Shown here: positions 1-64,000 of the stretch, in pieces | Position numbering within the stretch: the first letter of the stretch is position 1 | Layout of the letters: every line of letters begins with the position of its first letter | From: Nitrosovibrio sp. Nv17 | Lineage (GTDB): Bacteria > Pseudomonadota > Gammaproteobacteria > Burkholderiales > Nitrosomonadaceae | NCBI RefSeq assembly: GCF_900119085.1 | Contig: NZ_FPIQ01000006.1 | Coordinates: forward strand, 1 to 64,000 | Length of the DNA stretch: 64,000 nt | Direction: 5' to 3' | Notes under the pieces: generated by a model | Database searches by the model: none | Told to the model about the DNA's origin: nothing | Seen by the model: the letters and a program-made list of their open reading frames with translations, nothing else | Program-made: the position numbers and the translations under genes

Positions 1-1379
1 GTTTTCAGGATGATATGGAGGTCGAGTTTGAGGGACCAGTTCCTGAGGTAGTCGAGGTCGTGGTCGATGCGAGCCTGCATCTTGTCGAGGGTGCGGGTTT
101 CGCCGCGGTAGCCGTTGACCTGCGCCCACCCGGTGATGCCGGGCTTGACCTTGTGGCGGATCATGTAGCCCTTGATGAGGTTGCGGTAGGTCTCGTTGTG
201 GGCCACGGCATGGGGGCGGGGGCCGACGATGCTCATGCGTCCCTGGAGGACGTTGATGAACTGGGGCAACTCGTCGAGCGAGCTCTTGCGCAGGAAGGCG
301 CCGACGCGGGTGATGCGGCTGTCCTCGCGGCTGGCCTGGCGGATGGTCTCGCCGTCCTCGCACACGCGCATCGAGCGGAACTTGTAGACCAGGATCTCCT
401 CTCCGTCCAGGCCGTAGCGGCGCTGCTTGAAGATGACCGGGCCGGGGGAGTCGAGCTTCACGGCGAGGGCGACGAGCAGCAGCAGGGGGGAGATGAGGGC
501 GAGGATCAGCAGGGAGAGCACGATGTCGCTGGCGCGCTTGATGAAGCCGTTGGAGCCGGTGAAGGGGGATTCGCACACGGAGATGACCGGGGTGCCGCAG
601 ACGGTGCCGCTGCGGCCCTGGATGAGGTCGGTGACGAACATGTCGGGCACGAAGTAGATCGAGGCGGTGGTGTCCTTCAGTTCGTCGAGCACGTGCAGGA
701 TGCGCGGCTGTGAGGCCATGGGCAGGGACAGGTAGATGAACTGGATGCGCTGTGTCTTGACGAAGCCCGGCAGTTCGTGCAGCCTGCCCAGCAGCGGGCT
801 GTCCTCGGCACGGCTCAGGCGATCCGGGCTGCGGTCGTCGAAGAAGCCCGACAGGGCGATCTTGGAGTAGCGCGCCTTGTGGATGCGCCCGGCCAGGGCG
901 GCGCCCTGGTCGTTCAGGCCGACGATGATGGCGCGCTGCGGCGGCCCCTGCAGCGCCAGCAGGGTGGGGGCGGCGGCGCGCAGCACCAGGTGGGCGCCGA
1001 TCTGGCTCAAGGGCGCCAGCCACAGCCAGGCGACCAGCGCCTGGTGGGAGAACTCGTGCACGTAGCCGGTGGCGATGCCCAGCAGCAGCAGCAGCGTCAT
1101 CACCCAGAACCAGCTGTAGAGCACGTCGAACACCAGGCGCTTGAGCGAGAACTGCAGGCGCGAGGTGCCGGGAAAGGTGATCGAGAACACGATCACCGCC
1201 AGGATCAGGTAGGGGGGCTGCAGTTCGCCCTCGATGCTCACGCCGATCAGCCACAGCGACAGCGCCAGCATGGAGGGGTCGAGCATGGCCTCCACGGCGC
1301 TGAGCATGTTGTTGCCCAGCGGTTCCTCGGCGCGCGCCGAGACCCGGGAGGCGGAAAAGGCCGGGTTGGCTTCAGCCAT
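1..1379 (-). CDS. epsB: Undecaprenyl-phosphate glucose phosphotransferase, EpsB/WcaJ type (partial, 3' end outside window)
   Basis: Starts exopolysaccharide repeat-unit assembly by moving a sugar-1-phosphate onto undecaprenyl phosphate at the inner membrane. The reverse-strand frame is open from the ATG at 1379 to the window edge (about 459 codons). The N-terminal half has several hydrophobic helices and a Rossmann-like segment (RAIIVGLNDQGAALAG). The C-terminal half carries the polyprenyl glycosylphosphotransferase signatures FKQRRYGLDGEEILVYKFRS and SLDELPQFINVLQGRMSIVG followed by PRPHA. The start overlaps the epsA stop by 8 nt (ATGGCTGA), so the two are probably translationally coupled. 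In PEP-CTERM betaproteobacteria this gene opens the exosortase-associated EPS cluster, which would continue beyond the left edge. Confidence 0.93.
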   Translation of the reverse strand, partial: MAEANPAFSASRVSARAEEPLGNNMLSAVEAMLDPSMLALSLWLIGVSIEGELQPPYLILAVIVFSITFPGTSRLQFSLKRLVFDVLYSWFWVMTLLLLLGIATGYVHEFSHQALVAWLWLAPLSQIGAHLVLRAAAPTLLALQGPPQRAIIVGLNDQGAALAGRIHKARYSKIALSGFFDDRSPDRLSRAEDSPLLGRLHELPGFVKTQRIQFIYLSLPMASQPRILHVLDELKDTTASIYFVPDMFVTDLIQGRSGTVCGTPVISVCESPFTGSNGFIKRASDIVLSLLILALISPLLLLVALAVKLDSPGPVIFKQRRYGLDGEEILVYKFRSMRVCEDGETIRQASREDSRITRVGAFLRKSSLDELPQFINVLQGRMSIVGPRPHAVAHNETYRNLIKGYMIRHKVKPGITGWAQVNGYRGETRTLDKMQARIDHDLDYLRNWSLKLDLHIILK

Positions 1380-2151
1380 GGCTCAGGCTGCGCTCGATCT
1401 TGGATACGGCCTGCATCCGGTTGTAGACGTCCAGTTTCTTGAAGATGCGCTGCATGTGGTTTTTCACCGTGAAGGCGCTGATGGAGAGGATGCTGCCGAT
1501 CTCCGCATTGGTCTTGCCCAGCTTGACCCAGTCCATGATCTCGCTTTCGCGCTCGCTCAGTCCGTGGTGCTCGGTCTCCTGCGCGCCTTCCGGCAGATAG
1601 GTGCGCTGCGGCAGGGGCGCCACGCCGCGCAGGGCGGTGTCGAGGTAGGGCAGCAGGATCTCCATGGCGGCAAGCGTGCCGCCATCGAGCGTGTCGCGCG
1701 AACTGAAGATCACGTACAGGCAGTCGTGGCGCCCGCGACGGTCGCTGATGCCGTGCAGCAGCGCACTGCGCATCCCACGCAGCGCCTTGCCAAGAGAACA
1801 CTGCAGCCGCCAGCCTTCGAACAGGATGCCCGAGGCGCCTATGTCCAGCACATACGGGGTTTTTCCGCCCTCCGCCCAGCGCCTGTGGAAATCCCCCAGC
1901 AGCGGGGAGAACCGCGCCGGGCTGGAGTGGTCGGTCCTGACGCCGGGCAGCGCGGAGATGACGTCATGCTGAATGACGCTGGAGTTGAAATTGCCCCAGA
2001 CGGCGAGCATGATCTCGTGCGGCAGGTAGTGCTGCATTTCGCCCTGCAGCCACTTCAGCAGGTCGAAGTGGCTGCGTACTGCGATACCTTCCTGGATGAT
2101 GCGCGCGTAGCGCTTGAGGTGGTCGGCGGGAAGAGAGGAGAAGGAGTTCAT
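1372..2151 (-). CDS. epsA: LuxR-type regulator of exosortase-associated exopolysaccharide operon, EpsA family
   Basis: A 259-residue DNA-binding regulator. The C-terminus is a typical LuxR helix-turn-helix (LSERESEIMDWVKLGKTNAE, then IGSILSISAFTVKNHMQRIF). The N-terminal two thirds match the EpsA layout known from EPS clusters of Methylobacillus and relatives, a sensor-like region of unknown ligand. I chose the ATG at 2151 because AGGAG lies 11 nt upstream; an in-frame start at 2214 adds a low-complexity leader. It directly precedes and overlaps epsB. By family knowledge it controls exopolysaccharide production; the signal is unknown. Confidence 0.88.
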   Translation of the reverse strand: MNSFSSLPADHLKRYARIIQEGIAVRSHFDLLKWLQGEMQHYLPHEIMLAVWGNFNSSVIQHDVISALPGVRTDHSSPARFSPLLGDFHRRWAEGGKTPYVLDIGASGILFEGWRLQCSLGKALRGMRSALLHGISDRRGRHDCLYVIFSSRDTLDGGTLAAMEILLPYLDTALRGVAPLPQRTYLPEGAQETEHHGLSERESEIMDWVKLGKTNAEIGSILSISAFTVKNHMQRIFKKLDVYNRMQAVSKIERSLSHG

Positions 2152-2981
2152 GTTCGACGATGCTCCTGGTTGATTGCGGCAGAGGGGGCAGGCTGCTAGA
2201 TTACCCTGCGACATGGAATCGGTATTGATTTATTAGTCATGTTCAAATCATGAATTGGAATGTCGTCACTCATGATTCTGTTTTCCGTCAGACGAAACGT
2301 CTTGTTTCTACCGATGCGAATCCATCCCGCACGCCGATCCCGCACCGCATAGTGTGATCGAAAAGGCATGGCTGTGGAATGCGGCATGTTGTCGCAGTGA
2401 AGCGTACAAAAAAAAGATGACGATCTGATTACGCACCGATCAAGATTGCGTGACATGGCGATCCGGGGGTGCCCTGGGGCCGGAAATGATCAGGGTTCCG
2501 GCGGTGAACGATGAAGTCCGCCCGACCGCTTCCGAAGGCGGCTGTTCAGGTCGTGCGTCCCGTTTCACACGCTCGCTTTGTTCGGTTTGTTTATTCCTTA
2601 TAAAAAAACTTGCATTTCTACAATTCTTAATTATAATAATAATCGTTATCATTATTGATTGCAAGAATTCTTGCCTCGTGATGATAATGCGTGGGATTTC
2701 CCGTCTTGTCAGGGCTGGGGATCGTTACGCGGATCGGGACGTTTTTCGAAGGGAAGCCCCCTCCCGTGGACAGATGTCCCGATCGCAAGACCCGTGTATC
2801 AGTGTAGGCTTATCCGTTGCCGTTGGGTTCTCCTACCCAATGGCCTTTCAGCCAGCCAGGCCCCTCGGGGCAAGCCAGCCAATTCTTTTTTCCCCATCGC
2901 GGTTTTTTTTCGCTGTCCGGCACCTCTCCCGCGGCCGTGTGCGCACCCCCGTATGCCCCGTGCATCCGCTGGAGGGCATCG
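2152..2981. other. Long non-coding interval with an AT-rich core
   Basis: About 830 bp between the 5' end of epsA and the 3' end of the lysR-type gene. No ORF here has coding character. The section around 2590-2660 is strikingly AT-rich against the GC-rich background and contains the promoter/Fur-box structure listed separately. T-runs occur near 2885 and 2905, but no strong terminator stem precedes them. Confidence 0.6.
2610..2650 (+). promoter_or_regulatory. Candidate sigma-70 promoter overlapped by a Fur box
   Basis: TTGCAT (2610-2615) and TATAAT (2632-2637) are separated by 16 bp. The 19-bp segment 2632-2650 matches the Fur consensus GATAATGATAATCATTATC at 16 of 19 positions (mismatches at 1, 7 and 14). 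Fur bound there would cover the -10 element. No protein gene lies downstream in the same direction, so the target is unclear. Confidence 0.5.
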
Positions 2982-3944
2982 TCAGGCGCGTTGCACGCCC
3001 TGCTCCGGGGACGGCGCCGCCCCCGTGTCGAGCAGCCGTTCCCAGGGCGGGGCATCGGCAAACTGCGCCAGCAGGTGGTCGATGACGGCGCGCACCTTCC
3101 CCGGCAGGTACCGGTTCTGCGGGTAGAGGGCATAGATCGTGTCCGGAAGCGGGCGCACGCCCGGCAGGGCATCGACCAGCCGCCCGTCCCGCAGGGCCCT
3201 GGCGATGATGAAGACCGGCAGGATGGAGATACCCAGCCCCGCGATGGCGGCGTCGCGCATCGACTCGCCGTTGTTGGCGACGATGCGGCTGCGTATCGCC
3301 AGCGAACGGGATGGGCCGCCGGCTTTTTCCGGTTCGAAGCGCCATATCCGTCCCGGCGACACATTGGTGTAGCCGATGCATGCGTGACCGGCAAGATCCT
3401 CGATGGTCGCGGGCAATCCCGCGCGCCGCGCGTACGCGGGGCTGCAGCAGACCATGCGGCGGCTGGTCGCAAGCTTGCGGGCCGCCAGGGAAGAATCCTG
3501 CAGCCGCCCGATGCGGATTGCCAGGTCATAGCCCGTACTCAGGTCGGCGAGCCGGTCGTCCAGTTCCAGTGCGAGCTGCAGTTGCGGATGGCGTTCAATG
3601 AAGGAGAACAGCGCAGGTCCCAGGTAGTGGGTGCCGAAGGTCATGGGGGCTGCGACCCGCAGCGATCCGCAGAGCCCGCCGTCCTGGCCGGCGATCTCTT
3701 CCGCCGCCTGATCGAGCTGCCGCATGGCCGCGCGCGCGTGCCGGGAGAAGGCAATGCCCGTTTCCGTGGGAACCGCTCCCCGGGTGGAGCGCTGCAGCAG
3801 CCGGGTCTTCAAGGCGGCCTCGAGATCGGCGATACGCTGGCTGATGACGGACTTCGACAATCCCATCTGCCTGGCGGCCGCGCTGATGCTGCCGGTTTCC
3901 ATGACCTGCAGGAAAGTGAGAATGTCGTCGAGCCGGTACTTCAT
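2982..3944 (-). CDS. LysR-family transcriptional regulator
   Basis: A 320-residue regulator of normal LysR length. The N-terminus is the winged helix (ILTFLQVMETGSISAAARQM, then GLSKSVISQRIADLEAAL), followed by a substrate-binding domain. The ATG at 3944 matches the usual family N-terminus (MKYRLDDI); upstream in-frame ATGs would add an unusual leader. It is divergent from the pirin operon starting at 4147, the usual place for a LysR regulator of its neighbour. The pirin/dioxygenase/hydrolase operon is therefore its likely target (inference); the inducer cannot be read from sequence. Confidence 0.9.
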   Translation of the reverse strand: MKYRLDDILTFLQVMETGSISAAARQMGLSKSVISQRIADLEAALKTRLLQRSTRGAVPTETGIAFSRHARAAMRQLDQAAEEIAGQDGGLCGSLRVAAPMTFGTHYLGPALFSFIERHPQLQLALELDDRLADLSTGYDLAIRIGRLQDSSLAARKLATSRRMVCCSPAYARRAGLPATIEDLAGHACIGYTNVSPGRIWRFEPEKAGGPSRSLAIRSRIVANNGESMRDAAIAGLGISILPVFIIARALRDGRLVDALPGVRPLPDTIYALYPQNRYLPGKVRAVIDHLLAQFADAPPWERLLDTGAAPSPEQGVQRA

Positions 3945-4146
3945 GTTCTTCAGCCTCCCCTGCCCGGGCACCGGATCGGGTTCGTCGTTCGGTCCCTCCG
4001 AACGTGGTTTTCGGGAAAGGGCCGGTTCCAGGACCGGCTGGAAGAGGATATGCTTTCCCCAACGCTCCCGCAACGGAAGTATACGGCGGTCCGGGCGCAT
4101 GGACAGGCCTACCGGGAACATATTCCGGACATGAAGGAGGTGCATC

Positions 4147-5058
4147 ATGGACATCATCGAAGTAACGGCAGTCAAGAAATTGCGGCACATCCAGCGCAGC
4201 AGGGGACAGCACTGGGTCGGCGACGGTTTCCCCGTGCGCACCCTGTTCGGGTACTCGAGCCTGGGAGCGGAGCTCAGCCCCTTCCTGCTGTTCGACTACG
4301 CGGGGCCGATGGTGTTTCCCCCCACCGACAAGCGCCTGGGCGTGGGCGAACACCCCCATCGCGGGTTCGAGACGGTGACCATCGTCTATAGCGGGGAGGT
4401 GGAACATCGCGACAGCTCCGGGGGTGGGGGCGGGATCGGTCCGGGTGACGTGCAGTGGATGACCGCGGCCTCGGGCCTGGTTCACGAGGAGATGCACAGC
4501 CGCGGTTTCGCGAAACGCGGCGGCATGTTCGAGATGGTGCAGCTGTGGGTCAACCTGCCCGCGAAGGACAAGATGTCGCTCCCGCGCTACCAGAACATCA
4601 TGAACCGCCAGATTCCCGTGGTGGATCTGCCGGGCGGGCAGGGTGTCGCACGCGTGATCGCCGGCACGTTCGGCGAAGTGGCGGGGCCGGCCCGAACCTT
4701 CACGCCGATCAACGTATGGGATTTGCGCCTGACGGGCGGGCGCGAGATCCGGCTTCCCGTCCCGGACGGGCACACCACCCTGCTGGCGGTGCTCAAGGGC
4801 TCGGTGCGCCTCGAAGGAGAGCACGGCTTGGAGACGCTGGAATCGGCGGAAGTCGGCCTGTTCCACCGCGAAGGCGATCATGTGCGCCTGGAGGGCTCCC
4901 GGGATGCAACGGTCATGCTGCTGAGCGGCGCGCCGATCGACGAGCCCATCGTCGGCAGCGGGCCCTTCGTCATGAACAGCGCCGAGGAGATACGCCAGGC
5001 GATCATGGACTACCAGCGCGGCAGGATGGGACGTATCCCGATTGCGGAAGAGGCCTGA
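4147..5058 (+). CDS. Pirin family protein
   Basis: A 303-residue bicupin. The N-terminal cupin has the metal-binding pirin pattern (GEHPHRGFETVTIVYSGEVE, later GLVHEEMHS), and the C-terminal cupin is less conserved. Pirins bind iron through these histidines and some have quercetinase or redox-sensing activity; which applies here is unknown. The start follows AAGGAGG. The stop overlaps the start of the downstream dioxygenase by one base (TGATG). Pirin next to a DODA-type dioxygenase and a YcaC-like hydrolase is a recurring proteobacterial context, consistent with handling quinones or aromatic electrophiles (inference). Confidence 0.92.
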   Translation: MDIIEVTAVKKLRHIQRSRGQHWVGDGFPVRTLFGYSSLGAELSPFLLFDYAGPMVFPPTDKRLGVGEHPHRGFETVTIVYSGEVEHRDSSGGGGGIGPGDVQWMTAASGLVHEEMHSRGFAKRGGMFEMVQLWVNLPAKDKMSLPRYQNIMNRQIPVVDLPGGQGVARVIAGTFGEVAGPARTFTPINVWDLRLTGGREIRLPVPDGHTTLLAVLKGSVRLEGEHGLETLESAEVGLFHREGDHVRLEGSRDATVMLLSGAPIDEPIVGSGPFVMNSAEEIRQAIMDYQRGRMGRIPIAEEA

Positions 5059-5831
5059 TGCCTGCGCTTTTTCTCTCGCATGGCTCTCCCATGCTTGCGC
5101 TGGAGGACGAGCCGACGACGGCGTTCCTGCGCAGCCTGCCGGAAAGGTTGCCGCGGCCGGATGCCATCGTCGTCGCTTCGGCGCACTGGGAGACCGGCGA
5201 GGCGGTGGTCGGCGGGGCGGCCCATCCGGAAACCCTGCACGATTTTCATGGTTTTCCGGAAGCGCTGTACGCGCTGCGCTATCCTGCGCCGGGCCAGCCG
5301 CGACTCGCCGCCCGCATGCGGGATCTGCTGGTGCGGGCAGGATTCGCAACCACCGTCGATCCGGTGCGCGGCCTCGACCATGGCGCATGGAATCCGCTGT
5401 TGCTGATGTATCCCGAGGCGGACATCCCCGTCGTTCAGCTGTCGGTGCAGCCATGCCGCGATGCGGACTGGCACTACAGACTGGGCCGGGCGCTCGCGCC
5501 GCTGGGCAGGGACAACATCCTGCTGATCGGTTCCGGAAACCTGACGCACAACCTGCGCGAGGCCTTCGACGGACGCCATGCACATGCGCCCGACTGGGTA
5601 GTCGGGTTTGCGGAATGGGTAGCCGGGAAGACGGAGGCCCGCGACATCGATGCCTTGCTGGAGTGGCAGGCGCGGGCACCGGATGCCCGGCGCAATCACC
5701 CCACCACGGAGCATTTCGTGCCGTTCCTGGTTGCGCTCGGCGCCGCGGGAGCGTATCGACGGGTGGAGCGGCTCAACCGCGAGTTCCAGATGGGCGTGCT
5801 GGCGATGGACGCCTACGTTTTCAGCGAGTAG
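5058..5831 (+). CDS. ygiD: DODA-type extradiol ring-opening dioxygenase (4,5-DOPA dioxygenase family)
   Basis: A 257-residue enzyme of the class III extradiol family that includes E. coli YgiD and plant DOPA dioxygenase. Candidate metal-ligand and active-site histidines lie in FLSHGSPML near the N-terminus, VVASAHWET, GLDHGAWNPLLLM and GSGNLTHNLREAF. It opens catechol-type rings using a metal at the His ligands; the physiological substrate is not evident. The ATG at 5058 overlaps the pirin stop, so the frame starts inside a much longer open frame whose upstream part is the shadow of pirin. It is the second gene of the operon. Confidence 0.88.
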   Translation: MPALFLSHGSPMLALEDEPTTAFLRSLPERLPRPDAIVVASAHWETGEAVVGGAAHPETLHDFHGFPEALYALRYPAPGQPRLAARMRDLLVRAGFATTVDPVRGLDHGAWNPLLLMYPEADIPVVQLSVQPCRDADWHYRLGRALAPLGRDNILLIGSGNLTHNLREAFDGRHAHAPDWVVGFAEWVAGKTEARDIDALLEWQARAPDARRNHPTTEHFVPFLVALGAAGAYRRVERLNREFQMGVLAMDAYVFSE

Positions 5832-5901
5832 CAGGCAGGACACACCGGGGGCCGATCCCGTTCTCGGATACCGATTCGACAACAACTGCAAGGAGCATGC
5901 G

Positions 5902-6540
5902 ATGAGCAAGACATTTACCTACAACCGGCTTTCCAGGGATGACGCCGTCCTGCTGCTGGTGGATCACCAGGCGGGCCTGATTTCGCTGGTGCAGGACTTC
6001 TCGCCCAACGAATTCAAGAACAACGTGCTGGCCCTCGCGGCATGTGGCCGCTACTTCAAGCTGCCGACCATCCTGACGACGAGCTTCGAGGAGGGGCCCA
6101 ACGGCCCGTTGGTGCCGGAACTGAAGGAGATGTTCCCGGATTCGCCCTACGTGGCACGGCCGGGCAACATCAATGCCTGGGACAACGAGGATTTCGTCAA
6201 CGCGATCCGGGCCACCGGCCGCAGTCAACTCATCATCGCCGGCGTGGTGACGGAGGTCTGCGTGGCCTTTCCGGCGCTGTCCGCCATCGAAGCGGGGTAC
6301 GAGGTATTCGTGGTGACCGACGCCTCCGGAACCTTCAACGAGGTCACGCGCAATGCCGCCTGGCTGCGGATGCAGGCAGCCGGCGTGCAGATCATGAGCT
6401 GGTTCGGCGTGGCCTGCGAACTGCACCGCGACTGGCGCAACGACATCGAGGGCCTGGGTGCGCTGTTCTCCCGCCATCTTCCCAACTACCGCAACCTGAT
6501 GACGAGCTACTTCACCCTCGTCGGGAAACAGGGCGGGTAG
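5902..6540 (+). CDS. ycaC: Isochorismatase-family hydrolase, YcaC-like
   Basis: A 212-residue cysteine hydrolase. The Asp of the nucleophile network is D21 (LLLVDHQAGLI) and the catalytic Cys is C120 in IIAGVVTEVCVAFPALSAIE. ARPGNINAWDNEDF and VTDASGTFNE are YcaC hallmarks. YcaC proteins form octameric rings and have no firmly assigned substrate. The start has AAGGAG 6 nt upstream. It is the third gene of the operon, 70 bp after the dioxygenase. Confidence 0.9.
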   Translation: MSKTFTYNRLSRDDAVLLLVDHQAGLISLVQDFSPNEFKNNVLALAACGRYFKLPTILTTSFEEGPNGPLVPELKEMFPDSPYVARPGNINAWDNEDFVNAIRATGRSQLIIAGVVTEVCVAFPALSAIEAGYEVFVVTDASGTFNEVTRNAAWLRMQAAGVQIMSWFGVACELHRDWRNDIEGLGALFSRHLPNYRNLMTSYFTLVGKQGG

Positions 6541-6598
6541 CACGCGTGGCAACCGGCTGCGGATCGATCGCCGGGCATCGGCCGGGGAGAGGCGCACC

Positions 6599-7219
6599 AT
6601 GAACCGGAAGACACTCTGGTACGTCGCCGATCCCATGTGCTCATGGTGCTGGGGGTTCTCGCCCGTGGTGGAGGCGATCCGGCGCGAGTACCGGGATCGG
6701 CTGGGGATGGAACTGCTGCTGGGCGGCCTGCGGCCGGGCACCCGGCATGCCCTGCCCGCGGCGCAGCGCGAGGAGATCCTGCATCACTGGCATGCGGTAC
6801 GACAGGCGACGGGGCAGCCCTTCCAGTTCGAAGGCGCCCTGCCGCCGGGATTCATCTACGATACCGAGCCTGCCAGCCGCGCCGTGGTGGCTGCCTCCCT
6901 GCTGCATCCCGGCGAGGTGTTCGCGTTCTTCAGGAGCGTGCAGTCCGCCTTCTATGCAGCGCAGCGGAACGTGACCGATCCGGCGGTGCTGATGCAACTG
7001 GCCGAGGAAGTGGGGCTGGATGCGCAGCATTTTTCCCGGCTGCTCGACTCCGATACGGCCAGGGATCTGACCCAGGATCATTTCCAGAGAGCGCGCCAGT
7101 GGGGCATCCAGAGCTTTCCCACGCTGGTGGCCCAGGATGGATCGGATCATGCCGTACTGGCCAGGGGATATCTTTCGTTCGAGGCGTTGCGTCCGGCGCT
7201 GGACGCATGGCTGGCGTAG
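6599..7219 (+). CDS. DsbA-family oxidoreductase-like protein (cytoplasmic, FrnE/HCCA-isomerase type)
   Basis: A 206-residue thioredoxin-fold protein with an inserted helical domain. The active-site CxxC is C14-S-W-C17 (ADPMCSWCWGF) and the cis-proline loop is SFPTLV near residue 180. No signal peptide is present, so it should act in the cytoplasm, unlike classical DsbA. It ends the pirin operon, 58 bp after the ycaC-like gene, with GGGGAGAGG upstream. Members of this branch act as disulfide isomerases or glutathione-dependent isomerases; the choice is open. Confidence 0.85.
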   Translation: MNRKTLWYVADPMCSWCWGFSPVVEAIRREYRDRLGMELLLGGLRPGTRHALPAAQREEILHHWHAVRQATGQPFQFEGALPPGFIYDTEPASRAVVAASLLHPGEVFAFFRSVQSAFYAAQRNVTDPAVLMQLAEEVGLDAQHFSRLLDSDTARDLTQDHFQRARQWGIQSFPTLVAQDGSDHAVLARGYLSFEALRPALDAWLA

Positions 7220-7299
7220 GACCTTGCCTGCTAGCGAAACGCTGATTTAAGTCTGGCGCTGTAGAATATTCGAATTATCTGATGCTGTGCGATACTCCG

Positions 7300-7575
7300 A
7301 TGAAACGCCAGAGCAGTTTTGCCGATATGGAATATCCGGCGCGTTGCAAGCTGACGCGCCGGGAGAAATTTCTGACCGATCTTGACCGGCTGGTTCCGTG
7401 GACGGAGCTGATGCACTGATCGAGCCGTACTACTACCGTGGCGCGCGTGGCCGCCCGCCGCTGGGACTGGAGTTGATGCTTCGCATGTACCTGTGCCAGA
7501 ACTGCCTGGGCCTGTCGGATGAAGGAATCGAGGACGCGATTGTCGACCGCATTGCGGTGCGCCGTTCAATGGATG
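7300..7575 (+). pseudogene. IS5-family transposase relic (frameshifted and truncated)
   Basis: Starting at the ATG at 7300 the frame reads MKRQSSFADMEYPARCKLTR and continues to WTELM before a stop. The adjacent frame continues ALIEPYYYRGARGRPPLGLE and LMLRMYLCQNCLGLSDEGIE. Together these are the N-terminal part of an IS5-type transposase, with a one-base deletion near 7411. Homology ends after IAVRRSM, so the DDE catalytic domain is absent. It marks the left edge of the defence island and cannot transpose on its own. Confidence 0.85.
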
Positions 7576-7639
7576 AAAGATCCATCATGATGCGTCCATT
7601 TCATGTCGATGCTGTCCAGGGTGCCCGCTTGTCCAAGGC

Positions 7640-8650
7640 TCATATCGAGTTTGCCTTCTCTTGAATGGTTTGGCATTGTCGAAGGAGGGTGTCAAAGGAT
7701 TCGACCTCGTCGAGGAACAAGCCATCGTCGACCATATGCTGATAGTCGGCTGCCAACTTGGCTAAGGCGCTATTGCTGGGAACGAGGCGAAGATTGCCCG
7801 AGACAGCGGCGTGGTAGTCGATCGGTTCACCATTCGGATGTTTCTCTGCGAAGAAGATACTCTTGTGATTGGCTACCGCCTTCGCCAGTGTCTTGTCCGC
7901 CATCGCCGCGTCGGTGAAGCCGGCGTCGTCCAATCGGGTGATATCATGCCAGTGACGTGCGAACCGGTTGCCACCGCGGAAGGCACCCTGCACGCAGAAG
8001 ACATGGATCGCCGTGGCTTTTTCCCAGAAGGTTCGCTCGGCACGCATTACTTGCGCCGACGCCTCAGGGAGCTCCACCCCTGACAGATGCGGAGTGGCAT
8101 CGCAGTGAACGGAGCGCAGTTCCCACGGCTCCCCAGTAGACCGAGCGCCAAATTCGAGCATGACTACCGATGGGACATAGCCCGTTCCAGAAGTCAGTGG
8201 GGTGTAGTCGATGAGCACTCTGTCGCCTTCAGTCCTGACCTGGGTGGGCAAGCCATGCCGCTCAACGTCATTCTGGAGCCGCGGGCTAACTTCGGTGCCT
8301 ATCCATTCAACCAGGCGGGAGCGGATCTCCTTGCTCCATTTTTTTTCCTGGCTCCTGCTGGCTGGGAGCGGAGTATCTGCATCGCCGATCAGATCGGCAG
8401 CAATGGTACGGATATCATAGGTGAGATCCACATCTTCTGAGAAACGCTGAATGATGCCATAGGCTTTCGACAGGGATGTGCCACCCTTGAAGACGAGATG
8501 GGGCGCATAGGGGGCGGAGAAGAGATGCTGTAGGGACCACACCACCCAAATGTCTTTTTCCAGCAGGTGGGGAGGGCGCCCGGACGCGTTGGCGGCCTGA
8601 ACAAGGGCCTCCAGGCGTTCGCCGGCAGAGAGCTCGAAGAACTCAACCAT
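7640..8650 (-). CDS. abiEii: Type IV toxin-antitoxin toxin, AbiEii nucleotidyltransferase
   Basis: A 335-residue nucleotidyltransferase-like toxin. The DNA polymerase beta-type motifs are HLVFKGGTSLSKAYGIIQRF (GGTS motif) followed by SEDVDLTYDI, and the later FWEKATAIHVF is typical of AbiEii/AbiGii. By family knowledge, AbiEii toxins use NTP to modify tRNA and stall growth, giving bacteriostasis or phage abortive infection. The ATG at 8650 overlaps the antitoxin stop by 8 nt; an in-frame ATG 15 nt upstream is possible. The full length and intact motifs suggest it is functional. Confidence 0.92.
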   Translation of the reverse strand: MVEFFELSAGERLEALVQAANASGRPPHLLEKDIWVVWSLQHLFSAPYAPHLVFKGGTSLSKAYGIIQRFSEDVDLTYDIRTIAADLIGDADTPLPASRSQEKKWSKEIRSRLVEWIGTEVSPRLQNDVERHGLPTQVRTEGDRVLIDYTPLTSGTGYVPSVVMLEFGARSTGEPWELRSVHCDATPHLSGVELPEASAQVMRAERTFWEKATAIHVFCVQGAFRGGNRFARHWHDITRLDDAGFTDAAMADKTLAKAVANHKSIFFAEKHPNGEPIDYHAAVSGNLRLVPSNSALAKLAADYQHMVDDGLFLDEVESFDTLLRQCQTIQEKANSI

Positions 8651-9239
8651 GTGGTACCAGAGCACTCATCTCCTGTGCCAACCATGTCGGCAAGCGTGCG
8701 CGCGCCGACGTCACTTCCTTCATCTCGGCTGGCGATAATTTGGTGCGCAGCGCACGCAGTGCTTCACCGGCCTTATCCGGCCCCAGCCATGCCAGCGCCC
8801 GCACCACATCGCCGGCAGCGCGGCCTGGAAAGATCAACTGCCACAGCGGCGCATGTCGCAATTCCACGGTCTGAGCCCCGAGCTTCAAGCGACGGCTGGG
8901 GCCGGACGTCAGGTAGACTGCTCGCATCGGTACCTGGGTGGTGAGGCCAAGCGCGTTAGCGGCGGCCGCGCCATGCGACACGATGGTTTCCCCGCGTTGG
9001 CTGGCCAGTCCCTCAACCATCTTTGCGGTTGAGGGTGCTCGGGAGCCAAAGCGGCTCTCGACCGGCAAGACATAGATGCCGCGGCCCACGCGCAGCAGGC
9101 TGCCACGCTGCACGAGACGCGACAAAACCTGGTCCACGGCGGCGCGGTTCCCGAGGTGCAGCAACTCCTTCGCGACCAAGGGCGTACCTTCTGGCAATCC
9201 GGCGGCGTGTTCCAGAACGTGTTTGGCGAGAGGTTGCAT
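8643..9239 (-). CDS. abiEi: Type IV toxin-antitoxin antitoxin, AbiEi
   Basis: A 198-residue antitoxin with an N-terminal winged helix (LHLGNRAAVDQVLSRLVQRG then SLLRVGRGIYVLP) and the AbiEi C-terminal domain (VSHGAAAANALGLTTQVPMR, then YLTSGPSRRLKLG). AbiEi represses its own promoter through inverted repeats and counteracts the toxin without direct binding. The ATG at 9239 is preceded by CAGGAG 10-11 nt upstream. It is co-transcribed and coupled with abiEii (8-nt overlap). An operator-like inverted repeat lies just upstream. Confidence 0.9.
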   Translation of the reverse strand: MQPLAKHVLEHAAGLPEGTPLVAKELLHLGNRAAVDQVLSRLVQRGSLLRVGRGIYVLPVESRFGSRAPSTAKMVEGLASQRGETIVSHGAAAANALGLTTQVPMRAVYLTSGPSRRLKLGAQTVELRHAPLWQLIFPGRAAGDVVRALAWLGPDKAGEALRALRTKLSPAEMKEVTSARARLPTWLAQEMSALVPHG

Positions 9240-9240
9240 G

Positions 9241-9540
9241 ATGGAACAACTCCTGAGTGACAGAAGTATGATAGAATTTCTGACACTTTTCAAGTTAGCT
9301 ATCGGCCAGCGATGGTGGCATCGGGTGGCCGCCATGCTGAGGGCCGGTGAAATCAAGCTCAAGGTTTCGGGGCGAGAAGTCACTGCCGTAGGCCAGCAGA
9401 TGATCGATGCTATGAAGACCAACAACTCCTTCAAACAGATTGGCGTCGCGTTGTGCGACGAACGCCCTTCCATCGAAACTCTCGGTCAGGCTGCGGAGCG
9501 GCTCACCGAACTGGTGGGCGACATGGTCATCCCCCGCTGA
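9241..9540 (+). CDS. Small ORF of unknown function, divergent from abiEi
   Basis: An open frame of 99 residues starting back-to-back with the abiEi start (CATGATG). It reads as a soluble helical polypeptide (MIEFLTLFKLAIGQRWWHRV, later SIETLGQAAERLTELVGDMV), and GAGAGG stands just upstream. No family is recognised; it may be the 3' end of a larger decayed defence gene. If translated, the abiE promoter would lie inside it, so either expression is mutually exclusive or this is a relic. Confidence 0.4.
   Translation: MEQLLSDRSMIEFLTLFKLAIGQRWWHRVAAMLRAGEIKLKVSGREVTAVGQQMIDAMKTNNSFKQIGVALCDERPSIETLGQAAERLTELVGDMVIPR
9256..9293 (-). promoter_or_regulatory. Probable abiE promoter with AbiEi operator
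   Basis: Reading leftward, TTGAAA (9293-9288), a 17-bp spacer and CATACT (9270-9265) form a plausible promoter. A 10-bp inverted repeat with one mismatch, AGTGTCAGAA - 12 bp - TTCTGTCACT (arms 9287-9278 and 9265-9256), spans the spacer and -10 region. This is where AbiEi autoregulatory repeats are found in known AbiE systems. Confidence 0.55.
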
Positions 9541-9926
9541 AGCAGGAGATCAGCAAGACGGCTGCCACCATATCATGCCGTTCCTAACTCATATTGGGCA
9601 GAAAGTGCTTTTTGGAGGACAACACCTTTCTCAGATATTTCGTATCAATATGAGATTGAAGTTGAAATGATCAGCTTGAAACAAGTGCAGATAGGTTTAG
9701 ATGCAGCAAAGAAAGCAGGCGTTTAGCCAGGACCAAAGCTTTTTGCCAGATCATATATGTGCATATACAGCATCGATGAGAAAACGATTGGAAGGACGAG
9801 ACATCACTCTTTTAGGGCACGTGAGAAGTAATAATAACATCGATCTTCGGCTACGAATGGTCATGGGCATCAGCGACCGAGATTGCGATGGTCTGCTCTT
9901 CCAAGGAGCGATTGTGCGCTTACCAA
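9541..9926. other. Non-coding interval inside the defence island
   Basis: About 390 bp, noticeably AT-richer than the chromosome around it. Short broken frames are present (for example one reading MISLKQVQIGLDAAKKAGV near 9668-9726) that may be gene debris. No intact gene, terminator or repeat was recognised. Confidence 0.4.
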
Positions 9927-12900
9927 TCAGCTCCCGTCCTCTGCATCGGGATCGGGCGTCAGGATTGGCCACGAGCGCCCTGACGCAAGATCGGGATGGC
10001 GCGGCTCCGATTCTGGTGCGCCGAAGTCATCCCTGAGCTTGTCGATGAGGTTGAGGCAGCGGGCAGCGGGGTTATCCTTGCCACCGCGGCCCGTCATCGC
10101 CAGCAGCTTTCGGCGCAGCTCGATCGCCGGGACGGGCACGACATTGTAGACACCTTCCCAGTTCTCCGCCGGGACGTGCTCCGTGACAGCGCTTTGGATC
10201 GACCGCCATGTCATGAACGAACGTCCGGTTTTCATTTCGAAATCAATCAGCATCAGCACGCCGTCCTCACCAGGGGCTTCGGCGACCGCGCTGGCGAGCA
10301 AGGCGAGTTGCTTGGAAGTTGGCCCATCCTTCAGGAGGCCGTAGACATAGGTGCGCACCTCTGGAAACTCCGAAATCAAGCCACCCAATTCGCGTTGCCA
10401 ATGCCACCCGTCGTATGATCTGCCGTCGAGCGCGCCGCTGACGGTCAAATCAACGAGGCGACACGCGGCGGATACAGTGCCGAGCTGCAACGCTGCCGAG
10501 CGCCACTGGTAGTTCTGGTAGAACTGCGGGTTTTCTTCGGCGAGCGTGAAGATCAAATTTTCCGCGTCATCTGAGGACGAGTTGCCGAGGCAGCCGACCA
10601 TCTCTTCGAGCATTCGTGGATCGCGCTGCGCGTCCGGCATGCCGCGCACGATGGTGGGCAGATCGGTGACAGGCGTGGCGAACGGCAAAAGGCGTAACCA
10701 AGCGCGTAGCTCATACGCGTCGCTCTGAGTCAGAATCCAAGTCTCCTCCTTGGCCGCCTCAAAGGTCTCAGCGATGCCGTCGGCCACGAGCTTGATGTCG
10801 ATGTCCTCGCCAGAGAGGATCAGCGACAAGAGCAAGGCTGCGCGCGCCTGCCTCGGCGCGAGAGAAATGAGCTTCTGGATCGTCGGGTCACGCTGGCCGT
10901 GCGGGAGCCGCGTTCCGACAATGCCGAGCGCAACCCCCAGCTTCACTTGCGCATCAGTCGAACCGTCGACAATCAACGTGTCGATTGCGCCGAAGATCGC
11001 CTCCGCCTCGGCCGATGTCGCGGCGGGATCGGCGGCGCGGGCCTCGCGGCGCTCTTCCACGCGCGAGAAATCTTCGCCGCTCAGGAATTTCTTGTCGTCC
11101 TTGGGTTCGTTCGCCTCGAACCACTGGACGGCCAGCACACGCGCCGCCCGCTCGCCAAAGTGTTCATCGGTCAGGTATTCTCCCATCAGCGCAGCGGTCT
11201 CCGGCGCATTGATCGCCAAGAACGCACGTTGGTACTCGTGCATGTGTGGATGCTGCGCTTCTTGCACAGCGTCGCGATCCTTCCAGCCGCTCGCGGTAGC
11301 TTTTTCGCGGAAAGTTCGATAGCGACGTAAATTGTCGTCAAGCATTCTCTTCAAGAATGGAAGATGTTCGACGGACGGCGCGTGGCTCATCATCGTTGTA
11401 ATGGTAGCCACTCGCCAACGCTTCTCATCCCCAGCGGCGAGCATGCGCTCTGCCCATTCGCGCGCCAGCACTCCGATTGCGGCCAAGCCTTCCTCATTGA
11501 AGGGCCGCGCCCGCTCTTCGTCGCCATAGGTCTCACGGGAAAACAGCTCGGCCAATTGGACGATTTCCTCATTGTCAGCGTTTACCGCCCGCGCCTGAAC
11601 GGCGGCCACCAAACTTGCGCCCGGCGTGTGGCCGATACGGGCGCGCAGATCATGATAGCGATCACCCGCCGCCTGGTTGTACTTCCCGCTGGCGTCGCGC
11701 ACGACTTTCCCAGCTGCAAGATACGCGTCGATCAGCCGGCCAACAGCGTTTGGTCCCAGCACCGAAGCGGCGGCCTCGGCGCGGTCGTCGTGGCGGCTTG
11801 TTTCTTCGAGGGCGATCCCGAGCAGCGCGCCGTCCTCAAGGGCAAATCCGGCGGCCGCAAGAATATCGTCTGCGCCGTAGAAGAGTTCGTGGTGCTCGCG
11901 CACGCGGCGCAGCAGCCCGTTAGCGAGAGCCTCCGGATAGCGCTTTCGCACTTCGTACAACAGGTGCATTTCGCCATCGCGTTTCCGGTCGATCTCCATG
12001 TCGGCAACAATCTCAGTAACCTCGGTATCGCGGTCATCTCCGCCCGGCGCGTAGACGAGCGTACGCAGGCGCTGGAAGTGCGAAATGCCGGCGGCTTTGC
12101 GCCGTTCGTGCGCACGCCGGAGTTCCTGCTGGACGGCATCAACCGCAATGTCGTTGAGGTGGCCCTTTTCGGCGAGGATGTCGTAGGTCGCGTCGCTCGC
12201 GTCGGCAAGCAAGTCGGCGACGTGGCGATCCGCCCGTCGAAATGAGAGTGCATCGACCACCGTCGCCTTCACGTTCGGGTCGCTGTCAGTCTTCGCGATT
12301 GCGGTTGCAAGATCGAGGCCGTCGATTCCGCCATGCGATGCAATTCCATGCAGCACGTTCTTGCGAATTTCCGGTGGCAGTGCTGCGATGCGCGCCAGGG
12401 CCTCGTTCCCAAGCACGGATGTGCGAAATCGTTTCGCCGCCCGGAGGGCGGGCAAGTGTATCTGAGTGTTCGCGTGAGAAATTAGGGGCCAAAGAAAATC
12501 GCCGAATTCCGGTCTGCCTGAAGCGATCATGAAACGCACGGCACGATCCACCTTGCCGGGCGCGTGCCACTTTTCGGTGAGGCTGCGAATCTCGGCTCCG
12601 ATCGGTGCCCAAATGTCGTCGGTGGCGCGGAAGATCATTTCGCCCGCGAGGACGGGATCGACCTCAAAGGCCGCGAGAATAGCGGTGCTGCATGCGGCCT
12701 TCTGCGCGGCATCGCCACGTACGCTCCGTTCGACGGCGAACAGAACTGCTTCTTCCCACGGGCGCTGATCGAGCACGTCGGCCTTCAGCTTATCGCGCGC
12801 TGCCGGATCGCTGACGGCCTGTAGCATCAGTCGTTCGACGTGGTGCGATGCATACCATTCCTGAAATTGTTGGTGCTGGAACGAATAGCCCGGTGTGTCG

Positions 12901-14306
12901 CCGGAGCGCGTCAGAACGTGATTGCTGACAAGCGTGTCGAGCAGCGTGTCGGGCTGTGTGGCGATCGTTATTTGCCCATCGGCCATCAGGACCCGCGCGG
13001 TCTCGGCAACTGCTTTGCGCGCGTTGCTGTCCGTGATCGCGGTGTTGGCCGTTGTGGTGGCGAATACGGCGAGATTGTCCAAATAGTCCTGCTGGAAGCC
13101 TAGGGCCTTGGCATGAAGCGCCGCCGCACGGCGGGCTTCCTGTTCGTGTGCGGCAATGAAGCGCCGTAGCACTTCTTCCTTTGTTGTAGGAAAAGGCGCG
13201 CCCTCTGGCAGCGAGAGAAGTGCCGTGAGGTAGAGTGGGATGGTCACAAGATCCCGGACACCAGCTGTCCGCCATGCCTGATCGACGAGCTGTGCGCCAG
13301 CCTCGCCCCGCATACCGCGCGCGATCTCCATTTGCTGCTCATCGTCAAGTGGCAGTAAATCGACCTGCGTCCCGCCGAACGGAATGTCAAGGGCCTGCTT
13401 GCGCGTGGAAATGAAAAGGCCGAGCTCTGGCAATTCAGTTTTAAGGGCAGTGATTTGCACGCGCGCACGTTCGCGTGCAGCGGCATCCAGTTCGTTCCAG
13501 CCGTCAAGAAGCAGGACGACGCCAGGTTTCGTCGCGACGGTGCGGAAATCTTGCTCTGAAATCCCGTTAAACGCGGGGCGTTTGAGGACGGATGCGAGCA
13601 GCGCTTCGCCTTCGGTGGCCCAATCTCCCAGCGGCACGATGAGTGGCGTGCCATTGCCGATTTCCAACAGACCATCGGCGACCTGAAAGAGGGTTGTCGT
13701 CTTTCCCATTCCGGGTGCGGCGACAAGGATGAGGTCATCCAGCGCGGTTACCGCGTTGGCAAGTGCGCGCGTGCTAAGCGCCTCGTTTACGTGCTTTACT
13801 TTTAATGTCAGCGTAAGCGCCACGTTTGTGCCTGGCCATTTGGGTGTTCGACGAAACACGGCCAAATCTGCAGCGGCAGCATTTTGAAAGCGTGCACTGA
13901 TCTCAGCAACCGTCGGCGGCATGGTCGAGCCGAAGGGAAGCTTGTCGATAACGCTGCGCCACATGTCCTCAGAATGCTTCTGCTTCCAAGTGTGCAGAAA
14001 TGCCTCGGTGAAAATGGGATCATCTGAATCAATTGCCTTTGCACAGTCTTGGCAAAGCCAAATCCCGTTCCCATGCGATTTCCGTTGTTCGGGCGTCATA
14101 TCGGCGCGATAGCGGCGCGCACCAACTCCGGGGGCTGCAGCACAGATATGAGCGGCAACTCCAATATTCATTTCCTTTAAGCCATCGCTGGTCGGCGCTG
14201 ACGTCAGCTTCCTGCAACTAGGATTGCTACAATGATACCGGGCTTGCTTCGCTAGGCGTTTCTTAGTCGCTTGAGTGAAGTTATCCCTGTTGTTATTCTT
14301 GGTCAT
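9927..14306 (-). CDS. HNH-NACHT NTPase, candidate NLR-like antiphage protein
   Basis: A 1459-residue protein. Residues about 20-110 form an HNH/zinc-binding module: C26 and C31 in YHCSNPSCRKL, H53 in VAAHIC, N80 and C85/C88 in NGIWLCQDC. A NACHT-type P-loop NTPase follows: Walker A at 196-204 (AAPGMGKTT), Walker B at 263-274 (VVLLLDGWNELD), then STRK and winged-helix-like segments. From roughly residue 550 onward the sequence is long, helical and repeat-like, as in HEAT/TPR sensor domains (inference). NACHT proteins with N-terminal effectors act as bacterial NLR-like phage defences; here the effector would be a nuclease. The ATG at 14306 begins MTKNNNRDNF; an upstream GTG at 14339 is less likely. 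It overlaps a small upstream ORF by 14 nt and lies next to AbiE. Base composition is less GC-rich than the flanks. Confidence 0.82.
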   Translation of the reverse strand: MTKNNNRDNFTQATKKRLAKQARYHCSNPSCRKLTSAPTSDGLKEMNIGVAAHICAAAPGVGARRYRADMTPEQRKSHGNGIWLCQDCAKAIDSDDPIFTEAFLHTWKQKHSEDMWRSVIDKLPFGSTMPPTVAEISARFQNAAAADLAVFRRTPKWPGTNVALTLTLKVKHVNEALSTRALANAVTALDDLILVAAPGMGKTTTLFQVADGLLEIGNGTPLIVPLGDWATEGEALLASVLKRPAFNGISEQDFRTVATKPGVVLLLDGWNELDAAARERARVQITALKTELPELGLFISTRKQALDIPFGGTQVDLLPLDDEQQMEIARGMRGEAGAQLVDQAWRTAGVRDLVTIPLYLTALLSLPEGAPFPTTKEEVLRRFIAAHEQEARRAAALHAKALGFQQDYLDNLAVFATTTANTAITDSNARKAVAETARVLMADGQITIATQPDTLLDTLVSNHVLTRSGDTPGYSFQHQQFQEWYASHHVERLMLQAVSDPAARDKLKADVLDQRPWEEAVLFAVERSVRGDAAQKAACSTAILAAFEVDPVLAGEMIFRATDDIWAPIGAEIRSLTEKWHAPGKVDRAVRFMIASGRPEFGDFLWPLISHANTQIHLPALRAAKRFRTSVLGNEALARIAALPPEIRKNVLHGIASHGGIDGLDLATAIAKTDSDPNVKATVVDALSFRRADRHVADLLADASDATYDILAEKGHLNDIAVDAVQQELRRAHERRKAAGISHFQRLRTLVYAPGGDDRDTEVTEIVADMEIDRKRDGEMHLLYEVRKRYPEALANGLLRRVREHHELFYGADDILAAAGFALEDGALLGIALEETSRHDDRAEAAASVLGPNAVGRLIDAYLAAGKVVRDASGKYNQAAGDRYHDLRARIGHTPGASLVAAVQARAVNADNEEIVQLAELFSRETYGDEERARPFNEEGLAAIGVLAREWAERMLAAGDEKRWRVATITTMMSHAPSVEHLPFLKRMLDDNLRRYRTFREKATASGWKDRDAVQEAQHPHMHEYQRAFLAINAPETAALMGEYLTDEHFGERAARVLAVQWFEANEPKDDKKFLSGEDFSRVEERREARAADPAATSAEAEAIFGAIDTLIVDGSTDAQVKLGVALGIVGTRLPHGQRDPTIQKLISLAPRQARAALLLSLILSGEDIDIKLVADGIAETFEAAKEETWILTQSDAYELRAWLRLLPFATPVTDLPTIVRGMPDAQRDPRMLEEMVGCLGNSSSDDAENLIFTLAEENPQFYQNYQWRSAALQLGTVSAACRLVDLTVSGALDGRSYDGWHWQRELGGLISEFPEVRTYVYGLLKDGPTSKQLALLASAVAEAPGEDGVLMLIDFEMKTGRSFMTWRSIQSAVTEHVPAENWEGVYNVVPVPAIELRRKLLAMTGRGGKDNPAARCLNLIDKLRDDFGAPESEPRHPDLASGRSWPILTPDPDAEDGS

Positions 14307-14511
14307 CGACGGCCTGCTCGGATTTGGTCGTGTGTACACATTCTAAATTTTGCCCACCGGTGGACATGTTGCCGATCTCGGCTGAAATCAAAAGCAAAGA
14401 CACATACCCCGCTGCCGCAGCGATATTGCTTGAATGTCCGCCAATCGCAGCCTGCGCTTCTACGGCGAAATCAACGTCCCCAGTTCGCAGATGCTCGATC
14501 AATTTGGCCAC
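14293..14511 (-). CDS. Small ORF overlapping the start of the HNH-NACHT gene
   Basis: A GTG-start frame of 72 residues with an amphipathic N-terminus (AKLIEHLRTGDVDFAVEAQA) and a central hydrophobic stretch (NIAAAAGYVSLLLISAEIGN). Its stop lies 14 nt inside the start of the NACHT gene, an arrangement typical of translational coupling. The frame remains open upstream of the GTG toward a MITE-like relic, so the true N-terminus is uncertain. No family is recognised. It could be a regulatory partner of the NACHT protein or a truncated gene. Confidence 0.4.
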   Translation of the reverse strand: MAKLIEHLRTGDVDFAVEAQAAIGGHSSNIAAAAGYVSLLLISAEIGNMSTGGQNLECVHTTKSEQAVDDQE

Positions 14512-14548
14512 ATCCGATTGCAGGGCTGGGTCAAAAGTATTGAGCCGT

Positions 14549-14620
14549 CGGGTCCTACACTTGTTTCGTGGCCGTCCCTCTGGGTGCGCGCGAAAGCGCG
14601 CCGGCGCCCCGCGACCCCGA
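14549..14620 (+). repeat. Degenerate end of the MITE found intact at 29418-29680
   Basis: The 15-mer ACACTTGTTTCGTGG here is identical to a segment of the right terminal repeat of the MITE at 29.4 kb (read on the minus strand there). The following bases (GTGCGCGCGAAAGCGCGCC) resemble the MITE interior (GTGCGAAAAGCGCGAGGGC). The outer bases are degenerate (GGGTCCT against GGGCCTGTTA). No second end was found. Confidence 0.35.
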
Positions 14621-14656
14621 TCGGTGCTGAAAGCATTTGATCCGCTTTCCCGTTTT

Positions 14657-14725
14657 CATGTAGGAAATATTCCGACATGAAGATTCCGCCGTTTCCTACA
14701 TGCAAATCGGATGAAATCCGATTTG
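14657..14725. repeat. Two adjacent perfect inverted repeats
   Basis: First repeat: CATGTAGGAAA (14657-14667) and TTTCCTACATG (14692-14702), 11-bp arms with a 24-bp spacer. Immediately after it: CAAATCGGAT (14703-14712), GAA, ATCCGATTTG (14716-14725), 10-bp arms with a 3-base loop. No T-run follows, so these are not ordinary terminators. Their function is unknown. Confidence 0.6.
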
Positions 14726-14996
14726 CCGGAACATTTCTTTCAGGGACAATGCAATCCATCAGGAAAGACGGACTGACGGGCTGGACAGGCCGTCCTGCGA
14801 TGCTGAAGGGCCATCACGACAGCCAGGCAGTCCATGCTGTCGTAGTGCCTTCCACTACGCATGCTGCGTGGCGCGTATTCCGAAATCCGATTCCCTCTTG
14901 TCCGGTGGCTGGATTCATGCTCCCTCCACCGGTTCTTTTTTGAATCCCGCGTACGCCGGGTCAGCCGCCGGGCGATGCCTTGGCTGCGTGTCAGGC

Positions 14997-15710
14997 TCAA
15001 GTGGTATTCGTCGAGTTCGATGAATCGATTCCCGCCTGCTCCGAGGGTTTGTCCTCTGCGGCATCGAAGTGATAGAAACGGGTGCCCAGGTCGATGAGCG
15101 GCCGTCCCTGGCTTCGGCGGCGCCGATTGGTGTCACGCAGGGAGTAGACACATCCGCAGTATTCCTGCTGGTAGAATTCCTCGCGCTTGCTGATTTCGAT
15201 CATGCGTGCCGAACCGCCGCCTTTCCTCCAGTTGTAATCCCAGTAGCTGAGCCCGGCATAGCGGCCCGCCGCGCGGCGTCCGCAGTCATTGATCTGCTCC
15301 ATGTTCTTCCAGCGGGAGATGCCGAGGGAACTCGTGATGACGGGAAAGCCGTGTTCGAACGCATGCAGCGCGGTGCGCTCGAAGCGCATGTCGAAGCACA
15401 TGGTGCAACGGATGCCGCGCTCGGGTTCCCATTCCATGCCGCGTGCCCGCGCGAACCAGTTCTCCGTGTCGTAGTCGGCGTCGATGAACTCGATGCCGTG
15501 TTTTTCCGCAAAACGGATGTTTTCATCCTTGCGCAGCAGGTATTCCGCTTCCGGGTGGATGTTGGGATTGTAGAAAAAGATCGTGTAGTCGATGCCGGAA
15601 GCCAGCATCGCTTCCATGACCTCCCCGGAGCAGGGTGCGCAGCATGAGTGTAGCAGCACCTTCTTGTGGCCCCCGGGGGGTACGAGGATGGGTCGGGTCA
15701 TTGTATCCAT
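14997..15710 (-). CDS. queH: Epoxyqueuosine reductase QueH
   Basis: Catalyses the last step of queuosine tRNA modification, reducing epoxyqueuosine to queuosine; it replaces QueG in many bacteria. Family cysteine motifs are present: [17 protein letters not shown] near the N-terminus, [17 protein letters not shown], and [13 protein letters not shown] near residue 190. These are Fe-S cluster ligands and the redox pair. The frame stays open to 15851, but no Shine-Dalgarno marks any start; I used the ATG at 15710 as the closest to the normal family N-terminus. About 25-30 C-terminal residues after the core are low-complexity. Confidence 0.9.
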
Positions 15711-15807
15711 GGGTTGCGCATCGTCGGTGGCCGCTTCGGGCCGCGAGACGGGGATTTCCGCAGGGCGGCGGATCATGGGCGGATCTTCGGCCAGCGAGGA
15801 CGCAATG

Positions 15808-16140
15808 TCAATCAGCCGGCGTCTTGCGCCGCCCCGCAGGAAGCCCCGCATTGATCTCTATCCATTTTGCCGCCGCCAGGCATGCCGCCGCGCGCAAGGT
15901 GGGAGCGTGCGTCCTCATGTCATCGCAGCACAGGGTGAAACCCCCGGCCCGCTCCGGCGTGGCCCGGTTATAGGTCGCCTGCTCGCAGTATTCGCTCAGC
16001 CAGTCCAGTATTTCCTTGTCGGTGAGCATGAGCGGCGCCGGCTGGTGTTCGGTCCACGATTCGATCCAGGATCCCATGAAAATTCCGGTTGTCGGCGGCG
16101 GCTTGCCGGGAGTGGCCGGCCCGTGATCCGGGTATTCCAT
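15808..16140 (-). CDS. Hypothetical protein under repressor-type promoter control
   Basis: A 110-residue frame; the part from [20 protein letters not shown] onward has normal coding character ([20 protein letters not shown]). The start is uncertain: ATGs at 16140, 16077 and 16029 are possible and none has a strong ribosome-binding site. No family is recognised. It is read from a promoter at 16197-16225 that contains a perfect copy of the operator found next to the repressor gene at 17.3-17.8 kb, so it probably belongs to the prophage-like regulon. Confidence 0.5.
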
Positions 16141-16196
16141 GGATCGCGAGGCGATGCTTCGGATTACACGTCCGTTTCACGGGTCGATACATTCCC

Positions 16197-16225
16197 ATGT
16201 TACAAGTAAAACTTGTAAATGTCAA
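16197..16225 (-). promoter_or_regulatory. Promoter with embedded repressor operator (site D)
   Basis: Reading leftward: TTGACA (16225-16220), 17-bp spacer, TAACAT (16202-16197). The spacer and -10 region contain the perfect palindrome TTACAAG-N5-CTTGTAA (16200-16218), identical in design to the three sites at 17835-17896. A bound repressor would block RNA polymerase here. Confidence 0.65.
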
Positions 16226-16428
16226 CACGCTTGCAGATGTCCTGGGGGAGAAAGCAGGGTTCATCGAAGATTGCCGGGAAAGGGGCACGGATTTCCAGGA
16301 AGTATTCCTCGTCGCGATATGCGCAAGCCATGGGGGATGGATGAAATGCAACCCATCCTGCCCCCCTGATTCGCTTCACGCCATTTCGCGATGAACCCGG
16401 GGAAAACGGAGGGGGAGAATGCGGTGCG

Positions 16429-16770
16429 CTAGCGGTATGGAATCCGCCTGAACGGCGTTTCGCCCGACTCGCGCTGCTGTGCCTTGCCAGGGCCGTACTC
16501 GATCACGCGGCCGTCCTTCAGGATCACCGAATAATCCAGGACATCATAGAACGGTCCCGCGAGAAATGACCAGGCGGTCGTGCGCCGATCGATATAGTGC
16601 AGGGCCTCGTATTCTCCGGATTCCCCGGCGCGCTGGTAGCCATCGGGGCTGCCCACCAGTCCGATGACCTCATCCTTCGTCAATCCTTCCCTCAGCTTCG
16701 TCGTTTTAATCCCCGTGGCGCAGGAGGAAAGAATCAACATACCCAGCAGGATAAAGACAATCGATTTCAT
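16429..16770 (-). CDS. Small outer-membrane lipoprotein, BamE/SmpA-like fold
   Basis: A 113-residue protein with a lipoprotein signal peptide (MKSIVFILLGMLILSSCATG; lipobox LSSC, lipidated C17). The mature part has the BamE/SmpA-type pattern KLREGLTKDEVIGLVGSPDG followed by a beta-hairpin segment (VILKDGRVIEYGPG). No residue after Cys signals inner-membrane retention. It is probably not the housekeeping BamE, which is encoded next to fur, but a paralogue of unknown role. A GGAG lies 10 nt before the ATG. Confidence 0.7.
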   Translation of the reverse strand: MKSIVFILLGMLILSSCATGIKTTKLREGLTKDEVIGLVGSPDGYQRAGESGEYEALHYIDRRTTAWSFLAGPFYDVLDYSVILKDGRVIEYGPGKAQQRESGETPFRRIPYR

Positions 16771-16814
16771 GAGGGGCTCCAGGGATCCAGATTGATGGGC
16801 TTGAAGGGAATTTT

Positions 16815-17045
16815 CTATTCGCCGACAGGCAGGGATTCGAGTTCCTTGATCAGCAATGCGACTTCGGCGGTCTCGGCAAGCACCTTCCTCACCGCATGCT
16901 CCAGGGTATAGCGCCGCGTTTCCGCGGCGCGCAGATGCTCCGGGAATTGCAGGATGTGTCGTTCCCGGCGGGCACGCGCCTTTTCCGAGACATGGAAGGC
17001 GAGGAGCATATCCAGATTGTCGTAGGGTGTGTCCGGTTTCTTCAT
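16815..17045 (-). CDS. Hypothetical 76-residue protein
   Basis: A basic, helical soluble protein (FHVSEKARARRERHILQFPE, then ALLIKELESLPVGE). The ATG at 17045 gives the natural start MKKPDTPYDNL; further upstream sequence is low-complexity. It has no recognised domain and lies between the lipoprotein and the phage-type repressor on the same strand. Confidence 0.45.
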   Translation of the reverse strand: MKKPDTPYDNLDMLLAFHVSEKARARRERHILQFPEHLRAAETRRYTLEHAVRKVLAETAEVALLIKELESLPVGE

Positions 17046-17270
17046 CGGCGTGTATCGATCATTCTTCGGTCGCGGTTGCCCCGGACCGCGAAGACTTCCA
17101 CGCTCTATGGCCCGCATGCTGCACATGGCGCTATTCTAATCGGCATGGCGGATGATTGCCATGCGTGCCGTGCATTTCCGTGGCTGCGCGATCAATCCCT
17201 GCGCCGCCTGTCGAACTTCCTCCGGTTGGGCTGGTGCCGGTGATACTGCCGCCTGTCCGCCTGCCGCCTT

Positions 17271-17783
17271 TCACCGTGTCTTGACTCTTGGGGGCATCCG
17301 CCGCGCAGGAAATGCCGGGGGCGGGTGAGGCGCCAAATCCGGCTTGGGCAAAGGCTTCAGATTGAGTTCCTCAGCCTCTTCCCTGGATTTGGCGGCCACC
17401 AGCGCCTTGCTGATCATGACGAGGCAGGTGATGTCGTCTTCCGACATGAGTTGCATGGCACCCACCACCTCCTTGATGAGTGCCTCCTTGGCGGGAGACT
17501 GCCCATCCACAGCGAACTTGGCCGATTTTTCCAGCACCGCGCCGTATGACACCATGACCGCCTCCACCTTATGCTCCGGCGGATGCAGAGTGGCTCCAAA
17601 AGGCATCATCGGCGGCAGCTTCAGCACCTCGGCGATCTTGTTCAAGCGTTTCCCACGGGGTTGCGTCGCGCCTGATTCCCATTGCTGCACGGCTTGCGGC
17701 GAAACACCCACCAGCTTTGCCAGCTGGGATTGATTCAGGTTCAGTTTTTCGCGTCCCTTGCGAATGATCTTGGCAATATCCAT
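17271..17783 (-). CDS. Cro/CI-type (XRE) transcriptional repressor
   Basis: A 170-residue protein with an N-terminal HTH_XRE (residues about 5-60: RKGREKLNLNQSQLAKLVGV, SPQAVQQWESGATQPRGKRL). The C-terminal part is helical and proline-rich and lacks the LexA/CI S24 autocleavage domain, so SOS-type inactivation is not expected. AGGA precedes the ATG at 17783. It faces the DUF1376 gene across a 228-bp region holding three TACAAG-N5-CTTGTA-type operators, and a fourth lies at 16200. This is the layout of a phage immunity region. Confidence 0.85.
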   Translation of the reverse strand: MDIAKIIRKGREKLNLNQSQLAKLVGVSPQAVQQWESGATQPRGKRLNKIAEVLKLPPMMPFGATLHPPEHKVEAVMVSYGAVLEKSAKFAVDGQSPAKEALIKEVVGAMQLMSEDDITCLVMISKALVAAKSREEAEELNLKPLPKPDLAPHPPPAFPARRMPPRVKTR

Positions 17784-17834
17784 GCTCGCATGATCCTGAC
17801 TCGCCAGAAAAATACCTCCGCCCTGCTCGCATCA

Positions 17835-17896
17835 TACAAGCAAGACTTGCAGCCTGATTACAAGAATTGCTTGACTTGTACAAGTTAATCTTGTAA
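17835..17896. promoter_or_regulatory. Three operators in the divergent control region (sites A, B, C)
   Basis: Consensus (T)TACAAG-N5-CTTGTAA. Site A 17835-17851 (TACAAG-CAAGA-CTTGCA), site B 17858-17874 (TTACAAG-AATTG-CTTG), site C 17879-17896 (TACAAG-TTAAT-CTTGTAA). Centres are 24 and 20 bp apart, about two helical turns, which suits cooperative binding. All lie between the repressor gene and the DUF1376 gene. Confidence 0.7.
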
Positions 17897-18011
17897 TATC
17901 GGCTGTAAACGGCTACAGGCACCATTTTTTCAATAAAACGGTTGAGTAAATACCGAATTCGACCGAAAAACCGTACCTCCATTGCTCCAGATCCAGCCCC
18001 AAGGATTCATC

Positions 18012-18968
18012 ATGAACTATTACGAACGCTACTGCGGCGACTACCAGCGCGATACCGCCCATCTTTCCCTGGCGGAACACGGCGCCTACACGATGCTGCT
18101 GGATACCTACTTCAGTGTCGAAAAACCCTTGCCCAGGGAGCTTCCCGCCCTTTTCAGAATCTGCAGGGCCATGACGCGGATGGAGCAACAGGCCGTGACG
18201 GCCGTCGCGGAGCAATTCTTTCCCATTTCGGAGAACGACGGTCTGCGACACAACATCCGGGCGGATCGCGAGATCGCCAAAGCCCGGCCGCGCATCGAGG
18301 CTGCAAGAGTCAACGGCAGGAAGGGGGGACGGCCGCCGCGTCACAGGCTGGCCGGCGACGAAAGCGAACCCGAGGGGTTGTCGATGGCTTCCTGCGAGCC
18401 GGAGGCAGGGATTTCCCAGCAACGTGCCGAACGGGAATCCGCCGGGAAAGCTCCCCAGCACCAGCACCAACTCCACCGGGACCGGGATGATTTCCACACA
18501 CGTATCGGCGGATCGTCCATCCATCCGGCGCGCCCCCCCGATTCCTTACCGACATTCACCCATGCTTCCCGCACGGATCATGGCGATGACGGTGCCGGCG
18601 GAACTTCCCCCGGCCTGGCGGGCGCATGTTGCAGAGGCATGGCGTTGCATGGGGTACGTGCCTGCAATCCGCATCATCCGGTACTGCTGGCATTGCTGAA
18701 AGCGGGTGCCACGGAGGATGAGTTTGTCCAGGCGGCACGGAGCGCTGCTGCGAGGGGAAAGGCAAATTTTGCCTATGTCGTCGGCACCGTGCGGCGCCAG
18801 CGCGAGGAGGCGGCCAGGCTGGTGCTGCACCGGGGCCGCATGCCCAACCGGCAGGAACTTCTCGAAGCATCGAACCGGGCGGCAACCGACGAGTGGCGGC
18901 CGCCGGAGCTCAGAAACGGGAAAGCGCAGACATCGGAGCCTGAGGAGGAGGTGTCGCGTGCGGACTGA
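18012..18968 (+). CDS. DUF1376 (YdaU-type) phage replication-region protein
   Basis: A 318-residue protein. The N-terminal 85 residues are DUF1376 (MNYYERYCGDYQRDTAHLSL, AEHGAYTMLLDTYFSVEKPL), found in YdaU of the Rac prophage and in many phage replication modules. It continues with a basic motif (ARVNGRKGGRPPRH), a long low-complexity linker and a helical C-terminus (FVQAARSAAARGKANFAYVV). The ATG at 18012 has AAGGA upstream. It is the first gene of a four-gene rightward run and is divergent from the repressor. Role in DNA replication initiation is inferred from context only. Confidence 0.8.
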   Translation: MNYYERYCGDYQRDTAHLSLAEHGAYTMLLDTYFSVEKPLPRELPALFRICRAMTRMEQQAVTAVAEQFFPISENDGLRHNIRADREIAKARPRIEAARVNGRKGGRPPRHRLAGDESEPEGLSMASCEPEAGISQQRAERESAGKAPQHQHQLHRDRDDFHTRIGGSSIHPARPPDSLPTFTHASRTDHGDDGAGGTSPGLAGACCRGMALHGVRACNPHHPVLLALLKAGATEDEFVQAARSAAARGKANFAYVVGTVRRQREEAARLVLHRGRMPNRQELLEASNRAATDEWRPPELRNGKAQTSEPEEEVSRAD

Positions 18969-19641
18969 CGAATTCCAGCGGTTCCAGGATGGCGTGACCG
19001 GCGTGATGGGCTTTTATGGGCGAAGCGTCTCCAATTTCGCGCTGGACGTATGGTGGGGGGCGCTCAAGGGATACGACCTGACCGCGATCGTGGAAGCGTT
19101 CAACCGGCATCTGGCAAACCCGGATGTGGGGCAGTTTCCTCCCAAGCCGGCCGACATCGTGCGCATGCTGAAGGGATCCACCCAGGACGCCGCCCTGCAG
19201 GCCTGGGCGAAGGTGGATCGTGCGATCCGGCACGTGGGAACGTATTGCGACGTCGTGTTCGACGATGCGCTGATTCACCGCGTGATCCAGGACATGGGCG
19301 GCTGGATCGCCCTGGGCGCCAGGAGCGAGAGCGAATGGCCGTTCGTCGCGAAGGAATTCGAGAACCGCTACCGCGGATTCCGCATGCGCAACGAATCCCC
19401 GGCGTATCCCGCCAGCCTGACCGGCATCGCGTCGGCCCACAACGGCCGGAAGGGTTTCAAGAGCGATCCTCCCGTGCTGATCGGAAACGAGCGGCGTGCA
19501 TGCCAGGTACTGGAGGAGGGGCTCCATGCGCTGGCGTCCCCGTCCAGGGGCCGCTGCCCCGATGGAGAGCAGGAGGTGGAACCCGCGGCCGATGCCCGTA
19601 CGGCGGCCGGCCGGGAAGAACAGGTGGGGGCAACCGCATGA
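18958..19641 (+). CDS. Phage-type hypothetical protein (DUF6475-like)
   Basis: A 227-residue protein starting at GTG 18958, overlapping the preceding stop by 11 nt and preceded by GAGGAGGAGG. The N-terminal 170 residues (RFQDGVTGVMGFYGRSVSNF, ALKGYDLTAIVEAFNRHLAN, PPKPADIVRMLKG) match a family found next to DUF1376 genes in prophages. The C-terminal 50 residues are low-complexity. It belongs to the replication-side operon; its molecular function is unknown. Confidence 0.7.
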   Translation: MRTDEFQRFQDGVTGVMGFYGRSVSNFALDVWWGALKGYDLTAIVEAFNRHLANPDVGQFPPKPADIVRMLKGSTQDAALQAWAKVDRAIRHVGTYCDVVFDDALIHRVIQDMGGWIALGARSESEWPFVAKEFENRYRGFRMRNESPAYPASLTGIASAHNGRKGFKSDPPVLIGNERRACQVLEEGLHALASPSRGRCPDGEQEVEPAADARTAAGREEQVGATA

Positions 19642-19871
19642 AGCCCATGCTGCCGGCATCCTCAGCGCACCGGAATGGGCCTGAGGGGCTGGAGCATTGG
19701 GAATATGGAGACCCGGAGCAGGTTGCCGCGCGCAGACAGGCGCAATCGTGCCATGGCTGCCGCCACCAGGAAACGATCCAGCTGATATCGCAGTGCATCA
19801 CGTATTGCGCCAAAGGCCGCAGGCATGGCCGGCGTTGCTCCTCATACCAGCACAAGGAGGATGAAAAATGA
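19638..19871 (+). CDS. Small cysteine-containing phage-type protein
   Basis: A 77-residue protein whose ATG overlaps the preceding stop (ATGA). Five cysteines occur in two clusters (SCHGCRHQE, and QCITYCAKGRRHGRRC), suggesting a metal-binding knuckle. It ends with a basic tail. Four-nucleotide overlaps on both sides place it firmly in the operon. No family name can be given. Confidence 0.6.
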   Translation: MKPMLPASSAHRNGPEGLEHWEYGDPEQVAARRQAQSCHGCRHQETIQLISQCITYCAKGRRHGRRCSSYQHKEDEK

Positions 19872-20401
19872 AATTCGGCAACCCGGAGCATGCCCTGAAA
19901 TGGGCGTTCGAAACCTGCAGCACGCCGATCGTCAAGATATCCTCGATCAACGCCATGCGTGCCGCCGGTACTGTGGCAGGCTCAGCCGGAAATCCCGGAC
20001 TGACCGTGCACGACCGCCATGCCCAGGCGGCATTGATACTCACCCTGTGCGAACGCGTGCTGTCGCCGCTGCACCTGGCCTACATTCGCGTCCAGTTCGG
20101 GCGGGAGGCGGGCGGGATCGCGCCGCTGGTTCAATACCTGGCAGCAGGCTTCGGGACAGGATTGCACCATCGCCGCGGCATCGAACGCATTCTCCGCGCC
20201 TACTGCGGGGAAAGGGTGGGTCTGCGCGAGATACGCCGCTCCCTCGCGTGCGGCATGCTCAAGGCGGTATCCTGCCGCAACCAGGTCTATGACCGGCTGG
20301 ATGTCCTCCATGCCCAGGCCATGGACCGGCTGGCCATCGAGATGGAGGACAGGAAACTGGTATACCGTGCTGCCGATGGAACGGGGAACACGTCGGGCTG
20401 A
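19868..20401 (+). CDS. Hypothetical protein, last gene of the phage-like operon
   Basis: A 177-residue basic protein (ALILTLCERVLSPLHLAYIR, LREIRRSLACGMLKAVSCRN). The C-terminal half reads as a helix-turn-helix-like region. Its position at the end of a phage early operon is where antitermination Q-like or late-regulator proteins usually lie, but no motif proves that. It overlaps the previous gene by 4 nt, and its end converges with the DUF4142 gene 24 bp away. Confidence 0.6.
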   Translation: MKFGNPEHALKWAFETCSTPIVKISSINAMRAAGTVAGSAGNPGLTVHDRHAQAALILTLCERVLSPLHLAYIRVQFGREAGGIAPLVQYLAAGFGTGLHHRRGIERILRAYCGERVGLREIRRSLACGMLKAVSCRNQVYDRLDVLHAQAMDRLAIEMEDRKLVYRAADGTGNTSG

Positions 20402-20425
20402 CGAGATTCCCGTTGTGGCCGCCTG

Positions 20426-21064
20426 TCAGCCTGGCGCGCGGTCTTCCTCTCCAGGCTGCCCATCCGGCTCGTCCAGCGCTTCCTGGATCCGCTGCGCGTC
20501 TTCGAGATGCAGGGAGAACGGCGAGAACAGGCCGTACAGCAGCACCTTCAGCTCCTCGCTGCCGGCACTGGGCATCAGCTGGTTGTCGATGGCATCCAGC
20601 ACGTTCTGGTAGAGGACGATGTTGCGCTCGATATAGGCTTTGTCGAATGCCTTCCCGCTCAATGTCCTGAGCCGGGCGAGGTCGGCCTTTCCATCCATCT
20701 TGAATTCCCGGCTGATGGCGCTGGCGCGGGGCGCGAGATTGAGCCTGCCCGCCCATTCCATCATCGAATCCCTGACCCTGGCGTGTTCCTCCGCCATGCG
20801 CCGCGCGTAGTCCTGGACGGATTCCCGCTCCGAGAGGGATTGCGCCAGCCTGCCCGCTGCGATCGCGAAATCGTTCACCGTGACGACCACGTTCGCGATG
20901 CGCGCATCATCGAGGCTGGCCGTGTCGGCGTATGCCGGGCGGGACGCGATTCCCAGTGCGAACAGCAGGGCGGCCAGCGCATTCACGCTCCCCATGCCTG
21001 ACCAGACGGCCAGGAGTTGGTTGACGGCACCACGCATGGGATCGATTGCAATGAATGTTCGCAT
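20426..21064 (-). CDS. DUF4142 periplasmic protein
   Basis: A 212-residue exported protein. It has a long N-region, then a signal peptide core (ALAALLFALGIASRPAYA, cleavage before DT). The mature part is a four-helix DUF4142 domain of the ferritin-like type (QDYARRMAEEHARVRDSMME; FDKAYIERNIVLYQNVLDAI). The ATG at 21064 has AGGA 8 nt upstream, which favours the long form over an internal ATG at 20995. Function is unknown; the family is common in stress-related loci of proteobacteria. Confidence 0.8.
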   Translation of the reverse strand: MRTFIAIDPMRGAVNQLLAVWSGMGSVNALAALLFALGIASRPAYADTASLDDARIANVVVTVNDFAIAAGRLAQSLSERESVQDYARRMAEEHARVRDSMMEWAGRLNLAPRASAISREFKMDGKADLARLRTLSGKAFDKAYIERNIVLYQNVLDAIDNQLMPSAGSEELKVLLYGLFSPFSLHLEDAQRIQEALDEPDGQPGEEDRAPG

Positions 21065-21464
21065 ATGGATTTCCTAAGGGACTCCGCCTGAATGGCGGAT
21101 CATGGGAAATGATAGCATTCCCCGAGGCAGGGAATGGGTTCGATGCCGGAAGGCCTCATCGATCCATGCAGGTAATATGAAACCGGAGATCAATGCCTGG
21201 CGCCCATCACAATGATATCGGCCAGGTGAGACGGGTGGCGCCGGGCGTGACGCATGAACCGATAGATGCCGCCGATGCGAGTCATTGCGCCCTGGCGCGG
21301 GGAGTGAATAATTACCGGCTGCGGGTGCGCTTTAAAATGCCTGGTCTCGCGCTGTGAGGCGACCCATCCATCCCATCCATTTTCAGGAGGCGGCCGGGAT
21401 CGGGCTTCCAGTGCCCCTCATGCGGTGATGCCTCACCGGCCATGAGGGAGCGGGGGAGTGGATT
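21065..21464. other. Intergenic region without a recognised gene
   Basis: Four hundred bases between two leftward genes. It contains a 7-bp stem CATTCCC/GGGAATG near 21116-21136 without a T-run. No coding frame or promoter could be supported, apart from whatever drives the DUF4142 gene. Confidence 0.4.
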
Positions 21465-21878
21465 TCAGCAGAGCTCGGCCTTCGGATTCGGGGCACAGAA
21501 GGCATTCTCCGCGCACTGCACCGCCATCCGGCGATGCAGGGCGGCTTCTCTCACATGCTCCTTCGCAGACCGGTCGAGTTTGCGGATCAGCGCATCGGTA
21601 TGTGCCTGGAGATCCTGGGCCCTGCGGCCGTAGAGGTAGCTTTTGGTTTCATACCGTTCAAGGAGCCGTTTCTGCTCCCGTGCCCTGGCCTGCATTTCCA
21701 GAGCCGTATCCTCGTGGAACTTTGCCCTGGCATCATGATGGTTCACGATCGCAACGGTGCGATCCATCCCCGCCTCCTTGCTCCCGCTATGCCCCGCGGC
21801 TTCCACGGGCGAGAGCAGCATCATGGCCGCGGCCATGCTCAGGATGTATGAAATGGCAAGAAATTTTCCTTTTTTCAT
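21465..21878 (-). CDS. Small secreted coiled-coil protein, paralogue of the protein at 49780-50130
   Basis: A 137-residue exported protein: signal peptide (KFLAISYILSMAAAMMLLSP, cleavage near VEA-AG), then one long helical domain (LEMQARAREQKRLLERYETK, YLYGRRAQDLQAHTDALIRK). The Y..YG..A..L....LI pattern and length match the second protein at 49.8-50.1 kb. I chose the ATG at 21878 because GAGG lies 7 nt upstream; the ATG at 21884 would abut it. The C-terminus has two cysteines (VQCAENAFCAPNP). Function unknown. Confidence 0.7.
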   Translation of the reverse strand: MKKGKFLAISYILSMAAAMMLLSPVEAAGHSGSKEAGMDRTVAIVNHHDARAKFHEDTALEMQARAREQKRLLERYETKSYLYGRRAQDLQAHTDALIRKLDRSAKEHVREAALHRRMAVQCAENAFCAPNPKAELC

Positions 21879-22157
21879 GATCATTCCTCATTTTCAGGAT
21901 CAAATCACCTTTGAGCGACGGAGCATCTCAGATGTCGGCAATTTGTTAAGAATATGTTGTCCATATGTGAAGACATTGTGAAGTCGACCGAGTTCCCTCC
22001 CGATGGATATTTCCATCGGATCGAGGCTGCGATGAACGCTGGAGCTGCAGGAACCTCAAGGGATTCGAGGGATGCAGGAGGATACGGAAGGGCAGTTCAG
22101 GGCTTTCCGGAACGGCCGGGAAGGGTCTCGGCAGGCAGAGGGCCAGGCATGCAGGCG

Positions 22158-22847
22158 CTAGATCTCCACGATTCCCTTGAGCGGGAGATGGTCGGAGGCG
22201 GTACGGGCGAGCCGGGTGGAATGGACCTCCACGACTCGGAGCCGGTTTCTCGGGTGCACCCATATCCGGTCCAGCGCCATGAACGGTCGCCACGCGGGGA
22301 AGGTGGCCCGGTGCGGGGCCTCGCGGAAGTGGGCGTGCAGCCGGCGCAGCGGCCGCCCCCACAGGAACCATTCGTTGAGATCGCCCATCAGCACGTAGAG
22401 GTTGGCCGACCCGATCCTGAACAGCCTGAGCAGTGCGCTTACCTGCTCGCGGCGCTCCAGCGGGCGCAGGCCGAGGTGCGTGGCCACCACCTGGATCAGG
22501 CGCCCGTTCCCCGCAAGGGTCGCGTCCAGGGCGCCGCGCGCCTCGCAGCCGGCCAGCGTGAGATCCACGCGGTCGACGTGCACCGGCGCCAGGCGGGTGA
22601 GTATCGCGTTGCCGTAGTGGCGCGTGCCGCGCACCCGGTTGGGTGCGGCGATCGCAGCCAGCCCGGTTTCTGCCGCAAGGTACTCGAGCAGGTCCGCGCC
22701 GTTCACCTCGTGGTGCTCGACCTCCTGCAGGGCGACGACGTCCGCGTCCATCTCCCGCAGCACTTGCGCGGTGCGCTCGGGCATGAAGCGGCCGTCCGTG
22801 CCGACGCATGCGTGGATGTTGTAGGTGGCCAGGCTGAGTTCACTCAT
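22158..22847 (-). CDS. Endonuclease/exonuclease/phosphatase (EEP) family protein
   Basis: A 229-residue metal-dependent phosphoesterase. The EEP motifs are ATYNIH at the N-terminus, ALQEVEHHE (metal-binding Glu), GDLNEWF and the terminal SDHLPL (catalytic Asp-His). It sits 46 bp downstream of the phospholipase D-type gene on the same strand. E. coli has the same neighbours (ybhP next to the cardiolipin synthase gene clsB), suggesting a lipid or phosphodiester substrate (inference). Confidence 0.88.
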   Translation of the reverse strand: MSELSLATYNIHACVGTDGRFMPERTAQVLREMDADVVALQEVEHHEVNGADLLEYLAAETGLAAIAAPNRVRGTRHYGNAILTRLAPVHVDRVDLTLAGCEARGALDATLAGNGRLIQVVATHLGLRPLERREQVSALLRLFRIGSANLYVLMGDLNEWFLWGRPLRRLHAHFREAPHRATFPAWRPFMALDRIWVHPRNRLRVVEVHSTRLARTASDHLPLKGIVEI

Positions 22848-22893
22848 CGATCCGCCTTCCGGTCGTGCGAATGCCGTTCATGGGGCCTCCGCG

Positions 22894-25092
22894 TCAGTCT
22901 TTGCGTATCCTCAGGCGCGTATCCCGCTGCCGTCTTTCCCATTGGAGAAAGAACCAGAAACCTGCCGCGATGGCCGCTACCGCCGCGACCAGCAGCGCGA
23001 AGGCGGCCGGTCCCGGCGTCCGGATGAGGGCTGCCAGCCGGTCGGCGAACAGGGAGATGCCCAGCATGCCGGGCAGCAGCCCCAGCGCGCTGCCCAGGAT
23101 GAAGTCGCGGAAGCGGATGTGGGACGCGCCCGCCATCATGTTGATGAGGGTGAACGGCGCGACCGGCGCGACGCGCACCAGCGCCACCGCGACCAGTCCG
23201 TGGCGGCCAATGCGCCGGCTCAGCTCGCTCAGCCTCTTTCCCGCCAGCTTGCGGACGGCGCCGCGCCCCAGCGCGTGCCCCGCGCCGTAGGTGAGGGCCG
23301 CACTCGCCAGTGCGCCCAGCAGGGCATACGGGAGCCCCGGCCACGGCCCGAATACCAGGATGCAGGCCAGCACCAGGACGGTGAGTGGAAATGCCACCAG
23401 TCCGCCCGCCACGAATATCCCTATCGCCACGGCGGGTGCGGCAGGTGTCTGCGCCAGTTCGCCCGCCGCGGCGGCCAGCCTGTCCACGTCCGCCCATTCG
23501 CGCAGGGGCGACCATTGCCAGGCGGCCGCGAGGACTGCGACCGCGGCCAGCATCCCCGGCACGAGCCAGTGGCGATGGCTTGCATGCGCCGGGCGCTCTT
23601 CCGGTACGAGCTCGCCGATCCAGCCGTCGGTTTCGAGCGGCCGGTCCGGATCGACGATCTCGCTACCGGGCGTCCATGCATCTTCCGCGGCGCCGGTCGG
23701 GATTTCCAGCGGGAGCAGGGTGCGTCTGCCACCGCGCAGCGCCTCGATGGCGCGTATGAGCGATCCGGTGGCAGCCAGCCGCGCCTCGACCTCGCTCGCA
23801 TCCACGCCGAGATGCTCGGCCAGGAGCCGGCTGCGGAAGGCGCGGATCGCTTCCCGTATGCGCGGGTCGTCCCCGGACTCGACGGCCAAGTCGCACTCGC
23901 TGTCCAGTCCCATGGAGCGATTGTTCAGGTTGGCCGAGCCGACCCGGAGCAGTTCGTCGTCCACGAACAGGATCTTGGAGTGCACGTTCACGCACTGATC
24001 CCCCAATCCCGGGATGCAGGGGCAATACACGCGCAGGCGGTGGTGCCGGTCCGCCGATCGCAGCATCCTCAGCAGGCGTTCCCGGAGCACGTCCATGGTG
24101 TTCTGCGAGAGCCAGCCGTCGGTGTGCTCCGGCAGCAGGATCATGATCTCGGGCCCGTCGGCTTCCTCGAGGCGCTGCCGCAGCGCGGCGCCCACGCGGG
24201 TGGAGGTCAGGTACTGCGCTTCCGTGTAGATGGCGTGGCGGGCGGCGGCGATGGCGTCCAGCAGCAGGCGTTCCACCTCGCGCGCTTCATCCTGGCCGCG
24301 GTAGCGGGGCAGGGTGCGGGCGATGGCGACGGGGATATCTTCCAGCGCGGGTGGCAGGCCGGCGGGCCAGACGGGGATCGAGGACGCCGCGCCACCGGAG
24401 ACGGGAGCTTCCAGCGCTTCGCCCGTCGCCTGCTGCCAGCGCCGGCGCGCAAGTTCGCCCAGGGCGGCGGCCACGCGGCCTTCCACCATCGCCTGCACGT
24501 CGTGGTAGGGCGGGGGCACGGCCTCCGACGCGAGATCCCTGCGCAGCGGGTCGCCGGGGTCGTGACGGGACGTATCCCAGCGTCCGCGGGTCAGGTCCAG
24601 GCCGCCGGCGAAGGCTACGCGGTCGTCGATCGCGATGATCTTCTGATGATGGCAGGCGCCCACGGGATGGTGGTCGTCGAGGTGGAAGAAAAGCCGCGGA
24701 TGGGCTGTCCATTTTTCCTTGTAGAGGGGCATCCACTCGCGTGCGGGGGCGAACAGCATGGTAAAGTCCCAGTCCAGCACGTGGATGCGCAGGTCGCGGT
24801 TGCGCCGCAGCAGGGCGTGCAGGAAATCGCCCAGGGCGACAGGCAACCCGTCTTCCGCGTGGGTGCGCCGTTCGCCGGGGGCGGCAGCCTCCCTGAGCAG
24901 CTCGACCCGGCTGTCGATGTCCCATCCCACGATCAGCAGCGACCGCCGGGCCGCCTTGGCCGCTTCGCGAAAGGCGCGGAAAAAATCCGCTCCGTCCACC
25001 AGGAAGGCCAGCCGCGCCGCGTGCTCGACGCGCCAGCAGTTCCGGCCCGGGACCAGGATGGGAATGGATCCGGGCGCAGCGGCCGTCGCCAT
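22894..25092 (-). CDS. Phospholipase D-like protein fused to a C-terminal VTT/DedA membrane domain
   Basis: A 732-residue fusion. The N-terminal half has two HKD motifs: H149-Q-K151...D156 (HHQKIIAIDD) and H371-S-K373...D378 (NVHSKILFVDDELLRVGSAN), typical of cardiolipin synthases and phosphatidyltransferases. After a hydrophobic stretch near residue 500, the last 180 residues form a SNARE-associated/VTT (DedA) domain (FGPWPGLPYALLGALASAAL, MMAGASHIRFRDFILGSALG). The catalytic half would act at the membrane surface, and the VTT half may move or scramble lipid. It is followed by the EEP gene. Confidence 0.88.
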   Translation of the reverse strand: MATAAAPGSIPILVPGRNCWRVEHAARLAFLVDGADFFRAFREAAKAARRSLLIVGWDIDSRVELLREAAAPGERRTHAEDGLPVALGDFLHALLRRNRDLRIHVLDWDFTMLFAPAREWMPLYKEKWTAHPRLFFHLDDHHPVGACHHQKIIAIDDRVAFAGGLDLTRGRWDTSRHDPGDPLRRDLASEAVPPPYHDVQAMVEGRVAAALGELARRRWQQATGEALEAPVSGGAASSIPVWPAGLPPALEDIPVAIARTLPRYRGQDEAREVERLLLDAIAAARHAIYTEAQYLTSTRVGAALRQRLEEADGPEIMILLPEHTDGWLSQNTMDVLRERLLRMLRSADRHHRLRVYCPCIPGLGDQCVNVHSKILFVDDELLRVGSANLNNRSMGLDSECDLAVESGDDPRIREAIRAFRSRLLAEHLGVDASEVEARLAATGSLIRAIEALRGGRRTLLPLEIPTGAAEDAWTPGSEIVDPDRPLETDGWIGELVPEERPAHASHRHWLVPGMLAAVAVLAAAWQWSPLREWADVDRLAAAAGELAQTPAAPAVAIGIFVAGGLVAFPLTVLVLACILVFGPWPGLPYALLGALASAALTYGAGHALGRGAVRKLAGKRLSELSRRIGRHGLVAVALVRVAPVAPFTLINMMAGASHIRFRDFILGSALGLLPGMLGISLFADRLAALIRTPGPAAFALLVAAVAAIAAGFWFFLQWERRQRDTRLRIRKD

Positions 25093-25103
25093 CTCGGAAT
25101 GCG

Positions 25104-25430
25104 CTAGGATCCCGTGAATCCGATCATGATCGTGGGCGGGCTGACGATGCGCACGCCGGCGCGCGCCGCCTTCAGCGTCTCGGTCAGCTCGGAGAATTCT
25201 TCCAGCCCGGCCACGGTGGCGATGTCCGTCAGCAGCTCCGGCCCGCCGGAGACGTCGATCTGCTCCGGATGGGCAGGTGGGGCGTGCGGATGCAGGGCGG
25301 CGAACAGGGAATGGTTGTAGTTCGCAGGCAGGGTGATCTCGAGCTGCTGCCCCTGGGCCAGCAATACGGGAACCGCGGCGATGGTTTCATGGCCGTGCCA
25401 TGGCAGGTTGACGGGTCGCTCGTTTTCCAT
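25104..25430 (-). CDS. Hypothetical 108-residue protein
   Basis: A soluble protein without a signal peptide (QQLEITLPANYNHSLFAALH, ELLTDIATVAGLEEFSELTE). A textbook ribosome-binding site (AGAGGAG, 7 nt before the ATG at 25430) and normal codon use show it is real. It lies 11 bp upstream of the PLD-VTT gene on the same strand, so it is probably the first gene of that operon. No domain is recognised. Confidence 0.65.
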   Translation of the reverse strand: MENERPVNLPWHGHETIAAVPVLLAQGQQLEITLPANYNHSLFAALHPHAPPAHPEQIDVSGGPELLTDIATVAGLEEFSELTETLKAARAGVRIVSPPTIMIGFTGS

Positions 25431-25625
25431 GGTTCACTCCTCTTTCAGGACGGGGTATGGAAGTGCATTCGCGGGGGAAGGCGCGCGTTTTCCGGGTGAA
25501 GTCGAGATATTCCCCGGTGGAGGTTTCCCCGGCAGTGCGGCGAATGCGCGTGACAGGCCTTCAATATGGAGCGGTTGCCGGCATTTTTCCGTACGCTGTC
25601 GTACAGAAGGCGCGGCGCCGGCCGT

Positions 25626-26753
25626 TCAGGGGCGGGCGGAACAGTCGACGACGAGAATGGTGGGGGTGTTGATCTGGCCGATGGCAAGGCGCTCGTTCGG
25701 CAGCGCCACCGCCGTGGTGACGGAGTGGCCCTGCCTCCACCCGCCTTCCCACAGCAACGTGGGGACGGCGTCGGGGCCGAGCGACCGCGCGTCGACGGCA
25801 TAGACGGCGGAGGGCGAGGGGATGCGGGAGGAAACCAGCAGGTTGAGGGCGGTCAGATCCACGCGGTGCTGGCCGCCGATGAGGATGCGCTCGCCGTCGA
25901 GCCTGAGGTTGTCGGGCCGTATGGGAAGCTCGGCCGAGGCGTAGCCCCCGATCTCGCCGCTGTTCTTCGAGGCGAACCGGAGCCTGCGCTCCCAGTAGCT
26001 GGCGACGACCAGGTGGTTGCAGCCGGGGCAGGCATCGATGATTCCGTTGGCATTGCGGAAGTCCTGGTTCGCGGGTTCCAGGAGGCGCCCGTCGCGTACC
26101 TGCACGAGCGCGGGCCAGGGCGTGGGCCGCCACGGCAGCAGGCCGTACTCGTCGAAGCGGGTGACGTAGAGGCGGAAACCGCTGCCGTCGCGCACCGGCT
26201 GCAGGCTGTTGGCCCCTGCGAGCCGGCTGCCCGCATCCGCGTCGGCGGGCGCAGCGAGGCGGGCATCGACCACCTCACCGCCCTCGATGCGCAGCTGCCA
26301 GATGCGCACCGCCGCCCGCCTGCCGATGTCGGCGATGAACAGCGTCGCGGCGCCCGGCGCGTCATCGGGAACCAGCGACATGCCCAGCGGCTCGAAGGTG
26401 TGCTCCCCTTCCTTTCCTTCGGGCCGCCACGCATGCCGCGTGGACGCCGGCACGTTATCCTTCCCGACGTCGACGCTGCCCACGCGCCACTGCCCCGGCC
26501 TGCACCGGGGGGCGTCCGTGCCGTCGCAGATCTCGCGCAGGAAGAGGCGGGTGGTGGTGCCTGCCGCGTCCAGCGGCAGCACGGCGAGATCCTCGCTGCC
26601 CCCGCCCTGGAGGCCGATGACCATGGCGGGTTCCGGGGCGCAGAGCGCGCCGCCCTGCGTGACGCAGCCTGCGGCGAGCGCGGCGGCGGCGAGCACCGCC
26701 GCCGTATGCGGGATGGACGCCATGAAACGCGCCGCTGCCGGCCATGGGGACAT
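25626..26753 (-). CDS. Lipoprotein with predicted six-bladed propeller (SMP-30/paraoxonase-like)
   Basis: A 375-residue exported lipoprotein: signal peptide SIPHTAAVLAAAALAAGC with lipidated cysteine. The mature part has repeating beta-strand segments (EPLGMSLVPDDAPGAATLFI, NGIIDACPGCNHLVVASYWE) like arylesterase or strictosidine-synthase-type propellers. It has two cysteine pairs that could be disulfides. The start is uncertain between 26753 and 26723, neither with a clear ribosome-binding site. Substrate is unknown. Confidence 0.6.
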   Translation of the reverse strand: MSPWPAAARFMASIPHTAAVLAAAALAAGCVTQGGALCAPEPAMVIGLQGGGSEDLAVLPLDAAGTTTRLFLREICDGTDAPRCRPGQWRVGSVDVGKDNVPASTRHAWRPEGKEGEHTFEPLGMSLVPDDAPGAATLFIADIGRRAAVRIWQLRIEGGEVVDARLAAPADADAGSRLAGANSLQPVRDGSGFRLYVTRFDEYGLLPWRPTPWPALVQVRDGRLLEPANQDFRNANGIIDACPGCNHLVVASYWERRLRFASKNSGEIGGYASAELPIRPDNLRLDGERILIGGQHRVDLTALNLLVSSRIPSPSAVYAVDARSLGPDAVPTLLWEGGWRQGHSVTTAVALPNERLAIGQINTPTILVVDCSARP

Positions 26754-26952
26754 GATCGCATTCAAGATCGTGTCCCCGGGGTGTCGTTTTCCGTTCGTCG
26801 CATGCCAGGCGTGCGCCCGTTCTGTTATCTGTCCCACGCCCGGAGAGGGAGAGGTATGCTATTTTTCACCATTATACCCATTCATCCCTGAAGCAGATGG
26901 AACGTCCGCCGTACAGGATGCGCGGCTGCCCGCCCCGGATGCGGGGTGCGGG

Positions 26953-28260
26953 ATGAGCGAGCCGCACGGGAACCGCATCGTGGTGGTGGGCGGCGGGGTG
27001 GCGGGCCTGGAGATCGCCACGGCGCTCGGCCGCCGCGGACGCCGGCGGCAGGCGGGGGAGGCGGCGTCCGTCGTTCTCGTCGACCGGGATTCCGTCCACG
27101 TCTGGAAGCCCATGCTGCACACCATCGCCGCGGGAACGAGCGACGTCTCGCAGCAGCAGACCGCCTATGCGGCGCAGGCGCGGGATGCGGGCTTCGTCTA
27201 CCAGCCGGGGGAGCTGTGCGGGCTCGACCGGGCGCGCCGCAGCGTGCGCATCGCGGCCCTGCTGGCGTCCGATGGACGCGTCATGATTCCCGAGCGATGC
27301 CTGGCCTACGACATCCTGGTGCTGGCGGTGGGGAGCGAGGCCAACGACTTCGGCATTCCCGGGGTCAGGCAGCACTGCCACATGATCGACTCGCGCGCGC
27401 AGGCGGATGCGTTCAGCCGGGAAATCCGCGTCCGCATGATGCAGTGCCTGGGCCAGGACGCCCGGCTGGACATCGCGATCGTGGGGGGCGGCGCCACCGG
27501 CGTGGAACTGGCCGCCGAGCTGGTGCACCTGACCCATGCGGCCGTGGCGTACGGGGCGCGGGAACTCGAGCGCCGCATCGGCATCACCCTGGTGGAGCGG
27601 GATGCGCGGCTGCTGGCCTCCTTTCCGCAGGACATTTCCGAGGCGACGCGGGCGCGGCTGGAAAGCCTGGGAGTGAACGTGCGGATCTCGACCGGCGTGG
27701 TCGCGGCGCGGGCGGATGGTCTTGCGCTGGAGGACGGCGGCTTCGTGCCGGCCTCGCTGCTGGTGTGGGCGGCCGGCGTCAAGGCGCCCGACTTCCTCGC
27801 GCATCTGGATGGCCTGGAGACGAACCGGAGCCATCAGCTGCTGGTCCGTCCCACCCTGCAGACGACGCGCGATCCTGCCGTCTATGCCGTGGGCGACTGC
27901 GCCAGTCTGGTGCCGGCGGGCGCCGGGCGGCCCCTGCCGCCGACCGCCCAGGTCGCGCACCAGCAGGCGCGGCACCTGATCCGCCACCTGCCGGGCGCAT
28001 TGCGCGGCACGCCGGTGCCACCCTTCAGGTTCCGGGATTTCGGATCGATGGTTTCCCTGGCGGACTACGACGCCTTCGCCTCTCTGGGGAAGTTCGGCTT
28101 TTTCGAGGGCGGGACCCTGCGCGGCCGCCTGGCGCAGTTCAGCCACGTCATGCTGTACCGGCGCCACCAGTCGCGGCTGCACGGGTTCTGGCGCGGGAGC
28201 CTGCTGTGGCTGGTCGACTGCCTCAATTCCCGGCTGCGGCCCTCGATCCGGCTGGACTGA
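26953..28260 (+). CDS. FAD-dependent NADH dehydrogenase-like oxidoreductase (type II NDH family)
   Basis: A 435-residue flavoprotein. The FAD-binding GxGxxG is RIVVVGGGVAGLEIATALG at the N-terminus, the NAD-binding one is AIVGGGATGVELAAELVHLT in the middle, and the ATG-type FAD motif is TRDPAVYAVGDCASL. A C-terminal amphipathic segment (GRLAQFSHVMLYRRHQSRLH) fits peripheral membrane attachment. Length and motifs match non-proton-pumping NADH:quinone dehydrogenases, although related sulfide:quinone reductases cannot be fully excluded. It stands alone, divergent from the lipoprotein gene. Confidence 0.87.
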   Translation: MSEPHGNRIVVVGGGVAGLEIATALGRRGRRRQAGEAASVVLVDRDSVHVWKPMLHTIAAGTSDVSQQQTAYAAQARDAGFVYQPGELCGLDRARRSVRIAALLASDGRVMIPERCLAYDILVLAVGSEANDFGIPGVRQHCHMIDSRAQADAFSREIRVRMMQCLGQDARLDIAIVGGGATGVELAAELVHLTHAAVAYGARELERRIGITLVERDARLLASFPQDISEATRARLESLGVNVRISTGVVAARADGLALEDGGFVPASLLVWAAGVKAPDFLAHLDGLETNRSHQLLVRPTLQTTRDPAVYAVGDCASLVPAGAGRPLPPTAQVAHQQARHLIRHLPGALRGTPVPPFRFRDFGSMVSLADYDAFASLGKFGFFEGGTLRGRLAQFSHVMLYRRHQSRLHGFWRGSLLWLVDCLNSRLRPSIRLD

Positions 28261-28690
28261 TGCGTCTATCCCGCCTTCGCGGCTCCTTCCTTCCTGGACA
28301 TTTTTCCTGCATGTCAGGGACATCCATGAAGTCGCCGACGAGGAAGATATCAGGAAACGGACACCAGCTCGGAAACTGGAATTGCTGGAGCCGATTTCCG
28401 AAAGCCTGGAACAGGACGAGATGCCTGTGTCGTCCGATGCCAGGGCGGAGGTGGAATCCCGCCTGAAGACCTGTGACGAGAACAGAAAGACAACTCTGCC
28501 GTGGGGGCGCGCAGCGCCAGCCTGAGCCTTGAGGATCACGCCTGCCGCTTCGACGATTGAGTGATGCCGCGCAGATGTCCGTGAGCGGCGGGAAACGGTT
28601 CCGGATATGGGGGTTCTTGCAAACGTGAATCGAGTAACCCTTCATCGCGCACTTAATAAGATTTATTGATCCAGACCCTCAATGGAGGGT
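28261..28690. other. Interval with an antitoxin relic only
   Basis: About 430 bp between the NADH dehydrogenase-like gene and higA. Apart from the degenerate antitoxin-like frame at 28316-28525, nothing with coding or regulatory character was seen. Confidence 0.4.
28316..28525 (+). pseudogene. Relic of an addiction-module antitoxin (TIGR02574-like)
   Basis: An open frame without a start codon reads RDIHEVADEEDIRKRTPARK, LELLEPISESLEQDEMPVSS and RAEVESRLKTCDENRKTTLP, ending WGRAAPA. This follows the pattern of short RelB-like addiction-module proteins (LLxxLWESLxxDExP...RAELxxRLxxxxxxPxxxxxWxx). The first residues lack ATG/GTG/TTG and no toxin gene follows. Its presence beside higBA suggests a site that collects toxin-antitoxin genes. 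Confidence 0.4.
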
Positions 28691-29044
28691 TTATGCTGAA
28701 GCGTGGGCCAGGGCTCCCAGGCGAATGATATTTCGCCGCGAAGGCTTTTTGCCGTGTTCTCTGATTACGATATCGACCTCATAACCAAGCTTGGTCAGCA
28801 TGCGCATAAGACGTTCTACTGAGATGTCCCGAAAATGTCCCTTCAGCAGACGTGACACATCCGGTTGACTAAGCCCCATGCGTTTTGCTGCAACGGTTTG
28901 TGTCATTTTCTGCGCATGGATGACATCCTGAATACGACTCACCAGGCCAGCTTTAAGCAGGTGTGTCTCAGCATCGACATAACCGAGGTCTGCGAAAATG
29001 TTTTCAGACCCGCGCATGATAGTGTTTTCAATATCCTGAGTCAT
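28691..29044 (-). CDS. higA: HigA-type antitoxin (XRE family)
   Basis: A 117-residue antitoxin with a central helix-turn-helix (RIQDVIHAQKMTQTVAAKRM, GLSQPDVSRLLKGHFRDISV). The ATG at 29044 overlaps the toxin stop by 4 nt (ATGA), the usual toxin-first HigBA order. It would bind HigB and repress the operon promoter. The C-terminal 25 residues are basic. It is intact, but transcription now has to pass through a MITE inserted in the upstream toxin gene. Confidence 0.87.
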   Translation of the reverse strand: MTQDIENTIMRGSENIFADLGYVDAETHLLKAGLVSRIQDVIHAQKMTQTVAAKRMGLSQPDVSRLLKGHFRDISVERLMRMLTKLGYEVDIVIREHGKKPSRRNIIRLGALAHASA

Positions 29045-29439
29045 GATTTTTTCCCTTTTTCGAGTTGAAGCCTGTAATCGGCTTCAGCTGCTTTAAATCT
29101 CCGTTCAATCAGTTTCATGTCTTCAACCGGTGTTTTAGTTCCACTTTTCGATTTCTTCTGAAAAGCGTGCAGTACGTAGATTGCCGTTGCGAATTTCACT
29201 GTATAGACAGCGCGAAACGTATCCCCCATCTCGTTGGTTACAATTTCAAGGACCCCAGCTCCGCCGAAACCCTGAAGCGGTTTGGCAGTGGTGGTTTTTC
29301 CGCCTGTTTGAGCCTGGTGCAGCGCATAACCCATTTCATCTTTGACCGCATCGGGAAAAGCGCGGAAATCCTTGAAACTCGAGCCGACCCACTTCACGGG
29401 TTTTATCGTTTTCCTAGGGCCTGCTAACACTTGTTTCAT
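29041..29439 (-). CDS. higB: HigB/RelE-type (phage Gp49-like) toxin with MITE-derived N-terminus
   Basis: A 132-residue frame. The core is the RelE/HigB fold of the Gp49-like group (WVGSSFKDFRAFPDAVKDEM, GYALHQAQTGGKTTTAKPLQ, GFGGAGVLEIVTNEMGDTFR), an mRNA interferase in the family. The first eight residues (MKQVLAGP) are encoded by the terminal repeat of a MITE. The original start was ATG at 29694: joining the flanks across the CTAG duplication restores ATG CAG GAA GCT AGG AAA ACG. Whether the toxin is still made depends on weak initiation inside the MITE. Confidence 0.85.
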   Translation of the reverse strand: MKQVLAGPRKTIKPVKWVGSSFKDFRAFPDAVKDEMGYALHQAQTGGKTTTAKPLQGFGGAGVLEIVTNEMGDTFRAVYTVKFATAIYVLHAFQKKSKSGTKTPVEDMKLIERRFKAAEADYRLQLEKGKKS

Positions 29440-29680
29440 GCTCGCGACGGTGACGGATTTCAGTTGGAACGAGGCGCGAGCCGTGCAGCAGAGCAGGCTC
29501 TGCAAACGGCGAGTAACGATGGGCCGGGTGAAATTCCGTCCCGTCCCTGCGGGTTGCGCACGAAAAAACGCGAGTGCGGCGTTGCAAAGCTTGGCCATAG
29601 CCAGCTATGCCCTGCGCTTTGCGCCTTGCCCTCGCGCTTTTCGCACAGCAACGCGACCACGAAACAAGTGTTAACAGGCC
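29418..29680. mobile_element. 263-bp MITE with about 30-bp terminal inverted repeats, inserted in higB
   Basis: The left end reads GGCCTGCTAACACTTGTTTC and the right end, read inward, GGCCTGTTAACACTTGTTTC. Similarity extends about 10 bp further. The element is flanked by CTAG on both sides (29414-29417, 29681-29684), a target duplication fitting IS5-type transposition. It encodes no transposase. The interior is mostly a GC-rich stretch. It splits higB between codons 4 and 5. Confidence 0.85.
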
Positions 29681-29699
29681 CTAGCTTCCTGCATCTCGA

Positions 29700-29729
29700 T
29701 AATATGGTGGAACCACCATAAAGTGTCAA
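29700..29729 (-). promoter_or_regulatory. Original higBA promoter and operator, now separated from the genes
   Basis: TTGACA (29729-29724), 17-bp spacer and CATATT (29706-29701) read leftward. A perfect palindrome ATGGTGG-N2-CCACCAT (29704-29719) fills the spacer, the expected HigA operator. The native ATG lies at 29694, 6 bp from the promoter's end, suggesting a very short leader or leaderless mRNA. Confidence 0.6.
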
Positions 29730-30203
29730 GGGAAGAATATCTCCTGCCAATATTCGTAGCCTATAAAAACAAGGCCGTTTCTTATGAGGATGATTCCACA
29801 TCCAGCAGATGGTCGTACATCGGACCTCGGTCAGGCTGTTCCGATGATATATTAGGACAACCCTCATGACACGCAGCCCGGTGGAAGTGTGCGACACAGG
29901 CGTTCCGCTGCTGCGTTTCTTGGGTTTGCCGATGATATGCCCGGGACTGCGAATGACGTTCGGAGGACAGCGAAAAATCGATCTCGATACCCAGCGCTCA
30001 ACATTCGTGTTTGGCGGCGTCGTGCAGCGGAGACCAGACCGTCGCTCGTTGCCGGACTGGCCGTCGCATATGGAACCGATCCCATGGCGTTCGAGGACGA
30101 GTCATTCGTGACGAGGTAGCGAAAGGATGTGCATTGCGTGTGAATCCGGTGCGGCGGGCGCGGGGCCTGTCGAAGCAGGATCCATGATGATCGGGGCGCC
30201 CCG
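29730..30203. other. Intergenic region upstream of sbcD
   Basis: About 470 bp with no convincing gene on either strand; a rightward open frame of 81 codons at 29866 has no coding character or ribosome-binding site. It should contain the sbcD promoter, but no clear -35/-10 pair could be assigned. Confidence 0.35.
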
Positions 30204-31433
30204 ATGAGAATCCTGCACACCTCCGACTGGCACATAGGCCGGACCCTCCATGGCAGGAAGCGCTACGAGGAATTCGAGGCCTTCCTGGACTGGCTGGCGG
30301 AAACGATCCAGAGCACCGAAACCGCCGCCCTGATCGTGGCCGGCGACGTCTTCGACAGCAGCGCCCCGAGCAACCGCGCCCAGCAGCTCTACTATCGCTT
30401 CCTGTGCAGGGTGGCGGCTTCCTGCTGCCGCCACGTGGTGGTCGTCGCGGGGAACCATGATTCCCCTTCGTTCCTGGATGCCCCGCGGGAGCTGCTGAAG
30501 GCTCTCGATGTCCACGTCATCGGCAGCGCGTGCGAATCCCTCGAGGACGAGGTCCTGGTGCTTCGGAACGGGCGCGGTGAAGCAGAACTGATCGTCTGCG
30601 CCGTGCCCTACCTGCGTGACAGGGACATCCGCGTGGCGGAAGCCGGCGAGAGCGTCGAGGACAAGGAGCGGAAATTGCTCGACGGCATCCGCAGGCACTA
30701 CGCCGCCGTCGCCGCGCTGGCCGAACGCAGGCGCGGGGAGCTTGGCGCCGGCATTCCCATCGTGGCCACCGGCCACCTGTTCGCCGCCGGCGGCGAAACC
30801 GTCGAGGGCGACGGCGTGCGCGACCTCTACGTGGGCTCGCTGGCCCACGTGGCCACGGGGATTTTCCCAAGGTGCATCGACTACCTGGCGCTGGGGCACC
30901 TCCACGTCCCGCAGCGGGTGGGCGGCTCCGACGCCATGCGCTACAGCGGTTCCCCGCTGCCCATGGGGTTCGGGGAAGCCGGGCAGCGCAAGAGCGTCTG
31001 CCAGGTCGAATTCCGCGGCACGGCGGCGTCCGTCCGGCTGATCGAGGTGCCGCTGTTCCAGGCGCTCGAACGCGTCAAGGGAGACTGGAGCGGCATCTCG
31101 GCGCGGATTCGCAGCCTGTCCGCGGCCGATTCGCAGGCGTGGCTCGAAGTCGTCTACGAGGGCGAGGAAGTCGTGGGCGATCTGCGTGAGCGCCTGGACG
31201 CGGCCCTTGCCGGCAGCCGCATGGAGATCCTCCGGGTGCGGAACAACCGCATCGTCGATCGCGTGCTCGGAAGAATCCATGAGGAGGAAACGCTGGACGA
31301 TCTCGGCGTGGACGAGGTGTTCGAGCGCTGCCTGGCTGCGCACGCGGTGCCCGAAGAACAGCGGCCGGCCTTGATCCATGCCTATCGGGAGACGCTCGCG
31401 TCCCTCCATGACGAAGACATGCGAGCGGAATAG
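30204..31433 (+). CDS. sbcD: Exonuclease subunit SbcD (Mre11 homologue)
   Basis: A 409-residue metallophosphoesterase, the nuclease subunit of the SbcCD complex that cleaves hairpins and DNA ends. Phosphoesterase motifs are in order: ILHTSDWHIGRTL (D8, H10), VAGDVFDSSAPSN, VAGNHDSPSFL, ATGHLFAAGGE and LALGHLHVPQ. Length agrees with E. coli SbcD. It is followed 9 bp later by sbcC. Short upstream ribosome-binding sequence GATCGGGG is weak. Confidence 0.96.
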   Translation: MRILHTSDWHIGRTLHGRKRYEEFEAFLDWLAETIQSTETAALIVAGDVFDSSAPSNRAQQLYYRFLCRVAASCCRHVVVVAGNHDSPSFLDAPRELLKALDVHVIGSACESLEDEVLVLRNGRGEAELIVCAVPYLRDRDIRVAEAGESVEDKERKLLDGIRRHYAAVAALAERRRGELGAGIPIVATGHLFAAGGETVEGDGVRDLYVGSLAHVATGIFPRCIDYLALGHLHVPQRVGGSDAMRYSGSPLPMGFGEAGQRKSVCQVEFRGTAASVRLIEVPLFQALERVKGDWSGISARIRSLSAADSQAWLEVVYEGEEVVGDLRERLDAALAGSRMEILRVRNNRIVDRVLGRIHEEETLDDLGVDEVFERCLAAHAVPEEQRPALIHAYRETLASLHDEDMRAE

Positions 31434-31442
31434 AAGGGCGCG

Positions 31443-34400
31443 ATGCGGATACTGCAGATACGGTTCGGGAATCTGAATTCCCTGGCGGGCGAGTGGGAAA
31501 TCGACCTGACGCACCCGGCGTTCGCCTCCGACGGCATCTTCGCCATCACCGGCCCGACCGGCGCCGGCAAGACGACCCTCCTCGACGCCATCTGCCTGGC
31601 CCTCTACGGACGGACACCCCGGCTGAGCAAGGTGACGAAGGGCGGGAACGAGATCATGTCCCGCCAGACCGGGGAATGCTTCGCCGAGGTGACGTTCGAG
31701 ACACAGGCGGGCCGTTTCCGCTGTCACTGGAGCCAGCGCCGGGCACGCAAGAGATTCGATGGAGAGCTTCAGGCTCCGAAGCACGAGATCGCCGATGACG
31801 TATCGGGCCGGATTCTGGAATCGAGTGTCAGGGGCGTCGCCGGCCGGATCGAAACGGCCACCGGCATGGATTTCGACCGCTTCACCCGCTCGATGCTGCT
31901 GGCGCAGGGAGGCTTTGCCGCCTTCCTGCAGGCTTTGCCGGATGAGCGGGCGCCGATCCTGGAACAGATCACGGGCACGGAAATCTACAGCAGGATATCC
32001 ATGCGCGTCCATGAGCGCCAGCGCGAGGAACGGGAAAAACTGCATCTGCTCCAGGCTGAAACGGCAGGCATCCCGATCCTGGATCAGGTGCAGGAAAACG
32101 AGCTTCAACAGGAGCTGGCGTCGAGGCGGAAGGAAGAGGCCGATCTAGCCGCGCGATCGGCGGAGACGGGCAGGTCCGTCGCATGGTTGAAGGCGGTGGA
32201 GGGGCTGAGGCAGGAGGTCGGCGGCCTGGCGGCGGAAGCGGGCGCGCTGCAAGGCGATGCCGACATTTTCAAGCCGGAGCGCGCCCGGCTCGATCGCGCA
32301 ATCCAGGCAGCGCTGCTGGAGGGCGCATACGCCACGCTCACAGCCATCCGCAGCCAGCAGGCGCAGGATCGCGAAGCGCTGAAGGCCGGGGATGAGGCCC
32401 TTCCCCAGCTGGAGTCCTCCACCCGGGAACATGCCGAATCATTGCAATCGGCCGAGCAGCAACTCGCCGCGGCCAGGGCGGCACGGGAAGCCGCCGCGCC
32501 GCTCATCAGGAAGGTGCGCTCCCTCGACCAGACACTTGCCGATCGGAAAAAGGCTGTTTCGAAGGATGAAGCCGCCTGCGAAAAAGATGCCGCACGCATC
32601 GATGCGGATCGGCAGGCCAGGCTCAGGGAGCAGCAAAAACGCATCGATGCGGAAAAGAACCTGAAGGTGGCTGCAGATTATCTCAGGGAGCATGCGCAGG
32701 ATGCGTGGCTGGTCGGCGGCCTGGCGGGCGTCGAGGAGCAGCTGGGCGGCCTGCTCTTGCTGCAGGACGAAGTGGCCCGCAAGGCGGCCGCTGCGGAGAA
32801 GGCCGCGGCGGCGTTGGAGCAGGCGGCAGGAAAACTCGCCGGGTGCCGGAAACAGTCCGGCACCCGGAGGCGGGAGCTGGAGGCTGCCGCGGAAAGACTG
32901 CGGCAGGGAAAGGATTTATTGGGTCGCTTGCTGGAGGGGCGGCTGTTGCGCGAGCATCGCGCCGAGAAGGAGGCCTTGCTTCGCGAAATGGCCTTTCTGA
33001 CCAGGATAGCGAAGCTCGAAGGCCATCGGGCCCATCTGGAGGATGGGAAACCCTGTCCCCTTTGCGGTGCGACGGCGCACCCGTACGCGGCCGGCAACGT
33101 TCCTGTTCCCGATGAAATCGAGAGGAAGATCGCGGCGCTCACCAGTCGGATAGGCCAGGCCGAGGGCCAGGAAAACGTTATCCGGGGGCTGGAAGCGGCC
33201 GAAGCCACGGCCCGTGCAAATCTGGCGGACGCCGAAAAGCAGGAGGCACTGGCGATCCATGGCGAAAAAGCGGCCGGGCAGGCCCTTGCCGAACTGAAGG
33301 AAGGGCTGGAAAACCGGCGTGCCGATTTTGGCGGACGCAGGCTCGCCGTCTCCGCCAAGCTCCTGCCGCTGGGCATCGCGGAGATTCCGGACGCCGGCGT
33401 GGCGACGCTGCTGGAGTCGCTGCGTGAGCGCCTCGAGGCATGGCAGGCGCAGATCGGGAAAAAGGCCGAGATCGAGAAACTGATTGCGGGTCTCGACAGC
33501 GAGACGAGGCGCCTGGATGCAGTCATCGAAACTCAAGGCACTGCATTGAACGAAAAACGGGAACATCTGGCGTCCCTCAAAAAGGATTACGCCGCCGGAT
33601 GCGATGAGCGGAAGGAATTGTACGGCGATAAAAATCCTGATGATGAAGAGCTTCGTTTGAACAAGGACGTTTCCGCGTTGGAGGAGGCGGAAAGGAAGGC
33701 CAGAGCCCTGCACCATGATCTCCAGCAGAAATTGAATACGGCAAGGACTCAAGTCGAGTTGCTGAAAACGCGCATCGACCGGAGAGCCCCGGAACTGCGG
33801 GCACTGGAAGCCGGATTCACGGCAGCGCTTGGCTCGACGGGCTTTCCGGATGAAAAGGAATTTCATGCAGCGAGGCTCGGTGTCGAGCAGAGGGACGCGC
33901 TGTCCGCAAAGGCAAGAGAACTGGACGAACGGCAAGCGGACCTGCAGGCGAGAAGAAAGGACAGGGAAGCGCGCCTGGCCGCGGAAGCTGCCAAAAGGAT
34001 CACCGACAGATCGCTGGAGGCGCTGGAAGCGGAACTCGGGGGTGGCGAGGAATCCTTGAGACAGCTGCGGGAAGCCATTGCCCGCGTCCGGCACAGGCTG
34101 GACGAGAATGCTGCCGCCAGGCAGCGGCTGGAGGCGACGCAGGCGGCGATCGAGGCCCGCAAAACGGAGTGCCGCCGCTGGGAAAATCTCCATGAACTGA
34201 TCGGCTCGGCGGACGGAAAGAAGTATCGCAATTTTGCCCAGGGGCTGACGTTCGAGATGATGGTGGGCCATGCCAACCGGCAGCTCCGGAAAATGAGCGA
34301 CCGCTATCTGCTGATCCGCGACGACGCCCAGCCGCTGGAGCTCAACGTGATCGACAACTATCAGGCGGGCGAGATCCGATCCACGAAGAACCTGTCCGGC

Positions 34401-34712
34401 GGCGAGAGCTTCATCGTCAGCCTGGCGCTGGCGCTGGGGTTGTCCCACATGGCCAGCAGAAACGTCCGCGTGGATTCGCTGTTCCTGGACGAAGGCTTCG
34501 GCACGCTGGATGAAGAAGCGCTGGATACCGCACTGGAAACGCTGGGGAATCTGCAGCAGGACGGCAAGCTGATCGGGGTGATTTCGCATGTGCCGACGCT
34601 CAAGGAACGCATCGGCACCCGGATCGTGGTCACCCCGCTCGCCGGCGGAAGGAGCGAGATTTCGGGGCCGGGCTGCGGGAGGAGAAATCCGGCGGTTCAG
34701 GTGTCGATATAG
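31443..34712 (+). CDS. sbcC: Exonuclease subunit SbcC (Rad50 homologue)
   Basis: A 1089-residue SMC-like ATPase. Walker A is FAITGPTGAGKTTLLDAICL near residue 35. Two long coiled coils flank a zinc hook with C538 and C541 (KPCPLCGATAHPY). The ABC signature NLSGGESFIVSLALALG and Walker B SLFLDEGFGTLDEEALDTAL are at the C-terminus. It partners SbcD in processing palindromic or protein-blocked DNA ends. It is co-transcribed with sbcD. About 20 C-terminal residues after the ATPase core are unconserved in appearance. Confidence 0.96.
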   Translation: MRILQIRFGNLNSLAGEWEIDLTHPAFASDGIFAITGPTGAGKTTLLDAICLALYGRTPRLSKVTKGGNEIMSRQTGECFAEVTFETQAGRFRCHWSQRRARKRFDGELQAPKHEIADDVSGRILESSVRGVAGRIETATGMDFDRFTRSMLLAQGGFAAFLQALPDERAPILEQITGTEIYSRISMRVHERQREEREKLHLLQAETAGIPILDQVQENELQQELASRRKEEADLAARSAETGRSVAWLKAVEGLRQEVGGLAAEAGALQGDADIFKPERARLDRAIQAALLEGAYATLTAIRSQQAQDREALKAGDEALPQLESSTREHAESLQSAEQQLAAARAAREAAAPLIRKVRSLDQTLADRKKAVSKDEAACEKDAARIDADRQARLREQQKRIDAEKNLKVAADYLREHAQDAWLVGGLAGVEEQLGGLLLLQDEVARKAAAAEKAAAALEQAAGKLAGCRKQSGTRRRELEAAAERLRQGKDLLGRLLEGRLLREHRAEKEALLREMAFLTRIAKLEGHRAHLEDGKPCPLCGATAHPYAAGNVPVPDEIERKIAALTSRIGQAEGQENVIRGLEAAEATARANLADAEKQEALAIHGEKAAGQALAELKEGLENRRADFGGRRLAVSAKLLPLGIAEIPDAGVATLLESLRERLEAWQAQIGKKAEIEKLIAGLDSETRRLDAVIETQGTALNEKREHLASLKKDYAAGCDERKELYGDKNPDDEELRLNKDVSALEEAERKARALHHDLQQKLNTARTQVELLKTRIDRRAPELRALEAGFTAALGSTGFPDEKEFHAARLGVEQRDALSAKARELDERQADLQARRKDREARLAAEAAKRITDRSLEALEAELGGGEESLRQLREAIARVRHRLDENAAARQRLEATQAAIEARKTECRRWENLHELIGSADGKKYRNFAQGLTFEMMVGHANRQLRKMSDRYLLIRDDAQPLELNVIDNYQAGEIRSTKNLSGGESFIVSLALALGLSHMASRNVRVDSLFLDEGFGTLDEEALDTALETLGNLQQDGKLIGVISHVPTLKERIGTRIVVTPLAGGRSEISGPGCGRRNPAVQVSI

Positions 34713-34889
34713 TTGCGCAGCACGCCCACTGCCCCGGAATTTCCCCCCTGCTGCGCCTCTGGGGGGACGACGATCGGATGGATGCGGGATTCCCGGCTGT
34801 ATAGGCTATTCGACTCCTTTACTTTTCTCCTGCTCAGTTTTAATCTGCGCTTGAACGATAATAATTCTTATTTTCATGGAGGGAAAACG

Positions 34890-36122
34890 ATGAAAGCCGC
34901 CGGTAATTCCAGCATTCGCAGCCTCATGTCCGCGGCAGCCCTGGGCATCGGGCTGTGCCTTGTCCCGCCTGCCTATGCAGGTTACTTTCTTTCCCCTGTC
35001 TCGCTGGGTTTCCCTGCCTATGCAGGTTATTTCATCCTGGATTCCAGCGGCAAGGTGCTCGCCGATTTCAAGCTGGAGGGGGATCACAGCGGCGCCTACG
35101 CCATCAACGACGCCGGACAGGTGGTGGGAGAGTTCCGCACGGCTGCAGGCGACTATCACGCCTTCATCACCGGCGCCAATGGCGCGGGCATGACCGACCT
35201 CGGGACGCTGGGGGGACGCGGCAGCGTCGCCACTGCCATCAACGGTGCAGGGCAGGTGGCGGGGTGGTCCGGCACGGCCGCAGGTGATGTCCGTGCCTTC
35301 ATCACCGGCCCCAACGGCGTGGGCATGACCGATCTCGGAGCGCTGGGGGGAAGGTACAGCGCCGCCTACGGCATCAACGATGCCGGGCAGGTGACGGGGG
35401 AGTTCCGCATGGCTGAGAATCCAGGTTACTTTCATGCCTTCATCACCGGCCCCGGTGGCGCGGGCATGACCGACCTCGGGACATTGGGAGGGCGTGAGAG
35501 TTTTGCCCGTGACATCAACGACGCCGGACAGGTGGTGGGAACGGCCGCCACGGCTGTAGGCGGCTTTCACTCCTTCGTCACCGGCCTTGATGGCGTGGAC
35601 ATGACCGATCTCGGGACGGGGGGAGGAAGGTACAGCTTGACCATCAACGACGCCGGGCAGGTGGCGGGAACTTACTACAACGCGGCTGTAGGGGGGTGGG
35701 GTGCCTTCATTACCGGCCCCGACGGCGTGGGCATGACCGACCTCGGGACGCTGGGGGGAACGCAGAGTACCGTCGGTGCCATCAACGACCTCGGACAGGT
35801 GGTGGGGCACTCCTTCACGGCCGCGGGCGACGCTCACGTCTTCATCACCGGCCCCAACGGCGTGGGCATGACCGACCTGAGTCTGCTGGCCGAATTGCCG
35901 GCCGGATATGTTCTGGTGCATGCAATCGACATCAACAACAAAGGGCAGATTCTCGTCGCCGTCTCTGCGGTCCCCGAGCCGGAGGCCTACGCCCTGATGC
36001 TCGCGGGCCTGATGCTGATCGGGATTCTGGCGCCGCGCCGGAAACCGGGCGCGGCATCGGTGGCGGATTTCGGCCGGGCGTGGGCGATCGGAGCGAAGAA
36101 GCCGCAGAATTACGTTAAATGA
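34890..36122 (+). CDS. PEP-CTERM exported protein with HAF repeats
   Basis: A 410-residue secreted protein. The signal peptide ends at VPPAYA, and the cleavage-site motif PAYAGYF occurs twice, 15 residues apart. The body has about eight HAF-type repeats (pattern AINDAGQVVG...GVGMTDLGTLGG) of roughly 45 residues. The sorting signal is VPEPEAYALMLAGLMLIGIL followed by APRRKPG, which exosortase would recognise. About 27 residues follow the basic cluster, longer than usual. GGAGG lies 7 nt before the ATG. A weak Fur-like box (14 of 19) lies at 34857-34875. Confidence 0.9.
   Translation: MKAAGNSSIRSLMSAAALGIGLCLVPPAYAGYFLSPVSLGFPAYAGYFILDSSGKVLADFKLEGDHSGAYAINDAGQVVGEFRTAAGDYHAFITGANGAGMTDLGTLGGRGSVATAINGAGQVAGWSGTAAGDVRAFITGPNGVGMTDLGALGGRYSAAYGINDAGQVTGEFRMAENPGYFHAFITGPGGAGMTDLGTLGGRESFARDINDAGQVVGTAATAVGGFHSFVTGLDGVDMTDLGTGGGRYSLTINDAGQVAGTYYNAAVGGWGAFITGPDGVGMTDLGTLGGTQSTVGAINDLGQVVGHSFTAAGDAHVFITGPNGVGMTDLSLLAELPAGYVLVHAIDINNKGQILVAVSAVPEPEAYALMLAGLMLIGILAPRRKPGAASVADFGRAWAIGAKKPQNYVK
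34968..35029 (+). repeat. In-frame duplication at the signal-peptidase site
   Basis: CCTGCCTATGCAGGTTA occurs at 34968-34984 and again, exactly, at 35013-35029. The spacing is 45 bp (15 codons), so the cleavage motif PAYAGYF is duplicated in frame within the HAF-repeat PEP-CTERM protein. Confidence 0.85.
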
Positions 36123-36251
36123 CCGCGCAGAACAAGATCATGGATGCAGTCCTGGCAAAGCAGGCACGGTCTTCGATAAGGTTCGCGCCCGCCTGCTGAC
36201 AGATGGCGGGCATATGCCCGGCGCGCGACGTTCCGCCCGGACAGGCCGCCG

Positions 36252-36560
36252 CTACAGCAGGATGATGACGTGCGCGCGGATGACGAGGGCATCCTGCCGG
36301 AAGCGCCTCTCCAGTTCGCGCCGGTAGGTCGACCACCACGCCCGGTCGAGCCGTTCCACCATGACCTCGTACACGACGAAGCGATCGTGCAGGGTCTCGC
36401 CGTCCTCGCTCCGCCAGAGCCCGCTGGCCGGCGACTGCAGGTAGGTCGTCAGTCCGCCGAAGCGGGCCATCAGCTCTTCCCGTACGGCGGCGAACCGCTT
36501 GCCGGGAAAACGCTTGCCGTCGTTGCCGGCGAGCGGTAGCAGGATCTGGACGAGGTTCAT
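36252..36560 (-). CDS. Hypothetical 102-residue protein
   Basis: A small soluble protein (MNLVQILLPLAGNDGKRFPG, REELMARFGGLTTYLQSPAS, RRFRQDALVIRAHVI). The pattern suggests a compact alpha/beta domain of the dimeric ferredoxin-like type. Similar short proteins occur widely in proteobacteria, with no known function. It lies 55 bp downstream of the TPP enzyme gene on the same strand and may be co-transcribed with it. Confidence 0.65.
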   Translation of the reverse strand: MNLVQILLPLAGNDGKRFPGKRFAAVREELMARFGGLTTYLQSPASGLWRSEDGETLHDRFVVYEVMVERLDRAWWSTYRRELERRFRQDALVIRAHVIILL

Positions 36561-36615
36561 GGCTGGTGCGATCGGCGAGCCGGGCGGAGCGCAGTGTGCC
36601 GGCCCGTCGTCTCCA

Positions 36616-38382
36616 TCAGGCGAAGAGCTGCTTGATCGTCTCGCGCATCACGCCCGCCGCCTCGGAGTCCCCCTTGGCCAGGGCCGAGAAGTAGGACTGC
36701 GCCTGTTTCCAGGTCACTTCCGGGGGGAGGGGCGGGACGTCCGGGTCGGTGTACGCCTCCAGCAGCACCGGGCGGTCCGCCTGGAGCGCATCGTCCCAGG
36801 CCCGGGCGAGGGCGTCCGGACGGTCGACGCGGATGCCGCGCAATCCGATCAGCTTCGCATATTCGGCGTAGGGGATGTCCGGCAGATCCTGCGCCGCATC
36901 GAATTTGGGGTCGCCCGCCGAGGCGCGCTGCTCCCACGTCACCAGGTTGAAGTCGCGGTTATTCAGGACCAGGACGATCAGGCGCGGGTCGCGCCATTTG
37001 CGCCAGTATCTGGCGGCGGTGATCAGCTCACTCATGCCGTTCATCTGCATGGCTCCGTCTCCCGCGAGGGCCACGACCGGGCGGTCGGGATGGGCGAACT
37101 TGGCGGCGATCGCGTAGGGGACGGCCGAGCCCATGGTGGCGAGCCCGCCCGAAAGCGAGGCCATCATGCCGGTACGCAGCTTGACGGTGCGGGCGTACCA
37201 GAAGGTCGAGGTGCCCGAGTCGCCCGTCAGGATGCAGTGATCGGGCAGGCGCCGCGACAGTTCCCACACCACCCGCTGGGGGTTCAGCGGGCTGGCGGAT
37301 TCCATCGCCCGTGCCTCCACCGTCCTCCACCATTTTGCGACGCTCGCCTCGATGCGGGCGCGCCAGGCCCGGTCCTGCTTGTGCTGCAACAGGGGCATGA
37401 GCAGGCGCAGGGTGGCGGCGCTGTCGCCCACGAGATTGACTTCCATGGGGTAGCGCATGCCCATCATGGTGGCGTCGATGTCGATCTGGATGCCGCGTGC
37501 CTGGCCCTCCTCCGGCAGGAATTCGGCATAGGGGAAGCCGGATCCGACCATGAGCAGGGTATCGCACGAGGTCATCATTTCCACGCTGGGCCGGGTGCCG
37601 AGGATGCCGATCGTTCCCGTCACCGCCGGCAGGTCGTCGGGCACCGCCGCCTTGCCGAGCAGGGCCTTGGCGATGCCCGCTCCCAGCAGGTCGGCGATCT
37701 CCACGATCTCCCGGGTGGCGCCGAGCGCGCCCGCGCCCACCAGGATCGCCACGCGCGATCCGGCGTTCAGTATGTTGGCGGCACGCTGCAGATCCTCCGT
37801 GCGCGGCAGGACGCGGGGTATGCTGCACGCCACACCGGAGTGCAGGGTGCCGTGCTCGTGCGGCGGGCCCTGGTACGCGGCGTCCTGCACATCGCTGGGG
37901 ACGATGACGCAGCAGACCGTCCGTTCCGACCGGGCGATGCGCATCGCCCGGTCGAGGACGTGGCGCATCTGTGCCGGCGTCGTGACCATGTGGACGTACT
38001 CGTGCGCGACGTCGGCGAACAGCGAGGCGAGATTGACCTCCTGCTGGTAGCTGCCGCCCAGCGCCGACTGGCTTTGCTGGCCGACGATGGCGACGACCGG
38101 CTGGTGGTCCAGCTTGGCGTCGTACAGGCCGTTGAGCAGGTGGATGGCGCCCGGCCCCGAGGTCGCCAGGCATACGCCGACTTCGCCGGTGAATTTGGCA
38201 TGGCCACAGGCCATGAAGGCGGCCATTTCCTCATGCCTGACCTGGATGAACTCGATCTTGCCGGATGCGCGGTCCAGCGCGCCCATGATGCCGCCGATAC
38301 CGTCCCCCGGAAGGCCGAATATCCGCTGGACGCCCCATTCCGCCAGGCGTTCCACGATGAAGTCGCTGACTTTCCGCTCCAT
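36616..38382 (-). CDS. Thiamine pyrophosphate-dependent enzyme (pyruvate oxidase / acetolactate synthase-like)
   Basis: A 588-residue TPP enzyme. The N-terminal Pyr domain has the catalytic glutamate (IEFIQVRHEEMAAFMACGHA), then a central FAD/nucleotide-type domain, then the PP domain with the TPP motif GDGAMQMNGMSELITAARYW ending about 30 residues later in VLNNRDFN. AAAGGAGG is 8 nt upstream of the ATG at 38382; longer in-frame starts lack a site. Pyruvate oxidase (PoxB-like) is the closest reading. It is the first gene of a stress-type cluster running left. Confidence 0.88.
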   Translation of the reverse strand: MERKVSDFIVERLAEWGVQRIFGLPGDGIGGIMGALDRASGKIEFIQVRHEEMAAFMACGHAKFTGEVGVCLATSGPGAIHLLNGLYDAKLDHQPVVAIVGQQSQSALGGSYQQEVNLASLFADVAHEYVHMVTTPAQMRHVLDRAMRIARSERTVCCVIVPSDVQDAAYQGPPHEHGTLHSGVACSIPRVLPRTEDLQRAANILNAGSRVAILVGAGALGATREIVEIADLLGAGIAKALLGKAAVPDDLPAVTGTIGILGTRPSVEMMTSCDTLLMVGSGFPYAEFLPEEGQARGIQIDIDATMMGMRYPMEVNLVGDSAATLRLLMPLLQHKQDRAWRARIEASVAKWWRTVEARAMESASPLNPQRVVWELSRRLPDHCILTGDSGTSTFWYARTVKLRTGMMASLSGGLATMGSAVPYAIAAKFAHPDRPVVALAGDGAMQMNGMSELITAARYWRKWRDPRLIVLVLNNRDFNLVTWEQRASAGDPKFDAAQDLPDIPYAEYAKLIGLRGIRVDRPDALARAWDDALQADRPVLLEAYTDPDVPPLPPEVTWKQAQSYFSALAKGDSEAAGVMRETIKQLFA

Positions 38383-38609
38383 GGCGATGCCTCCTTTAAA
38401 ATCTGGGTGAAGCCAGCATGCGCCTGAATCCGCTCCTTTACCGTGCGCTACCCGACGCAGGCGCCGATCCGCGAAGCATGGAGGGAGGGATGGCGCGCGC
38501 AAGCCGGAGGGGAAGCATCGAAGGGGAGGGGGACGGCACGGACGCCGGCCCTGCAGGCGCGGGACAGGCCCGCGCCGTGGGAGGAACAGCCCGGTTCCGG
38601 GCGGCCCGT

Positions 38610-39044
38610 CTAGCGGGACGTGCCCGAACGGCGGGACGTGCCGGAAGGTTGCGCCTGATAGAACAGCCGCAGCTGCTCGACGTAGGCGGGGTCGTTCAAA
38701 TCCGGCCAGGCGTCCTTGTCGAAGCCGGGGGCGGATTCGAGGTGCTCCTTCTCGACGTCCAGCAGGAAGCGCTGGTCCAGGGTTTCGAGCTTCAGGGTCA
38801 GCGCGTTCCAGGGCACGGCGAAGAGCTTATCGGCGATGCCCAGGAATCCTCCAAAGGACAGCACCGCGTAGGCTACCTTTCCTTCCTGCACGTCCAGCAT
38901 GATCTCCTTGATATCGCCAAGCTTTTCGCCCCGGTGATTGTAGACGTTCTCGCCGATCGGCCATCTGGCGGACATCAGCCGGGGGGCGGGCTCCCTGCCT
39001 TCGGTCAGCTGGTCGAGTCCCTCGGGATGGTGTTCATAGCTCAT
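38610..39044 (-). CDS. PRC-barrel domain protein
   Basis: A 144-residue protein. The PRC-barrel covers residues about 25-100 (GENVYNHRGEKLGDIKEIML, GKVAYAVLSFGGFLGIADKL, FAVPWNALTL). It has no signal peptide. AGGAGG precedes the ATG at 39044. The C-terminus carries a duplicated short motif (SGTSRRSGTSR). PRC-barrel proteins of this kind accompany general stress genes; partner and ligand are unknown. Confidence 0.85.
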   Translation of the reverse strand: MSYEHHPEGLDQLTEGREPAPRLMSARWPIGENVYNHRGEKLGDIKEIMLDVQEGKVAYAVLSFGGFLGIADKLFAVPWNALTLKLETLDQRFLLDVEKEHLESAPGFDKDAWPDLNDPAYVEQLRLFYQAQPSGTSRRSGTSR

Positions 39045-39085
39045 TTGCGCCTCCTGAGTTCGGGTGTTCGCATGAGTGTCGCGCC

Positions 39086-39970
39086 CTAGCCGCCCACGAT
39101 CGTCCCGCCGTTGGGATGCAGCACCTGCCCGGTCATGTAGGCGCTGTCCGCCGAGGCGAGGAAGACATAGCTGGGCGCCACCTCGTCGGGCTGCCCCGGC
39201 CGTTCCATGGGCACTTTCTTTCCGAACCTGGCCACCTCCTCGGCGGAGAAGGTCGCCGGGATGAGGGGCGTCCAGATCGGCCCGGGCGCCACCGCGTTGA
39301 CATGGATGCCGCGCTCCGCCAACTGGAGCGCCAGCGAGCGCGTGAAGGCCACGATGGCGCCCTTGGTGGCCGAGTAGTCCAGCAGGTGGGGGCTGCCCTT
39401 GTAGGCCGTGACGGACGTGGTGTTGATGATGCGCGCGCCTTTCTTCAGGTGCGCCAGTGCCGCCTTCACGGTGTAGAACATGGCGTAGACGTTGGTGCGG
39501 AAGGTACCTTCGAGCTGCGCGGCGGTGATCCCGGCAATGGAGGGGCATACGTGCTGCTCGGCCGCGTTGTTGACGAGGATCTCCAGGTGCCCGAAATCCG
39601 CGACGGTCTTTTCGACCATTTCGCGGCAGAATTCCTCGTCTCCGACATCACCGTCGATGAGCAGGCAGCGGCGGCCCTGCTCCTCCACCGCTTCACGCGT
39701 CGTGTGCGCGTCGCCGTGCTCCTCGAGGTAGGCCACGGCCACGTCGGCGCCTTCCTTGGCAAAGGCGATCGCCGTGGCGCGCCCGATGCCGCTGTCCCCG
39801 CCCGTGATGAGGGCCACCTTCGATTCCAGCTTGCCGCTGCCGCGGTACGCCTGCACATCGGTATCGGGCGGGGGCGCCATCGCCGACTCCACCCCGGGCT
39901 GCCGGGGCTGATGCTGCGCGGGCACCTCCTTGACGCGTTCGACACGTCCATCTGCCAGCTTGTCCGCCAT
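39086..39970 (-). CDS. Short-chain dehydrogenase/reductase, YghA / general stress protein 39 type
   Basis: A 294-residue SDR with the N-terminal extension typical of the GSP39/YghA branch (HQPRQPGVESAMAPPPDTDV). NAD(P) motif: ALITGGDSGIGRATAIAFAK; NNAAEQ; catalytic Tyr-Lys: LLDYSATKGAIVAFTRSLAL; substrate-loop APGPIWTPLIPATF. GGAGG is 7 nt before the ATG at 39970. It probably acts on sugar-derived or aldehyde substrates under stress; the specific one is unknown. The PRC-barrel gene follows 41 bp downstream. Confidence 0.92.
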   Translation of the reverse strand: MADKLADGRVERVKEVPAQHQPRQPGVESAMAPPPDTDVQAYRGSGKLESKVALITGGDSGIGRATAIAFAKEGADVAVAYLEEHGDAHTTREAVEEQGRRCLLIDGDVGDEEFCREMVEKTVADFGHLEILVNNAAEQHVCPSIAGITAAQLEGTFRTNVYAMFYTVKAALAHLKKGARIINTTSVTAYKGSPHLLDYSATKGAIVAFTRSLALQLAERGIHVNAVAPGPIWTPLIPATFSAEEVARFGKKVPMERPGQPDEVAPSYVFLASADSAYMTGQVLHPNGGTIVGG

Positions 39971-40179
39971 GCTGCACCTCCGGAAGAATCGCGCGGCGGC
40001 ATTCCGCCTCCGCCACGATTCCATGGTACGGGGGCCTGTCCTTCCCCTCTGTACGTCATCCCACAGAAGCGTCCTTTTTCCATTTCCGGCTGCGGCGGGT
40101 GCGCCAGCGCACGTACGCGGGCGCGCGTCTCCGCTAGCATGCGATCATTCCATCCACGCGGGTTCGCGACCCGGAAGAC

Positions 40180-41115
40180 ATGAAGACCAAGCCTGCGGCC
40201 GCCGCCGGCAGCCGGCCGTTGTGGAAGGGCGCGATCAGCTTCGGCCTGGTCCATATTCCCGTCGCGCTGCACTCCGCCACCTCCGAGGAGGCGCTGGATT
40301 TCGACTGGCTCGACCGGCGCACCATGGATCCGGTCGGCTACCGCCGCATCAACAAGAGAACCGGGAAGGAGGTGGGCAGGGAGCACATCGTGAAAGGGAT
40401 CGAGCACGAGGCCGGGCGCTACGTCGTGCTGGAGCAGGAGGAGATCGAGGCGGCCTATCCGGAGGCGACGCAGACGATCGACATCGAGGCATTCGTTCCC
40501 GGCGAGGAGATTTCCTTCGTGTACCTGGCCCGCCCCTATTTCGTCGTTCCCATCCACAAGGGGGCCAAGGTGTATGCCCTGCTGCGGGAGGCGTTGCGCG
40601 ACTCGGGGCGGGTGGGGCTGGCCCGGGTGGTCATCCAGACCCGGCAGCACCTGGCGGCCCTGGTGCCGTCCGGCCCTGCGATGGTCCTCAACCTGCTGCG
40701 CTGGGGAAGCGAAATCCATGATCCGGGAAAACTGGAGGTGCCGGAGCAGGGCGCCGCCGCCGCGGGCGTCACCGCGAGGGAGTTGAAGATGGCGCGCCAG
40801 CTGATCGCGGAGATGAGCGAACCCTGGAACCCCGGAGATTACCACGATGCGTTCAGGGAACGGATCCTGGAACTGGTGCGGCGCAAGGCGGAGCAGGGCG
40901 ACATCCGCGCGGTGAGCCCGCAGGTCCCGTCGACTTCTGAGGCGCCCGGCGGTGGCGCGCAGATTGTCGACCTCGCCGAATTGCTGCGGAAAAGCCTGAA
41001 GAAGGGTCCCGGGCAGGAAGGGAAGGCGCCCGTCTCCACCCGCCGGCCCGCCGGCAAGGGCGAGGGAAGGGCGACAACCTCCAGCGGCCGTGCCTCGGCG
41101 CGCCGCAGCGGCTGA
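40180..41115 (+). CDS. ku: Non-homologous end-joining protein Ku
   Basis: A 311-residue bacterial Ku. It has the DNA-ring core (LWKGAISFGLVHIPVALHSA, GREHIVKGIEHEAGRYVVLE, FVYLARPYFVVPIHKGAKVY) and a basic low-complexity C-terminal tail after residue 260, as in Ku proteins that recruit LigD. It binds DNA double-strand ends. The stop overlaps the ligD start by one base (TGATG). It is divergent from the SDR gene. Confidence 0.95.
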   Translation: MKTKPAAAAGSRPLWKGAISFGLVHIPVALHSATSEEALDFDWLDRRTMDPVGYRRINKRTGKEVGREHIVKGIEHEAGRYVVLEQEEIEAAYPEATQTIDIEAFVPGEEISFVYLARPYFVVPIHKGAKVYALLREALRDSGRVGLARVVIQTRQHLAALVPSGPAMVLNLLRWGSEIHDPGKLEVPEQGAAAAGVTARELKMARQLIAEMSEPWNPGDYHDAFRERILELVRRKAEQGDIRAVSPQVPSTSEAPGGGAQIVDLAELLRKSLKKGPGQEGKAPVSTRRPAGKGEGRATTSSGRASARRSG

Positions 41116-43730
41116 TGCGGCGGCGGCAGGCGGAGGACGCGCTCGCGCCCTATCGCGCCAGGCGGGACTTTTCGCTCACGTCCGAGCCGGAGGGGCACGG
41201 AGAAGGTGCCGCTCCGCATGGGGCGCCGCGCCCGTTCGTCATCCAGAAGCACTGGGCCACCCGCCTGCACTACGACTTCCGGCTGGAGCTGGGCGGCGTC
41301 ATGAAGAGCTGGGCCGTTCCCAAGGGCCCCAGCCTCGATCCGCAGGACAAGCGCATGGCGATCCACGTCGAGGACCATCCCATTGCCTACAACCGCTTCG
41401 AGGGCCGGATTCCGGCGGGGCAGTACGGCGCCGGCAGGGTGATCGTCTGGGACCGCGGGACATGGCAGCCCCTCGAGGATCCCGAACGCGGCTACCGCGA
41501 AGGAAAGCTCAGGTTCGAACTGGAGGGGCACAAGCTCAAGGGGGCATGGGTGCTGGTGCGCATGAAGGGGGCGCGCAAGGGAAAGCAGGATGCCTGGCTG
41601 CTCATCAAGGAAAAGGACGGCCACGCGCGCCCGGCCGCGGAGTACAGCGTCGTGGAGGCGCAGCCCGCAAGCGTGATCGGGGAAGCGGAGGCACGGCCTG
41701 CGCCGGATGGAGGAAAAAAGGGAGGGTCTTCGGCTTCCGGCAGGAGGAAGGTACCCGTCGCGCCCGCGCCGCGTCCAGGCCCGGGCGCGGATCTGCCGGC
41801 CGGCGCGGTGCGGGCCGAGCTGCCGGCCACCCTGCAGCCGCAGCTGGCCACGCTGGTGGACAGCCCCCCCGCCGACGGCGGCGACTGGGCATACGAGATC
41901 AAGTTCGACGGCTACCGCATCCTGAGCCGGGTGGCGGACGAAGAGATCCGGATGTTCACCCGCAACGGGCACGACTGGTCCGGCAGGCTGCCCCATCTGG
42001 TGCAGGCGCTGCGCAAGCTGCCGCTGGACAGCAGCTGGCTGGATGGCGAGATCGCGGTGCCCGATGCGAAAGGCATCCCCGATTTCCAGGCGCTGCAGAA
42101 TGCGTTCGAGCACGGACGCACGCAGGATATCGTCTACCATCTCTTCGACCTGCCGTTCCATCAGGGCCATGACCTGCGGCAATCCCCCCTGGCCGAGCGC
42201 CGGCGGCTGCTGGAACGGCTGGTGGCGGGCCGGGGACACGGTTCCGGAGCCGTGCGCTTCAGCGAATCCTTCAGCGCGCCGGGGCGGGACATCCTCGCCT
42301 CGGCGTGCCGCATGGGGCTGGAAGGCGTCATCGGCAAGCGCCAGGGTTCCTTCTACGTGTCGCGGCGTTCGCGCGAATGGGTCAAGCTGAAGTGCGGGCA
42401 GCGCCAGGAATTCGTGGTCGGGGGCTACACCGATCCCCGGGGAGGCAGGGCCGGCCTCGGCTCCCTGCTGCTGGGCTTTCATGACGGGGAGGGGAAGCTG
42501 CGCTATGCGGGCCGGGTGGGAACCGGATTCAGCGATGAAACCCTGCGGGATCTGGCGGCGCGCCTGTCGCATATCGCCGCCGCTGCCAGCCCTTTCGTCT
42601 CCAGCCCCAATGCCTCCGCCATTCCGCCCGGCGCCCGCTGGGTGCAGCCCCGTCTGGTGGCCGAGGTCGCCTTCGGCGGATGGACCCGTGAGGGGCGCGT
42701 CCGCCACGCCGTATTCCACGGCCTGCGGGCCGACAAGGACAGCGGCGCCGTGACGCGGGAGCAACCCCTGCCGGCGGCGAAGCGTCCCGCCTCCGCCACG
42801 GCGGCGGCCGCGGCCTTCCCGCACGTGACGCATCCGGAACGGGTGATCGATCCTTCCACCGGCTTCACCAAGCTCGATCTGGTGCGCTACTACGACCGGG
42901 CCGCGCCCCTCATCCTGGCGCACCTGCGCGGCCGGCCGGTGTCCTTCCTGCGTGCGCCCGACGGGGTGGAAGGCCAGCATTTCTTCCAGAAGCACATGAG
43001 CGGCGCGGCGATGCCCGACGCAATATCCGGCATCAAGGCGCTCGATCCGGCGCTGGATCCCGGGCATCCGCCCTTGATCGGGATCATTGACCGGGAGGGG
43101 CTGCTGTCGGCGGCGCAGATGAACGCGATCGAATTCCATACATGGAACGCCACGAAGAACGCCATCGTCCATCCGGACAGGATGGTGTTCGACCTCGATC
43201 CCGGCAGCGGCGCGCCCTGGGAGAAGCTGCGGGAGGCGGCGCTGCTCCTGCGCGGCTTCCTGGAGGAACTGGGGCTGAGGTCCTTTCTCAAGGCCAGCGG
43301 CGGAAAGGGGCTGCACGTGGTGGTGCCCCTGAAACGGCAGCGCGGCTGGGAGGCGGTGAAGGAGTTCTCGCAGGCGATCGTGGCGCATCTCGCGGCGACG
43401 ATCCCGGACCGGTTCGTCGCCCGCAGCGGTCCGCGGAACCGGGTGGGCCGGATCTTCATCGACTACCTGCGCAACGGCCGCGGCGCCACCACGGTCTGCG
43501 CCTGGTCGGTGCGCGCCCGCTCCGGACTGGGGCTTTCCGTGCCGATGACATGGGAGGAGCTGGAGACGCTGGCCCATCCCCCGGCATGGTCGGCGGCCGA
43601 CCCCGGCGCCCGGCTGGCGGTGGGCGACCGGCCCTGGGCCGCCTACGCGGCCTCGGCGCAGCCGCTCGCGCCGGCGATGCGGGCCCTCGGCTTCAGGCCG
43701 GGTAAAGGCCGGGGCGGCAAGGACGCATAG
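41115..43730 (+). CDS. ligD: Multidomain DNA ligase LigD (PE-LIG-POL order)
   Basis: An 871-residue repair enzyme. The N-terminal 3'-phosphoesterase domain is at residues about 35-190 (WATRLHYDFRLELGGVMKSW). The central ATP-dependent ligase has nucleophile K263 in YEIKFDGYRI and later EGVIGKRQGSFY. The C-terminal primase-polymerase begins near residue 570 (THPERVIDPSTGFTKLDLVR; DLDPGSGAPWEKL; SGGKGLHVVVPLK). Domain order is that of Pseudomonas LigD. A linker of about 60 residues separates PE and LIG. Together with Ku it can join blunt or damaged ends without a template. Confidence 0.95.
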   Translation: MRRRQAEDALAPYRARRDFSLTSEPEGHGEGAAPHGAPRPFVIQKHWATRLHYDFRLELGGVMKSWAVPKGPSLDPQDKRMAIHVEDHPIAYNRFEGRIPAGQYGAGRVIVWDRGTWQPLEDPERGYREGKLRFELEGHKLKGAWVLVRMKGARKGKQDAWLLIKEKDGHARPAAEYSVVEAQPASVIGEAEARPAPDGGKKGGSSASGRRKVPVAPAPRPGPGADLPAGAVRAELPATLQPQLATLVDSPPADGGDWAYEIKFDGYRILSRVADEEIRMFTRNGHDWSGRLPHLVQALRKLPLDSSWLDGEIAVPDAKGIPDFQALQNAFEHGRTQDIVYHLFDLPFHQGHDLRQSPLAERRRLLERLVAGRGHGSGAVRFSESFSAPGRDILASACRMGLEGVIGKRQGSFYVSRRSREWVKLKCGQRQEFVVGGYTDPRGGRAGLGSLLLGFHDGEGKLRYAGRVGTGFSDETLRDLAARLSHIAAAASPFVSSPNASAIPPGARWVQPRLVAEVAFGGWTREGRVRHAVFHGLRADKDSGAVTREQPLPAAKRPASATAAAAAFPHVTHPERVIDPSTGFTKLDLVRYYDRAAPLILAHLRGRPVSFLRAPDGVEGQHFFQKHMSGAAMPDAISGIKALDPALDPGHPPLIGIIDREGLLSAAQMNAIEFHTWNATKNAIVHPDRMVFDLDPGSGAPWEKLREAALLLRGFLEELGLRSFLKASGGKGLHVVVPLKRQRGWEAVKEFSQAIVAHLAATIPDRFVARSGPRNRVGRIFIDYLRNGRGATTVCAWSVRARSGLGLSVPMTWEELETLAHPPAWSAADPGARLAVGDRPWAAYAASAQPLAPAMRALGFRPGKGRGGKDA

Positions 43731-44081
43731 AACCGTTCCCGGCATGATGCGGCAGCCGCTGCGGCTACAGCGGCGGTAATCGCCCGCGTGCCTACCGCTT
43801 TCTACTCCGGCGTGGCCGCGGCGTCGGGTCTCACCATCCATTTCCCGCATGCACGCGTCCGGTGCCCCCGCGTCCTTCCGCTGGTCCGATCTACTTACGC
43901 GAACGCCTTGCCGTTGTCATCACGGTGAAGCATGCCGGCGTCTATAGTACCTATTGTCGCGGGAAGCCGCGACGGCGGCCCGGGCCGGTGTCCCCCACCG
44001 GGCCGCCCGCGGGCGCTCCGCGCCATAAAAACATGCATGTCATACCTATTCCCATTTCATGCCATCGATAAGGATAAAACC
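43731..44081. other. Intergenic region upstream of the PEP-CTERM operon
   Basis: About 350 bp. A perfect 7-bp stem GCCGCTG/CAGCGGC (43755-43774) just after ligD could slow transcription but has no T-run. The rest is GC-rich; the last 60 bp before the ATG are AT-richer. No clear promoter boxes could be assigned. Confidence 0.4.
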
Positions 44082-44774
44082 ATGAAAACATCCCTGAAGA
44101 AACCCATCGCGGGCGTTGCCGCCCTGCTCCTTGCCGCCGCCGCCTTCCAGGCGCATGCGGACATCATCATCTCCGAAGCGGCGCCCTACGCCAGCGGCAA
44201 CACCGTGTACGAGGCGGACTGGTTCGAGCTCACCAACACGGGATCCTCGGCCGTGGACATCAGCGGCTGGCGGGTGGACGACAACTCCAACTCGTTCGCG
44301 TCGGCGGTGGCGTTGCGCGGAGTGGCCAGCATCGCGCCGGGGCAGTCGGTCATCTTCATCGAGAGCAACTCGAGCGGCTCCAATGCCGCCGGCATTGCCG
44401 CCGCGTTCAGGAGCGCATGGTTCGGCGCCGACGCGCCCGCGGATCTCGCAATCGGCAACTACGGCGGTTCGGGCGTGGGCCTGAGCACGGGCGGGGATGC
44501 GCTGAACATCTACGACAGCGTCGGCGGCCTCGTCACACGCGTCACCTTCGGCAGTTCGACCACGGGGTATTCCTTCGACAACGCCGCCGGGCTGAGCGGC
44601 ACCGCGATCTCGCAGCTGAGCGCGGTGGGCGTCAACGGCGCGTTCACCGCCTTCAACGGCGCGGAGATCGGTTCTCCCGGCCTGATCTCGGCGGTGCCGG
44701 AACCGGAGAGCTTCGCCCTGATGCTGGCGGGCCTGGGCCTGGTCGGCGCCATGGCCCGCAGGCGCCGGGTCTGA
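44082..44774 (+). CDS. PEP-CTERM exported protein with lamin-tail-like (LTD) domain
   Basis: A 230-residue secreted protein. Signal peptide KPIAGVAALLLAAAAFQAHA is cleaved before DI. The domain is of the lamin-tail type (IIISEAAPYASGNTVYEADW, FELTNTGSSAVDISGWRVDD). It ends in an exosortase sorting signal: VPEPESFALMLAGLGLVGAM followed by ARRRRV. AAGGA stands 8 nt before the ATG at 44082. It forms an operon with the next gene, 12 bp apart. It is probably a surface or matrix protein associated with the EPS system. Confidence 0.9.
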   Translation: MKTSLKKPIAGVAALLLAAAAFQAHADIIISEAAPYASGNTVYEADWFELTNTGSSAVDISGWRVDDNSNSFASAVALRGVASIAPGQSVIFIESNSSGSNAAGIAAAFRSAWFGADAPADLAIGNYGGSGVGLSTGGDALNIYDSVGGLVTRVTFGSSTTGYSFDNAAGLSGTAISQLSAVGVNGAFTAFNGAEIGSPGLISAVPEPESFALMLAGLGLVGAMARRRRV

Positions 44775-44786
44775 GGAGGGGCTGCC

Positions 44787-45725
44787 ATGAAATTCGCATA
44801 TCTGGCCGCCACGCTCGCCGTGGCGGCGGCCTGCGCCCCGGCTCAGGCCACAAGCTCGATCGACCTGGGCAGCTACCAACTGATCGGCAGCCACAACCTG
44901 GACACGCTGGGCGGCCTGGGGCTGGAAGCCTCGGCCGTCACCTACGCCCGCGATCGCGGCTCGCTGTTCTTCGTCGGCGACGAGGGCGGCGGCGTGATCG
45001 AGGTCTCGCTCACGGGCGCGACGCTGGGGACGATGACGTTCAGCGACTGGCCGTCCGCCACCCGCCACAGCGATGCGGAGGGGCTGACCTATCTCGGCAA
45101 CGGCGTCCTGGTGGTCGCCGAGGAGCGCCTGCACGACGCCTTCCGCTTCACCTACGCCGCCGGCGGCAGCGTCTCGCTGGCGAACGCCGCCTGGGCATCC
45201 GTCGCCGACCACCCGTACAACAACAACGGGCTGGAGGGCATCAGCTACGATCCGCGCGACGGCAGCTTCGTCAGCGTCAAGCAGGCGGCCCCGATGGAGG
45301 TGCGCGCCGGCACGCTGAGCTTCGCCGCGGGCGGCGGCAGCTCGACCATGGCGCCGCTGTTCGACGCTTCCCTGCTGGGCCTGGCCAGCCTGTCCGACGT
45401 GCAGACGCTCTCGCCGGTGGACGCCCTGGCGGGCACGCCCGCCGCCGACAACCTGCTGATCCTGAGCCTGGATTCGCGCCGGCTGGTGGAGGCGGACCGC
45501 AACGGCAACGTGTTGAGCAGCTATGATCTCTCCGGCATCACCAGCCAGGCGATCGAGGGCGTGACGGTGGATGAGTGGGGCCGTATCTACCTGGTGGCGG
45601 AGGATTCCGGAGGCCCCAGCTCCATGCTGTTCGTGCTCTCCCCGGTGCCGGAGCCGCACACCTATGCCATGCTGCTGGCGGGCCTGGGCCTGCTGGGCGC
45701 CGCGAGCGGCCGCCGGAGATCCTAA
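44787..45725 (+). CDS. PEP-CTERM exported protein with SdiA-regulated/esterase-like propeller domain
   Basis: A 312-residue secreted protein. The signal peptide ends at APAQA-TS. The body has SdiA-regulated-type segments (LEASAVTYARDRGSLFFVGD, RHSDAEGLTYLGNGVLVVAE, GVTVDEWGRIYLVAEDSGGP), predicted as a beta-propeller that may bind a ligand or phytase-like substrate. The sorting signal is VPEPHTYAMLLAGLGLLGAA then SGRRRS. GAGGAGG precedes the ATG. It is the second gene of the PEP-CTERM operon and is followed by a strong terminator. Confidence 0.88.
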   Translation: MKFAYLAATLAVAAACAPAQATSSIDLGSYQLIGSHNLDTLGGLGLEASAVTYARDRGSLFFVGDEGGGVIEVSLTGATLGTMTFSDWPSATRHSDAEGLTYLGNGVLVVAEERLHDAFRFTYAAGGSVSLANAAWASVADHPYNNNGLEGISYDPRDGSFVSVKQAAPMEVRAGTLSFAAGGGSSTMAPLFDASLLGLASLSDVQTLSPVDALAGTPAADNLLILSLDSRRLVEADRNGNVLSSYDLSGITSQAIEGVTVDEWGRIYLVAEDSGGPSSMLFVLSPVPEPHTYAMLLAGLGLLGAASGRRRS

Positions 45726-45765
45726 GCCGGACACGCGGTACCGCAACCACGGAACGACCACGGGG

Positions 45766-45798
45766 CCGCGGGGAGATGTCTTCCCCGCGGTTTTTTTT
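45766..45798 (+). terminator. Intrinsic terminator of the PEP-CTERM operon
   Basis: Perfect 9-bp stem CCGCGGGGA (45766-45774) / TCCCCGCGG (45782-45790), 7-base loop, followed by eight T's (45791-45798). It stands 41 bp after the stop codon. Confidence 0.92.
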
Positions 45799-46170
45799 GA
45801 GAAGGCCTGGCATGCGTGCGCCAGCAGCGCCGTCTCGGAGGCAGGTAACGAGATAACTGATTGATGAATCAATAGAAAACCACCAAATATGGACCGCCGC
45901 CCCGCGCCTGCCTGCTGCGTGGGGCCAGGAAGCCGTCGGAGCAGCTGGATAAGTTCATCGAGCGGGCGCACCGGATCGGGGGCGGCAGCAGGAGCAGGAT
46001 GGCGAAGCAACTCCCGTGATGCCCGAAAAGTCGAGTCTCGAAAGGCCTCCAGCGATCTCCGCGGCATACGGACAATCGGATGCGGTGCCCATGGTGCAAA
46101 TGGATTACATAGTTGACAAACGAGACAATAGAGATTGCATTGGCGCTTATCGCTTCCCCAGGAGGTCGCC
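45799..46170. other. Left margin of the decayed mobile region
   Basis: About 370 bp without a credible gene. A TTGACA at 46113-46118 may be the -35 box of the Xre/RES operon, but the -10 is poor. Base composition is mixed. No attachment site or inverted repeat was identified. Confidence 0.35.
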
Positions 46171-46785
46171 ATGCCCAAGATCCTCGAATTCCAGACCATC
46201 CAGCGGCCCCGCGTGACGCTGGATGAAGTGCGGCGGTTCACCGATACGGTGGACATTCGGAACGCGCCGGCCTTCGCGGCCGAACTGGAAGTCTTCTTGC
46301 AGGAGTATCTGGTTTCGGCCGGCGTGGCCATCGAGGCGGAATCGGTAGAGCAGGCCCTGGCCCGCAAGGCATCCGCGCTGCGCGCCGCTGACCGCTGGCA
46401 TCCTGGCGAGACCGACATCCAGCGCGGCCGTGCGGCCCTGCTGGCGGCCTTCGAGCAGCCATGCAACCTGCCTCTGGTCGACTTCGCCCGGCTGGCGAAC
46501 AAGTCCCGCCAGCAGATCTACAAGGACATCCAGGCCCGCCGCCTGCTGGCGCTGAACGTGGGGCCGCGCGGCCAACGGCTGCCGGACTGGCAGCTCGACC
46601 CGCTCGGGCAACAACTGACGCAGGCGGTGCTGCAGGGCGCACCCGGAGTGGATACGTGGACGTTGTACCGCGCGCTCTCCGAGCCGCTCGAAGGGATGGG
46701 CGGACGCTCGCCGGTGGAAGCGGTGGCGGCCGAATCGCTCGAAGCCGTGACCCGGGCGGTGTTCAACGTGCTTGGCGTGCACTGA
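46171..46785 (+). CDS. Antitoxin of a RES-type toxin-antitoxin pair (Xre/MbcA/ParS-like)
   Basis: A 204-residue protein. A middle helix-turn-helix-like segment (FARLANKSRQQIYKDIQARR) is followed by the toxin-binding C-terminal domain (TWTLYRALSEPLEGMGGRSP, VEAVAAESLEAVTRAVFNVL), as in ParS/MbcA antitoxins. AGGAGG is 7 nt upstream of the ATG. The toxin gene starts 7 bp after it. The antitoxin appears intact while the toxin is broken. Confidence 0.78.
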   Translation: MPKILEFQTIQRPRVTLDEVRRFTDTVDIRNAPAFAAELEVFLQEYLVSAGVAIEAESVEQALARKASALRAADRWHPGETDIQRGRAALLAAFEQPCNLPLVDFARLANKSRQQIYKDIQARRLLALNVGPRGQRLPDWQLDPLGQQLTQAVLQGAPGVDTWTLYRALSEPLEGMGGRSPVEAVAAESLEAVTRAVFNVLGVH

Positions 46786-46792
46786 CGCCGGT

Positions 46793-47415
46793 ATGGCCAT
46801 CGCGCTTACCTCGCAACGCATTGATGCCGGGGATCTGCTGCAGCACGTGAGCCGCGTGGCTTACCGGGGCACGCCGCTGTTCTATGGCCGCAACGGCAGC
46901 AATCGCTACGATGCCCCGGCGCGGGACTACGGCGTGCTGTACTTGGGACGCGATTTGCCCACCGCCTTGATGGAGTCGGTGTTCCACAGCACGAATGGGA
47001 CAAGGACACCAGTCGATCCATTGCGCCGGCCGAGGTCGAAAGTCGCCTGGTCCGTGCCGTCGGCGTGGTGCAGCCGCTGCGCCTGGCCGACCTCACGGTT
47101 GCCGGGGTGATGGCGGGGGTCTTCGGGTTGAACCTAGAGCAGCTCGCCAGTCGCGGCTACCTGCACACGCAATGGGTCTCCCGCCAGGTGCATGGAATGA
47201 AGGATGCGCGGGGCATGCCGTTGTTCGACAAAGTGCTCTACCCCTCGCGCAACAACTATCCGGCCGCCAGCATTGCGTTGTTCGAGCGCGCGCAGGACAC
47301 AGTCATCGTGAGCGAGGACATCGACCTGCCGGATCACGCGGACTGGCCGCGCTTCGTGGCCGATTACCGGGTCGGCGTGGTGCCGCCCGATCCCGACCGG
47401 CCGGATACGCCCTGA
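46793..47415 (+). pseudogene. RES-domain toxin gene with a frameshift
   Basis: The first frame reads ALTSQRIDAGDLLQHVSRVA, YRGTPLFYGRNGSNRYDAPA, YLGRDLPTALMESVFHS. The next frame then continues HEWDKDTSRSIAPAEVESRL, VRAVGVVQPLRLADLTVAGV and on to YRVGVVPPDPDRPDTP. A single-base deletion near 46990 separates them. RES toxins degrade NAD+; this allele cannot make a full-length protein unless the frameshift is bypassed. It follows its antitoxin directly. Confidence 0.82.
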
Positions 47416-47617
47416 CGCGGCCGTGCGGCCTTCGCCTGTAGTGCTTTGAAGCCCCCGATCGCGCGCGATGAAGGCCGCCAGCTCGGGCCGTGCTGGTGGC
47501 CGTGGGCCTCGGCATAGGCTTCGAGTAATGCCTTGAGGTCAGCGGTCACCGCAATGGTGAATTGAACTGATGCGTTGCCGGCAACGCACCCAGGCTCAGG
47601 GCATTTGGTTTGCTCAT
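47410..47617 (-). pseudogene. DUF2274 relic from a conjugative element
   Basis: Starts ATGAGCAAACC at 47617, overlapping the trbI stop (ATGA). The first frame reads KPNALSLGALPATHQFN and stops; other frames continue TIAVTADLKALLEAYAEAHG and LAAFIARDRGFQ. Together these match the short DUF2274 protein that follows trbI in trb operons. At least two frameshifts are present. Confidence 0.65.
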
Positions 47618-47912
47618 GGCATGGCGCTCCGGGTGTTGAAGAACAGCGGTTGGCAGGGACGCAACACGATGTCCCTGGAGACCAGCACCCGCAACGGCAG
47701 CCCGGGCCGCAGGGTCGGCGTCGGCTGCATGTTCATGTTGCGCCGAGCCATCTCCTGCCCGACCTGGTTGATGCTGTCCTGCAGGCTGTCGCGCCCGGCG
47801 ATCGCGATGCGGTCGCCATCCTGGCGGTTCTATGGTGCGGCCAGTTCGGCGCCGATGCCCAGCAATGTGATCAGCGCCGCACCGGTCAGGCTTGACCAGT
47901 ACGCTCAAGCGC
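47614..47912 (-). pseudogene. trbI: C-terminal fragment of conjugal transfer protein TrbI
   Basis: The leftward frame reads SLTGAALITLLGIGAELAAP, an in-frame TAG, then NRQDGDRIAIAGRDSLQDSI, NQVGQEMARRNMNMQPTPTL and RPGLPLRVLVSRDIVLRPCQ, ending PLFFNTRSAMP. This is the conserved VirB10-like C-terminus of TrbI, part of the type IV secretion channel. The N-terminal two thirds are missing. It shows that the region descends from an integrative conjugative element. Confidence 0.75.
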
Positions 47913-48050
47913 AGGTCGGCACCCGAGCCACTGGCCGTGTCGCCGACGATCCAGCGCACGGTACCCTCTGCCTTCCTTGCTGCGATTGTCGTGTCGCCGT
48001 CACGATAATCGGGTGTGTCACCCCTTCTCGGGCGACCCCATGGGGACGTA

Positions 48051-48079
48051 TTGATAAGTGTGCCCGTTTTGGGTATAGT
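48051..48079 (+). promoter_or_regulatory. Promoter of the RelE/Xre operon
   Basis: TTGATA (48051-48056), 17-bp spacer and TATAGT (48074-48079), followed by the toxin ATG at 48092. Short inverted CCC/GGG arms (CCCGTTTTGGG) in the spacer could be part of an operator. Confidence 0.6.
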
Positions 48080-48091
48080 TCTGGCGTCGAG

Positions 48092-48475
48092 ATGACGAGC
48101 ATTCTCAAGCGGAAGGATTTTGCTCGGTGGCAGGCGGGTGAGAAGTTGCCCGATGCCGCCTTGTGCAAGGCGGTTCAGGAGATGGAGGACGGTCTGATCG
48201 ACGCGGACTTGGGCGGCTTCCTCTACAAGAAGCGGGTGGCCCGCCCCGGCGGTGGCAAGAGCGGCGGCTACCGTACGCTGGTATCGGCCAGGATCGGCAA
48301 TCGCTATGTGTTCCTGCATGGGTTCCCGAAGAACGACAAGGCGAACATCACGCGGGACGAAAAGAAGGCGCTGCAATTCGCCGGCAAGGTGTTCTTGGAA
48401 CTGTCTGCTGAAGCCTTGTCGAAGGCGTTGCGGTCGGGTGTTTTAGTGGAGGTGCATTGTGAGCAAGATCATTGA
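48092..48475 (+). CDS. RelE-family toxin (PF06296-type)
   Basis: A 127-residue toxin (FARWQAGEKLPDAALCKAVQ, GLIDADLGGFLYKKRVARPG, SGGYRTLVSARIGNRYVFLH, GFPKNDKANITRDEKKALQF). The lysine-rich YKKR and GFPKNDKANI stretches are hallmarks of this RelE subgroup, predicted to inhibit translation. It is intact and full length. The antitoxin gene overlaps its 3' end by 17 nt. It lies amid broken ICE genes but appears functional. Confidence 0.85.
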   Translation: MTSILKRKDFARWQAGEKLPDAALCKAVQEMEDGLIDADLGGFLYKKRVARPGGGKSGGYRTLVSARIGNRYVFLHGFPKNDKANITRDEKKALQFAGKVFLELSAEALSKALRSGVLVEVHCEQDH

Positions 48476-48761
48476 ATCGCTGCGTGGCGACCTGGCGGCG
48501 CTCCATGAAGCCGGAGCGATCAGCAAGGTGACGATGCGCGAATTCGACGCTATTTGTCCGCCTCCGGTGCGGGAGTTCGGTGCTGCTGACATCAAGCGCT
48601 TGCGCGAAGGCTTGAATTTCAGCCAGCCGGTGTTTGCGCTCCATCTGCATACGTCGGCATCGACCGTGCGCAAGTGGGAGCAAGGTGAAACACGTCCCAC
48701 TGGCCCGGCACTCAAACTGCTGAACATCATCGCCGAAAAGGGCTTGCAGGCCATCATCTGA
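48459..48761 (+). CDS. Xre-type antitoxin paired with the RelE toxin
   Basis: A 100-residue protein starting at GTG 48459. The C-terminal HTH (DIKRLREGLNFSQPVFALHL, STVRKWEQGETRPTGPALKL) is of the NadS/HigA-2 type. It should neutralise the upstream toxin and repress the operon. GGAGG lies 5 nt before the start, inside the toxin gene, so the pair is translationally coupled. Confidence 0.85.
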   Translation: MSKIIESLRGDLAALHEAGAISKVTMREFDAICPPPVREFGAADIKRLREGLNFSQPVFALHLHTSASTVRKWEQGETRPTGPALKLLNIIAEKGLQAII

Positions 48762-48782
48762 TGCCCCCTGAGGGAGACAGGT

Positions 48783-49232
48783 TTGGCGACGCGCATCGAC
48801 CCTTTCAGCTCACAACATCTTGAAGCGGCTTGCCGTGTGCTCGCCGATACCGAACGAGGTCTGAGCGGAACGCAGATCGAGCGCCTGCTGCAAGAAATCG
48901 AGGTCGCTGACACGTCACCCGGCATGATCAAGTGGAAGCGGTTGTTCAACGCGCTGGCCGACGCACGGAATCAGCACCAGATCGGCAACCATCTCATCAT
49001 GTTCATCAACCGTGCGATGAATCCGGTGAACCACGCCCGCGATCGCACGACGTTCGCTTGGCGGCGTGACGAACTCAATGTTGTCCTTGCATTTTCCGAC
49101 TTCTACGTGCGCGAAGATGGCAAGGTCGGGTACGCCGACAAGGCAACGACACTTGATGCCGCGCGCGCACGAGCGGGACGACCGGAAGCCGCACTGGGAA
49201 GACGTGTCGTTCACGCGGAAGTGCTGAACTAG
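48783..49232 (+). pseudogene. TIGR02391-type (Ymh-like) gene, interrupted by a stop codon
   Basis: A TTG-start frame of 149 residues (ERGLSGTQIERLLQEIEVAD, KWKRLFNALADARNQHQIGN, HLIMFINRAMNPVNHARDRT) followed by a TAG at 49230-49232. The same frame then continues with further family sequence (AELLDENHFHAIFEATKGVA). Without the stop the family domain would carry on. The protein class is found in defence and toxin-antitoxin contexts, with no fixed biochemical role. It starts 22 bp after the antitoxin gene. Confidence 0.65.
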
Positions 49233-49745
49233 TGCCGTGCCGAGCTGCTGGACGAAAACCATTTCCATGCCATCTTCGAGGCCACAAAAGGCGTTGCGGA
49301 ACGGATTCGCCTGCTGTCGGGCCTGAGCGGCGACGGCGCGGACCTGGTAAACAAGGCGTTCACGGGCCAGCAGCCCGTTCTCGCCTTGACCTTATGCTGC
49401 GCCGTATCTGCGAAAGCGCAGGTCGGTGGCCGGGTACGCCCGGACAGCAACCGCGTTGCTCCTACGTGGTTCCTGGCTTACAGGAGCCGGACTGGCCCAG
49501 AAGCTGGCGCAAACGTCCAGGCCCTCGTCACTCATGGATTTGTCAGCTACGATATCAATTCGCTTTCCTGGGACACGTCCGGCAACGGCGCCGACCCGGT
49601 AGAGCTCCCCGTGGAAGGGGTCCCCGTGCCGCTCCCCGCGACCAGCTGGCTGCTGCTCGCCGGCTTCGTCGGGCTCGTCGCGAACCGCCGCAAGCTCGGT
49701 GACCCGGTCGCGGCACTTCCGACCGTGGTCGATCTGCACGCGTGA
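49233..49745 (+). pseudogene. Open tail: TIGR02391 remainder fused in frame to a VPLPA-type sorting signal
   Basis: The frame after the TAG continues AELLDENHFHAIFEATKGVA, RIRLLSGLSGDGADLVNKAF and TGQQPVLAL. It then changes character near 49390 and ends with DINSLSWDTSGNGADPVELP, PVPLPATSWLLLAGFVGLVA and NRRK. The latter is an exosortase-type VPLPA C-terminal signal with about 17 residues after it. Most likely a deletion joined the two genes. No start codon with a ribosome-binding site was found for the second part. Confidence 0.5.
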
Positions 49746-49779
49746 ATGTTGCGCCCATTTTGCAGGAGAGCATCGACTG

Positions 49780-50130
49780 CTACTGTGTCGCCGTCAACTG
49801 GCGAAGGGATCTCGCCATGTTCCTGTTCAGATCCGCAGCCAGCCTGTAGGCGTCGATCAAGGCGCTGCAGTTCATCCGGAGGGAGGATGCCTGGTGGCCG
49901 TAGCGGTGGGCGTACGCGTCGTATTGCTGCAGCAGCGCCTCGTGTTCCTCCACCCTGGCGTCCATTTCCGCCGCTGCATCTTCGTAATACCTTGCAAGCG
50001 CATCGTAGTCCGCTGCGCTCCTGGCGTCCCGGATGGCCCGGTTCATGTCCATGGCATGCAAGTCGCCGCGGCTGCCGACGGCGATCAAGGCGAGGGTGGC
50101 GCAAATCAGGAAGAATCTCTTCCCCTTCAT
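49780..50130 (-). CDS. Small secreted coiled-coil protein, paralogue of the protein at 21465-21878
   Basis: A 116-residue exported protein: signal peptide KRFFLICATLALIAVGSRGD (cleavage near LHA-MD), then helices (RYYEDAAAEMDARVEEHEAL, LQQYDAYAHRYGHQASSLRM, NCSALIDAYRLAADLNRNMA). The heptad-like composition and YG..A..L....LI pattern match the 21.5 kb protein. AGGAGGGACGG precedes the ATG at 50130. It is unrelated in origin to the decayed element next to it, judged by its intact frame and ribosome-binding site. Function is unknown. Confidence 0.7.
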   Translation of the reverse strand: MKGKRFFLICATLALIAVGSRGDLHAMDMNRAIRDARSAADYDALARYYEDAAAEMDARVEEHEALLQQYDAYAHRYGHQASSLRMNCSALIDAYRLAADLNRNMARSLRQLTATQ

Positions 50131-50281
50131 CGTTCCGTCCCTCCTGCCCGCATGAGCAGCCGACACGGGTCCGCCATGCCGGTCGCGGCGGTTTTCAAAA
50201 GGGTACCTCCCTGCTGCAGCATGCGAGGCACCCGCGGTCTTCATGACGCTCGACAGGAGGGTTCCGGCAGTTCCGCCGGCA

Positions 50282-51127
50282 TCAGGCGGGATTGCCGGAC
50301 GACGCGCGCCGCCTCGCCATGAATCCCAGCAGCATCAGGCCGCCCAGCAGCATCGCATAGGTTTCCGGCTCGGGGACGGGCTGGGCGAATCCCGGAACGT
50401 CGGTCAGGATGATGCGGCCATTGAGCGGCTGGATCGGCCGCGCATCCCCGTCGGGGAAAAGGTTCTGGAATTCCTGGATCTGGCCCGGCGACATGTACAG
50501 CGGATCGGCCAGATTGATCCAGGCCACGCCTTCGGAGAACGGGGGAGTGGTCAGCGAACCGGTGTAGCGGAAGGATTGCAGGTTGTCTGCCGGGAGCAGG
50601 GTATTGAGGTCGAAGGCATTCACCGCGAGGTGGTCATCGATGGTCTGGGGCAACTGGGAGAAAATGGGATCGAGCGAGACGTTGGTTGCCCCGTAGTTGA
50701 TCCAGCGTCCCACGACCAGGAGATGATCCGCGGCGTCGCTGAATACCAGGTGCATTTCCAGGGGGGTGGCCTGGCTGTTCTCCAGGTGCTCCGACGGGGT
50801 ATGGAAGTGAAACTGGACGAGGTTCCAGGTCTCTCCCGAGGTGGTCAGGGTGCCGGCCCCGGGGAGCACGTTGGCCCTCACGGTCGATTCCGCGCCCGGC
50901 GAACCGTTGTTGATGACGTCCAGAGCAGTGCTGGAACTGAAATTGAATGTCAGCGCGGGAAGCGTCGGGGCGTAGGTGGTATTGTCCGAGCGGATGTCGA
51001 TGGGACTCTGCTGCTCCATCAATTCGAGCTTGTCGTCCAGGATGTCGGCCTGTGCAGCGAAGCTCATGAAAAGAAAGGGATAAGCAAGAAGAGCGCGCGG
51101 CAGGCGCCATGCGGATGGCTTGGGCAT
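50282..51127 (-). CDS. Alpha-carbonic anhydrase with PEP-CTERM sorting signal
   Basis: A 281-residue exported enzyme. Signal peptide cleaves near AAQA-DI. Alpha-CA motifs: QQSPIDI; zinc ligands H107 and H109 in LVQFHFHTPSEH and H126 in LEMHLVF; active-site loop YTGSLTTPPFSEGVAW. The usual N-terminal W-x-Y...GPxxW segment is absent, so the domain is slightly shortened. The C-terminus is VPEPETYAMLLGGLMLLGFM followed by ARRRASSGN, an exosortase signal. It would hydrate CO2 outside the cell, processed or anchored by exosortase. GAGGAGG lies before the ATG. Confidence 0.93.
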   Translation of the reverse strand: MPKPSAWRLPRALLAYPFLFMSFAAQADILDDKLELMEQQSPIDIRSDNTTYAPTLPALTFNFSSSTALDVINNGSPGAESTVRANVLPGAGTLTTSGETWNLVQFHFHTPSEHLENSQATPLEMHLVFSDAADHLLVVGRWINYGATNVSLDPIFSQLPQTIDDHLAVNAFDLNTLLPADNLQSFRYTGSLTTPPFSEGVAWINLADPLYMSPGQIQEFQNLFPDGDARPIQPLNGRIILTDVPGFAQPVPEPETYAMLLGGLMLLGFMARRRASSGNPA

Positions 51128-51399
51128 GAAATACCTCCTCAGAAATAACCATTGGAAAAACTGGAAGATCGAACGATGAAGGTATCATTCCAGATGTGAG
51201 AAAAATATTCAGTTAATGTCAAAAAATCATTGGTTTCGTGCAGGATGGCGAATATCGTTCGATAATGCCCGGAAATAGGAGCGCGATCTGGAGGGCGGCG
51301 TCCCGTTCCCGGGATCGGCGCGCCCGATCGTCGATTGTCCGCCCCGGTGTGTCAGGCAGACCATGAGGTCGCCTGCAACTTTCAGTGAGGAAGAAACCC

Positions 51400-52641
51400 A
51401 TGTCCCATCATGACGAGAACCCGCGCGGCGCGGCTGCAGCTTCCGATCCCCCGGGCAAGGCGGGCTCCGCTGCCGCCCCCGCCGCTTCGAACGGCGATCG
51501 CCGGCCGGCAGGTGCCGCCATCCGGACGCAATGCCAGAGCGAGCACGACCGGGAAGTTCCGGAAGTGGACCTGATGTCCCCGCTTGCCCTGCGCGGCGTG
51601 ACGCTGCGCAACCGGATCGCGATGTCGCCCATGTGCATGTATTCGGCCCACGACGGCTTCGCCGACGACTTCCACCTCGTGCATCTGGGCAGCCGGGCTG
51701 TCGGCGGCGCGGGGCTCGTGGTCGTGGAGGCGACGGCCATCACTGCCGAGGGCCGCATCTCGCCGGGAGACACGGGCATCTGGAAGGACGAGCATATCGA
51801 GCCGCTGGCCCGCATTGCGCGGTTCGTGGAGAGGCAGGGCGCGGTGCCGGGGATTCAGCTCGCGCATGCCGGGCGCAAGGCCAGCTGCGATGCTCCGTGG
51901 AAGGGCGGCGGCAGCCTGAAGACCGCGGCGGCAGGAGGCTGGCCGGTGGTCGGCCCGAGCCCCCTGCCGTTCTACGCCGGTGATCCGGTTCCCGTGCCCC
52001 TGTCGGAAACGGACATCGAGGCATACGTCGAGGCATGGGGAGCAGCCGCCCGCCGGGCGCTGGCCGCGGGCTTCAAGGTGATCGAACTGCACGCGGCGCA
52101 CGGCTACCTGATGCACGAGTTCCTGTCGCCCTTGAGCAACCATCGCACGGACGGCTACGGCGGCAGCCTGGAAAACCGCATGCGGTTTCCGCTGGAAGTG
52201 GCCCGGCGCCTGCGCGAAGCCATCCCGCCGGAACTGCCCCTGTTCGTGCGGATCTCCGCAACCGACTGGGCCGATGGCGGCTGGGACGTGGAGCAATCGA
52301 TCATTCTTTGCCGGGAACTGAAGTCGCTCGGGGTGGATCTGGTCGACGTGTCATCCGGCGGCACCGCCCCGGATGCCAGGATTCCCGTGGCCAGGGGTTA
52401 CCAGGTTCCGTTTGCCCGGCGGATCCGGGAGGAAGCCCACATCCGAACGGGCGGGGTGGGGCTGATCACCGACCCGCAATACGCGGATGAGATCATCACC
52501 AGCGGCCAGGCGGATCTCGTCTTCATCGGCCGCGAACTGCTGCGGGAACCCTACTGGGCTCTCAAGGCGCAGCAGGCGCTGGGAATGGAGCCTGAGTGGC
52601 CCATCCAGTATGGCTACGCCGTCAAGCGGCGGGCAAGGTAG
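51400..52641 (+). CDS. NADH:flavin oxidoreductase, old yellow enzyme family (YqjM type)
   Basis: A 413-residue FMN enzyme. The first 55 residues are a low-complexity extension. The TIM-barrel then shows RIAMSPMCMYSAHDGFADDF, IQLAHAGRKAS, the active-site pair in ELHAAHGYLMHEFLSPLSNH, RTDGYGGSLENRMRFPLEV and GLITDPQYADEIITSGQADL. The C26-equivalent in SPMCMY and the pattern match the thermophilic-like/YqjM class that reduces activated alkenes such as N-ethylmaleimide. GAGGAA precedes the ATG at 51400; an in-frame ATG 15 nt upstream has none. Confidence 0.93.
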   Translation: MSHHDENPRGAAAASDPPGKAGSAAAPAASNGDRRPAGAAIRTQCQSEHDREVPEVDLMSPLALRGVTLRNRIAMSPMCMYSAHDGFADDFHLVHLGSRAVGGAGLVVVEATAITAEGRISPGDTGIWKDEHIEPLARIARFVERQGAVPGIQLAHAGRKASCDAPWKGGGSLKTAAAGGWPVVGPSPLPFYAGDPVPVPLSETDIEAYVEAWGAAARRALAAGFKVIELHAAHGYLMHEFLSPLSNHRTDGYGGSLENRMRFPLEVARRLREAIPPELPLFVRISATDWADGGWDVEQSIILCRELKSLGVDLVDVSSGGTAPDARIPVARGYQVPFARRIREEAHIRTGGVGLITDPQYADEIITSGQADLVFIGRELLREPYWALKAQQALGMEPEWPIQYGYAVKRRAR

Positions 52642-52719
52642 GCGCCATGCATGCGGCGCAGGGCCGCTGGGGAGGTTGACGCGGTCGATGTGCGGATGGC
52701 CGCGCCGGGATCGAATCCC

Positions 52720-53787
52720 CTACCGTCCAAGGAACCTGAAGGGCACGGCTTCCCTGAACTCGGCGTTGGCCATGCCGGAGTGGATGCGGGCCTGGTTGGG
52801 CCCCAGGTCGAGCTTCAGCACCTTCCCCGTCCGCTCGGAGAAATCCATCTTTGCGAGATCGACCCAGAAGATATTCGGAGTAAGGGCGGATTCGAAGAAA
52901 TAGAGCTTGCGCTTGTGATCGGCGACGGTGCGCCAGCGGGTGGAGGAGATGTTGGGCTGGTCCGGGGTGGCGATGCCATAGGGAACGGAGACGTTGCGGA
53001 TCACGCTGAAGACGCTGGCAATGGTCTCGACCGGATTTTCGCCTGCGGGAATCGCTTCCACGTAGAAGGCTGCCCGCGCGAAGCGGTCCGATGCGCGGTT
53101 CGTGCCGGGCAGCATGACGGTGCCGCCGATCTGCCGCCAGTATTCCTCCATGGCGAGCTGCTTCTCGAAGATCGGGGAGTTGGTCATCACCTGGTAGGTG
53201 CGGCTGTGGTGGATGACCTGCCTGCCGTCGATATATTCGACGATGGCGCTGTCGCCGCCGGCATCCGAGAGCGAGAGATGCAGGGTGGCCAGCCGCTCCT
53301 CCCCCGGCACGTCGTCGGTGACGATGGCGAAGGGCTCCCGTGCCAGCGCCTCGACCGCTTCCCGCACGGTGGCGTAGTTGTCGAGGACGTACTGCGCCCA
53401 GGCCGCAATCGTCAGGCCGGGCTTGCTGCCGTCGTGTTTCGGGTAGGAGGACTCGACCAGCCACAGCACGTTGGCGACGAGGCCGGCCTCGTTCATGCCG
53501 TCGGTGGTGGAGACGTCGTAGCCCGAGGCGATCACGCTGCCGTACTTCGAGATCCACCGGATCGAATCCGGGCCGGCCTCGCCCGAACGCTTCATGCCGC
53601 GGGGAAACGCCCACAGATTGGTGCCGACGTCGGTTTTCCAGTCCATGGAACGCGCGGTGATCACCTGGTCATGGGCGCCGAGGTAGACGAGGCGCGTACA
53701 GGCGTCGGCCGCCGGGGCGGCAAGCATGCCCATCGACACGAGCATGGCGGCGCCGAGCGCGGGCAGGGGGCGGTTTCTGAAACTCAT
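52720..53787 (-). CDS. Linear amide C-N hydrolase (choloylglycine hydrolase / penicillin V acylase family), exported
   Basis: A 355-residue Ntn hydrolase. A signal peptide (ALGAAMLVSMGMLAAPAADA) is followed directly by C-T-R-L-V, so removing it exposes the catalytic N-terminal Cys. Further family motifs: TARSMDWKTDVGTNLWAFPR, DGMNEAGLVANVLWL, and NSPIFEKQ (Asn near the active site). It could cleave bile-salt, penicillin V or acyl-homoserine-lactone amides; the substrate cannot be told. The ATG at 53787 has GGAG 7 nt upstream. Confidence 0.9.
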   Translation of the reverse strand: MSFRNRPLPALGAAMLVSMGMLAAPAADACTRLVYLGAHDQVITARSMDWKTDVGTNLWAFPRGMKRSGEAGPDSIRWISKYGSVIASGYDVSTTDGMNEAGLVANVLWLVESSYPKHDGSKPGLTIAAWAQYVLDNYATVREAVEALAREPFAIVTDDVPGEERLATLHLSLSDAGGDSAIVEYIDGRQVIHHSRTYQVMTNSPIFEKQLAMEEYWRQIGGTVMLPGTNRASDRFARAAFYVEAIPAGENPVETIASVFSVIRNVSVPYGIATPDQPNISSTRWRTVADHKRKLYFFESALTPNIFWVDLAKMDFSERTGKVLKLDLGPNQARIHSGMANAEFREAVPFRFLGR

Positions 53788-54615
53788 GGCCCGGCTCCGG
53801 TGCCCGATCTTCGAGAATGCCGGATGGAACATGGTACGCCTGGGTTTTCCAGGTGGCTGGAATGACGAATTGAAAGGAAGGATCGCATGCCGGAAATCGG
53901 TTTCGGAGAGATCGGCGGCGGGCCGGCCATGACGGCCGCAGGCGTTTCCCGGCGCCTGTTGACAGCCCCTAGAATAACACTTCTGCATGCCGGCGCAAGT
54001 GGCGCAGCGGCTTCGACGTCGGGGAGCATGCCTGTGGAGCGGTTGCGCCTGTAAGAATCGGCGGGAGCGAACCGCAACGATACGATCGATGTCCGTGGGC
54101 TTGCCGAGGCGGGGTTGGCCGTCATGTTCGGGCGCCTGGCGAACCATCCGCTCGGGATGGCAGGCCGGCCCGGCGCGGGGAGCGGCCGTGTCGCGGGGCG
54201 GGATGTGTCATGCAACGGCGAGGCGTCTGGGCCGGGCGATATGCCGGTGCGCCTGACCCTGCCGGTGCCGGTTCCGTTCCATGGGCCGATTGCCGCCCCG
54301 GCCATCCTGCACGGCGCCTCAGGAACGCACCTTTTCCCTCCTGTCTTTTTCCTTCACTTGGGGTTTCGTCGAAGGTAACCGATAAACATCTGTCGATCGG
54401 TACGGTAGTCAACGCAGGCGGATGCGGGACGATAGTCCCGGCGCGACGCCGTGAAGGCGCGGATTCCGCCGGCAGGGCAAGGTATGTAACCGACCGAACG
54501 GAGAATCCTGCGTCCGGGAGTATGCTGGAACCATCCTTCCGGGAAAGCGGAAGGGGTGGGGAACAACGAATGTGTTGAGGAAGAGGGGCCTTTATATTCT
54601 CATCTGGAGGAAAAA
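53788..54615. other. Long intergenic region upstream of the KGG stress gene
   Basis: About 830 bp without a convincing gene. A hairpin CCTTCCG (54535-54541) / CGGAAGG (54548-54554) lies in the putative leader of the stress gene. A short hairpin GGGAC-GATA-GTCCC is near 54425. No clear promoter was assigned. Frames over 60 codons here lack ribosome-binding sites and coding character. Confidence 0.4.
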
Positions 54616-54900
54616 ATGGCTTCAAATCGAGACGACGATCGCAAGCAGGGCGGTACCGGCAACCGTGGGTTTGCTTCCATGGATGAAGGCAGGCAGCGCG
54701 AGATCGCCAGCAAGGGCGGCAAGGCCGCCCACGCGAAGGGCACCGCGCACGAGTTCGACTCCGAGGAGGCGCGCGCGGCGGGCCGGAAAGGAGGCCAGAG
54801 CAGCCACGGCGGCGGAAGCCGCGACAACCTCGGCGCTTCCCGGGGAGGCTCCTCCGCCCAGCATGCGGAAGCGGGTCGGCAGAGTCACAAGAACCGGTAG
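54616..54900 (+). CDS. General stress protein with KGG repeat motifs
   Basis: A 94-residue hydrophilic, probably disordered protein with the stress-induced KGG motifs (RGFASMDEGRQREIASKGGK, EFDSEEARAAGRKGGQSSHG). It resembles the GsiB/con-10/YciG family, induced by general stress, desiccation or stationary phase. GGAGG lies 7 nt before the ATG at 54616. It forms a single-gene unit closed by the terminator at 54956-54982. It is rich in Gly, Ser, Ala and charged residues throughout. Confidence 0.9.
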   Translation: MASNRDDDRKQGGTGNRGFASMDEGRQREIASKGGKAAHAKGTAHEFDSEEARAAGRKGGQSSHGGGSRDNLGASRGGSSAQHAEAGRQSHKNR

Positions 54901-54955
54901 TTTCATGCCGTGATCCGGCAGCGGGGACGCCCATGGCACCCCCGCCGCGTTCAAG

Positions 54956-54982
54956 ACCGGCCGCAAGCCCGGGCCGGTTTTC
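54956..54982 (+). terminator. Intrinsic terminator after the KGG stress gene
   Basis: Stem ACCGGCC (54956-54962) / GGCCGGT (54972-54978) with a 9-base loop, followed by a T-rich end (TTTTCT). It lies between the stress gene and the next exported-protein gene. Confidence 0.75.
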
Positions 54983-55009
54983 TCACACATCGAATAAAGG
55001 AGTTCCATC

Positions 55010-55360
55010 ATGACAGGCATGGCTGCATTGAAGAACCGCTTCATCCGATTCCTGGCGCATGCGGCCCTGGCAGCCGGCTTCGCCGCTTTCGCGCACGCGG
55101 AGGGAACGGGCCACGGCCGGGATGCGGCGGAGACGGAACGGAACGGATCGCCCGGCAAGGCGGCGATCGAGGAAAAGGAGGGCCGGGGCGCCAAGGACAA
55201 TCTCGAGAGGAACAATACCTGGGAAAAGGAACGCCCGGCCGGGCAAGGCGCCGCCTCCGGGCAGGGCGGGTCGGCAGAGGGTAACAGGAGTTCGGCCACG
55301 GGAGGCTCGGGAGCCTCGGGCTCGGGAGGATCGCGGACTTCCCGTTCCGGTGGACAGTGA
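55010..55360 (+). CDS. Small secreted Gly/Ser/Glu-rich protein
   Basis: A 116-residue exported protein. Signal peptide FLAHAALAAGFAAFAHA is cleaved before EG. The mature chain is highly hydrophilic and low-complexity (KAAIEEKEGRGAKDNLERNN, ending in Gly/Ser repeats), likely disordered. AAAGGAG precedes the ATG at 55010. No domain is recognised. It lies directly after the KGG stress gene but has its own unit. Confidence 0.65.
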   Translation: MTGMAALKNRFIRFLAHAALAAGFAAFAHAEGTGHGRDAAETERNGSPGKAAIEEKEGRGAKDNLERNNTWEKERPAGQGAASGQGGSAEGNRSSATGGSGASGSGGSRTSRSGGQ

Positions 55361-55529
55361 TGGCCTGCCGCCCGCGTTGACTGGAAAGGGATTGCAGGCG
55401 GGCGGCATCCGGCTCATCGGGCGCAACGGGAATCGGCGCGATAGCCGTGCTGCCCGTTCTCGCGCACGCACTGAAAGTACCGGTGGACCATCTGGTCGAC
55501 GGGTGGGTGTTCCCGGCGGGAAGCGTCTT

Positions 55530-55952
55530 TTACTGATACTTTGTAATGAATCCAACGAAACTGCATCTTGCCCAGCCCCTCTTCCCTGCCGATGACATCC
55601 CTCCAGGACTTTGGGCTTCTGCATACATAATCATGGTTCGGGGTTGATAAATCCCCACACCTTTAATGATCTCCACATCATCGCGAAATTCCACAGGACA
55701 ATTGTGCCTCCTTCCTGCGCCTGAATTTTCGAGAGCCTGCACGCTATCCTTCACGATCACGTAACCGGAAGGCGCTGTGTACGTTTGAGGATCAGATGTA
55801 CAACCATGTCCAGTACCATCCCAATCTGTTCCCCGGGTAGTGCATTCTGCTTTCAGATCGAAACCAACCTGATCGACATTAGTCTGAGCAGTTGCCACCG
55901 CGGAAAAGGATACGGAAATCAGACAAAGGAAAAGGGCCTTCTTGTATAGCAT
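55530..55952 (-). CDS. Secreted protein of unknown function with unusual base composition
   Basis: A 140-residue exported protein: signal peptide KKALFLCLISVSFSAVATAQ, mature part with four cysteines (ECTTRGTDWDGTGHGCTSDP, RRHNCPVEF, ARCSFVGF) that could form two disulfides. The gene is clearly AT-richer and uses different codons from its neighbours, suggesting recent transfer. GGAGG lies 5 nt before the ATG at 55952. No family is recognised. The serine recombinase lies 450 bp away. Confidence 0.7.
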   Translation of the reverse strand: MLYKKALFLCLISVSFSAVATAQTNVDQVGFDLKAECTTRGTDWDGTGHGCTSDPQTYTAPSGYVIVKDSVQALENSGAGRRHNCPVEFRDDVEIIKGVGIYQPRTMIMYAEAQSPGGMSSAGKRGWARCSFVGFITKYQ

Positions 55953-55964
55953 TGCATCCTCCAT

Positions 55965-56416
55965 TTAGGGTTTTAAGCATGAATACCGCAAAGAGTTCGT
56001 TTCCCGTTCACAACTGCTGCGCTGCAGATGACATCACGATATCGTTCCGTATCTGTCGCCATATTCCTGTTGCATTCCCTGCGGGATCCAGAATGGAATT
56101 CGCTATCGGTGGTTCTTCTTCATTCTTCGCGTGAAGGAACCGGGGAGTCGCCTGCCGGTCGATTCCTTGTAGGGAGCTTTCACGCCAGCGGATCTCGAAC
56201 GGCTGTGGTCAGGCGTGCGCATCGTCCAACAAAGGAACGTCTTCGGGACGGTGAAAAAAAGAAGAGCTCGGTAAGGAACGGGCTCGGATTTTCTTGATCT
56301 TTTTAAACACTTCAGTATAATTCCCAAAAGGTTCATTTCTGGAACGTACGGCGGGCGCCAGTCCCGTGCCATGTCCATGTGAACGGAGTACGGCATGAGA
56401 GGGGATGCGGCGTAGG
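55965..56416. other. Intergenic region before the serine recombinase
   Basis: About 450 bp, moderately AT-rich, with no gene recognised. No pair of inverted recombination sites that would define an invertible segment was found within reach. Confidence 0.35.
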
Positions 56417-56965
56417 ATGAAGATCGGGTATGCGCGCGTCTCCACCGAGGATCAGAATCTCGACGCCCAGCGCAATCAGCTGCTCGCGGATGGCTGCGGC
56501 CGGATCTTCGAAGAGAAAACGCCTGGGACACGGGGGCGCAGGCCCGCGCTGGACAAGGCCCTGGCCGCCCTGCGATCCGGCGACACGCTGGTGGTATGGA
56601 AGCTGGATCGGCTGGGCCGGTCGCTGAAGAACCTCATCACCATTCTGCAGGATCTGGAGAGCCGGGACGTGCGCTTCCGCTCGATCTCGGACAGCATCGA
56701 CACCGGCACGTCGACGGGCAAGCTGCTATTTCACATGCTCGGCGCAATTGCCGAGTTCGAGGCTGCGCTGGTGTCCGAGCGGACCAAGATCGGCCTGCAG
56801 GCGGCCCGCAAGCGGGGGAAGAAACTGGGCCGCCCGCGCTGCCTGACAGCCCGTCAGGTGCGTCAGGCGGAACTGATGCGCACCCGTGAAAACCTGTCCT
56901 TTGCGGATATTGCCTTGCGTCTGAACGTGGGGCGCACCACCTTGTGGCGGGCGGGAATCAGGTAG
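56417..56965 (+). CDS. Serine recombinase (resolvase/invertase family)
   Basis: A 182-residue site-specific recombinase. The catalytic domain begins KIGYARVSTEDQNLDAQRNQ with nucleophile Ser in RVST; further motifs are VVWKLDRLGRSLKNLITILQ and EFEAALVSERTKIGLQAARK. A C-terminal helix-turn-helix (FADIALRLNVGRTTLWRAGI) completes it. Its size matches Tn3-type resolvases and Hin-type invertases. An ATG at 56405 is an alternative start. No transposase gene is nearby, so its target is unclear. Confidence 0.9.
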   Translation: MKIGYARVSTEDQNLDAQRNQLLADGCGRIFEEKTPGTRGRRPALDKALAALRSGDTLVVWKLDRLGRSLKNLITILQDLESRDVRFRSISDSIDTGTSTGKLLFHMLGAIAEFEAALVSERTKIGLQAARKRGKKLGRPRCLTARQVRQAELMRTRENLSFADIALRLNVGRTTLWRAGIR

Positions 56966-57247
56966 ATTGTCCACATGGCTTGTCGCTGATCGAACCTTGC
57001 CTGTATCAGGGAGACGATGGGTTGCGCTGCGCTCCACCCATCCTACCGCTCCTGCCCGCCCCTTCCATATCTTCCATGATGTTGTGATTTTTGCCACAGC
57101 GGCAGGGGGGAATTGCGGCTATGCTGATAATCGTTCCGGGTATCCATCCGGAATGACCGAGAGGGATGCCGCGCCCCCTTCCCGCCCCGGCGGGGCTTGC
57201 GGGATGCGGCTGCCGCACACAAACATAAATACGGAAAGGAGATGAAG

Positions 57248-58735
57248 ATGGGCCACGGTTCAGCACAGAGGGGGGAGAATCCCCCGAAATCCGGTTTCTA
57301 TGAACACGGGCGCTACGGGCGCATGTTCCCGGCGCTTCCGCCGTTCGCCGCCGATACGCCTACGCTGCGCGCGGCGCTCATGAAGATCGGTGAGAAGGAC
57401 GGCATCATGGATGCCCAGGACGACCCCGCCGTCCCGGCGGCGGACCTGATCACCAATCCGGCACTGAGCCTGAACAACCCGGACAACCCGGCCATGACGG
57501 CGGGTATGACGTTCCTGGGGCAGTTCATCGATCACGACATCACGCTCGACACGACGTCGAGCCTGGAGCAGCAGGTGGATCCGGAGGCCATCGAGAACTT
57601 CCGCATTCCCACCCTGGCGCTCGACAACGTCTACGGCCAGGGGCCTTCGAACAGCGCGCATCTCTACGATGCGACGGATCCGGTCAAGCTCCTGGTGGAG
57701 GAGAATCCGGGATCGCCCGCGCAGTCGCGCAACAATGCGCAGCGCTTCGATCTGCCCCGCAACAGCCAGGGCACGGCCCTGATCGGGGACGTGCGCAGCG
57801 ACGAGAACCTCGTGCTCTCGCAGCTGCACCTTGCCTTCCTGCGCTTCCACAACGCCTGCGTGGACCACGTGCGGGCCAACACGGCGCTGACCTCGCCCGG
57901 CGAGGTGTTCAACGAGGCGCAGCGCCTGGTGCGCTGGCACTACCAGTGGATCGTGATCCACGAGTTCCTGGCCAAGACCTGCAAGCAGGGGACGGTGGAG
58001 GACGTGCTGGCGAAGGGCCGCAAGTTCTACAAGTGGCGCAACGCGCCGTTCATCCCGGTCGAGTTCGCGGTCGCGGCCTATCGCTTCGGCCACTCGCAGG
58101 TGCGTCCCTCCTACCGCATCAACTTCGGCCCGGCGGCCGGGGGGGACGTGTTCCTGCGCCTGTTCGACGACACGCCCGTGAACGCCGCGCACCCCGATCC
58201 GGACGACATGCGCGGCGGCCTGCGCCAGCCGCGGCGGTTCATCGACTGGCAGACCTTCTTCGATTTCGGCGACGGCAACATGCGCCACAGCAAGCGCATC
58301 GACACCAGGCTCTCCTCGCCGCTGATGGACCTGCTCGGCTTTCCGGCGAGCGAGCCGCAGTCGCTGGCGCAGCGCAACCTGCTGCGGCATCTCACCTTCA
58401 AGCTGCCGTCCGGCCAGGCGGTTGCCAAGGCGATGAAGCTGCCGGTGCTGCCTGCGTCCGATTTCGCCGATCTTGCGCAGTACGGGCTCGATACGCGCAC
58501 GCCCCTGTGGTTCTACATCCTGCGCGAGGCCGGGACGACCCAGAACGGCACCTGTCTGGGTGAGGTGGGCGCGCGCATCGTCGCCGAGGTCTTCATCGGC
58601 CTGCTGGAAGGCGACGCCACCAGCTATCTGCGGCAGGACAGCACCTGGACGCCGTCGCTGCCCTCGGCGTCGGGGCCGGGCAAGTTCTTCATGACGGATC
58701 TGCTGAGATTCGCCGACGTGGTTCCTCCTCTGTAG
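57248..58735 (+). CDS. Animal-type heme peroxidase (peroxidase-cyclooxygenase superfamily)
   Basis: A 495-residue enzyme without a signal peptide. Distal histidine H96 lies in TFLGQFIDHDITLD, catalytic Arg R183 in GDVRSDENLVLSQLHLAFLR, and proximal histidine H282 in AYRFGHSQVRPSY. These match myeloperoxidase-like and cyclooxygenase-like bacterial proteins. It would use H2O2 to oxidise halides or organic substrates. AAGGAG ends 6 nt before the ATG at 57248, so I preferred it over ATG 57242. It stands as a single gene. Confidence 0.9.
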   Translation: MGHGSAQRGENPPKSGFYEHGRYGRMFPALPPFAADTPTLRAALMKIGEKDGIMDAQDDPAVPAADLITNPALSLNNPDNPAMTAGMTFLGQFIDHDITLDTTSSLEQQVDPEAIENFRIPTLALDNVYGQGPSNSAHLYDATDPVKLLVEENPGSPAQSRNNAQRFDLPRNSQGTALIGDVRSDENLVLSQLHLAFLRFHNACVDHVRANTALTSPGEVFNEAQRLVRWHYQWIVIHEFLAKTCKQGTVEDVLAKGRKFYKWRNAPFIPVEFAVAAYRFGHSQVRPSYRINFGPAAGGDVFLRLFDDTPVNAAHPDPDDMRGGLRQPRRFIDWQTFFDFGDGNMRHSKRIDTRLSSPLMDLLGFPASEPQSLAQRNLLRHLTFKLPSGQAVAKAMKLPVLPASDFADLAQYGLDTRTPLWFYILREAGTTQNGTCLGEVGARIVAEVFIGLLEGDATSYLRQDSTWTPSLPSASGPGKFFMTDLLRFADVVPPL

Positions 58736-58822
58736 TCCGCTTGTGGTCCACTTCGGGCCGGCTTCGGCCGGCCCGCCTTTTTGCGACGGCCGCGAATGCC
58801 CGGCATGGATGGAGGATGCGCG

Positions 58823-59224
58823 TCAGCCGTCGTCCAGCGTCCCGCGGGCGTGCAGCCGCGCGCGCAGCGCCTCCACCTCTTCCAGCAGTTGCAGGGCCAG
58901 CGCCACGCCGGGGGTGTTGATGCCGAGGTCGGCGTGCAGGCGCGCGGCGATCCGCGCCTGGCGCATCTGGGTGCCGGTGAAGCGCCAGGCCTGGCGTGTG
59001 TCGCCATCCGGCCGGGACGGGGCGGCAGGAACGATCAGGCCCTCGTCCACCAGTTCGACGATGTACTCGGTGCGTACCGCGCAGATGCGGCTGATCTCGG
59101 TGATGGTCAGGGCGGCCTGCTCGTCCAGCAGCGTTCCGCTCAGCTCGCCCGGCGCCTCGCCGCCAGCATCGGCGCGGCCGCCCTGCGGCCGGCCGGGGGA
59201 GGAAGGGGGATGCTTGCTCGTCAT
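58823..59224 (-). CDS. cbpM: Chaperone modulator CbpM
   Basis: A 133-residue MerR-like helix-turn-helix protein (LTITEISRICAVRTEYIVEL, VDEGLIVPAAPSRPDGDTRQ, AWRFTGTQMRQARIAARLHA) that inhibits CbpA. The first 35 residues are a low-complexity leader. The start overlaps the cbpA stop by 4 nt (ATGA), as in other cbpAM operons. Confidence 0.9.
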   Translation of the reverse strand: MTSKHPPSSPGRPQGGRADAGGEAPGELSGTLLDEQAALTITEISRICAVRTEYIVELVDEGLIVPAAPSRPDGDTRQAWRFTGTQMRQARIAARLHADLGINTPGVALALQLLEEVEALRARLHARGTLDDG

Positions 59225-60174
59225 GACGTCACTCCCAGTCTGGCGCGGGGATTGAAGGACTTGAACCGCTCGGCCATGTCGCGGTAGAAATCCCGGTCGC
59301 GGTCGTCCGCGGCAGGAGGCGGCACTATCTGGAGGGTGACGTAGAGGTCGCCCGGCGTCTTGCCGGGGATCCCGCGTCCCTTGAGCCGCAGCTTGCGCCC
59401 CGGCAGGGAGCCGGGGGGTATCTTGAGGTCCACCTTTCCATCCGGCGTGGGCGCCTGCACGGTCGCCCCCAGCGCGGCCTCCCACGGGGCGATGGGCAGG
59501 TCCAGGTGGACGTCGGCGCCGTCCACGCGGTAGTGGGGATGGGGACGAAACTCGATCTCCAGGTAGAGGTCGCCGTGCCCGCCGTGTCCCTGTCCGCCCT
59601 GCCCGGCGAGGCGGATGTGCTGGCGGGGCCTGACCCCCTTGGGGATGCGGACGTTGAGGGTGCGCTCGCGCGCCGCCGGCCGCCCTTGCGCGTCGACGCC
59701 CGGCGCCTGCAGCGTCAGCGTGCGCACCGCGCCGGTATAGGCGTCCTCCAGGTCGATCAGCACCTTGGCATGGTGGTCCTCTCCCGGCGGATGGCGGAAG
59801 GCGCCGCCGCCCGCGCTGTGGCCACCATTGAATCCTTTTCCGAACAGGGATTCGAAGAAGTCACTGTAGCGCGCCGCGTCCTCGGCGGAAAAATCCCGTC
59901 CGGAGAATTCGAAGCCCGCATTCCAGCCCGGCGGCGGGCGGAACTCCTGGTTGGCCTTCCAGTCGCTGCCGAGACGGTCGTAGGCGGCCCGCTTCTCCGG
60001 ATCCTTCAGCACCTCGTAGGCTTCGCCGAGATCCTTGAAGCGGGTCTCCGCGTCCTTCTCCTTGCTGACGTCCGGGTGGTACTTGCGCGCGAGCTTGCGG
60101 TAGGCGCGCTTGATCTCGTCCTGGGAGGCGTCGCGTGCGACGCCCATGATGGCGTAGTAGTCCTTGAATTCCAT
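59221..60174 (-). CDS. cbpA: Curved DNA-binding protein CbpA (DnaJ-type co-chaperone)
   Basis: A 317-residue class II J-protein. The J-domain is at residues 1-70 with the HPD motif (YRKLARKYHPDVSKEKDAET). A Gly/Phe-rich linker follows, then two C-terminal substrate-binding domains (LNVRIPKGVRPRQHIRLAGQ, VDLKIPPGSLPGRKLRLKGR). It has no zinc finger, which separates it from DnaJ. It stimulates DnaK and binds curved DNA. It is coupled to cbpM. The ATG at 60174 fits the family start MEFKDYY. Confidence 0.95.
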   Translation of the reverse strand: MEFKDYYAIMGVARDASQDEIKRAYRKLARKYHPDVSKEKDAETRFKDLGEAYEVLKDPEKRAAYDRLGSDWKANQEFRPPPGWNAGFEFSGRDFSAEDAARYSDFFESLFGKGFNGGHSAGGGAFRHPPGEDHHAKVLIDLEDAYTGAVRTLTLQAPGVDAQGRPAARERTLNVRIPKGVRPRQHIRLAGQGGQGHGGHGDLYLEIEFRPHPHYRVDGADVHLDLPIAPWEAALGATVQAPTPDGKVDLKIPPGSLPGRKLRLKGRGIPGKTPGDLYVTLQIVPPPAADDRDRDFYRDMAERFKSFNPRARLGVTS

Positions 60175-60326
60175 GCGTCCGGGCTCGATGGCGGGTGACG
60201 GGTGCCGAAGCGGCAAGCATACCCGCTAATCCCCGCCGCTGACAATGCGTCTGCCCGACGTCTGCGCGCATGCGGAGCCGCAGGCAGGAAGTGAAAAACG
60301 GCGGGGGATAGGGTACGCTATGGACG

Positions 60327-62003
60327 ATGGACATCCTGGATTCCACTTCCACCATCCGGAACCGTGCCGATCGTGCGGATGGAGGATACGCCGGCCTGGA
60401 CGGTGCGCGCTTCGACGACAGCTTCGTGCGCGAGCTGCCGGGCGACCCGCAGACCCGCAACGTGCCCCGGCCGGTGCACGGCGCCTGCTACACCCGCGTC
60501 GATCCCACGCCGGTGCGCGCGCCGCGCCTGCTGGCCTGGGCGCGGGAGACCGGAGACCTGCTGGGGATCGCGCCGCCACCGGTGCCGGACGGCGAGGCGG
60601 CGCAGGTGCTCGGCGGCAACCGCCTCCTGCCCGGCATGCGGCCCTACGCGGCGCGCTACGGCGGGCACCAGTTCGGCCACTGGGCCGGGCAGCTGGGGGA
60701 CGGGCGCGCCATCACGCTGGGCGAGATCGCCTGCCCCGACGGTCTGCGGCGCGAGGTGCAACTCAAGGGGGCAGGCAGGACGCCCTATTCGCGCACCGCC
60801 GACGGGCGCGCGGTGCTGCGCTCCTCGGTGCGCGAGTTCCTCTGCAGCGAGGCCATGCACGCGCTGGGGGTGCCGACCACGCGGGCGCTGAGCCTGGTGG
60901 CGACCGGGGAGGCGGTGGTGCGCGACATGTTCTACGACGGCAACCCGCGGCCCGAGCCGGGCGCCGTCGTCTGCCGCGTGGCACCCTCGTTCGTGCGCTT
61001 CGGCAGCTTCGAGATCCTCGCCGCCGACGGCGAGACCGAGGTGCTCCGGCGGCTGGCGGACTACGTCGTCCGCACCCATTTTCCCGCCCTGGGCGCGCCG
61101 TCGGCGCCGGTGTACGCGCAGTGGTTCGAGGAAGTCTGCCGGCGCACGGGCGTGCTGATCGCACAGTGGATGCGGGTCGGCTTCGTCCACGGCGTGATGA
61201 ACACCGACAACATGTCGATCCTGGGACTCACCATCGACTACGGCCCCTACGGCTGGCTGGAGGGCTTCGACCTCGGCTGGACGCCCAACACCACGGATGC
61301 GCAGGGGCGGCGCTACCGCTTCGGCAGCCAGCCGGAGATCGCGCGCTGGAACCTGGAGCGGCTGGCTCACGCGCTGGCGCCGCTGGTCGGGGATGCCGCC
61401 GCGCTGGCGCAGGGGCTGGCGGCCTTCGATGCGGCCTTCCACGCCGCCTGGCGCGAGGCGCTGGCGGACAAGCTCGGGCTGGCGGCGCTGGGGCAGGTGG
61501 GTGACGAGGCCCTGCTGGGGGACCTGTTCGAGCTGCTGCAGCGGGTGGAGACCGACATGACGCTGTTCTTCCGCGGGCTCATGCACGTGCCGCTGGAGGA
61601 CGCGGCGGACGCGCTCGACGGTGCGGCACGGGTCGAGCCCCTGCGCCCCGCGTTCTACGACGGGGAGATACTGGCGTCCGGCCACCATGGCGTGTTGGCG
61701 GACTGGCTGCGCCGCTACGCGGCACGCGTGCGGGAAGACGCGGGCGCCCCGGACGGAACGGCCTTCATGGCGGCGCGGCACGCGCGCATGCAGCGCGCCA
61801 ACCCGAAGTACGTGCTGCGCAACTACTTGGCGCAGGAGGCCATCGATGCGCTGGAGCAGGGTGACAGCTCGGTGCTGGAGCGGCTCATGGAGGTGCTGCG
61901 GCACCCCTGTGACGAACAGCCGGCGCACGAGGCGCTGGCCGGGCGGCGCCCCGAGTGGGCGCGCCACCGGCCGGGCTGCTCGGCGCTCTCGTGCAGCTCG
62001 TGA
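60327..62003 (+). CDS. selO: Protein adenylyltransferase SelO (YdiU)
   Basis: A 558-residue pseudokinase-fold enzyme that transfers AMP to protein hydroxyls. Family signatures: RYGGHQFGHWAGQLGDGRAI, VQLKGAGRTPYSRTADGRAV, LRSSVREFLCSEAMHALGVP, GFVHGVMNTDNMSILGLTID, YGPYGWLEGFDLGWTPNTTD. The C-terminus ends in a redox-type SCSS. Known to modify redox proteins during oxidative stress. It is divergent from cbpA, with which it shares a 150-bp upstream region. Confidence 0.96.
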   Translation: MDILDSTSTIRNRADRADGGYAGLDGARFDDSFVRELPGDPQTRNVPRPVHGACYTRVDPTPVRAPRLLAWARETGDLLGIAPPPVPDGEAAQVLGGNRLLPGMRPYAARYGGHQFGHWAGQLGDGRAITLGEIACPDGLRREVQLKGAGRTPYSRTADGRAVLRSSVREFLCSEAMHALGVPTTRALSLVATGEAVVRDMFYDGNPRPEPGAVVCRVAPSFVRFGSFEILAADGETEVLRRLADYVVRTHFPALGAPSAPVYAQWFEEVCRRTGVLIAQWMRVGFVHGVMNTDNMSILGLTIDYGPYGWLEGFDLGWTPNTTDAQGRRYRFGSQPEIARWNLERLAHALAPLVGDAAALAQGLAAFDAAFHAAWREALADKLGLAALGQVGDEALLGDLFELLQRVETDMTLFFRGLMHVPLEDAADALDGAARVEPLRPAFYDGEILASGHHGVLADWLRRYAARVREDAGAPDGTAFMAARHARMQRANPKYVLRNYLAQEAIDALEQGDSSVLERLMEVLRHPCDEQPAHEALAGRRPEWARHRPGCSALSCSS

Positions 62004-62087
62004 GAAGCGGGTGCGTCATATATTGCAAGGCGGGATGAGGTGGCCTGCATTCGTGCCACCTTGCGGGCAAGGACAGCGGAAGGGTGA

Positions 62088-64000
<1,913 letters not shown>

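Follow-up and report, generated by a model that had tools for sequence, protein, structure and literature searches.

An HNH-NACHT NLR-like receptor of Nitrosovibrio sp. Nv17, a probable remainder of a horizontally acquired two-gene operon

The giant protein encoded on the reverse strand of the window (the whole 64,000-nt stretch of Nitrosovibrio sp. Nv17 DNA analysed here) is probably a horizontally acquired, NLR-like protein of the bNACHT type that derives from a two-gene operon. The other gene of this operon appears to have been deleted to a remnant of about 86 codons, while the gene for the HNH receptor is intact. Judged from its sequence, the receptor is one of the bacterial NLR-like (bNACHT) proteins, a kind already known. 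What appears to be new is its origin as one half of a two-receptor operon, whose partner slot seems to have been swapped in one relative and emptied in the window. The features concerned are:

7398..7664, + strand: relic of an IS5-type transposase with DUF772 (Pfam); the name IS5 is that of the original prediction
7640..8665, - strand: AbiEii nucleotidyltransferase toxin (Pfam, PADLOC)
8643..9239, - strand: AbiEi antitoxin, start inferred at ATG 9239
9927..14306, - strand: HNH-NACHT-NCAB2 receptor, 1459 aa, intact (62-row full-length alignment)
9966..10199, - strand: NCAB2 domain (NACHT C-terminal Alpha/Beta 2), residues 1370-1447 (Pfam 1.5e-27)
10200..12746, - strand: HEAT-like/helical region, presumed sensor, residues 521-1369 (HEAT_2 sub-threshold at 641-709)
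12747..13916, - strand: NACHT STAND NTPase module, residues 131-520 (motifs, profiles, model)
13932..14306, - strand: HNH nuclease effector domain, residues 1-125 (conserved residues, profiles)
14293..14554, - strand: partner remnant, last ~86 codons, overlapping the receptor start by 14 nt
14655..14724, no strand: palindrome of ~70 bp (the 'MITE-like relic'), recurring across the genus

Architecture of the receptor and comparison with known systems

The receptor reading frame (9927-14339, - strand) was free of stop codons; its start is most likely at 14306, with a GTG at 14339 as a possible alternative. Receptor loci were found in a genome contig collection (79) and in a viral contig collection (4). 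The full-length alignment comprised 62 rows, including the window and two identical rows, and left out fragmentary or split copies and loci with a differing N-terminus. Conservation was higher over most of HNH and NACHT, lower over residues 700-1370, as expected of a variable sensor, and higher again in NCAB2, which Pfam detected in 51/51 family members.

In the HNH domain, C26, C31, H53, N80, C85 and D93 were invariant (62/62 full-length rows), and residue 88 was C in 18 rows and H in 44. Pfam recognised HNH only weakly in the window protein (E 0.19, under the cut-off). The PADLOC candidate PDC-M68A, a 253-aa profile, matched the HNH part alone (residues 9-119, E 1.5e-19), and further matches were obtained with a solved HNH endonuclease (9om4, 5e-18), with the CBASS effector and SAVED-HNH profiles of PADLOC (8.9e-11 to 1.8e-5) and with SAVED-HNH structures (about 3e-9). 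The HNH effector of the original prediction was thereby recovered by profile search, and this front end probably cuts DNA. Phage 'lysogenic conversion' proteins (P2-EC46 and a Yersinia phage; H32-H34) matched the HNH domain alone with 36-42% identity, which suggests that this type of effector module also occurs in phages.

The NTPase module contained Walker A (PG-GK, 198-202), Walker B (LLLDGWNE, 265-272) and winged-helix (FQHQQFQEW, 476-484) motifs, in which, or near which, G199, G201, K202, D268, W270, N271, R302 and H478 were invariant (62/62 rows). Assignment of the P-loop region to NACHT/STAND, as had been predicted, was supported by the family: Pfam NACHT (PF05729) reached 19.9 bits against a cut-off of 26.7 on the window protein alone and matched 35 of 51 family rows at E<=0.01, and a profile of these 51 rows retrieved NLRC4 at 3e-5, the best profile match for the NACHT part. 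In this alignment, LLLDGWNE stood opposite LLLDGYNE of NLRC4; a further stretch, weak at 0.7 bits, paired H478 with the F-H--FQE motif. In NLRC4, the winged-helix histidine of this motif keeps the protein in its ADP-bound off state. An AlphaFold model of residues 1-720, built with 51 of the 62 alignment rows as input, was superposed best on NLRC4, NLRP3 and NOD2 in the VIA-align comparison; its HNH part fitted CBASS Cap5, and the presumed sensor was helical as far as the model extends (residue 720). By profile and fold together, residues 131 to about 658 matched NLRs. Profiles, motifs and the fold of residues 1-720 were thus in agreement with the NLR-like receptor with HNH effector and long C-terminal part that had been proposed.

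The features that characterise bNACHT proteins were found as a STAND NTPase of the NACHT type bearing both Walker motifs, a winged-helix histidine, an N-terminal effector and a C-terminal part that is presumed to be the sensor. As described in PMC12169576, bNACHT25 and bNACHT32 (clade 6) likewise combine a nuclease effector, NACHT and a C-terminal sensor in one chain; they degrade DNA upon MS2 infection, their nuclease is required for protection, and H506 in the NACHT domain of bNACHT25 is predicted to hold the ADP-bound off state. Compared by published description, they carry PD-(D/E)XK and NCH1 where the receptor carries HNH and NCAB2 and, unlike them, the receptor clade has a second giant STAND-type gene. 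Other reports describe a NACHT protein whose effector is a metallophosphatase and which needs residues of its NACHT and effector parts alike (DefensePredictor, PMC13092281), a Caulobacter CARD-NLR-like system (PMC13236601) and HNH-SAVED Cap5 structures (PMC8568899). In the excerpts of PMC8195603 and PMC7159879, HNH and NACHT are mentioned and no HNH-NACHT chain was noticed. In the bNACHT papers cited here, the proteins act as single genes. Judged by titles and abstract openings, the literature contained no recognisable HNH-NACHT protein or two-gene operon of this kind, which does not imply absence from print. The claim that such a chain had not been described was too strong for the chain as such, since its C-terminal domain, NCAB2, already has a Pfam entry that takes its name from NACHT proteins.

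Identity of the receptor to NLRC4, NLRP3 and NOD2 was 12-16%. Unlike these animal NLRs, it had no CARD/PYD or LRR that could be found, with a nuclease in front and HEAT-like and NCAB2 regions behind. In PADLOC, which covers described types only, ten families matched the receptor at E<=1, none of them named Avs. The resemblance of the HNH domain to Cap5 in sequence and fold raises the alternative of a CBASS-like effector triggered by a cyclic nucleotide. Cap5, however, continues from HNH into SAVED, whereas the receptor has NACHT in that place and no SAVED domain, and no CD-NTase was found among ten other window proteins scanned with Pfam, a minority of the window ORFs. Membership of CBASS/Cap5 was rejected because an NLR-like part, not SAVED, follows HNH, and the chance that this alternative is right appears negligible.

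For the NLR-like receptor, we infer ligand sensing, oligomerisation, DNA cleavage, an anti-phage role and, for the orphan, solo function. The C-terminal part would keep the ADP-bound NACHT module closed until an infection signal frees it; ATP-bound subunits would then oligomerise and bring their HNH domains together, and the resulting DNA cleavage would abort the infection.

The front end of the receptor differed among its relatives. In eight close-relative rows, residues 61-130 shared 81-94% identity with the window; in L009, L011, L012 and L019 the figure was just 45-46%, although residues 191-520 of these four were still 91-92% identical to the window. Exchange of the HNH effector domain among close relatives is the most likely reason for this sharp HNH divergence next to a near-identical NACHT module. 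In five further loci (L077, L082, L083, L084 and L085), BLASTP matches began at residue 127-132, after a different N-terminus; the tblastn match for L085 spanned 26-1449. The N-terminus of L077 was weakly similar to Mrr/LmuA-like nucleases (0.065 and 1e-4), and Pfam and PADLOC profiles gave nothing clear for the other four.

The partner gene and its remnant in the window

Among 19 genome loci with receptors at least 78% identical, 16 carried a homologue of a ~1310-aa partner directly upstream on the same strand. In L012, L021 and L031 the partner was present in part only, due to contig edges or deletion, and in L011 it was split in two frames. No partner was matched in the other 60 genome loci and the four viral-collection loci (tblastn, E<=1e-5, in the fetched DNA, which is short upstream in some loci), nor was one confirmed in the viral contig collection. 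The receptor ATG lay within the last codons of the partner in 12 of the 15 loci compared, with overlaps of 14 nt (nine loci), 8 nt (L014 and L016) and 26 nt (L041); in L008, L019 and L031 the partner stopped 15-30 nt ahead of the receptor. A Marinovum algicola plasmid also carried this pair, overlapping by 14 nt, and a Ruegeria plasmid record contained the partner followed by the first 126 residues of the receptor up to the record end. Pairwise distances of partner and receptor were correlated (r 0.65, Mantel p 0.009, 9 loci), a result consistent with joint transfer accompanied by some recombination. In L021 (7336-10826), a deletion has placed the N-terminal ~231 residues of the partner beside a receptor that begins only at about residue 334.

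Weak matches suggest that the partner consists of a Cap4/DUF4297-like nuclease start and a STAND-like NTPase. Its N-terminus matched Pfam at 0.005 and LmuA at 2e-4, under Pfam cut-offs, with D80, Q92 and K94 invariant; the part beyond contained a P-loop (G316-S320), D370/D371 and a MarR-like winged helix, all below Pfam cut-offs. The partner thus resembles Lamassu LmuA/Cap4 in its weakly DUF4297/Cap4-like N-terminus and differs from them in running on into the STAND-like NTPase and a long C-terminus; the Pfam scan yielded no SMC or SAVED match. Partner and receptor gave no BLASTP match to each other better than E 1.5. Distant partner homologues on Agrobacterium, Sphingopyxis and Caulobacter plasmids had no HNH receptor listed alongside. 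The upstream slot of L015 was occupied by a different protein of 1185 aa, with NACHT above the Pfam cut-off and a start that looked Cap4-like by eye, without a Pfam match there.

The remnant in the window was in frame, ended in its own stop codon and was 75-76% identical to the partner of L007. DNA homology to more than 10 relatives began exactly at 14554, at up to 91% identity, and at the other end ceased at the receptor stop codon or within ~20 nt of it. No second partner copy was found elsewhere in the genome. In a quick tree with SH-aLRT support only, the window lay inside an operon-bearing clade of 13 rows (support 100), and no partner was seen in the nearest outgroups L049, L048 and L026. 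With the window nested among operon carriers and the outgroups partnerless, the simplest reading is that the partner was gained once and then lost in the window lineage. The remnant is too short to date this loss, and length differences misaligned some pairs. A search for the empty site in 14 other genomes of the genus found QueH in five and the DsbA-like gene in 13; in genomes with both, the two genes lay either on separate contigs or hundreds of kb from each other. By descent the receptor is not a self-contained one-gene system, as the clade has a second giant upstream and the window its stub, a point that the original prediction had missed.

Other giant P-loop proteins were encoded less than 2 kb from the receptor in L032, L046, L054, L057, L061 and L065, and the N-termini of some looked nuclease-like by eye. 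By this count, which is not set against a background rate, a neighbouring giant is a recurrent feature. A seventh, in L045, resembles the repair protein Mfd. Giants of ~1500 aa in L032 (2382-6806), L057 (5761-10443) and L061 (3210-7736) form a family with 22-26% mutual identity; that of L057 begins 4 nt after the HNH-NACHT gene and had no match in Pfam (E<=1e-5) or PADLOC (E<=1e-10).

Horizontal transfer, segment edges and neighbours

RpoB of the host was compared with 14 genomes: identity was 80% for Paraburkholderia and a Methylophilaceae strain, 79% for Cupriavidus, 77% for Achromobacter, 74% for the MAGs of Rubrivivax and Vitreoscilla, 67% for Halomonas and 60% for Parvibaculum, Xanthobacter and Croceicoccus. 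A Nitrosomonas MAG, also among the 14, gave no match. The host looks betaproteobacterial by this marker, and the closest receptor copies, 89% identical in Parvibaculum and Rhodobiaceae, are alphaproteobacterial. Apart from a fragment in G003, searches of the 22 remaining genomes of the genus yielded no receptor; among 61 related genomes, only the own genome and this fragment were matched and, in a class-wide survey of 369 genomes (E<=1e-30), the own genome alone. The contrast between a betaproteobacterial host and alphaproteobacterial closest copies points to horizontal transfer, and these comparisons make transfer of the receptor across classes well supported. The G003 fragment (L006, G003:C32:21339-21575) is an 80-residue relic with two stops, 59% identical to receptor residues 444-523. 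RpoB of L016, an Arenimonas MAG, was just 59% identical to that of the host, as in alphaproteobacteria; this bin may be mixed or misnamed, and L016 was therefore kept out of the transfer evidence.

The AbiE toxin-antitoxin pair expected beside the receptor was confirmed as a regular one, with an AbiEii nucleotidyltransferase adjoining an AbiEi antitoxin (7640-9239). It is adjacent to the receptor on the same strand, and an AbiE pair also lies upstream of the partner in L007, L010, L041 and L021, with AbiEii at a contig edge upstream of the operon in L035, which could be taken to indicate one composite system, a reading that the heading of the original prediction may invite. In the window, however, AbiE lies downstream and in these five loci upstream, their AbiEii are only 27-30% identical to that of the window, the fetched DNA of the remaining 14 clade loci (of 19) contained no relative of the window AbiE, and homology to relatives ends near the receptor stop. 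A composite system is thus very unlikely, and the idea of a single unit was abandoned: from these comparisons, AbiE is a separate system outside the receptor unit.

At the left edge, the transposase relic was recognised by DUF772, and its IS5 label remains that of the original prediction. The supposed MITE-like relic on the right was rejected as a boundary because it had a single match in its own genome (E<=0.001); instead, nine of the 22 other genomes of the genus matched the core of the ~70-bp palindrome, at 74-83% identity. No Rfam match was found in 7000-15900 at E<=1. In G006 (L118 listed alongside), the palindrome lies just upstream of genes that by eye resemble, and presumably are, flhD and flhC; it may therefore be a regulatory site and not a transposon end.

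Neighbouring genes were scanned in the 93 nearest of 329 ORFs (at least 200 aa, within 4.5 kb, closed frames), leaving out L001, L006, L002, L034, L035 and the partner cluster. Among the PADLOC matches listed (E<=1e-10, best 25 of 119 families) were QatD (2) and mad2 (2), with single matches to SngC, a type I methylase, BrxH, AbiU, AbiEii, HmaC and several candidates; among the Pfam matches listed (best 25 of 109 families) were five phage integrases and three recombinases. Downstream of the receptor on the Marinovum plasmid (listed: L012, L037, L088) lies a QatABCD-like cluster, annotated as a Mg-dependent DNase, two hypothetical proteins and a KAP P-loop protein; both QatD matches (2/93) probably stem from L012 and L037.

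Maintenance and possible role of the orphan receptor

Loss of the partner raises the possibility that the receptor is a decaying relic, no longer functional or regulated without its partner and intact in appearance as the loss is recent. Only a stub of the partner is left in the window, 16 of the 19 close loci have the gene, a sigma-70-type search found no promoter-like site upstream of the receptor, and six other clade copies were truncated or frameshifted in their assemblies (L016, L021, L037, L038, L041 and L055; L037 and L055 are 5'-truncated). Together with the split partner of L011, these broken copies suggest that decay may be common, and the orphan may be inactive if the clade needs both receptors. 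On the other hand, its full-length frame and active-site motifs are intact, and dN/dS to L007 was 0.16. The ratio of replacement to silent changes on the window branch (0.35-0.52, against 0.35-0.75 on the compared branches) was higher in 3 of 15 comparisons, without a consistent excess of replacements. Low dN/dS may mostly reflect the time before partner loss and, as that loss may be recent, is no proof of function. The fetched DNA of family members at 43-65% identity contained no such partner, and most of their genes were full-length, indicating that solo genes are viable in this family. We consider a relic the less likely outcome, and read the gene as an intact receptor that has lost its partner.

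Plants have paired NLRs, to which the bacterial operon is a possible parallel. In a tentative reading, for which the odds are somewhat unfavourable, two unlike STAND-type nuclease receptors would form one sensor/helper or mutually guarding unit, with an exchangeable HNH effector and an exchangeable first receptor (the Cap4-STAND protein or, in L015, the different NACHT giant), and the window would hold a natural single-receptor version. If this is true, a conserved, horizontally moving operon of two giants would be a bacterial counterpart of the paired NLRs of plants, and the window and its relatives would provide natural versions with the partner, with another partner and with none, in which the autonomy of the second receptor could be tested.
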